Virus record (IMG/VR): IMGVR_UViG_3300046011_004811
Location: 1-20,950 of that record
Strand: one strand, 5' to 3'
Length of the DNA stretch: 20,950 bases
Source: a virus
Shown: one piece after another, positions 1 to 20,950 of the stretch
How positions within the stretch are numbered: the stretch's first letter is position 1
Layout of the letters: each line of letters opens with the position of its first letter
The notes under the pieces: generated by a model
What the model was told of the DNA's origin: nothing
Databases searched by the model: none
What the model saw: the letters and a program-made list of their open reading frames with translations, nothing else
Program-made: the position numbers and the translations under genes

Positions 1-1277
1 CCTGGGTTCATGCCGGCGCCGCCACCACCGCCGCCGCCGCCGTTTGCTCCGCCAGCACCACCCGCTGCGCCACTGGTAGAAGCCGTCACAGTTGTGCCGC
101 CTCCACCGCCACCCGCGCCACCTCGCGTGCTGTTGCCGTCTGCGCCTGCAGATCCTGCCGTGGGTGCCGCGCCGTCTGTGCCAACTGCCCCACCGCCACC
201 CGCCACATAAGACCCAGCAGCACCACCAGCACTGCCGGCAACAACGGCTGGGGTTGCGCTGTGATGTCCACCGGACCCACCTCCGCCGCCACCGAACAGC
301 GACGAGCCCCCCACGCTTGATGCAGCGGCTGCAGATGAACCACCACCACCGCCACCACCAAATTCTGCGTTTGCCGTCAGTGCCGCACCAGCAGCAGTGC
401 CCGTGACGCCTTGCCCGCCAGCAGCGTTGTTGGCCGAAGTCGGAACACCACCAGTGCCACCACTGGTTGAACCAATGCCGCCAGCACCACCACGCCCAGC
501 GCCACCACCGCCACCAGACACAGCGCCAGAAATAGCCCCACCGGCACCACCGCCGCCACCAAATGCAGTTAGATGAGTGCCGAACGTTGAACTCTGCCCG
601 ACAGCACCAGCACCACCAGCAGCGCCAGCCGCACCGGGGGCGCCCGCTGTACCACCGTTCCCGATAGTCACCGAGACAGTAGAGGCAAGATCAGACGCGG
701 CAAATTTGCCCTCTGCCATACTGCCGCCGCCGCCACCCGCTCCACCTTTGGCAACGGTTGCAGTTGCTAGTGACGCGCCAGCGCCACCACCACCGCCAGC
801 GCCCCACAACCGCACCAAAACCAGCTTGGGCGTGAAGTTGGTCGGCTTTGTCCATGTGCCAGATGCCGCAAACGTCTGGATGTCCACATCGGAAGTCACC
901 AGCGCATTGACTGGAGCCCCCGCAGCATTAAGCCGGTTCCAGCCGATCCCTTCAACGTAGATTGCAACCTCGTTGGCACCCAGCAGGAACCGCACCAACT
1001 CCGCTGCATTGGTGCCGTCCGTGTGGTAAATCTCTACGGTGTTGGTTACCGAACTGCTGTGATTGTTGATGCTGATGAACTTGACGTTGCGCACCGTGCT
1101 GGACGCAGGTGATGCAACAAAGTCGGTCGTCGTGGCAGTCGTGATGCTGGGCGTGTTCGTGCGGCCTGGCGTTACCGTGCTGCCGTTCAGGTCAACGAAC
1201 GATGCGTGAATCTCAATATCACCAGCCGCGCTGGTGATCGCGTACAGCTTGTCGGATGTGGAAGCAAGGTTAATCAC
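1..1277 (-). CDS. Glycine-rich tail fibre/adhesin protein, partial (C-terminus beyond left edge)
   Basis: This minus-strand frame stays open from a GTG at 1277 to the window edge, giving 425 complete codons, with the C-terminus missing. The GTG overlaps the TGA of the gene before it (GTGA), which fixes the start. Residues 1-140 look like beta-rich virion sequence. A WTKP motif near residue 143 and LWGAGGGGG at about 157-164 then open a glycine-rich tract that continues to the edge as runs of 4-8 Gly separated by Ala/Ser/Thr-rich spacers. This pattern matches the glycine-rich domains of phage tail fibres and distal adhesins, where polyglycine helices present host-binding loops; that parallel is established knowledge, and its use here is inference. 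It is the most distal gene seen in the late operon, a usual place for a receptor-binding protein. The opposite strand shows long proline-rich open frames that are only shadows. Confidence 0.85.
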   Translation of the reverse strand, partial: MINLASTSDKLYAITSAAGDIEIHASFVDLNGSTVTPGRTNTPSITTATTTDFVASPASSTVRNVKFISINNHSSSVTNTVEIYHTDGTNAAELVRFLLGANEVAIYVEGIGWNRLNAAGAPVNALVTSDVDIQTFAASGTWTKPTNFTPKLVLVRLWGAGGGGGAGASLATATVAKGGAGGGGGSMAEGKFAASDLASTVSVTIGNGGTAGAPGAAGAAGGAGAVGQSSTFGTHLTAFGGGGGAGGAISGAVSGGGGGAGRGGAGGIGSTSGGTGGVPTSANNAAGGQGVTGTAAGAALTANAEFGGGGGGGSSAAAASSVGGSSLFGGGGGGSGGHHSATPAVVAGSAGGAAGSYVAGGGGAVGTDGAAPTAGSAGADGNSTRGGAGGGGGGTTVTASTSGAAGGAGGANGGGGGGGGAGMNP

Positions 1278-1675
1278 AGCGCAAAGATGCCAGAGGCATT
1301 CCATGAGACAACGATGTCGCCGCCGTTGCTGGTGACTGGCAAGCCAGTTACACCGGTGTCGATGTAGGCCACTAGGCGCGAAGTACCAGCCACCCCGGTG
1401 TCAAGGTACAGAACCACCGCCTCATAGCTGACGGTTCCAGCAACAGCCGTGAACGTCACGTTGTCACCGTCAAGAACACCGCCCGTGTAAGTCTTGGTGC
1501 CGATGGTCTGAGCCGTGCCGCCAGTGCCAGACAGCGAAGACAGGAACTCATGCGCGGTGCTGTAGGTGTACGTTCCGGTGTCAACCAGAACCACCTTCAG
1601 CGTGCCTGTCAGCGATGAGTTAGAAGAAGCCTGAATGATGGCTTCCTTCCACTTTGGGTAGAGTGCGTTTGCCAT
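1274..1675 (-). CDS. Small virion/tail protein of unknown function (133 aa)
   Basis: This 133-aa protein is rich in Thr, Gly, Ser and Val, with alternating beta-type segments and no Cys or transmembrane segment. Its ATG overlaps the TAA of the preceding gene by one base (TAATG), and its TGA overlaps the GTG of the glycine-rich adhesin, so translation is probably coupled on both sides. It lies between two tail genes, so a structural or tail-accessory role is the likeliest reading. I do not recognise a named family. The N-terminus (MANALYPKWKEAIIQ) is helical and the rest beta-rich, a form also seen in tail-fibre attachment or decoration proteins, but that is only a guess. Confidence 0.8.
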   Translation of the reverse strand: MANALYPKWKEAIIQASSNSSLTGTLKVVLVDTGTYTYSTAHEFLSSLSGTGGTAQTIGTKTYTGGVLDGDNVTFTAVAGTVSYEAVVLYLDTGVAGTSRLVAYIDTGVTGLPVTSNGGDIVVSWNASGIFAL

Positions 1676-2022
1676 TAGCTGTAGCTCAGTGAAGCCCGGT
1701 TGTCCCAGACGTTATCAAAACCAGCGTTCCCATCAGCCCATGTAACAGTGACATCACCATCAATGCCGAAGTCCAACTTCTGAATTTGCCAACCAGCGGC
1801 AGAAGTCGCCGTTCCTACCTGAGCCTTACCGAGATAGGCCAGCGTCGGCGTGCTTGAGTCTTGGTCGTACCGGGTGGCGTAGTTCTGCACCTGTACCTCG
1901 TCGATCAGTTCGTTGATCTGCTGCGTCATGTCGCGCAGGTACTGGTACAGCATCACCGACAGCCTGCGGTGGTAGTCCTGCGGGTGGTCTTGCGGCAGGC
2001 TGATCTGGCCTAGCTTCTTCAT
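1675..2022 (-). CDS. Small tail protein of unknown function (115 aa)
   Basis: The product has 115 residues. About residues 15-47 (YHRRLSVMLYQYLRDMTQQI and following) are predicted helical and amphipathic, and could form an oligomerisation or docking helix. Residues 60-115 look beta-rich with several Trp and Asp. Its ATG shares four bases with the stop of the gp10-like gene (ATGA), and its stop overlaps the next start by one base. Small helical-plus-beta proteins directly after the gp10-like tail protein are common in P22-like and BPP-1-like phages, but I cannot assign a specific function. A role in attaching the adhesin is conceivable and unproven. Confidence 0.8.
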   Translation of the reverse strand: MKKLGQISLPQDHPQDYHRRLSVMLYQYLRDMTQQINELIDEVQVQNYATRYDQDSSTPTLAYLGKAQVGTATSAAGWQIQKLDFGIDGDVTVTWADGNAGFDNVWDNRASLSYS

Positions 2023-3440
2023 CGGTTGCCAGCCTTGAGGAAGTCGAAGTCAACCACCGCAGCAACCCACGATCCAACCGCGTCAACCGTCAGTCTGTGA
2101 AAACGCCCCGACTGCCGAAGGTCAAACTTTCCGTTCGCGTAGATGCCCGATCCGCCATTGACCCCACCTTCGCCCCGAGACATGCGAACCAGCCCCGAGA
2201 CAGTGGCAGACGTGGGCGCAAGCTGGTAACCCACGCGCAGCCTTGAGAGCCGGCTGACGATCTGGTCATCACCGACATCGAACAGCGTCATGGAGCTAGC
2301 CCCGCTGATGCCGTTCAGCGTCGAGAGTTGATGCGCGGAGGTAAACACCGTCATCATCCGGCCACCAGCAAGCCAATACTGCGACCCGATGCTCACATCG
2401 GGCATGTCTTCGATGTTCCCGCCGACAGTGCCAATCGTGGCCCCTGACGAGACGTAGTTCAAGGCGCATTCAATGGTCTGCGTCACCGTGCCCCACTGAC
2501 GGGTGCCCATGTGATAGACCAAAGCCTTATCGCAGACAGACGAAGCGACAGACGGGTAAAAGAACCAAACAACCGAGTTCTGCTTGTCGTGCAGCACCAC
2601 GCACTTGTAGATGAGCGCAGGGTTTACATCGTTGTAGAACCACTGCCGAATCGCGCCTTCTGCAATGCTCACCGGCCTGGTGCCGTCGAAAAGCATGATG
2701 TCGCTTCGACCGATGAAGGCATGGCCCAGCCCGCCAAGATCGGTGACGGCATCCAGCCCGACACAGCCAACATCGCCAGGAACTAGATCGAACTCCCACA
2801 CCGCTGGAGAGCCGACATAGCGCCCGAGGTAGATGCTGCGATCCTTGTAAACCGCGATCTGCTCACCGAATGCTTTGGCAGCAGTGATTGCCCCCGGTGT
2901 GGACACAAGCCGGCCAGTGGCTGACTGCGTGGACAGGGCAGGCGTCCAGTCCGTCTCATCCAGCAGGGCAGAGCAATGCCACACATCAGAGCCGGCATCG
3001 GTGTTCACCGCCATGACGAAGCCAGAGGCAACCTCAATTGCCATCGCTTCAGGCGCACCAGAGATAGCGCTAAACGTGGTGCTGGTGCTTCGCTGGATCG
3101 GCTCACCAGCAGCAGCGGCTAGCGTTGAATCACCGAACTGCGCAAAGTCCCAGCGGGTGTCAGTTGAGAGCGTGAAACCGGAAGCACGCGACACCCACGA
3201 ACCCGCGTCCAGTTCGTACAGATTCGCAGCAGTGCCGGCAAAGATTCTGCGGGTGCCGTCCAGCTTTGTAGCCACCGCAGCGTTTCGGCATTCAGCGGCG
3301 AGAACAGGCACCCCAGCGACCGAGATAGCCGTCGGCGCACCAGCGATGCCGTTTGACGCCGGGACGATGTTCTGCGCGGCCAGGATCGCGCCCGGCGTTG
3401 CATCGTCAACGTCTGGGAGGAAGCCGAGAAGGGGTGTCAT
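2019..3440 (-). CDS. P22 gp10-like tail hub / DNA-stabilisation protein
   Basis: This 473-aa protein opens with a segment (TPGAILAAQNIVPASNGI) typical of the P22 gp10 family, which plugs the portal after DNA packaging and forms the tail hub to which spikes bind. P22 gp10 is 472 aa, nearly the same length. The body consists of repeated short blades such as RRIFAGTAANLYELD (about 65-79), AYKDRS/IYLGRY and DIMLFDGTRPV, suggesting a beta-propeller. The gene starts 18 bases after the SGNH-protein stop and has only a weak ribosome-binding site; it runs into the 115-aa gene by an ATGA overlap. Position downstream of the gp4-like adaptor agrees with the role. The family assignment is by sequence pattern and length, not by a search. 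Confidence 0.72.
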   Translation of the reverse strand: MTPLLGFLPDVDDATPGAILAAQNIVPASNGIAGAPTAISVAGVPVLAAECRNAAVATKLDGTRRIFAGTAANLYELDAGSWVSRASGFTLSTDTRWDFAQFGDSTLAAAAGEPIQRSTSTTFSAISGAPEAMAIEVASGFVMAVNTDAGSDVWHCSALLDETDWTPALSTQSATGRLVSTPGAITAAKAFGEQIAVYKDRSIYLGRYVGSPAVWEFDLVPGDVGCVGLDAVTDLGGLGHAFIGRSDIMLFDGTRPVSIAEGAIRQWFYNDVNPALIYKCVVLHDKQNSVVWFFYPSVASSVCDKALVYHMGTRQWGTVTQTIECALNYVSSGATIGTVGGNIEDMPDVSIGSQYWLAGGRMMTVFTSAHQLSTLNGISGASSMTLFDVGDDQIVSRLSRLRVGYQLAPTSATVSGLVRMSRGEGGVNGGSGIYANGKFDLRQSGRFHRLTVDAVGSWVAAVVDFDFLKAGNR

Positions 3441-3458
3441 TACCGGCAGAGGATGGGA

Positions 3459-4862
3459 TCAGTAGCCCAGCGCAGTCCGCACAGCAGTCGCAATGGCGCC
3501 GTGGGCAGTCTTGGTGTAGTGCAAGCCATCGCCCGCGTCGTATGCCGGGAGAATCTGCGCGGTGTTTGCTGGATTGGCCACCACCGTATCTGCATCCACC
3601 ACCGTGATGCCACTGGCTGCCAGCGCCAGAGTGCGCACGTTCTGCGCCTGCCGGCGCGCATGCTCCGCGCCAGTGTGAGCATTCACCGGCCCGCTGGTCA
3701 GGATCACCGGCGTGACGCCCGCCGCCCGACACTGGCCGATCATGTCCAGCGTGTGCGCCCATGCCAGGTCGAACGCCGCCTGCGTGTTGCCGTCGTTTGG
3801 ACTCCACGCCTTGAAAGCGGCGAAGTCAGGCTTGGCAACCGCCAGGTAGCGCGTCAGCGTCTCGCGGCTGTCCTGCGTCTTCTGACCGGATGCCGCCCAG
3901 GTTGACCATGACGCGCCGGAATCGGCCCAATTCATTTGAACCGGCCAGCCAGTGAAGGCGCTCGCCGCCGCAGTGCTGTTGCCGTGAAACAGGGAGTCCC
4001 CGAACGCAGCGCCGGAGGCTCCGACAGCGCTGGTGTAGAAGATCGCGCCAACGCAGGGGATGCCGCCGCTGTTGTTCTCCAGGCACGAGTTGGCATCAGC
4101 CGTCGTCGTCACACCGTCGCCGGTCCAGGTGTAGGAGGCCAACTGGTGGCCGTTGTTGTTGGTGTCGGCGTTGTACGCCGCCATGGTGGCGCCGGGCGCA
4201 ATAAGCACCGTTGCGGTCACGCCGCCGCCGCCGCCGTCCACCAGCACGCGCACGCGGATCAGGCCACGGGCGCCACCGTCACTGCGCGCAGTGGGCAGCA
4301 GAGGAATCAGATCGCTCACCAGCATGCCGGGGATGATCTGGCTGCCGGGTCCAGTAGCGGCCTGCGGCACGGTGCCGCTGGTGCTGCCGTTGAAGGTGAT
4401 GCTTGTCCAGGTGATTTCGGCGCCGGTTGAGAGGATGTGCTTTGCCGGGCTCCCCACCTTTGCCTTCGGGATCGCCATTGCAGCGGCCACGTCGAAGTTT
4501 GCGAAGATCAACCGCACACCGAAGAACGAGGCAGGCGCCGGGTACTGCACATCCTGCGTCTTGAACGTGCCGGCGCCTGCCGTGATGGCGGTGGTGTAGG
4601 CGGTCGAGCCCGAGAAGAACTTGACGGCAGCGGCCCGCGCCGCAGCCGGCAGGCGGGCCATGCCGGCTGCGTAGTTCCCAGCCTTTGACACCAAGGCTCG
4701 GACTGCTGCCGGATCAAACCCGCCCTCTAGGGCCTGCGTTGTCGGGTTCCAAACGTAGTAAGCGCCCGTGTCGCGCAATTGGTAGATGACACCGAGACTG
4801 CCTTCAACACCGACACCATCCTGCAATGCAGCCAATTCGGTGGAGTTGATGATCTGAAACAT
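3459..4862 (-). CDS. Tail-associated SGNH/GDSL hydrolase (467 aa)
   Basis: The C-terminal half carries the SGNH-hydrolase signature: GDSL at residues 288-291 (nucleophile Ser290), an SPNDG block at 354-358 and DGLHYT at 445-450 supplying the Asp/His pair of the triad. Such enzymes remove acyl or acetyl groups; in phage tails they usually de-esterify surface polysaccharide. The first 250 residues are beta-rich and carry no recognised motif; they may be the virion-binding part. The ATG at 4862 overlaps the previous TGA by one base (TGATG); a longer in-frame extension to 5096 only reads through the upstream gene. Substrate cannot be told from sequence. Sitting among tail genes rather than with a lysis cassette argues for a virion function in adsorption. 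Confidence 0.85.
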   Translation of the reverse strand: MFQIINSTELAALQDGVGVEGSLGVIYQLRDTGAYYVWNPTTQALEGGFDPAAVRALVSKAGNYAAGMARLPAAARAAAVKFFSGSTAYTTAITAGAGTFKTQDVQYPAPASFFGVRLIFANFDVAAAMAIPKAKVGSPAKHILSTGAEITWTSITFNGSTSGTVPQAATGPGSQIIPGMLVSDLIPLLPTARSDGGARGLIRVRVLVDGGGGGVTATVLIAPGATMAAYNADTNNNGHQLASYTWTGDGVTTTADANSCLENNSGGIPCVGAIFYTSAVGASGAAFGDSLFHGNSTAAASAFTGWPVQMNWADSGASWSTWAASGQKTQDSRETLTRYLAVAKPDFAAFKAWSPNDGNTQAAFDLAWAHTLDMIGQCRAAGVTPVILTSGPVNAHTGAEHARRQAQNVRTLALAASGITVVDADTVVANPANTAQILPAYDAGDGLHYTKTAHGAIATAVRTALGY

Positions 4863-5176
4863 CACACCCCCTCGCCGTTGCACACCACCGTGGCGCCAGT
4901 GCCTGTGATGCTTGCGATGACCGCACGGTGCAGGCGCCAAGGGATCGCCGCGCTCGTCGTCTTCACATCCGATCCGGTGCCGCTCAGGCTCATTGCGGTG
5001 CCGATGGTTGACCAGTTGACGCCATCGTTGCTGCCTTGAATCGTCACCGTTGCAGACACAGAGCCAGTGCCCGTGATTGCGGCCTGATAGCCCCACTCAA
5101 GGCCAGGTCGGTGCTGCGCCGTCGCTGTGTCGTTCGTGGTCGTGCCAGTTGAGAAGAAGTTGACTCGATACGTCAT
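4862..5176 (-). CDS. Small beta-rich virion protein (104 aa)
   Basis: The product is a Thr/Ser/Gly/Ala-rich beta-type protein with a motif VTIQGSNDGVNWSTIG (about residues 45-60), resembling the SNDG..W pattern seen in small phage structural proteins that decorate capsids or tails. The start is either the ATG at 5176, which shares one base with the TGA of the adaptor gene, or a GTG one codon earlier at 5179 that would make a GTGA overlap; I list the ATG. It ends by overlapping the SGNH gene start. No enzyme motif is visible. Function is inferred from composition and from its place between head-tail adaptor and tail esterase. Confidence 0.78.
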   Translation of the reverse strand: MTYRVNFFSTGTTTNDTATAQHRPGLEWGYQAAITGTGSVSATVTIQGSNDGVNWSTIGTAMSLSGTGSDVKTTSAAIPWRLHRAVIASITGTGATVVCNGEGV

Positions 5177-5787
5177 CACATTGACCCGCGAAGGCCCCCG
5201 GTTTCAAGTTGCTGCGCCTCTGTCTGGTGGCGCCGATATTCCAAGGCTTCCGCTTGCGCGCACAGCCCCGCCGCTTGGCCGTCTTGCAGCACATCGGCCA
5301 ACACAATGCGCTTCGCTGCATGGCGGATAAGCGCTCCCGCTTCGTCCGTCCACACGTTCGACGCGCCTTCTGCTGGCTCGTCGATCTTTTGCAGATAGGA
5401 AATCGTCAGCGTGTATGCCGCATCAGGGATGGGATACAGCCGGATTTGTTGCGCGTACCAAGCCCATGCCCGGGGCTGCGCTTCCGTCGATGTCGTGGAC
5501 GCAACGTCTTCCATCACACGGAAAGACCATCGATCCAGCGTCACATATCGCCCGTTGACAGTCAGCCGCAGGGAGTCAATCTCTGCGATGTCGTCGGGGA
5601 TGGTTGACGTTGTGTAGAACTCTGCTCCGTTCGTCGTCGAGAACGACGAGCGGGCTTGATTGAAGCGAAAGCGCCGCGCCTGATACAGCTTGATCGCATC
5701 GCTGACGGCATAGCCGATCTGCGTGGTCAGGTCGGTGCGGTTGATCTCGTCCGCAATCCGCGCCTTCACTGCTGCAAGGGTTGCCAT
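5176..5787 (-). CDS. Head-tail adaptor, P22 gp4-like (203 aa)
   Basis: The N-terminus (MATLAAVKARIADEINR) and the following helical segment with YQARRFRFNQ match a group of podovirus head-completion proteins that sit under the portal ring, comparable to P22 gp4. In P22 that protein assembles on the portal after packaging and carries the gp10 hub. It then reads as beta-rich sequence (DSLRLTVNGRYVTLDRWSF) and a C-terminal helical stretch with TDEAGALIRHAAKRIVLADVL. At 203 aa it is longer than P22 gp4 (166 aa). The ATG directly abuts the TAA of the AT-hook gene (TAAATG). The assignment rests on pattern and gene order and could be refined by structure prediction. Confidence 0.65.
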   Translation of the reverse strand: MATLAAVKARIADEINRTDLTTQIGYAVSDAIKLYQARRFRFNQARSSFSTTNGAEFYTTSTIPDDIAEIDSLRLTVNGRYVTLDRWSFRVMEDVASTTSTEAQPRAWAWYAQQIRLYPIPDAAYTLTISYLQKIDEPAEGASNVWTDEAGALIRHAAKRIVLADVLQDGQAAGLCAQAEALEYRRHQTEAQQLETGGLRGSM

Positions 5788-5925
5788 TTACGCCGCTTTC
5801 TTTGGCCGCCCAGGCTTGCGCTTAGGCTGCACAACGAGAACCGCCGCAGGCTTTGAGGGCGCTGCGGCGGTTGTCTGCTGTTGACGGGCCTGATAGATGG
5901 CCCGTCTACGGCACGGTTCAGCCAT
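5788..5925 (-). CDS. 45-aa basic protein with a C-terminal AT-hook
   Basis: The frame reads MAEPCRRRAIYQARQQQ near its start and ends KRKPGRPKKAA. The core GRP flanked by Lys/Arg (about residues 35-43) is a textbook AT-hook, a minor-groove DNA-binding motif. Ten of its 45 residues are Arg or Lys. It starts at 5925, overlapping the end of the preceding head gene by eight bases, and its TAA is followed at once by the adaptor ATG, so it fills exactly the space between two certain genes. The frame is uninterrupted and the packing is too tight for chance. Why a DNA-binding peptide lies in the head-assembly operon is unknown; a packaged DNA-associated protein is one possibility. Confidence 0.75.
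   Translation of the reverse strand: MAEPCRRRAIYQARQQQTTAAAPSKPAAVLVVQPKRKPGRPKKAA
5839..5872. repeat. 11-bp perfect inverted repeat inside the AT-hook gene
   Basis: The arms AACCGCCGCAG (5839-5849) and CTGCGGCGGTT (5862-5872) are perfect reverse complements around a 12-base loop. In RNA they would form a very GC-rich hairpin within the coding part of the 45-aa gene. No T-tract follows on either strand, so it is not an ordinary intrinsic terminator. Confidence 0.8.
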
Positions 5926-6331
5926 CGTTGTCGGGGATGTAGGCAATGACAACTTCAGCCCGGCCAGCGGTTCCGGCCGATCCCGTCAGGGCATGCGATG
6001 CCGTGATGGTGGTGTCAGCCGCGACGGTCATTGCAACAGCTTCATCCAGCGGGACAAAGGCAATCGAAGCAACCGACAGCGAGGTGCCGTACAGATCATC
6101 ATTGGCGGTCGTGCCGATGTTGACCAGCTTGTTCGTTGCTGACGTATAGGCAACGTCAACATTGACACCCGACAGGGCCTTGAGGATCAAGGCGCCAGCA
6201 GGGATGACGCCGACAACGAACACTTCCGATTGGTTGGCAGTGGTGCCGGTTTCAACCAGCGACTTGCGCAGATAGTGAATCTGCTGCGTGTGAAACTGGC
6301 GCGCAGAGGTGCCAGCGGTTCCGGTGGTCAT
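5918..6331 (-). CDS. Putative capsid decoration/head protein (137 aa)
   Basis: This 137-aa protein follows the major capsid gene, where phages often encode capsid-stabilising or decoration proteins. It is beta-rich with many Thr, Ala and Val, with motifs such as FVVGVIPAGALILKALSGVNV (mid-protein; compare decoration-like VVGVIPAGA segments) and a closing AEVVIAYIPDNDG. A good ribosome-binding site (AAAGGAAACACC before the ATG) supports the 6331 start. It lacks Cys and membrane segments. A strong hairpin lies just upstream, after the capsid stop. Its end overlaps the AT-hook gene by eight bases. The specific function is inferred from position only. Confidence 0.8.
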   Translation of the reverse strand: MTTGTAGTSARQFHTQQIHYLRKSLVETGTTANQSEVFVVGVIPAGALILKALSGVNVDVAYTSATNKLVNIGTTANDDLYGTSLSVASIAFVPLDEAVAMTVAADTTITASHALTGSAGTAGRAEVVIAYIPDNDG

Positions 6332-6352
6332 GGTGTTTCCTTTCTGTTGGAA

Positions 6353-6372
6353 GACGGCCCCGAAGGGCCATC
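6353..6372 (-). terminator. UUCG-tetraloop hairpin after the major capsid gene
   Basis: On the minus strand GATGGCCC-TTCG-GGGCCGTC forms an eight-pair stem (one G-T pair) closed by a C(UUCG)G tetraloop, four bases after the capsid stop codon. No run of T follows, so it is more likely an mRNA-stabilising or attenuating hairpin than a full terminator. It could help keep capsid mRNA abundant relative to the genes after it. The structure is seen; the effect is inferred. Confidence 0.6.
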
Positions 6373-6376
6373 AAAA

Positions 6377-7438
6377 TCAGCCGTGGGCGATGGCGTAGGT
6401 CGGCACAACGATGGTGCCGAAGTCAGCGCTGTTGAACTGCGTCTTCTTGATGCCGAAGACCATGCCCGCCGACACACCGAGTTGGTTGCCGTAGTCGAAC
6501 ATTTCCTCAGTCCACGACATCTCACCGCCGCTGGTGTCCTTGCCGTAGGCCATCACGCCAGCTTGCGCGCCGCAGAAGATCGCCCGACGCACGGTGCTGA
6601 TAGCAGCGCCAGTGGACGAGTTCACGCCCAGCGGAACCCGGGTGGCTTCGTGCAGCACGACACCGTTGTACTCACCCAGAGCGCCGTTGTAGATCGCGTT
6701 GCCGCTTTCCTTGGCGCCGCTCAGTGCGGCCTTGGTGATGTCCAGCCACTGGCCGGTCGTGGTGCTGGTGCGCAGGTTGTAAACCTGATACGGATGCAGG
6801 AACATCACGTACTTGTCTTCACCCGAGACACGCACGGGGCGGATCATCGGGCTCAGGGTCTTGGCCTTCTCGACGCACTTGTCAATGACGGTGATGTCAA
6901 AGACGTAGGCCGAGGTTGCCGACTCATCAGCCGAGCCGTTCAGGTACACCTTGTGCGAAGCGTCAGGCGCGATGGCAACTTGGTTGCCGGTGTAACGCGT
7001 GTCGGTCTGCGCGGTGTTGCCGCCCAACTGGTTGAAGAAAGCGGTGTCCAGACGGCCCGCCCACCAGTCTTCCAGGCCGGCGCGGGCTTCCTCACGGATG
7101 CTGAAGGGCACGCGCTGTTCGCTCATCTTGCCGGCGCTGCGCACAGCGTGGCGAAGCTGGTTGATGAACACGTTGTCGCTGTAGGTGGTCAGCGCTTCTT
7201 CGTTGCCCTCAAGGGTGCCGTCTTCCAGCACGCCATCGCCGGAAAGCTGCATGCGCAGGCCGATGGTGATGCGATCACCAGCGCCCTTGCTCGTCTCGTC
7301 CTTGATCTGGATGATCGAAGACGAAGACTTGCCCATGAAGCGGCTGAAATAGGTTGCCTTCAGGGCTTCCTGAAACAGCTTCTTCGACCAGAGTTTGACT
7401 GCCAGTGCGTCATTGACGCCGTAGCTCGTAGTAGACAT
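6377..7438 (-). CDS. Major capsid protein, N4-gp56 family
   Basis: The 353-aa product matches the N4-gp56 major capsid family: an N-terminal arm (ALAVKLWSKKLFQEALKATYF, about residues 11-31), then a loop with GDRITIGLRMQLSGDG (about 74-89), a DTAFFNQL segment and a conserved FLHPYQVYNLR block. These are HK97-fold subunits that build the icosahedral shell. The ATG at 7438 has GAGG upstream at good spacing (ACGAGGTTCAACATG). It follows the scaffold gene after a 159-base leader, the only real gap in the packaging and head module, and is followed by a strong hairpin. Both features suit a gene needing separate high expression. Confidence 0.9.
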   Translation of the reverse strand: MSTTSYGVNDALAVKLWSKKLFQEALKATYFSRFMGKSSSSIIQIKDETSKGAGDRITIGLRMQLSGDGVLEDGTLEGNEEALTTYSDNVFINQLRHAVRSAGKMSEQRVPFSIREEARAGLEDWWAGRLDTAFFNQLGGNTAQTDTRYTGNQVAIAPDASHKVYLNGSADESATSAYVFDITVIDKCVEKAKTLSPMIRPVRVSGEDKYVMFLHPYQVYNLRTSTTTGQWLDITKAALSGAKESGNAIYNGALGEYNGVVLHEATRVPLGVNSSTGAAISTVRRAIFCGAQAGVMAYGKDTSGGEMSWTEEMFDYGNQLGVSAGMVFGIKKTQFNSADFGTIVVPTYAIAHG

Positions 7439-7597
7439 GTTGAACCTCGTAAATGAATGGGATTGATGGGTTTGGCCTAACGCTTGGCCTTGCGATCAGT
7501 CCCAGCACTCACGCGGCTGGCTACGAATTCACCCGTTGACGCAGGGTGTTGCGAGTTGGCCCGTAAGGTGGAGCCTTCCCAGCTTCAGCGATGGCGA

Positions 7598-8467
7598 TTA
7601 ACCGCCCATCAGCTTCTGCCAGTTGTTGCCTTTGGTTGCGGCTGCGAAATCCTCGTCCGACATGGAAAGCAACGCCTCCACGCTGGGTTTTCCGCTTGCC
7701 GCGCCGCCACTCCCGAGGCTTCGGGATGCAGCAACGCCCCTCTTTTGCACTTGGAAGGCATCAGCCGCAGAGGGGGCGGCTGGCCGTGCTGAATAGCCCT
7801 TAGCTGTTGCCAGTTCGTATGACAACGCCGCAGCGTTCTTTCCGTTGGCAGCGCACCAGTAAGCGTGCTGGTGCATCTCATGCACCGATTGCTGCCTGGC
7901 GGTTTCTTCGTCCTGCCCAAACGCCATCAACTCACGCACCCGCACGTTCGCAAGGTGCTTGATGGCGTCAAGATAATCCGGCTTGACTTGCTGGAACTCT
8001 GCTTCGTCAGCCGTAACACGTTGCGCCAGCGTGGCCCGCTGCGCTTCTGCCTGTTGCGCCTGCTGCCACTGCTGGATTTGCTGCGCGGTGGCCTGCTGGC
8101 CTTGCTGCACAGCCTGCAACTGATGCCGCAAATGCTCTGCTGGGTTTTCTTCAAACGCCGGAACCTGCGGCTGCTGCGACTGCATCAGCATCGCTAGCCG
8201 CTGTTCAATCTGCCGATCCCGCTCCGCTTGCTGGGCCTGCATCTGTTCAATGCGGGTCGTCAGTTCGCGGCGCTTGTTCCGTTCTTCATGCAGGGCCGCA
8301 AGCGGCACCGTCTTTGCCCGTACTTCTTCGACGGTTTCCGGCTCTGCCGGCTCCGTTTCGGATGCTTGGGTTTCTTGCTCTGCCGGCTGGGCCTGTGTCT
8401 GTTCCGGCTCTGCGGACTCAGGCGGGAGGTTTACGTCTTCCCCGACGATTGCGCTTAGTTCGCTCAT
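7598..8467 (-). CDS. Capsid scaffolding protein
   Basis: The 289-aa product is acidic and Glu/Gln-rich, with an unstructured N-terminus (EPEQTQAQPAEQETQASETE, about 20-39) and a long central coiled coil (about 60-150) full of Gln and Ala heptads. This is typical of the internal scaffold around which procapsids assemble; scaffold genes regularly lie between portal and major capsid, as here. A Gly/Ser-rich linker near residue 250 precedes a short C-terminal segment ending NNWQKLMGG, which could bind the coat. The start overlaps the portal stop by ATGA. No protease signature is visible, so it probably acts as a scaffold without a fused maturation protease. Confidence 0.78.
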   Translation of the reverse strand: MSELSAIVGEDVNLPPESAEPEQTQAQPAEQETQASETEPAEPETVEEVRAKTVPLAALHEERNKRRELTTRIEQMQAQQAERDRQIEQRLAMLMQSQQPQVPAFEENPAEHLRHQLQAVQQGQQATAQQIQQWQQAQQAEAQRATLAQRVTADEAEFQQVKPDYLDAIKHLANVRVRELMAFGQDEETARQQSVHEMHQHAYWCAANGKNAAALSYELATAKGYSARPAAPSAADAFQVQKRGVAASRSLGSGGAASGKPSVEALLSMSDEDFAAATKGNNWQKLMGG

Positions 8468-10455
8468 TGATAGGGCATAGAAGGCATTGGTTGCGGCATG
8501 CCATTACCGAGCGGGGCAACCTGCCCCGATAGCTGCGACAGGTTGAGTTGGGCAATCAGCCCCTCCACCATCGCTTGCAGTTGGTTAACCTGCGCCTCCA
8601 TCCGGCGCACGTTCAGTTCTTCCATGCGGATGGGCATTTCCGCCTGCGCGATCTGCCCATCCTGCTGCACTTGTTGTGCTTTGGCCTGCGCGCTCATCAT
8701 GCTGGCCTGCGCAGCCACTAGGCGCGGATCAGGCGGCGGCGGAGGCTTGGGCTGGCTCATCTGCTGCTTCCACTTCTCCACCATCGCGGCAGGCAGCGGC
8801 AGGTATTCCAGCAGTTCAGGCGCGAACTGCACGCCCATCTGCGCCAGGTTGGGAAGCATCTGCATCAGGATTGCAAAGGTGCGATCCTTGCTGTTGCTGG
8901 TGGTCGCTGCTTCGTCCACCACAACGTCATATTCAGCCGCCACCTGATCGCGCACCAGCGGCACATACCGTTCCACGCCGTCGCCTTGAACGATGCGAAC
9001 CAAGCGCCCGTCGCTCATGTAGTCGCGGATGAACATTGCCAGCGTCCGGCCCTGTTCCTTGCGATACCTGCGCAGAGCATCAAACAGCGTGGCAAGCACC
9101 GTCATGGCCGACTGCTTGCGCTGCGCCTCAAGAATGCCGGCCTGCTGACGATCAGCCATGCCCAGCATCTCAAGGTTGATGCCCGACACATCCCGCAGCG
9201 AACTGATGCTGAAAGCCATCATGTTCTCAAGCTGCGGCGGCACGTTGGGGATGGGCTTCGGCATCAACTTGCCGCCCGAGATAGCCCCATCGTTGACCGT
9301 CACAACGGAATCAGACTTCGCCCAATCGTCTTTGAACTTGGAGAGGTTGTCCGTTGCCCCGTCTTCCATCACCAAGCCGCCCTTGGCGTTGGTGTTGACG
9401 ATGTGCAGCACCTGGCTGAAGAACTTGTTTGCCCAGCGCTGCGGGTCCAGCATGGCGCGGACGATGCCGTACCACGTATTAGCGTTGCGGTCGCGCTTTG
9501 CCGTAATGGCGTTGTACGTGAAGCGGTTGCAGGGACAGCCGCCTTCCTCTAGCACAACATCACCGCAGACAAAGGCTTGCTTGTAGACCTTGCGTTGCTT
9601 GGTCACGGTGTCCAGCTTCATGCCCAGCGCGTCTAGCCGCTCTTGCAGCTTTTCGTACTGTTCATGTTCAAGCACCACAACCTGCCCGGTCGCGTCATCC
9701 AGCACTTGGTGATAGCTTTCAAGCTCCCACCACTGGTGATGGATCACCCGGTACTTGCCGGTCTTCTTGTCATAGCCGCTGGCGTCACGCTCATACAGCC
9801 ACGCCAACGTCTGATCGTGAATCTCGCCTTCGTTGTCGTCTTTGGCGCCCCAATCGACAGAAGAACCAATCTCGGCATCGGGCCACTTGGCTTCGATTTC
9901 CTCGCGGTCTAGCCATTCCTCACGCTGCTGCCACCGACGATCAGAGAGATTGCGCTTCTTTGCCGAAGCATCCCACCGCATTGACAGAGGGTCACGCCGC
10001 TCAATCAGGATCGCGCCTTCCTCAGTGTCCACGTAGTCAATGCGCGTCTCAGTCCAGCCCACGCCGCAGATGACGGCATCAAGGAATGCGTCTGATTCTT
10101 CGTCTTCCGCATCGCACTGGTCGCGCACGTAGTCCGCCGCGCCCGTGAGAATCTCATTCAGCGCAGAGTCACCAAGGTTGCGCGGGATGTACTGCACAGA
10201 CTGCCGGTTGTTGACCTCAGACCCGGCCACGGAATCGACCATTGGCGCAATGCGGTTGAACACAACCGGCGCCCGCATCATTTCTTCCAGCTTGGCCTTG
10301 TCCTGCGCGCTCCATTGATCGCCAGCAACGAACGCATAGCACTCGCGTGAAGCCTCGCGCCACCCGGCCTGGCCCTTGTCGGCCTCTTTCTTGGCAGCTT
10401 TCACCCGTTGCAGGGTGTCGCTTTCCAATGATTCGGGGGTTTCGTCTTCAGTCAT
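8464..10455 (-). CDS. Portal protein, P22-type
   Basis: The 663-aa protein matches P22-type portals, dodecameric rings at one capsid vertex that form the DNA channel and dock terminase and the tail adaptor. Seen features: an acidic N-terminus, VFNRIAPMVDSVAGSEVNNR (about 65-84), an ICGVGWTETRIDY block, SSLRDVSGINLEMLG near 420 and a long Gln/Met-rich helical C-terminus, comparable to the barrel of P22 gp1 (725 aa). The ATG at 10455 overlaps the terminase stop (ATGA); an upstream in-frame TTG is less likely. The C-terminal proline run (QPKPPPPPDPR, about residues 560-570) precedes the helical tail. Confidence 0.9.
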   Translation of the reverse strand: MTEDETPESLESDTLQRVKAAKKEADKGQAGWREASRECYAFVAGDQWSAQDKAKLEEMMRAPVVFNRIAPMVDSVAGSEVNNRQSVQYIPRNLGDSALNEILTGAADYVRDQCDAEDEESDAFLDAVICGVGWTETRIDYVDTEEGAILIERRDPLSMRWDASAKKRNLSDRRWQQREEWLDREEIEAKWPDAEIGSSVDWGAKDDNEGEIHDQTLAWLYERDASGYDKKTGKYRVIHHQWWELESYHQVLDDATGQVVVLEHEQYEKLQERLDALGMKLDTVTKQRKVYKQAFVCGDVVLEEGGCPCNRFTYNAITAKRDRNANTWYGIVRAMLDPQRWANKFFSQVLHIVNTNAKGGLVMEDGATDNLSKFKDDWAKSDSVVTVNDGAISGGKLMPKPIPNVPPQLENMMAFSISSLRDVSGINLEMLGMADRQQAGILEAQRKQSAMTVLATLFDALRRYRKEQGRTLAMFIRDYMSDGRLVRIVQGDGVERYVPLVRDQVAAEYDVVVDEAATTSNSKDRTFAILMQMLPNLAQMGVQFAPELLEYLPLPAAMVEKWKQQMSQPKPPPPPDPRLVAAQASMMSAQAKAQQVQQDGQIAQAEMPIRMEELNVRRMEAQVNQLQAMVEGLIAQLNLSQLSGQVAPLGNGMPQPMPSMPYQ

Positions 10456-11807
10456 AGCGCCCAAACGCTGCCGCCTGTCCGTTTTTTACCGTATCGGTCT
10501 TGCTTCTGATCGCTCGCGCTTTCACGCTTGCGCATCACGCCGGGGAACAACTCAGTAAGCGCCCAAATCACCGCATCCGCCCGGTTCGGGCTACCTGATC
10601 CGGTGTAACCCAGCGTCGAGAAGGCGCACAGTTCGTCTTCAAGCTCGGGGAACAGGCCCACATGCCGAACCTTCCCTTCTTCGTACAGCGCCGAAAAAGG
10701 CTCTGCACGCACAACCTTGCCGCGTGATGCCGTGACCGCCTTAAACGGCACCAGGCGCATTCCTGCGGCCTTGCGGGCCACCTCTATCGTCTGTTCGACC
10801 ATCGCGCCGCCGTAGTTGGTTTCCCCAACCACAACATCTGCTTCATGGCGCGTGTAGGCAGAAACTGCCAGCCGACCCCACGTTGCAGGACCAGCCTTGA
10901 CGGTCGCATCCTCTAGAACGTAGGCAATGCCGTCAGTCCCAAGCCCAACAACGCCGATGCCGATGGCGTCGTTTTCTGCGTTGTCCACATCACCCGACCC
11001 CGATGGGTCAACCGCCACCACCACGCGCACTAGATCGGGCACCTGATCGGGCCTAGTGCGCCAGCGGTCGATTTCTTCTTCCTTGAACAACGCGCTAGGA
11101 GTGGCGTCGGCAAACTGCCCGCGCAAGAACCGGCGCTTCATCCGCTCCGACATTGCTTCAAGCGTTGCCAAGTAGCCTTCGCTCAAGTTTTCCCGGTTGC
11201 TCTCCGGGTTCATCTGGAACCACGCGAAGTCATCCTGGTTAGGAAGACCCTCTTTTGTTTCCGGGTCTTGCTTGTCGTGAAAGACCTTGTAAGTCCAATG
11301 CGACTTAGGAGGCGGATTGCAGTCGTAGTACATGCGCGGCTTCAGTGCCGCGCCGTCCGTCACTTGCGTTGCCTTCTGCGCCAGGCGCGTTAGCGCCATG
11401 TTCCGGCCGCTCCACGGGATCTGTGAAGCCTCGTTCAGATAGATCGTGGCGTACTCTTGCCCAAGGATCTTCTCTGTGCGCTCTTTGTCGTCCAGACCGC
11501 CAAACCAGATTTCCGACCCGTTTGGCAGCTTGGCGAACCAATCGCTTTTGCTGACCGGCGCATCTAACCCCGGGAAGCACAGTTCCAGCACCTTCGGGAA
11601 AGTGTCAAACACAATCGACGCCTTCACCGCATTGAAGCGGAACCGCAGCACTGCATGCCGCGACTTCGGCGCCTTCATGGCCCGAAGGATGATGCTGCGG
11701 ATAGCTAGGAACGTCTTGCCGCTGCGGCTTCCGCCGTACAGCATGATGTGCGTTGCCTTGCCGGCTAGAACGTCCTGCGCTTCTAGCTGCCGATCAGTAA
11801 GCCTCAC
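10452..11807 (-). CDS. Terminase large subunit
   Basis: This is the packaging motor and headful or end-cutting nuclease. In its 451 residues the ATPase part shows Walker A GGSRSGKT (25-32) and a Walker B region TIYLNEA (121-127) with a following catalytic Glu, then a coupling motif at YYDCNPP (160-166). The nuclease part has AVDPSGSGD (265-273, Asp267), GETNYGG (329-334) and NRADAVIWAL (408-417, Asp411), as in the RNase H-like terminase fold. The start is a GTG at 11807 overlapping the small-subunit stop (GTGA). It is followed by portal with an ATGA overlap, the usual order. Confidence 0.95.
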   Translation of the reverse strand: MRLTDRQLEAQDVLAGKATHIMLYGGSRSGKTFLAIRSIILRAMKAPKSRHAVLRFRFNAVKASIVFDTFPKVLELCFPGLDAPVSKSDWFAKLPNGSEIWFGGLDDKERTEKILGQEYATIYLNEASQIPWSGRNMALTRLAQKATQVTDGAALKPRMYYDCNPPPKSHWTYKVFHDKQDPETKEGLPNQDDFAWFQMNPESNRENLSEGYLATLEAMSERMKRRFLRGQFADATPSALFKEEEIDRWRTRPDQVPDLVRVVVAVDPSGSGDVDNAENDAIGIGVVGLGTDGIAYVLEDATVKAGPATWGRLAVSAYTRHEADVVVGETNYGGAMVEQTIEVARKAAGMRLVPFKAVTASRGKVVRAEPFSALYEEGKVRHVGLFPELEDELCAFSTLGYTGSGSPNRADAVIWALTELFPGVMRKRESASDQKQDRYGKKRTGGSVWAL

Positions 11808-12205
11808 AGGCTGTTTTCAGCAGGCGACAGGCTCAGATTGATGCCGCCTTTGTGATCGTGTTCGATCTTGTCGCCGTAGACCTTTGGCAACATCTTTGCC
11901 AGCATCCACTTGCGTGAATCAACCCGCAGCCTAGAGCGCGCCACAAACTCCGCGTTTGCTTTGTCGCCATGCTCCGTTTTGATCGTGTCGCCGCTGGTGT
12001 CGTCGCTGATTTCTAGAATCTCGTCAGCCAGCAACTCATATCCGCGTGCGCGTGCGCGTGCGTATTGTTCGCCAAACGCCGGCACATCGTGCGTCCAGTC
12101 CAGCACATGCGATGCCGACACTTCACACGCCGTAGCCGCTTTGCGAAGGCTCAGTCCTTCAGCCAACAGCGCGCAAACTTTGTCGCCCTTTTCCTGCGAG
12201 TACAT
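11804..12205 (-). CDS. Terminase small subunit
   Basis: This 133-aa DNA-recognition subunit has an N-terminal helix-turn-helix (GLSLRKAATACEVSASHVLDW, about 17-37 in the mature frame), a helical middle with ARARARGYELLADEILEISDD and a C-terminal portion with RKWMLAKMLPKVYGDKIEHDH typical of terminase small subunits of this type. The ATG at 12205 has GGAAAA upstream; a longer in-frame start at 12271 would read through the intrinsic terminator and is rejected. It overlaps the large subunit by GTGA. P22-like phages often carry the pac site within this gene; a hexamer direct repeat lies inside it. Confidence 0.88.
   Translation of the reverse strand: MYSQEKGDKVCALLAEGLSLRKAATACEVSASHVLDWTHDVPAFGEQYARARARGYELLADEILEISDDTSGDTIKTEHGDKANAEFVARSRLRVDSRKWMLAKMLPKVYGDKIEHDHKGGINLSLSPAENSL
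12044..12061. repeat. Three GCGTGC hexamers in the terminase small gene
   Basis: Three tandem copies of GCGTGC (positions 12044-12061, followed by a partial GT) encode the ARARAR part of the small terminase. Because small terminases of this type often recognise a pac site inside their own gene, tandem repeats here are a candidate, but the repeat may reflect protein sequence alone. Confidence 0.7.
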
Positions 12206-12227
12206 AGCGTTTTCCGTTCGCCCAACG

Positions 12228-12260
12228 AAAAAAGCCGCCTGGATTGCTCCGAAGCGGCTT
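12228..12260 (-). terminator. Intrinsic terminator between Q-like and terminase genes
   Basis: Read on the minus strand, AAGCCGC (12254-12260) and GCGGCTT (12232-12238) form a seven-pair stem around a 15-base loop, ending in a six-T run (12233-12228). It lies after the putative Q-like gene and about 25 bases before the small terminase gene, the position of a late-gene terminator overcome by antitermination. Confidence 0.82.
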
Positions 12261-12266
12261 GCTGGT

Positions 12267-12284
12267 GGCACTGGTCAGAGTGCC
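12267..12284 (-). repeat. GGCACT/AGTGCC hairpin just upstream of the terminator
   Basis: GGCACT and AGTGCC form a perfect six-pair stem with a six-base loop. It lies directly between the Q-like stop and the terminator, seven bases before the terminator stem on the minus strand. It may be an RNA element for antitermination or pausing, but this is inference from position only. Confidence 0.6.
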
Positions 12285-12298
12285 TGATACGCACCACT

Positions 12299-12685
12299 TT
12301 AGCCGCAATCGTCCCCGTTTGCAACAGGCATGCGCAATTTCAACTCCAACTGATCCAGCGCGGCACGCAGTCTGCGCAGCCATGTGTCATTGCTGGCGCG
12401 GAACTCGGCATCGATGGCATCACGCGCCCACGGCTTGAAGTACCGGCCTACTGCCATGCGGTTGACTAGCTCAAGTTCCTGCAATGCCACATGCAAGTCT
12501 GTGTAGTCCTGCTGACTGAAGCCTGTTGGCTCGTAGCTCCTGGCGCGGCCTGGGATGCCTGATTGCAGCATCGGGCACATAGAATACCAACCAAGCGCCC
12601 TAGAGGATTCGTGGTGGCTACGCGCCGCCCATGCGTTTAGCAGGCTGACGAGCCATGCCGGCTCTAGTTGCGGTTTGCGCGCCAT
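12299..12685 (-). CDS. Putative late antitermination protein, Q-like (128 aa)
   Basis: The product begins MARKPQLEPAWLVSLLNAWA and has a WYSMCPMLQSG stretch near residue 34, followed by helical sequence with LHVALQELELVNRMAVGRYF and a C-terminal DTWLRRLRAALDQLE. This layout (short Trp-containing N-terminus, central helices, sigma-region-like basic C-terminal helix) recalls phage Q-type antiterminators, which load on RNA polymerase at the late promoter. It is the last early gene, and an intrinsic terminator follows before the late genes, where Q would act. The ATG shares one base with the preceding TAA (TAATG). The family call is by resemblance and place; an unrelated helical early protein remains possible. 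Confidence 0.55.
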   Translation of the reverse strand: MARKPQLEPAWLVSLLNAWAARSHHESSRALGWYSMCPMLQSGIPGRARSYEPTGFSQQDYTDLHVALQELELVNRMAVGRYFKPWARDAIDAEFRASNDTWLRRLRAALDQLELKLRMPVANGDDCG

Positions 12686-12987
12686 TAGATTCGCACCTCG
12701 TTGTTTGTCGGCAGAGCCATCAGCCACGTTGCCACCAGCGGGCGTGGCTTCCCGTCGCGCCGCTGCGGTGCAAGTTCTGCCCTGCCCTCTACCCATGCCC
12801 TGCCCTCTGGCGTGAGTTCCCACACATGCGTGAAGTGGTGGCGGGTTGCGCGCACCAGGCCAAACTTGCGGGCATCGCGCAGCCCCTTGTAGGGATCGGC
12901 GCCGCTTGCGTCCTGTGCAAACTCCGTGCGCTGCATCGGTCGCCCTGCTGCGTAGAGTTCGCGTGTGACGAGTTTCCAGCCGCTCAT
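12685..12987 (-). CDS. Small winged-helix-like protein (100 aa)
   Basis: The 100-aa product reads as three helices followed by a beta wing ending THVWELTPEGRAWVEGRAEL (about residues 53-72), the pattern of winged-helix DNA-binding or ribonucleoprotein-type domains; ELTPEGR closings are common in these. An ATGA overlap with the RusA stop fixes the start at 12987. It may regulate or assist the recombination and replication block, but no ligand or DNA target can be proposed. Confidence is good that this is a gene and modest that it binds nucleic acid. Confidence 0.78.
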   Translation of the reverse strand: MSGWKLVTRELYAAGRPMQRTEFAQDASGADPYKGLRDARKFGLVRATRHHFTHVWELTPEGRAWVEGRAELAPQRRDGKPRPLVATWLMALPTNNEVRI

Positions 12988-13319
12988 TGCCTCACCTCCA
13001 CTTTGACCATGCCGCCAACCAGCGGCGCCCGCCAAATCGCAATCCCGTCGATCTGGCTGTCGTCATCCCACACCCCGGCATGCGTCAGGCTGTCCAGCAG
13101 GCTCTTGAGCAGGTTGTCCAGATCGCGGCGCCGCTTGTCGGGCATCCACGCTTCGATGTGGACAGACACGCGGGCTGATCCGTAGCGCGGCCACTTCTCG
13201 GCTTGTGCAAGCCTTGCGACGGCTTCCCGGTACTCTCTGCCGGTTTTGCTGATAAGCACCCTGCTTCCGACATGGCGCCAGTACGTGTTCACCGTGGGCG
13301 GGAATGGCAGAACCATCAT
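12984..13319 (-). CDS. rusA: RusA-family Holliday junction resolvase
   Basis: This 111-aa endonuclease would cut four-way DNA junctions made during phage recombination, clearing them before packaging. It shows the RusA pattern: LPFPPTVNTYWRH (4-16), a basic stretch PDKRRRDLDN (60-69) with Asp66 and Asp68 matching the DxD of the active site, and DDDSQIDG (85-92) supplying the further acidic residue; E. coli RusA is 120 aa with Asp70, Asp72 and Asp91. The ATG at 13319 overlaps the XF1762 stop (ATGA). An N-terminal extension to 13394 would read through that gene. Confidence 0.92.
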   Translation of the reverse strand: MMVLPFPPTVNTYWRHVGSRVLISKTGREYREAVARLAQAEKWPRYGSARVSVHIEAWMPDKRRRDLDNLLKSLLDSLTHAGVWDDDSQIDGIAIWRAPLVGGMVKVEVRQ

Positions 13320-13777
13320 CCGATCCACCTCCACTTCCCGCCGACCAAATCGTCGCCAACCGGCTGCGCGGTTCTGCCGGGTCGGTTGTGCCACATGGCC
13401 GAACTGCCGCCCGCGTCCTCCTTGTCCAGTTTGAAACCGGCAGCGCGCAAGCTGGCGCCGCCTTCATCTGGAAGCGTGTAGGTGTAGACAGGCGCGTAAC
13501 CCAATGCCCTAGCAGCACGCCTAGCGGCCCCGTAGAGCATTGAACATGCGTTCCGGGTGCCATCGGTACACAGCCGGGTGACTTCCGCAGCCTTGCCGTT
13601 GTCCAAGCGTTGCGCCACAGGGCGCCCGATGATTGCCACGCCACGCAAAACGCCATCGTTTGATGCAACGCCAACACTGAATTTATGGCCGACAACAGGG
13701 CGCGAGTGGCGGTGAAGTTTGCGCACGAACTCGTTCGCCGTCTTCAGGTCGCACGGGACAATTTGCAGTTCGCCCAT
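13316..13777 (-). CDS. XF1762-family protein, GNAT-like
   Basis: This 153-aa protein matches the XF1762 family found in Xylella and related phages. Recognisable blocks are an N-terminus LQIVPCDLKTANEFV (4-18), HRHSRPVVGHKFSVGVA (about 22-38), VAIIGRPVAQRLDNG, EVTRLCTDGTRNACSMLYGA (about 65-84) and TYTLPDEGGASLRAAGF. The fold resembles GNAT acetyltransferases, but the biochemical activity is not known to me. An ATGA overlap on each side places it firmly in the operon, between a Cys/His protein and RusA. It is probably an accessory early protein acting on host or DNA metabolism. Confidence 0.85.
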   Translation of the reverse strand: MGELQIVPCDLKTANEFVRKLHRHSRPVVGHKFSVGVASNDGVLRGVAIIGRPVAQRLDNGKAAEVTRLCTDGTRNACSMLYGAARRAARALGYAPVYTYTLPDEGGASLRAAGFKLDKEDAGGSSAMWHNRPGRTAQPVGDDLVGGKWRWIG

Positions 13778-14016
13778 CACCCGATCCACTCCCGCGCTTG
13801 CTTCGGCTCGACCGGCTGCACTGCTGCTGAGTGCGGCACATGCATGCGCCACAGTGGTGCAGTGCAGTCGGCAACGTGGGCACCAGCCGGCACAGAAAAG
13901 TCCGCGATCCACATGCCGGGCTTGTACACAGCGTCACGGCGTGCGCAGGGGTGCGGGTGGCGGCATGCGCTGGCTACGCACTTTTTGCCGTCTGACAGCC
14001 AAAGCGGGGCCTTCAT
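13777..14016 (-). CDS. Small Cys/His protein (79 aa)
   Basis: The 79-aa product has a cluster Cys13, Cys18, His20, His22 and Cys24 (KKCVASACRHPHPCARR), which could bind zinc, followed by MWIADFSVPAGAHVADC. ATGA overlaps join it to both neighbours, so the start at 14016 is well set. I do not recognise a family. Small metal-binding proteins are frequent in phage early operons and often act as host-interaction factors, but nothing here shows the role. Confidence 0.78.
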   Translation of the reverse strand: MKAPLWLSDGKKCVASACRHPHPCARRDAVYKPGMWIADFSVPAGAHVADCTAPLWRMHVPHSAAVQPVEPKQAREWIG

Positions 14017-15008
14017 GCCTGCCCCCTCAGTTCCCGCCACTCCTTCGCAAAGCCCGTCCATGCTTCACTGCCGGGGGCGTACTCGTGGCGGTAGTTGTAT
14101 TGCGGCGACGGGCAAATGGTGATCTTGGCGCGGCTGTAGTCCACCGCTCCCCGGATGTCGCTGGGCGTGCTGTGCAGCACCACCGGGGCGGGTTCTGAGG
14201 GCTTCGGCTTGATCGCCTCAAACCTCGAGTTCGGCTTTGGCGGTGCCTTGCGCGGCTGCTGGGCCTTGCTCTTGAGCCGTTCACCGATTGCCACCAGCCG
14301 CTGCTGCCTGCGTTCTTCCCGCGCTTCGCGTGCGGCCTGGCGGATTTGCTCTTTCTTGCTCCGGGGTCGGTGCGGGTTGTTCTCCCACGCTTTCACGCCT
14401 GCGGTGTGCCACTCACTCGGAACCAGCGGCGGCAGCGCTGCCCACTCTTTCGCACGTTCGGCGCTGTCGAAGTACCGCAGCCGTGCCCCTGCCCTGTCGG
14501 CGCGGAAAATGCGCTTCTGTTCTTCCATCGCCCGGGTGTGCTTGCCAAGCGAGGAAAGCTCGATCCGCACGCACTCCATCATCTGAGCCGCTGACGCACC
14601 TTCCAGCGCTTTGGTCAGTTGGTGCAGCCTGTCCCTGATCGTGGGCGGGGCAGCAGCACGCTTCTCGGCCCGCTGGCGCGCTTTTTCCGCCTTGGCTGCG
14701 GTGAGGGTAGCCTCTCGGGCTTTGCGCTTCTCTCGCGCCCGTTCTGCGCGCCTTTCGTGGGCGTTGGCCCACTCCGCTTGCTTGATGCGCGCCACGTCCA
14801 TCGGGAACCAGCCAACAATGCCGCCTTCGATGTAGACCGGCGCCGCTTCCGAGAATGCGCTGATCCGGCTCAGTGCGTTCTTGGTGTGGCTGATGGAGTA
14901 ACAGGCCCGGTCCATCAGTTGCCGCATCGTCAGCCCGGGATGGGCGTTGATGAGTTCGATCAGCTTCAGAACTGCCTTGCTGTCGCGTTCGATTGGTTGT
15001 CGCTTCAT
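14013..15008 (-). CDS. Early protein with N-terminal HTH-like domain and basic helical body (331 aa)
   Basis: Start at 15008 has GGAG seven bases upstream and lies two bases after the PP-loop gene stop; the longer frame to 15248 runs through that gene. Residues 10-70 (AVLKLIELINAHPGLTMRQLMDRACYS and following) look like a helix-turn-helix, ending with a wing YIEGGIVGWFPMD. Residues 80-145 form a long Ala/Arg/Glu-rich basic helix, and a second charged helical tract (SKKEQIRQAAREAREERRQQR) lies near 260. The C-terminus has VDYSRAKITICPSP. Such mixed proteins occur in replication modules of lambda-like phages of proteobacteria. A DNA-binding role is inferred; the true function is unknown. Confidence 0.75.
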   Translation of the reverse strand: MKRQPIERDSKAVLKLIELINAHPGLTMRQLMDRACYSISHTKNALSRISAFSEAAPVYIEGGIVGWFPMDVARIKQAEWANAHERRAERAREKRKAREATLTAAKAEKARQRAEKRAAAPPTIRDRLHQLTKALEGASAAQMMECVRIELSSLGKHTRAMEEQKRIFRADRAGARLRYFDSAERAKEWAALPPLVPSEWHTAGVKAWENNPHRPRSKKEQIRQAAREAREERRQQRLVAIGERLKSKAQQPRKAPPKPNSRFEAIKPKPSEPAPVVLHSTPSDIRGAVDYSRAKITICPSPQYNYRHEYAPGSEAWTGFAKEWRELRGQA

Positions 15009-15010
15009 AG

Positions 15011-15850
15011 TTAATCTCCACAGAAGCACGCAATGGCTTCTTCTTCGGCGTCGAACATGTCTCGTTGGTCTGCAGCGAACTGCTGCATCTGCAAATAGGT
15101 CGGATCGTTTGGCCGGAAATGGATGCCGCGACTGTTGGCATCGTTGACCCTGGTTTGCGCCCACGCTTCTTCTTGAACCCACCAGACAGCACGGTTTGGC
15201 TTCTCCTTGATAAGAGAAACAAGCTGGCCGGTAGGCTTCAAAAAGCACAGATCGCAGTTCCCGGCTACGTCGCCAAGGTCAAAGGCTTGATCCCGCCAAA
15301 ACGCCATGACATCGGATTTTGTAATCCCAACATCAGCCAACGGCATGCGCCGCTCACAACCCGCGTCATCGACTGGCTTTGCGCGAATCTTTGCCACCCG
15401 GCGTTGTTCGTCTGCCCGAATGCCAACCAAGTTTTCCCACTCGCTGTAGCCGTAATCACGCATCAGGTTTGCTGCGGGCAAAATCTTGAGATTGATCGTG
15501 CAGTAACGCTGCATTGCAGTCGGGAGGTATTTCTTCCGCCTGTTCAATGCTGTGAATGGCTGGCCGTGCCTTGATGCCGTTGCGTAATCAACGCAGGCCC
15601 AGCGGAACGCCACCAAATCACTGTCTGCGTACTCGACCCAATCAATGGGCACGCCCCAGCGCCGGCTGCACTCATCAACAAACAGCAGCGTGCGTTCATC
15701 TTCCCTGCCGGTGTTGGCAAAGATCACCTTTGCGTCATCAGGCAACCCGCCATTGCTTTGCAGCACGCGCCACAGCATGTAGGCGCTGGTCCTGCCGCCG
15801 CTGAAACTAATGCAGGTCGGCCCATCGATCCTGAACGGATCACGCTTCAT
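15011..15850 (-). CDS. PAPS-reductase-family PP-loop protein (279 aa)
   Basis: The 279-aa product has a PP-loop SGGRTS (17-22) as in the phosphoadenosine-phosphosulfate reductase/adenine nucleotide alpha-hydrolase superfamily, then VIFANTGRED (about 43-52) and FVDECSRRWGVPIDWVEY. Later it has NCDLCFLKP, a CxxC, and a Cys-containing tail ACFCGD, which could hold a metal or iron-sulfur site. Family members activate substrates with ATP, and related DndC proteins work in DNA phosphorothioation. A start at 15850 has AAGGGGAAG upstream and overlaps the Cys-rich gene by ATGA. Phage copies of this family are common and usually of unproved function. Confidence 0.85.
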   Translation of the reverse strand: MKRDPFRIDGPTCISFSGGRTSAYMLWRVLQSNGGLPDDAKVIFANTGREDERTLLFVDECSRRWGVPIDWVEYADSDLVAFRWACVDYATASRHGQPFTALNRRKKYLPTAMQRYCTINLKILPAANLMRDYGYSEWENLVGIRADEQRRVAKIRAKPVDDAGCERRMPLADVGITKSDVMAFWRDQAFDLGDVAGNCDLCFLKPTGQLVSLIKEKPNRAVWWVQEEAWAQTRVNDANSRGIHFRPNDPTYLQMQQFAADQRDMFDAEEEAIACFCGD

Positions 15851-16005
15851 TGCTTCCCCTTGAATGCCGGGCACCTTTGCGGCAGTTGCGCCAGCGTTGT
15901 CCCGATTTCGATTGATGCCCACGGACTCAGACCGGCGGCTTTGGCTTGCATGCACCGGCCGGCTTTGAAGTGCTGGCATTGGCGGCAGGTGTGCATGTCA
16001 GTCAT
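15847..16005 (-). CDS. 52-aa Cys-rich protein
   Basis: Between the DUF559 nuclease and the PP-loop gene a minus-strand frame encodes MTDMHTCRQCQHFKAGRCM... and ends ...CPAFKGKQ. Its cysteines (7, 10, 18 and 44) with a CxxC and neighbouring His suggest zinc or iron binding. It overlaps the upstream nuclease gene by eight bases and the downstream gene by ATGA, so it completes an unbroken chain. The frame is too short for a typical ORF threshold. Its role is unknown, but the coupling with a nuclease and a PP-loop protein is of interest. Confidence 0.78.
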   Translation of the reverse strand: MTDMHTCRQCQHFKAGRCMQAKAAGLSPWASIEIGTTLAQLPQRCPAFKGKQ

Positions 16006-16423
16006 GCTTCAGGCCATGCGCGTCGGCAATGCTTGCGATGCGCTGGTAAGCAATCCCGGCGTCATCAGTCCTGCACTCGCGCCCCGTCAGCCTGTAGACA
16101 GTCCAGCCAAGCGCCTCAATCTCGCCCTGCCGCTTTGCGTCTGCTTCCGCGTCTTGATGGAACTTGGCGCCGTCGCACTCAATGGCGACCTTTGCAACCG
16201 GGTTGCCAAAGTCCACAAAGCGGCGACCAACCGGGTACTGCGGGTACAGCACCGCGCCAACTTCGCGGATGTCTGACCACAGCCAGGCTTCAATCGGCGT
16301 CATGCGGATTCCGGCGTCGCTGTCCCACGCATAGGCATCGATGCCCCATGCAGATGCGCCAGCGGCTTGGATGGCGGCTTCGTGGCGCTCGTAATGCAAC
16401 CTGATGCGGTCCCAATCGCTCAT
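15998..16423 (-). CDS. DUF559-type PD-(D/E)XK endonuclease (141 aa)
   Basis: The C-terminal half carries the signature of DUF559/very-short-patch-repair-like nucleases: VGRRFVDFGNPVAKVAIECDG (65-85) with Asp71 and Glu82/Asp84 as likely metal ligands, then KFHQDAEADAKRQGEIEALGW and VYRLTG (109-114). Residues 1-45 form a helical cap ending MTPIEAWLW, the usual TPxExxLW lead-in. It would cleave or nick DNA, perhaps in repair, recombination or host-DNA attack; the substrate is not evident. The ATGA overlap with the P-like gene fixes the start at 16423. Confidence 0.82.
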   Translation of the reverse strand: MSDWDRIRLHYERHEAAIQAAGASAWGIDAYAWDSDAGIRMTPIEAWLWSDIREVGAVLYPQYPVGRRFVDFGNPVAKVAIECDGAKFHQDAEADAKRQGEIEALGWTVYRLTGRECRTDDAGIAYQRIASIADAHGLKHD

Positions 16424-16935
16424 GCCACCTCCTGGCGCATTGCTTCCGGCCAGTTCTCACGCGGGATAGGCTTGAAGTCGCCAACCTGCGCCACCGTCTG
16501 CCCGCCGTAGTAGCCGTTAGCCACGGCAATGCGGTAATGCTCCTTGCGCGCCCTGCTGGCGTTGCCTGCTTCGACATCCCTGCGAAGCCGCTCCATCCAC
16601 TCGCCGGGCGTTTCTTGGTGGTTGACCACCGAACCCAGCGCGCCAGCAATCCGCCTCATTCCGGCCGGATCAGGCGGAGGAAGCTGCGGCGCCGGCTTGT
16701 GTTCCTCGGCAATCACGCCCAGCGCACGGAATGCGGTTGCGGTCGGCGGGAAGTCAGGCGGCAGCGAATCCAAAGCCTTGCGGATGTTGGCCGGCTGCAT
16801 GCCGTCCAGCACTTCAGCCCAATCGGCTTTGATGGCGTTCATGTCCACGCCTTGCCACTTCGCCAGCCATGCAGAGCCGTAGCGAACGGCCAGCCTCATG
16901 TGGATTTCGTCAACGTAGCGTGAGGGGAGCGGCAT
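16420..16935 (-). CDS. Replication protein, lambda P-like helicase loader candidate (171 aa)
   Basis: The 171-aa product starts MPLPSRYVDEIHMRLAVRYG and contains WLAKWQGVDMNAIKADWAEVL (about 24-44), then a block with LDSLPPDFPPTATAFRALG (about 56-74). This resembles the N-terminal part of phage replication P proteins, which deliver host DnaB helicase to an origin-binding partner. It is shorter than lambda P (233 aa). The start at 16935 has AGGA eight bases upstream and overlaps the DUF1376 gene by 26 bases; the longer frame to 17013 lies inside that gene. Directly following a DUF1376 protein supports a replication role, as O and P pair in lambda. The call is moderate. Confidence 0.55.
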   Translation of the reverse strand: MPLPSRYVDEIHMRLAVRYGSAWLAKWQGVDMNAIKADWAEVLDGMQPANIRKALDSLPPDFPPTATAFRALGVIAEEHKPAPQLPPPDPAGMRRIAGALGSVVNHQETPGEWMERLRRDVEAGNASRARKEHYRIAVANGYYGGQTVAQVGDFKPIPRENWPEAMRQEVA

Positions 16936-17737
16936 CGATGTAGTCCTGTTGCGTTGATGGGTCCAGGGATGTGCCCTTGAACCACTTAGCCATTTCTGCG
17001 GCCTTTCGTTCACTGGCTGATGGGGTAGGCCCAGCCCGCCCCTGTTCGTGCAGCCACGCGGCCTTAAAGCCCGCCCAGCCGTTGCCCGCAGCGGCCTTGA
17101 TGGCCTCGCCCGGAGTGATGCGGGCTTTGATGGCCTCAGCCTTGATGTCAGCCCATGCAGTCGGCGTCAGCGGCAGACCCTTTGCCTTGCGGGCAACGAG
17201 CCAATCCGTCGCGTGCTGTTCCTCGACACCATCGGCAACCAGATCGGACAGAGACACAAGCACCGCAGGTGCTGCGCGCTTGCGCGTTGTCTTTGTCTCT
17301 GGTGTTGGTGTTGGTGTTGGTGTTGGTGTTGGTGTTGGTGTTGGTAGCTCAACCAACGTTGAGCACTCGTTAAACGTTCGTTCAACGTCCGCTGCACGTT
17401 CGCTTGTCTGCTTTGCTAGGCGAGCGTTCACCGATGCCTGAGCGGACGCCTTAGCCTTCGCTTGCTTGTCCTGCATCTTGGCTATCTCAGCCTCGCAGCG
17501 AAGGTGAATCCAGCCTTGCCCGTCATCGCTGGTGAAGAACTCGCGCAACACCGCTTCCACCTCTGCCACATTGCCGCGCATGCGAATCAACCGAGCCACC
17601 TCCGCTGGCTCTGCCGGAAGTGCGCATTCACGCAGGTAGTACAGGTCGAGCATCCGGCGATAGGCCAGGTCTTCCATCGGCTCTAGGTGGGCCGTGTGGG
17701 CTGCGTAGTCGCCCAGGTGGAAGGGGTAGTAATTCAC
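16910..17737 (-). CDS. DUF1376 (YdaU-type) replication-region protein
   Basis: Residues 1-110 are a DUF1376 domain: YYPFHLGDYAAHTAHL (3-18), LAYRRMLDLYYL (24-35), VARLIRMRG and IHLRCEAEIAKMQDK. These proteins sit at the replication locus of many lambda-like phages and are thought to bind origin DNA, with an initiator role inferred. A Pro-Thr linker of seven PT units (about 132-146) joins a C-terminal helical part ending DPSTQQDYIDAAPL. The start is GTG at 17737, four bases after the preceding stop, without a strong ribosome-binding site. An origin, if present, could lie within this gene as in lambda O; apart from the hexamer repeat I see no iterons. Confidence 0.82.
   Translation of the reverse strand: MNYYPFHLGDYAAHTAHLEPMEDLAYRRMLDLYYLRECALPAEPAEVARLIRMRGNVAEVEAVLREFFTSDDGQGWIHLRCEAEIAKMQDKQAKAKASAQASVNARLAKQTSERAADVERTFNECSTLVELPTPTPTPTPTPTPTPETKTTRKRAAPAVLVSLSDLVADGVEEQHATDWLVARKAKGLPLTPTAWADIKAEAIKARITPGEAIKAAAGNGWAGFKAAWLHEQGRAGPTPSASERKAAEMAKWFKGTSLDPSTQQDYIDAAPLTLR
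17301..17342. repeat. Seven tandem GGTGTT hexamers (Pro-Thr linker)
   Basis: Seven perfect copies of a six-base unit (GGTGTT on the plus strand) encode the PTPTPT linker of the DUF1376 protein. Because the unit is six bases, gain or loss of copies keeps the frame and only alters linker length; slippage is the likely origin. Confidence 0.92.
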
Positions 17738-17741
17738 AGGG

Positions 17742-17963
17742 TCAGGCCGTCCACTTCGTCGGCTTCACCAGCTTGAACACCATCAAGCCGTCGCCCCTGC
17801 GCTCGTACTTGTCCAGTTGTTCGCCAGTGCGCAGGTAGTTGTGGCCCGACTCGCTCAGGCGCTTCCAGGGGCACGAACTGATGCGCAGTGCCTCAAGGTC
17901 GCCATACGTCATCGCCTTGCGCGACTGGCGCAAAGCCCGGATCAGTTGTTCAGCGTGAGTCAT
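17742..17963 (-). CDS. Small early protein (73 aa), possibly winged-helix
   Basis: The frame MTHAEQLIRALRQSRKAMTY continues to LMVFKLVKPTKWTA and reads as helix-helix-wing: an initial helix, TYGDLEALRISSCPWKRLSE as a recognition-like helix, and a closing beta hairpin. It lies where lambda has cII, just after the first terminator, but no CII similarity is apparent. In-frame GTG (18059) and ATG (18053) codons would add 30-32 Pro-rich residues directly after the terminator, and a GGGTGAG stretch precedes them; I prefer 17963 because the compact domain begins there. The next gene starts four bases after its stop. Confidence 0.65.
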   Translation of the reverse strand: MTHAEQLIRALRQSRKAMTYGDLEALRISSCPWKRLSESGHNYLRTGEQLDKYERRGDGLMVFKLVKPTKWTA

Positions 17964-18065
17964 GCTGTATGAATCCACATTCGCAATAGGACGGAAGCCC
18001 ACACGCCTGTCAGGGTATGCAAGCGACGGCACGGGGCGCACGATTGGCGCCATGTCCACTCACCC

Positions 18066-18112
18066 AAAAAGAAGGCCCACCAGCGCGGAGCGAATCACGC
18101 AGCCGGTGGGCC
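18066..18112 (-). terminator. Intrinsic terminator after the Cro-like gene (tR1-like)
   Basis: On the minus strand GGCCCACC (18112-18105) pairs with GGTGGGCC (18081-18074) across a 23-base GC-containing loop that may fold further, followed by TTCTTTTTG. It lies 80 bases after the Cro-like stop and before the replication genes, the position of lambda tR1. The 228 bases between this gene and 18192 hold no other feature I can support. Confidence 0.78.
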
Positions 18113-18191
18113 AGAAGGCCCCGGACGGCAGCGCGGGAGAAAACGCTGCGTCCAACGGATCGGCCGTCACCACGGGGGCCAGGAGAAGGGG

Positions 18192-18443
18192 TCATGCGGC
18201 GACTTTTGAGCGCTTGCCGTTGCGGTCGCGGTCTGCGTACAGGTCGCGCACAGTCATGCCCTTGGGCATCAACTTTTCCAGCCGCAGGAAGTGCATCGGT
18301 GATGCCCAACCGCGCTCCACCCACTGCTGAACCAGTTGATAGTGGAAGCCGTCGGAGATCAGCGCAGCAGTCCGCGCTGGCCCTCCGTGGTGTTCGACTA
18401 GGCGACGAATCGCGCTTTCTTTACGGGGTGGGTTCGTTTCCAT
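18192..18443 (-). CDS. Cro/YdaS-like regulator
   Basis: The product of 83 aa contains LVEHHGGPARTAALISD (about 13-29) and YQLVQQWVERGWASPMHFLRLEKL (about 32-55), the helix-turn-helix of the YdaS/Cro-like family, whose members act as phage regulators. A basic tail DRNGKRSKVAA ends it. The ATG at 18443 follows -10-like GATAAT by only a few bases, so the mRNA may be leaderless; an in-frame ATG at 18452 overlaps that -10. It faces away from the repressor gene across an operator pair, the classic Cro position. Longer reading to 18518 passes through the operator and is rejected. Confidence 0.82.
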   Translation of the reverse strand: METNPPRKESAIRRLVEHHGGPARTAALISDGFHYQLVQQWVERGWASPMHFLRLEKLMPKGMTVRDLYADRDRNGKRSKVAA

Positions 18444-18450
18444 GCCGCCC

Positions 18451-18478
18451 ATTATCCACAAGTTCTGCTTGGGAGCAA
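18451..18478 (-). promoter_or_regulatory. Putative early lytic promoter (PR-like)
   Basis: On the minus strand TTGCTC (18478-18473) and GATAAT (18456-18451) are spaced by 16 bases. GATAAT matches the consensus in five of six bases; the -35 matches weakly. Both operator dyads overlap the -35 and spacer, so repressor binding would block polymerase. Transcription would begin at about 18444, next to the ATG of the Cro-like gene. Confidence 0.6.
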
Positions 18479-18488
18479 GTTCTACTTG
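18459..18488. promoter_or_regulatory. Operator pair OR-like (two CAAGTTCTRCTTG dyads)
   Basis: CAAGTTCTGCTTG (18459-18471) and CAAGTTCTACTTG (18476-18488) are near-perfect dyads whose half-sites CAAG(T)/(A)CTTG are symmetrical; centres are 17 bp apart. They lie between the divergent Cro-like and repressor genes. The same two dyads with the same spacing recur at 19389-19418, which is strong evidence of a shared regulator. Confidence 0.88.
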
Positions 18489-18526
18489 TGTCGTCTGGCG
18501 AACATTGCCCGCGCACACTCGCAGAC

Positions 18527-18949
18527 ATGGACGAAACCATCGGCGAACGCATCAAGCGGATCGCCAAAGAGCGCGGGAAGTTGTCGGGCGCGAAGCTGGC
18601 CGAACAGTTCGGCGTCAGCTATGAAGCCTTGCGCCGATGGTCAAAGGGCATCGACACGCCAACGCCGGCCAACGCTGCGGCCATCGCTGAATACTTGGGC
18701 GTGCCGGTGTCTACGGTGATGTTCGGCGCCGCCCCGCCGCCGCGTCGTCCCGACGCAGAAGCGATAGCCGATGCCTTCGACGCGATGCCCGTAGACAGTG
18801 ACAGCGCCATTGATCGGCGCCAGTGGCTCTATGCGTCGATCATGGGGCAGATCGCAGCGCAGACCGCATCCGCGCCCAATCCTCAGCCACCACAGCCTGA
18901 CGCGCCGCCCACCGCTGCGCGTCGTCCAGCCGCAAAAACGCGGCCTTGA
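18527..18949 (+). CDS. Repressor candidate, XRE-type HTH (140 aa)
   Basis: The N-terminal 65 residues form an XRE helix-turn-helix: IGERIKRIAKERGKLSGAKL (5-24), QFGVSYEALRRWSKGIDTP (27-45) and AIAEYLGVPVSTVMFG. The rest is short, with no S24 peptidase or cleavage site, so self-cleavage on DNA damage is not evident. The last 26 residues are Pro/Ala-rich and lie in the stretch overlapping the convergent gene. The ATG at 18527 lacks a ribosome-binding site, as in leaderless CI mRNA of lambda. Position between two identical operator pairs and divergent from the Cro-like gene supports repressor function. It could alternatively be a regulator of another sort. Confidence 0.75.
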   Translation: MDETIGERIKRIAKERGKLSGAKLAEQFGVSYEALRRWSKGIDTPTPANAAAIAEYLGVPVSTVMFGAAPPPRRPDAEAIADAFDAMPVDSDSAIDRRQWLYASIMGQIAAQTASAPNPQPPQPDAPPTAARRPAAKTRP

Positions 18950-19277
18950 GAATTCCGCAGGCCATTGCTAGGTCTGCGTAGGCTCTAAACATCGGCAGTT
19001 GCTCGGGAGAGACAACCAGCGCGGTCGGCACGATCCGCACGCCGAAGCGCTGCGCCTGGTCGGCCACTGACAGCAGATGGTCGGCCCCGATGGCAACGGC
19101 TGACTCGCTGTAGATCACCACGTTTGCCAGCGCTGCGCGCCTGCCACCCCATGCAGGGCTGTCGCGGATGATCCGGCCCGCTGTCGATGGCGTTACCACC
19201 CCACTGATCCGCGCCAGAGCTACGGCGCCGCGTTGCCCGACATGCGCGCTGGCCGTCGGATAGCTGTAACTGTTCAT
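18840..19277 (-). CDS. Unknown gene between the operators (145 aa), rex-position
   Basis: The ATG at 19277 has AGAGG six bases upstream. The 145-aa protein reads as an alternating beta/alpha protein: VALARISGVVT (18-28), ALANVVIYSESAVAIGADHLL (about 49-69), RIVPTALVVSPEQL and a helical C-terminus rich in Ala/Arg. No catalytic motif, signal peptide or membrane segment is visible, and I do not recognise the family. Its 3' end overlaps the repressor gene by 110 bp on the other strand. A longer frame to 19424 runs through the operator and is dismissed; it starts with the same peptide (QVEL..KQNL) as the frame upstream of the Cro-like gene, because both read the same operator. Lysogenic conversion or exclusion is inferred from place. 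Confidence 0.68.
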   Translation of the reverse strand: MNSYSYPTASAHVGQRGAVALARISGVVTPSTAGRIIRDSPAWGGRRAALANVVIYSESAVAIGADHLLSVADQAQRFGVRIVPTALVVSPEQLPMFRAYADLAMACGILKAAFLRLDDAQRWAARQAVVAEDWARMRSALRSAP

Positions 19278-19310
19278 CTTGCCTCTGTTGGCGTCTCGTT
19301 GCGCCGTGTC

Positions 19311-19326
19311 ACGGTTTTTACACCGT
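19311..19326. promoter_or_regulatory. ACGGT-N6-ACCGT dyad upstream of the unknown gene
   Basis: A perfect five-base-arm palindrome, ACGGT TTTTAC ACCGT, lies 34 bases upstream of the start of the unknown gene. It differs from the CAAG operators and may be a site for another regulator or for the gene's own product. The adjoining CCGT-GTC-ACGG followed by TTTTT is a weak hairpin. Function is unproven. Confidence 0.45.
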
Positions 19327-19388
19327 CTCCAATGCGACGCCTTCACCTGTTCGGGTGGTACGTAGTCGGTTAGGTAATCTGCAATTCG

Positions 19389-19418
19389 CAAGTTCTGCTT
19401 GTGCCCAAGTTCTACTTG
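19389..19418. promoter_or_regulatory. Operator pair OL-like (two CAAGTTCTRCTTG dyads)
   Basis: CAAGTTCTGCTTG (19389-19401) and CAAGTTCTACTTG (19406-19418) repeat the pair at 18459-18488 base for base, with the same 17-bp centre spacing; only the four-base spacer and flanks differ. It lies upstream of the plus-strand early operon and of the minus-strand unknown gene, so it could control both directions. Confidence 0.88.
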
Positions 19419-19427
19419 TGCCATGAT
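19399..19427 (+). promoter_or_regulatory. Putative early leftward-type promoter (PL-like)
   Basis: TTGTGC (19399-19404) and CATGAT (19422-19427) are 17 bases apart on the plus strand, both weak matches, with the second operator dyad filling the spacer. The layout mirrors the promoter at 18451-18478, with the distal dyad ending just before the -10. It would start transcription about 35 bases before the first plus-strand gene. Confidence 0.45.
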
Positions 19428-19467
19428 CCGTCATCGGTTCAACGAACCAGCACACCGGAGAGCAGAG

Positions 19468-19632
19468 ATGAACAGCAACGACTTCCCGCAGGTGACCTTT
19501 GCAACAGGCAATGGCGTTCTGCGCGGCCACATCGTCGGCACCTTTGAACTTGGCGGCGAACTGTTCTATGTCATCCGCGACCAGTTCCGCGATGAGCGCG
19601 CTCTGCGTGCCAACGAGTTCCAGATTGCCTAA
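19468..19632 (+). CDS. Small early protein, first gene of the plus operon (54 aa)
   Basis: The product MNSNDFPQVTFATGNGVLRG and so on to RANEFQIA reads as five or six short beta strands, a small barrel-like fold. CGGAGAGCAGAG before the ATG gives a good ribosome-binding site, which decides this start over upstream in-frame ATGs lying in the operator. It is the place where lambda has N; no basic Arg-rich motif is seen, so an N-type antiterminator is not supported. Function unknown. Confidence 0.75.
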   Translation: MNSNDFPQVTFATGNGVLRGHIVGTFELGGELFYVIRDQFRDERALRANEFQIA

Positions 19633-19659
19633 CCCCAACACCCCACAGGAGCGCACACC

Positions 19660-19905
19660 ATGTCCGCTTTGCTTGAAGCCCTCCGCACCCGCCAGCCGCT
19701 GGCAACGGCAAACCTGCGCGGCATGCAAGACCGCTACGAAGCGCCGCCCGAGCAAGACGACGCGCTCGACCTTGACGGCCAAACCGACATCGCAATCGAA
19801 CTGATCGGCCGCGCCTGCCGTGCCCGCGACGCAGCGGCTACGGCTGACTTGCTTCGCGAGGCTGCGAAGCTGCTGGTGTGCATTGCTGATGAGGTGGAAG
19901 CATGA
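19660..19905 (+). CDS. Small helical early protein (81 aa)
   Basis: An AGGAG 14 bases before the ATG supports the start. The 81-aa product is acidic in the middle (PPEQDDALDLDGQTD, about 29-43) and helical at the C-terminus (ATADLLREAAKLLVCIADEVEA). No motif is recognised. Its stop overlaps the next ATG by ATGA, the first of a chain of couplings in this operon. Confidence 0.75.
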   Translation: MSALLEALRTRQPLATANLRGMQDRYEAPPEQDDALDLDGQTDIAIELIGRACRARDAAATADLLREAAKLLVCIADEVEA

Positions 19906-20045
19906 ACACAAAGCACACGCCTGGACCTTCTAGAAGCATGTACCGCTATGTCTGCCACGCCTGCGGTCGCAAAAGCTATTCGTTTGCCGAGGTCCGCTAT
20001 TGCGATCACAAGCCGCTTGTCAAGGCTACCGGAGCCGCGCAATGA
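19902..20045 (+). CDS. 47-aa zinc-ribbon-like protein
   Basis: The frame MNTKHTPGPSRSMYRYVCHACGRK then SYSFAEVRYCDHKPL has a CxxC (Cys18, Cys21) and a later Cys36-x-His38, the layout of a small zinc ribbon. It is coupled to its neighbours by ATGA overlaps at both ends (19902 and 20042). Its small size hides it from length-filtered gene finders. A nucleic-acid or protein-binding role is plausible, not shown. Confidence 0.75.
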   Translation: MNTKHTPGPSRSMYRYVCHACGRKSYSFAEVRYCDHKPLVKATGAAQ

Positions 20046-20272
20046 GCAACATCGAACTTGAGCCGGCACGCTACGGCATCACTGGCGCCCCGTGCGGGGT
20101 CACGATGGGCATTCGCAAGGACTTCTGCGCATGGGAAGCGGTGCAGCCGCTGGACGCTCCCGAGTGCATGCCGCGTGGCTCTGTTCGGGCTGGGCACACC
20201 ACCAACAACGGCAAGCAGTACGCCAACACCACGCTGAACCTGTGGGCGCGCATCTTCGGGGGTGCGGCATGA
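20042..20272 (+). CDS. Small hypothetical protein (76 aa)
   Basis: The 76-aa product starts MSNIELEPARYGITG and holds GIRKDFCAWEAVQPLDAPEC and NNGKQYANTTLNLWARIFGG. The start at 20042 makes ATGA with the preceding stop; the longer frame from 20000 is inside that gene. The compact, mixed sequence with three Cys has no recognised family. It ends in another ATGA overlap. Confidence 0.72.
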   Translation: MSNIELEPARYGITGAPCGVTMGIRKDFCAWEAVQPLDAPECMPRGSVRAGHTTNNGKQYANTTLNLWARIFGGAA

Positions 20273-20376
20273 ACACGCCATTCATCGTGCTGTGCTACGT
20301 CTGCCAGCAGGAAGCCAGCTACGCAGCGTGGGAAGCGCACCTTGCGGATCGGCCGATGACTTGGATTGCGCGATGA
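20269..20376 (+). CDS. 35-aa protein with CxxC
   Basis: A 35-residue frame, MNTPFIVLCYVCQQEASYAA and on to WIAR, is linked by ATGA overlaps to the genes on both sides. It has a CxxC (Cys9, Cys12) and two Trp. It could bind a metal with other partners. The unbroken overlap chain is the main support for its being a gene. Confidence 0.6.
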   Translation: MNTPFIVLCYVCQQEASYAAWEAHLADRPMTWIAR

Positions 20377-20540
20377 GCCGCTTTCCACGCACGTTAGCCG
20401 ACGCATTCCCTTCGGAGCGGTTCTGCGCCATGCGTGGCCCGTACCGCCGCGAAACCGGCTTTATCCGTCAGGCAATCGGCACCGTCTGCGTGCTGGGCCT
20501 GTTCGCAATCATCGGTGCCCTGATCGGCGCCGGCTTCTGA
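20373..20540 (+). CDS. Small membrane protein (55 aa)
   Basis: Residues 1-30 are polar and basic; residues 34-55 (IGTVCVLGLFAIIGALIGAGF) form one hydrophobic segment reaching the C-terminus, a likely single transmembrane helix with glycine-rich packing. The start at 20373 overlaps the preceding stop (ATGA). In phage early operons such proteins can be exclusion or host-takeover factors, but this is speculation. Confidence 0.68.
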   Translation: MSRFPRTLADAFPSERFCAMRGPYRRETGFIRQAIGTVCVLGLFAIIGALIGAGF

Positions 20541-20550
20541 GGATCACGCC

Positions 20551-20817
20551 ATGAGCGACAAGCAACCCGAAGCGCTGCGGCTGGCCGAGTCTTACGACGA
20601 TGCCCTTACCTATGAGTACAGCGGCACAGACGATTGGATTACAGCCTCTGCCAACGAACTGTCGCGCCTGCATGCACTGCTTGCGGAGCTTGTGGAGGCG
20701 CTGAACCTTGCGCTTGATTATCTTGAGCATTCCACAGAGTTTCGCATTGGTCACCCTGGCTTTGAGCGGGCGCAAGCCATTGCAAAAGCCGCCCTCTCCA
20801 AAGCAAAGGAGTCCTGA
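20551..20817 (+). CDS. Hypothetical phage protein (88 aa)
   Basis: The 88-aa product starts MSDKQPEALRLAESYDD and has a helical mid-section SANELSRLHALLAELVEALN with leucine heptads, then a helical C-terminus (FERAQAIAKAALSKAKES). It resembles a widespread group of small phage early proteins opening with MSDKQPEALRLA and holding a RLH...L helix; no function is known to me. GAGG before the ATG supports the start. Confidence 0.78.
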   Translation: MSDKQPEALRLAESYDDALTYEYSGTDDWITASANELSRLHALLAELVEALNLALDYLEHSTEFRIGHPGFERAQAIAKAALSKAKES

Positions 20818-20819
20818 AC

Positions 20820-20950
20820 ATGGCATTCCCTCAAGTCGATACGCCGTCCGGTGGCCCGCTGACTGCCGATGACTTCAAGCCCGTGCCCGCTGGTTGCGGT
20901 CAGCAGCGGTGGCCCGAGCGCCGGGTGAACTGGCCCGACACCGTGCCCAC
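20820..20950 (+). CDS. Hypothetical protein, truncated by the right edge
   Basis: An AAGGAG eight bases before the ATG at 20820 supports this start, two bases after the preceding stop. The visible 43 residues, MAFPQVDTPSGGPLTADDFK and on, hold several Pro and Trp (RWPERRVNWPDTVPT). The rest lies outside the window and no family can be named. Confidence 0.7.
   Translation, partial: MAFPQVDTPSGGPLTADDFKPVPAGCGQQRWPERRVNWPDTVP

Follow-up and report, generated by a model that had tools for sequence, protein, structure and literature searches.

Gene organization of the tail region

The window analysed here is the whole of the IMG/VR record IMGVR_UViG_3300046011_004811, 20,950 bases in length, and the record stops at its left edge. 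The genes considered below all lie on the minus strand, in the order adaptor, p105, SGNH hydrolase, nozzle, p115, p133 and glycine-rich protein. The head-to-tail adaptor (5176..5787, 203 aa) is a member of the SU10 adaptor family (PF24175, E 5.7e-16) and is directly followed by p105 (4862..5179, 105 aa), which has weak Pfam and PHROG matches (F5/8 type C, 0.012; phrog_16217, 2.2e-5) and a homologue, 58% identical, at the equivalent position in the related locus L002. The SGNH/GDSL esterase (3459..4862, 467 aa) comes next, and after it the tail nozzle, a stabilisation-type protein (2019..3440, 473 aa) that matches phrog_3287 (7.4e-51) and the PDB nozzle 8zkk (2.8e-54). Beyond the nozzle lie p115 (1675..2022, 115 aa), p133 (1274..1675; phrog_644, 1.6e-25; Pam2 homologue, 75.6%) and an adhesin-like glycine-rich protein (1..1277), which starts at a GTG codon at 1277 and is open at the left edge, with 425 residues present. 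Relatives of p133 carry the annotation of minor tail subunit in several phages. A portal was found within 600 bases upstream of p133-type genes in only 5 of 80 loci, a count made with few portal probes, so no rule that such genes follow the portal is claimed.

The portal is of the P22-like type (PF16510, 1.3e-120), the coat protein belongs to the Phage_capsid_3 family of Pfam, and relatives of the major capsid protein (MCP) in named genomes are at most 60% identical. The virus is a short-tailed, temperate-looking one of bacteria. The first-pass annotation had recognised P22-like hub proteins, an SGNH hydrolase and a glycine-rich protein; both of the latter genes are confirmed, and the portal, adaptor and nozzle matches bear out the hub as P22/SU10-like. 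The same annotation had placed the SGNH gene after the hub proteins, which is wrong: it lies between adaptor (5787-5176) and nozzle (3440-2019), the upstream and downstream borders of what we call the slot. The reported absence of a P22-like tailspike from the window holds, as none of the ten proteins scanned against Pfam and PHROG had a match to the P22 head-binding domain or to a beta-helix at E values up to 1.

The SGNH hydrolase

Pfam alone gives a weak assignment of the hydrolase (PF00657, E 0.002, under its cut-off); a three-row profile of the protein recovers SGNH enzymes among PDB sequences (9kr0, E 1.1e-11; 3p94, 6.4e-9). Residues 1-46 form a shared putative anchor, and residues from about 109 to 465 the catalytic unit, over which (109-465 or 111-465) gp33 of Iodobacter phage PhiPLPE and gp5 of Gordonia phage Zany are homologues with 25.6-27.5% identity. 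S290, G316, N356, D445 and H448 are invariant in all three aligned proteins (26-30% identity). The catalytic serine lies within an invariant GDS motif (G288-D289-S290), G316 and the S-P-N-D stretch at 354-357 are equally conserved, with a serine replacing the usual glycine ahead of the Asn motif, and D445 and H448 make up a DxxH motif; we take the GDS serine, the glycine, the asparagine and DxxH to be blocks I, II, III and V of the family, respectively. From these alignments the 467-aa protein is firmly predicted to be an SGNH-type hydrolase with intact catalytic residues.

The AlphaFold2 model of this protein, computed without an alignment, was unusable (mean pLDDT 33.6). Scans of viral contigs with the protein itself and with the three-row alignment found no close relative of the whole protein. 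The SGNH profile matched none of six prophage-host genomes, and among 398 genomes from the same phylum as one prophage host it matched 6 at E ≤ 1e-10, all within profile positions 212-443. The GC3 of the gene (79.2%) falls inside the spread of the other window genes (MCP, 81.6%), and is therefore not used as evidence of transfer. Since PhiPLPE gp33 and Zany gp5 are encoded among head genes, shortly after the MCP and shortly after the portal, respectively, homology does not by itself establish a tail location for the window protein.

Exchangeable domains in the adaptor-nozzle interval

The N-terminal anchor (4725..4862, minus strand) was delimited by comparison with a protein of locus L003, to which it is 78% identical up to residue 46 with no similarity beyond. 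In L003, the anchor gene lies two genes after the adaptor, and the anchor precedes an unrelated, deacetylase-looking domain; a common anchor thus carries exchanged C-termini. A second anchor family (89-105 aa, 54-74%) stands before different C-termini in L044, L047 and L053. A scan with a 48-residue anchor alignment found three viral loci, one of them L003's own contig and the other two weak (47% over part of the anchor), and a search of 50,697 phage records returned a single match, at E 0.6. The enzyme domain of L003 and L044 may be NodB/CE4-like, judging from GGDHP and SHGxRH motifs read by eye; it has no Pfam or PDB sequence match, and so this assignment stays a lead.

The slot was surveyed in 48 loci, one of them the window. 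The two border genes lie directly next to each other in 27, are separated by a gap of 314 bases in one and by one small ORF in six, and enclose a large insert in the remaining 14. These inserts differ in kind: a polysaccharide lyase in L002 (MCP 93%; PF14099, 1.4e-13), another SGNH enzyme in L047 (nozzle 92%; PF13472, 3.7e-9), tail fibre and glycine-rich proteins in L007, a LamG lectin in L049 and a DUF7483/tail fibre protein in L113. The L010 insert is weakly tailspike-like (PF12708, 0.035, under the cut-off; no PDB match) and is a lead for a possible beta-helix spike, and that of L053, which matched nothing in domain and PDB sequence searches, is a lead for a glycosidase-like protein. The large insert of L142 gave no match suggestive of a receptor-binding protein, so proteins of that kind are not the only ones the slot takes up. 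A limited literature search found no statement of an enzyme slot between adaptor and nozzle, and we do not claim it as unpublished.

The window shares with L044 and L045 a block at 1899..3462 (minus strand, 95.5% DNA identity) whose borders fall at the SGNH stop codon, where the similarity ends, and at codon 41-42 of p115. Within it the nozzle proteins are 99% identical, and p115 has its N-terminal 41 residues in common with L044 and its C-terminal part exchanged; no further alignment of more than 150 bases connects the window with these two loci. Other pieces point elsewhere, since head genes are common to the window and L002/L003, and the glycine-rich gene has a counterpart in L139 (72.8% DNA identity, 81% aa). 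Single pieces shared with such different backbones are what a chimeric assembly would produce, and the gene order near the nozzle would then be an artefact. We consider this very improbable, because the DNA of the shared pieces matches at 95.5% and 72.8% rather than completely, the borders coincide with gene or domain ends, frames are open throughout, and the homologous anchor gene of L003 is found after the adaptor on a contig of its own.

The glycine-rich protein

Across residues 151-425 glycine makes up 38.5% of the sequence (106/275), with 9 runs of at least four glycines. The protein matches phrog_863 (1.8e-21) and, under the cut-off, PF21722 (2.1e-4). Homologues in L139 and L140, the former a complete one from a long-tailed phage with a tape measure gene, end 19 residues beyond the window edge in a short glycine stretch and a terminal strand. 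The window copy is nearly complete and by this comparison appears to lack only about 19 residues, so a hidden host-range domain of this protein is unlikely there; the earlier suggestion that the missing 3' end carries the host-range part is not supported.

Fold prediction, which the first-pass annotation had proposed for the adhesin, gave a usable AlphaFold2 model for residues 1-118, an all-beta domain, and left the glycine-rich part at 206-436 unmodelled (pLDDT about 25). A Foldseek search of the PDB with the 1-118 model found nothing at E ≤ 0.001, and the alignment profile of the protein had no match among PDB sequences. The best VIA-align result (3u6g_B, Z 6.6, rmsd 3.1, 94 aligned) is within the tool's stated noise, and a tail-tip chain of mycobacteriophage Bxb1 (Z 4.5, rmsd 6.3, 90 aligned) was not used. 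Some viral proteins that contain collagen repeats have a predicted domain of the 1-118 type as well.

Instead of a place at the tail tip, the esterase, the glycine-rich protein or both could have one on the head or neck, serving there as fibres or decoration. The L139 homologue lies between the portal and the head protease/MCP, L139 also encodes a polysaccharide deacetylase (PF01522, 1.3e-5) ahead of its portal gene, and the head-gene setting of Zany gp5 and PhiPLPE gp33 is of the same kind; yet glycine-rich genes occupy the adaptor-nozzle interval in L007 and L140, and a position in the virion does not follow from gene position alone. We regard such display as distinctly unlikely.

Attachment and host range

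In L007 and L010, which are backbone relatives, the nozzle is followed by ejection genes and these by lysis genes, and inspection by eye of the remainder of both records revealed no further spike or fibre. In L044, L057 and KLEP18-1 additional fibre or spike genes come behind the ejection genes, so the window phage may have another fibre further on. Such a fibre, beyond the left edge, would be responsible for adsorption if the SGNH protein were an accessory virion or non-virion hydrolase, acting for example on acyl-homoserine lactones. PhiPLPE gp33 is annotated as a putative acylhydrolase, and a review (PMC9145820) relays its authors' speculation on quorum-signal degradation. This explanation is nonetheless unlikely, as an anchor with exchanged C-terminus, together with lyases, esterases and fibres among the neighbouring inserts, is the usual pattern of receptor-binding genes, and the records of L007 and L010 speak against it as well.

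On the basis of the variable slot, the anchor shared with another domain and the L044/L045 border at the SGNH stop codon, we favour the reading that the esterase probably takes the part of a tailspike in this phage, as a polysaccharide O-deacylase carried on the virion. Its short N-terminus would attach the enzyme to the short tail where adaptor and nozzle lie. Once the phage meets its host, the enzyme would strip acyl groups (probably acetyl) from capsule, O-antigen or exopolysaccharide, and this deacylation would both confer binding specificity and open a way to the envelope. Enzymes or fibres in the slot would be swapped by recombination at the borders of genes and domains. The glycine-rich protein, whose gene follows those of p115 and p133, may be a second, separately mobile binding element in which a beta anchor domain carries a polyglycine brush. 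With an esterase in the slot and a nearly complete adhesin, the attachment apparatus looks present, not missing. The initial idea of deacylation plus a glycine-rich adhesin is a fair one, because the enzyme occupies a spike/lyase/fibre slot and the second protein is of the brush/polyglycine kind; its 3'-end host-range part is not supported. SGNH receptor-binding proteins of Klebsiella prophages are described as active esterases in one report (PMC13123978).

More tentatively, and with somewhat less than even confidence, a large group of temperate podophages could be using the adaptor-nozzle interval as a docking site reserved for enzymes. Short anchors, themselves interchangeable, would there hold the polysaccharide-active protein that the current host calls for, be it an O-deacylase, an N-deacetylase-like enzyme, a lyase, a glycosidase-like enzyme, a beta-helix spike or a polyglycine fibre. 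A phage would re-arm in one step by recombining at the stop codon of the enzyme gene and the start of the nozzle gene, even with phages of unrelated capsids, and the polyglycine adhesin would be a further module traded with long-tailed phages. If this is true, host-range enzymes could be found by adaptor-nozzle position even when no sequence family matches, the enzyme class would indicate the host polysaccharide modification that counts, and near-identical nozzles beside different enzymes would constitute a natural experiment.

Comparison with known systems

The P22 tail machine is built of gp1, gp4, gp10 and gp26 together with the gp9 tailspike. The window has a P22-like portal, adaptor and nozzle in equal order, but differs in its coat family and in the enzyme gene between adaptor and nozzle. 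With PhiPLPE gp33 and Zany gp5 the esterase shares a homologous catalytic unit and the same catalytic residues, whereas those genes lie near MCP or portal in other phage types and their products do not share the anchor. Salmonella phage S16 gp38, a polyglycine-sandwich adhesin, and the polyglycine brush domains of siphophage hubs are described as glycine-rich stretches with short variable breaks (PMC6851490, PMC13243795). The window protein likewise has glycine-rich motifs split by short variable segments, and a phrog_863 match, but its N-terminal 118 residues form another all-beta domain, its glycine share is lower and, unlike the case of S16, no gp37-type long tail fibre was matched among the ten window proteins scanned. 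For coliphage G7C gp63.1 and the SGNH tail fibres of Klebsiella prophages, surface-polysaccharide deacylation without chain cleavage has been proposed, according to the same report on Klebsiella prophages (PMC13123978). These proteins, likened to the window protein by description only, have in common with it an SGNH catalytic domain and a gene among tail genes; the window protein differs in its length of 467 aa, its 46-residue anchor and its place between adaptor and nozzle. Precedents exist for SGNH receptor-binding enzymes and for polyglycine adhesins, and the slot with exchange of enzyme class is a variant.

Gene order and the adaptor–nozzle slot

The window's structural genes lie on the minus strand in the order small terminase (Sf6-type; PF20901, 3.4e-30), large terminase, portal (P22-like; PF16510, 1.3e-120), scaffold, major capsid protein (MCP; PF13252, 3.1e-85), p137, adaptor (SU10-type; PF24175, 5.7e-16), p105, SGNH protein, nozzle, p115, p133 and a glycine-rich protein, and the 20,950-base virus record ends at position 1. 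The nozzle, for which a Pfam search gave no match, corresponds to phrog_3287 (7.4e-51), and a seven-row nozzle profile matches solved nozzles (8zkk, 2.8e-54; 8zkm, 1.1e-53). The first-pass annotation had placed an SGNH hydrolase and a glycine-rich protein after the hub proteins; both proteins exist, but the placement was wrong because the SGNH gene follows the adaptor and precedes the nozzle. The observation is partly confirmed and its interpretation partly supported.

The interval between adaptor and nozzle genes, here termed the slot, was measured from tblastn-located genes in 48 rows, window included, which are not independent (the loci L044/L045 and L029/L030 are near copies). With abutting defined as a gap of up to 160 bases without an ORF of 60 aa or more, the two genes abut in 27 of the 48, a pattern with which the annotated relative Paracoccus phage KLEP18-1 agrees, its nozzle starting on the adaptor's last base. 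One row has a 314-base gap without an ORF, six hold a single ORF of 165–179 aa, and 14 carry inserts of 1.4 to 7.4 kb (L002, L007, L010, L044, L045, L047, L049, L050, L053, L096, L110, L113, L142 and the window). The related subgroup L015, L016, L017, L018, L019 and L043 has a 165–179 aa slot ORF with no assigned function; that of L015 gave no match in a PHROG search.

The inserts include a polysaccharide lyase (PF14099, 1.4e-13) with a fibre in L002 (MCP 93% identical), another SGNH enzyme (PF13472, 3.7e-9) in L047 (nozzle 92%), a fibre with a glycine-rich protein in L007 (MCP 71%), a protein of 718 aa weakly matching pectate-lyase and tail families in L010 (MCP 63%), a LamG lectin domain in L049, a DUF7483/tail-fibre protein in L113 and a protein with fibre matches in L050. 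Counting against this pattern, the inserts of L053 and L003 gave no informative Pfam match, and the 490-aa insert of L142 (8668–10140), perhaps non-attachment cargo carried in the slot, gave no match pointing to a receptor-binding protein.

L003 and the window have head genes in common, with identities of 84% for the MCP and 76% for the large terminase. The L003 protein two genes past the adaptor is 78% identical to the SGNH protein over the first 46 residues, with no similarity beyond residue 46; its remainder, in which candidate deacetylase-like motifs were read by eye, aligns across 428 residues, at 35% identity, with the protein of 867 aa preceding the L044 nozzle. Among alignments over 150 bases, L044/L045 share with the window only positions 1899–3462, at 95.5% DNA identity: at the SGNH stop codon in-register identity rises from ~24% to 100%, and at the other border it drops at p115 codon 41–42. 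A second N-terminal family (89–105 residues, 54–74% identical), with differing C-termini, occurs in L044, L047 and L053. Such a trace would be expected if attachment enzymes were swapped while their anchors stayed conserved.

The SGNH protein

By Pfam alone the SGNH protein is weakly recognized (PF00657, E 0.002). A tblastn search of 50,697 phage records matched three, with identities of 27.5% to Gordonia phage Zany gp5 and 25.6% to Iodobacter phage PhiPLPE gp33 (two copies), spanning residues 111–465 or 109–465. In the three-row alignment S290, G316, N356, D445 and H448 are invariant, and these are the positions that the SGNH block scheme calls for. The three-row profile retrieves SGNH hydrolases from the PDB (best 9kr0, 1.1e-11), and at an E cut-off of 0.1 its matches number 21 different sequences, some of them not natural enzymes. 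By these residues and matches the protein is, at the sequence level, an intact-looking esterase.

We regard it, with moderate confidence, as most likely a polysaccharide deacylase equivalent to a spike; against this, its homologues in other phages are encoded among head genes. PhiPLPE gp33 is discussed in passages of PMC9145820 as a possible quorum-signal hydrolase; the place of its homologue's gene in the window suggests, alternatively, a surface-polysaccharide role.

The glycine-rich protein and the left edge

The glycine-rich gene begins with a GTG at 1277, overlapping the p133 stop, and encodes 425 residues inside the window; residues 151–425 include 106 glycines, and nine stretches there have at least four in a row. 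Its complete homologue in L139 has 444 aa (81% identical; DNA 72.8% over window 1–1276) and that in L140 has 445 aa (66%). The missing 3' end had been suggested as a possible carrier of the host-range part, but both homologues extend just 19 residues further than the window does, closing with GLGGAGGAGGAGY and a few hydrophobic residues, which, judged from these relatives, makes a separate host-range domain beyond the edge very unlikely.

L139 belongs to another phage type, a long-tailed one (protease/MCP fusion phrog_617, 1.1e-144; tape measure phrog_8462, 2e-13), and has the gene between those for portal and capsid; in L140 a glycine-rich gene lies between adaptor and nozzle-like genes (the nozzle judged from the ORF list). 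At 5985–7424, between terminase and portal, L139 also encodes a polysaccharide deacetylase (PF01522 at 1.3e-5, which is above cut-off). For the L139 protein, AlphaFold2 with three rows predicted residues 1–118 with fair confidence as an all-beta domain and left the glycine-rich part unmodelled. Since this N-terminal domain recurs in predicted viral proteins, of which two have names referring to collagen repeats (one superposing at rmsd 1.4 over 125 columns), it resembles, in these models, a general platform for repetitive brushes.

Past the nozzle, the backbone relatives L007 and L010 carry ejection-type and then lysis genes, and a by-eye reading of the remainder of both records found no other spike or fibre besides the slot and nozzle-adjacent genes. 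L044, L057 and KLEP18-1 have more fibre/spike genes downstream (phrog_18345, phrog_4636, phrog_4900), so the window phage may have an additional fibre; none is required by the evidence.

Other features of the window

A helix-turn-helix protein (18017–18949, plus strand; HTH_3, 8e-8) lies opposite a small ORF (18192–18518, minus strand) without a Pfam match, read as Cro-like; these divergent regulators suggest a temperate phage. A perfect TGGTGT repeat of 7.7 copies (17300–17345) within a DUF1376 gene encodes a Pro-Thr repeat, and whole-unit length changes would preserve the frame. The minus strand also encodes a DUF559/MTES_1575 endonuclease-like protein (15998–16423; 2.4e-11), an early-region PAPS reductase-domain protein (15011–15979; PF01507, 2.6e-6) and, adjoining a RusA resolvase, a protein with a weak Mom DNA-modification match (13319–13912; PF25680, 2.4e-4, below cut-off).

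Comparison with known systems

In temperate Klebsiella phages, according to passages of PMC13123978, SGNH domains of receptor-binding proteins show an association with capsule type, and two of them proved active esterases; the same passages cite G7C gp63.1 as a deacetylase on which infection depends. Parts of other reports describe S16 gp38 as a polyglycine sandwich adhesin (PMC6851490), brush domains in siphophage hubs (PMC13243795) and host recognition modules shared by unrelated Alteromonas phages (PMC10579305). Since SGNH receptor-binding esterases, polyglycine adhesins and module sharing are already known, the arrangement in the window is a variant, differing from these known systems in the adaptor–nozzle position, in the exchange of enzyme classes behind one anchor and in the pairing with a glycine-rich protein.

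Follow-up and report, generated by a model that had tools for sequence, protein, structure and literature searches.

The stretch of DNA analysed here (the window) is a linear IMG/VR record of an uncultured bacterial virus with a length of 20,950 bases and an immunity region at its right end, where a probably real gene for a protein of 145 aa, ORF145, is located between the repressor gene and the left operator and is directed against the repressor gene. Comparison with a sister phage, L103, reveals the junction of an immunity swap, with ORF145 on the cassette side, and marks the gene as dispensable in the sister lineage, as far as one sister record can tell. On the best reading, which we hold tentatively and at somewhat less than an even chance, ORF145 is an accessory ('moron') lysogeny gene on an exchangeable immunity cassette and would act by binding a partner protein. 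This reading is preferred because ORF145 is linked to the cassette and because the interval that it occupies is known to be used for accessory genes.

The immunity switch and its exchange between sister phages

The portal protein encoded in the window resembles the portals of many phages, one of which is annotated as P22-like, and the DUF1376 replication protein matches phage primosomal-protein families. The latter contains a Pro-Thr tract (PTPTPT..., at about 17297-17347) that recurs in relatives at differing lengths. A PAPS-reductase-like gene at 15011-15979 (minus strand) also matches SspD in the PADLOC library (E 4e-14), and a DUF559/MTES_1575 endonuclease-like gene at 15998-16423 (minus strand) is positioned beside the replication genes.

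The order of the elements in the immunity region is Cro, OR, repressor, ORF145 and OL. The CI-like repressor (140 aa, 18527-18949, plus strand) matches HTH_3 (E 1.8e-8), while the Cro-like gene (83 aa, 18192-18443, minus strand) was assigned by its position at OR and a weak match to a DNA-binding family (phrog_8008, E 0.0013). A 37-nt operator block is present in two copies in the same orientation, OR at 18454-18490 and OL at 19384-19420, which are 86% identical and each contain two 13-bp CAAGTTCT(G/A)CTTG sites spaced 17 bp apart. Exact CAAGTTCT(G/A)CTTG sites occur four times in the whole window, all within these two blocks. Divergent repressor and Cro genes together with identical operator sites at OR and OL are features of lambda-type immunity. 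Putative promoters, identified by consensus matches that are not proof, overlap both operators: PR (TTGCTC-16-GATAAT, 18478-18451) is directed toward Cro and a weak PL (TTGTGC-17-CATGAT, 19399-19427) toward the early operon. In the PR region (window 18441-18456, minus strand), the best -10 element (GATAAT) ends 8 nt ahead of the Cro start codon at 18443, and the cro message may therefore be leaderless. A search against Rfam gave no match, and viral contigs scanned for the operator pair, Cro, the repressor and a 73-aa neighbour contained none of them.

No S24 peptidase domain was recognisable in the repressor by profile search, which returned only HTH matches over the 140 aa. The repressor of a related phage (L011), used as a positive control for S24 detection, matched PF00717 with an E-value of 1e-15. 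The counterpart in L103 (L103 370-702) likewise shows no S24 self-cleavage domain. Because this domain was recognised in neither repressor-position protein, induction of the two phages may not proceed via RecA-stimulated cleavage.

The early operon runs to the right from 19468 as a series of small genes of unknown family. Its first gene after OL (54 aa, 19468-19632, plus strand) was used for the scan by which L103 was found, and the protein is identical in both phages. The DNA of L103 is 97.5% identical to the window from position 19431, in the operon leader, to the end of the 54-aa gene, and further stretches of the early operon match at 95-96%. Left of 19431, just right of OL, everything differs between the two records. 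L103 carries a different Cro-like HTH protein and, at the repressor position, a 110-aa protein with an HTH match only below threshold and no S24 match; no gene is present in the 151 nt between the stop codon of this protein (702) and the start codon of the early gene (854). Since L103 shares the operon yet has another repressor and Cro and no ORF145, sequence comparison indicates that ORF145 is cassette-linked and dispensable in the sister lineage. The right junction of the swap at position 19431, with ORF145 on its cassette side and no counterpart in L103, is the most solid new finding of the analysis, although it depends on a single sister. Within the common early operon, L103 has two extra genes (frames of 247 and 81 aa, L103 1033-2025) between the 54-aa and 81-aa genes.

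In the other DUF1376 relatives inspected (L007, L011, L014, L031 and others), the genes called on the far side of the repressor share its direction wherever this could be read. The antiparallel orientation of ORF145 is an exception among them.

Coding evidence for ORF145

The initial annotation had described a 145-aa protein with its own ribosome-binding site, encoded antiparallel to the repressor. All of this agrees with the present analysis: ORF145 occupies exactly 18840-19277 on the minus strand, opposite to the repressor, starts with an ATG at 19277 and is preceded, as read from the sequence, by an AGAGG (19278-19287, minus strand) 4 nt 5' of the start codon. The proposed location between the repressor and OL needs a correction. 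The gene does hold the position of rex and the operators do flank the block, but the arrangement with the repressor gene is tail-to-tail, and the last 110 bp of ORF145 overlap the 3' end of the repressor gene convergently.

The length of the frame is in itself compatible with chance at this G+C, as 56% of 700-nt stretches simulated with the same composition contained a frame of at least 145 codons. Codon usage was scored after training on the 14 other genes of the window, with 107 stop-free wrong-frame windows as controls, which overlap and hence amount to fewer in independent terms. The 109 codons of ORF145 outside the overlap reached a score of 17.1, a value at the 15th percentile of windows from true genes, against a control maximum of 5.6 (n=107); at this position, the five remaining frames had negative scores and one to five stops each. 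Support was weaker when only synonymous codons were considered (score 9.4, with 3 of the 107 controls as high). As its codon usage exceeds that of all 107 wrong-frame controls, ORF145 is probably a real gene. Within the 110-bp overlap, codon usage fits the ORF145 frame (12.0) and not that of the repressor (-17.6), suggesting, from 36 codons only, that the Pro/Ala-rich tail of the repressor overprints an older end of ORF145.

A start further upstream at 19424, giving a protein of 194 aa, was rejected. The extension had negative codon scores in both tests, and OL would fall inside the gene; the start at 19277 with its AGAGG is preferred because of these scores. The 194-aa version gave a weak match to PrtN (E 0.02, below the cut-off), mostly within the 49-codon upstream extension. 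The start region of ORF145 (19257-19286) and that of the 54-aa early gene (19459-19488), which are located on opposite strands, agree at 70% of 30 nt, ribosome-binding site and ATGAACAG included, by chance or by common origin.

Nothing upstream of ORF145 exceeded shuffled sequence in the search for a promoter, and the mirror position at OL directed toward ORF145 lacks a -10 element. A dyad, ACGGTTTTTACACCGT, is located at 19311-19326, some 34 nt ahead of the start of ORF145, and is the sole exact copy in the window; it may be due to chance, as at least two matches with one mismatch occurred in 8 of 100 shuffles.

Predicted fold and searches for relatives of ORF145

That no family could be recognised for ORF145 had been noted by eye, and profile searches of Pfam, PHROGs, NCBIfam and PADLOC, libraries which hold described families only, confirm it. 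A confident assignment to a family of structural or replication proteins, which the initial annotation had named as evidence against its proposal, was not obtained. Comparison with PDB sequences gave no meaningful E-value, tblastn against phages, with cut-offs of E 1 and E 10, returned a single match of 33% identity (E 2), and tblastn in plasmids found no relative. The same was true when viral and genome contigs were scanned with peptide patterns, which reach close relatives only, and when 12 related viral records were searched over their whole length.

Three candidates were discarded. A match in the genomes L002/L003 is located opposite a long frame with repeated SH3-like segments and is absent from 40 kin genomes, and was attributed to chance. 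The LPMFRxYA stretch of ORF145, used as a degenerate pattern, yielded mostly one unrelated phage protein family and short junk frames, and a frame in L009 (E 0.0047 over 31 residues in a small local database) appears to reflect arginine-rich composition.

The single-sequence AlphaFold model of ORF145 is of low confidence (pLDDT 43.7, pTM 0.38). Its predicted elements follow the order strand-strand-helix-strand-helix-strand-helix-strand-helix, which is that of STAS domains, and two model runs, on constructs that overlap, gave the same pattern. In a Foldseek search with the model, the best seven PDB chains were all STAS anti-sigma-factor antagonists (top match 1tid_D, probability 1.00, E 9.4e-4). 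VIA-align ranked 1vc1_A first (Z 8.3 over 97 residues, rmsd 3.0 A; best unrelated row 6.9) and gave a similar list for a trimmed construct (best Z 7.7), values to be read against a usual best score of Z 7-8 for models without a clear match. Structural matches in BFVD were unconvincing and were set aside. ORF145 has no Pfam match to the STAS and SpoIIAA-like families PF01740 and PF11964, and hhalign against profiles from 29 SpoIIAA-like and 29 STAS domains did not score above shuffled ORF145. The Ser/Thr phosphoacceptor motif expected behind the third strand is absent by eye in the low-confidence model, where residues 54-66 read YSESAVAIGADHL; the sole Asp-Ser of ORF145 (residues 39-40) precedes the third strand. 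The motif itself is not kept by all SpoIIAA-like proteins.

A small alpha/beta domain in the STAS (SpoIIAA/RsbV-like) arrangement, without the usual phosphoacceptor motif, is moderately supported by these predictions. ORF145 is STAS-like in predicted shape only, a structural lead that is weak but specific, and we do not count it among the STAS proteins because Z-scores of 7-8 are common without a clear match and because the profiles performed no better than shuffles. Small STAS-like proteins usually act through protein-protein binding. Among the papers searched, none mentions a STAS domain together with a prophage immunity region or as phage-encoded.

Possible roles of ORF145 and comparison with known systems

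If ORF145 is an accessory lysogeny gene, it would be carried on an exchangeable immunity cassette by a temperate phage whose portal is of P22 type, and would be expressed in the prophage state from its own promoter. The product would bind a partner protein rather than catalyse a reaction, and the lysogen would benefit, e.g., by superinfection exclusion or by a tuning of lysogeny. The initial annotation had suggested a lysogeny, exclusion or defence function. The anatomy it described was right, and the cassette side and the absence from L103 fit a lysogeny-linked accessory function, but no defence family of PADLOC was matched. Several findings count against an accessory gene: the model with its pLDDT of 43.7, the missing STAS profile support, the lack of a recognised promoter and the single sister record. 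In addition, the known genes of the repressor-OL interval run repressor-wise, and ORF145 would oppose the repressor message.

The main rival, which we regard as unlikely, is that ORF145 antagonises the repressor, binding it while convergent transcription disturbs the repressor message at its 3' end, and so favours lysis. The repressor, unlike that of L011, has no recognisable S24 domain and would need another route of induction. The convergent overlap of 110 bp and the general tendency of STAS-like folds to bind proteins also agree with such a role. A gene that overlaps the repressor gene and acts on the repressor is known from Hex of phage 434, where the effect is protective (PMC3564112). However, the protein at the repressor position of L103 is likewise short and gives no S24 match, yet L103 has no such neighbour; in addition, no promoter is seen for ORF145.

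It is improbable that ORF145 is an early lytic gene, produced in the course of infection in the manner of small host-takeover genes and with no role in lysogeny. The adjoining early operon consists of small unknown genes in a row, and a direction opposing the repressor message would suit expression with the repressor off, but ORF145 points away from this operon, is located on the cassette side and not the operon side of the junction, and has no operator-linked promoter directed toward it. We also consider it quite unlikely that the frame is a chance or decayed one opposite and beside the repressor, as might be concluded from the absence of relatives in the searches run, a length compatible with chance and the modest synonymous-only support; the full codon score above all controls, the ribosome-binding site and the identical strand-helix pattern in the two model runs argue against it. 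Very unlikely is an anti-sigma-antagonist-type switch recruited by the phage, in which a STAS-fold protein from the immunity cassette would pair specifically with a repressor that cannot be cleaved, or with a sigma or anti-sigma factor of the host, and would decide between lysis and lysogeny.

The interval from repressor to OL has been fruitful for finding exclusion and lysogeny-control proteins of prophages, and ORF145, as an antiparallel cassette-tied orphan with a predicted fold of regulatory type, is a small and cheap target for functional tests. Should it act on a repressor without a cleavage domain, this would bear on how such prophages are induced.

The preferred reading, an accessory lysogeny gene, can be set against several known systems. 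From STAS/SpoIIAA antagonists, which it resembles in predicted strand and helix order and in its top structural matches, ORF145 differs by the absence of an Asp-Ser-x-Gly type phosphoacceptor and of a profile match, and by its context in a phage immunity region. The interval from the repressor to N has been described as a hotspot of accessory genes, and rexAB of lambda and bstA of BTP1 are located between repressor and OL, run repressor-wise and are expressed in lysogens (PMC7067206; PMC8585504). ORF145 has in common with them the interval between the repressor and the early left operator, variable between related phages, but it is antiparallel, with no recognised promoter and no defence-family match. 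In phage 434, hex is transcribed together with the repressor gene, and its product shields the repressor from RecA-stimulated cleavage (PMC3564112). As a small gene that adjoins and overlaps the repressor gene it resembles ORF145, whereas ORF145 is antiparallel to a repressor without a recognisable cleavage domain. Compared with rexAB, bstA and hex together, ORF145 shares the position in the interval, with its 110-bp overlap, but not the repressor-wise co-transcription, being on the opposite strand. ORF145 is a probably genuine orphan gene, best read as accessory, in a known hotspot, and is unusual in its antiparallel orientation.
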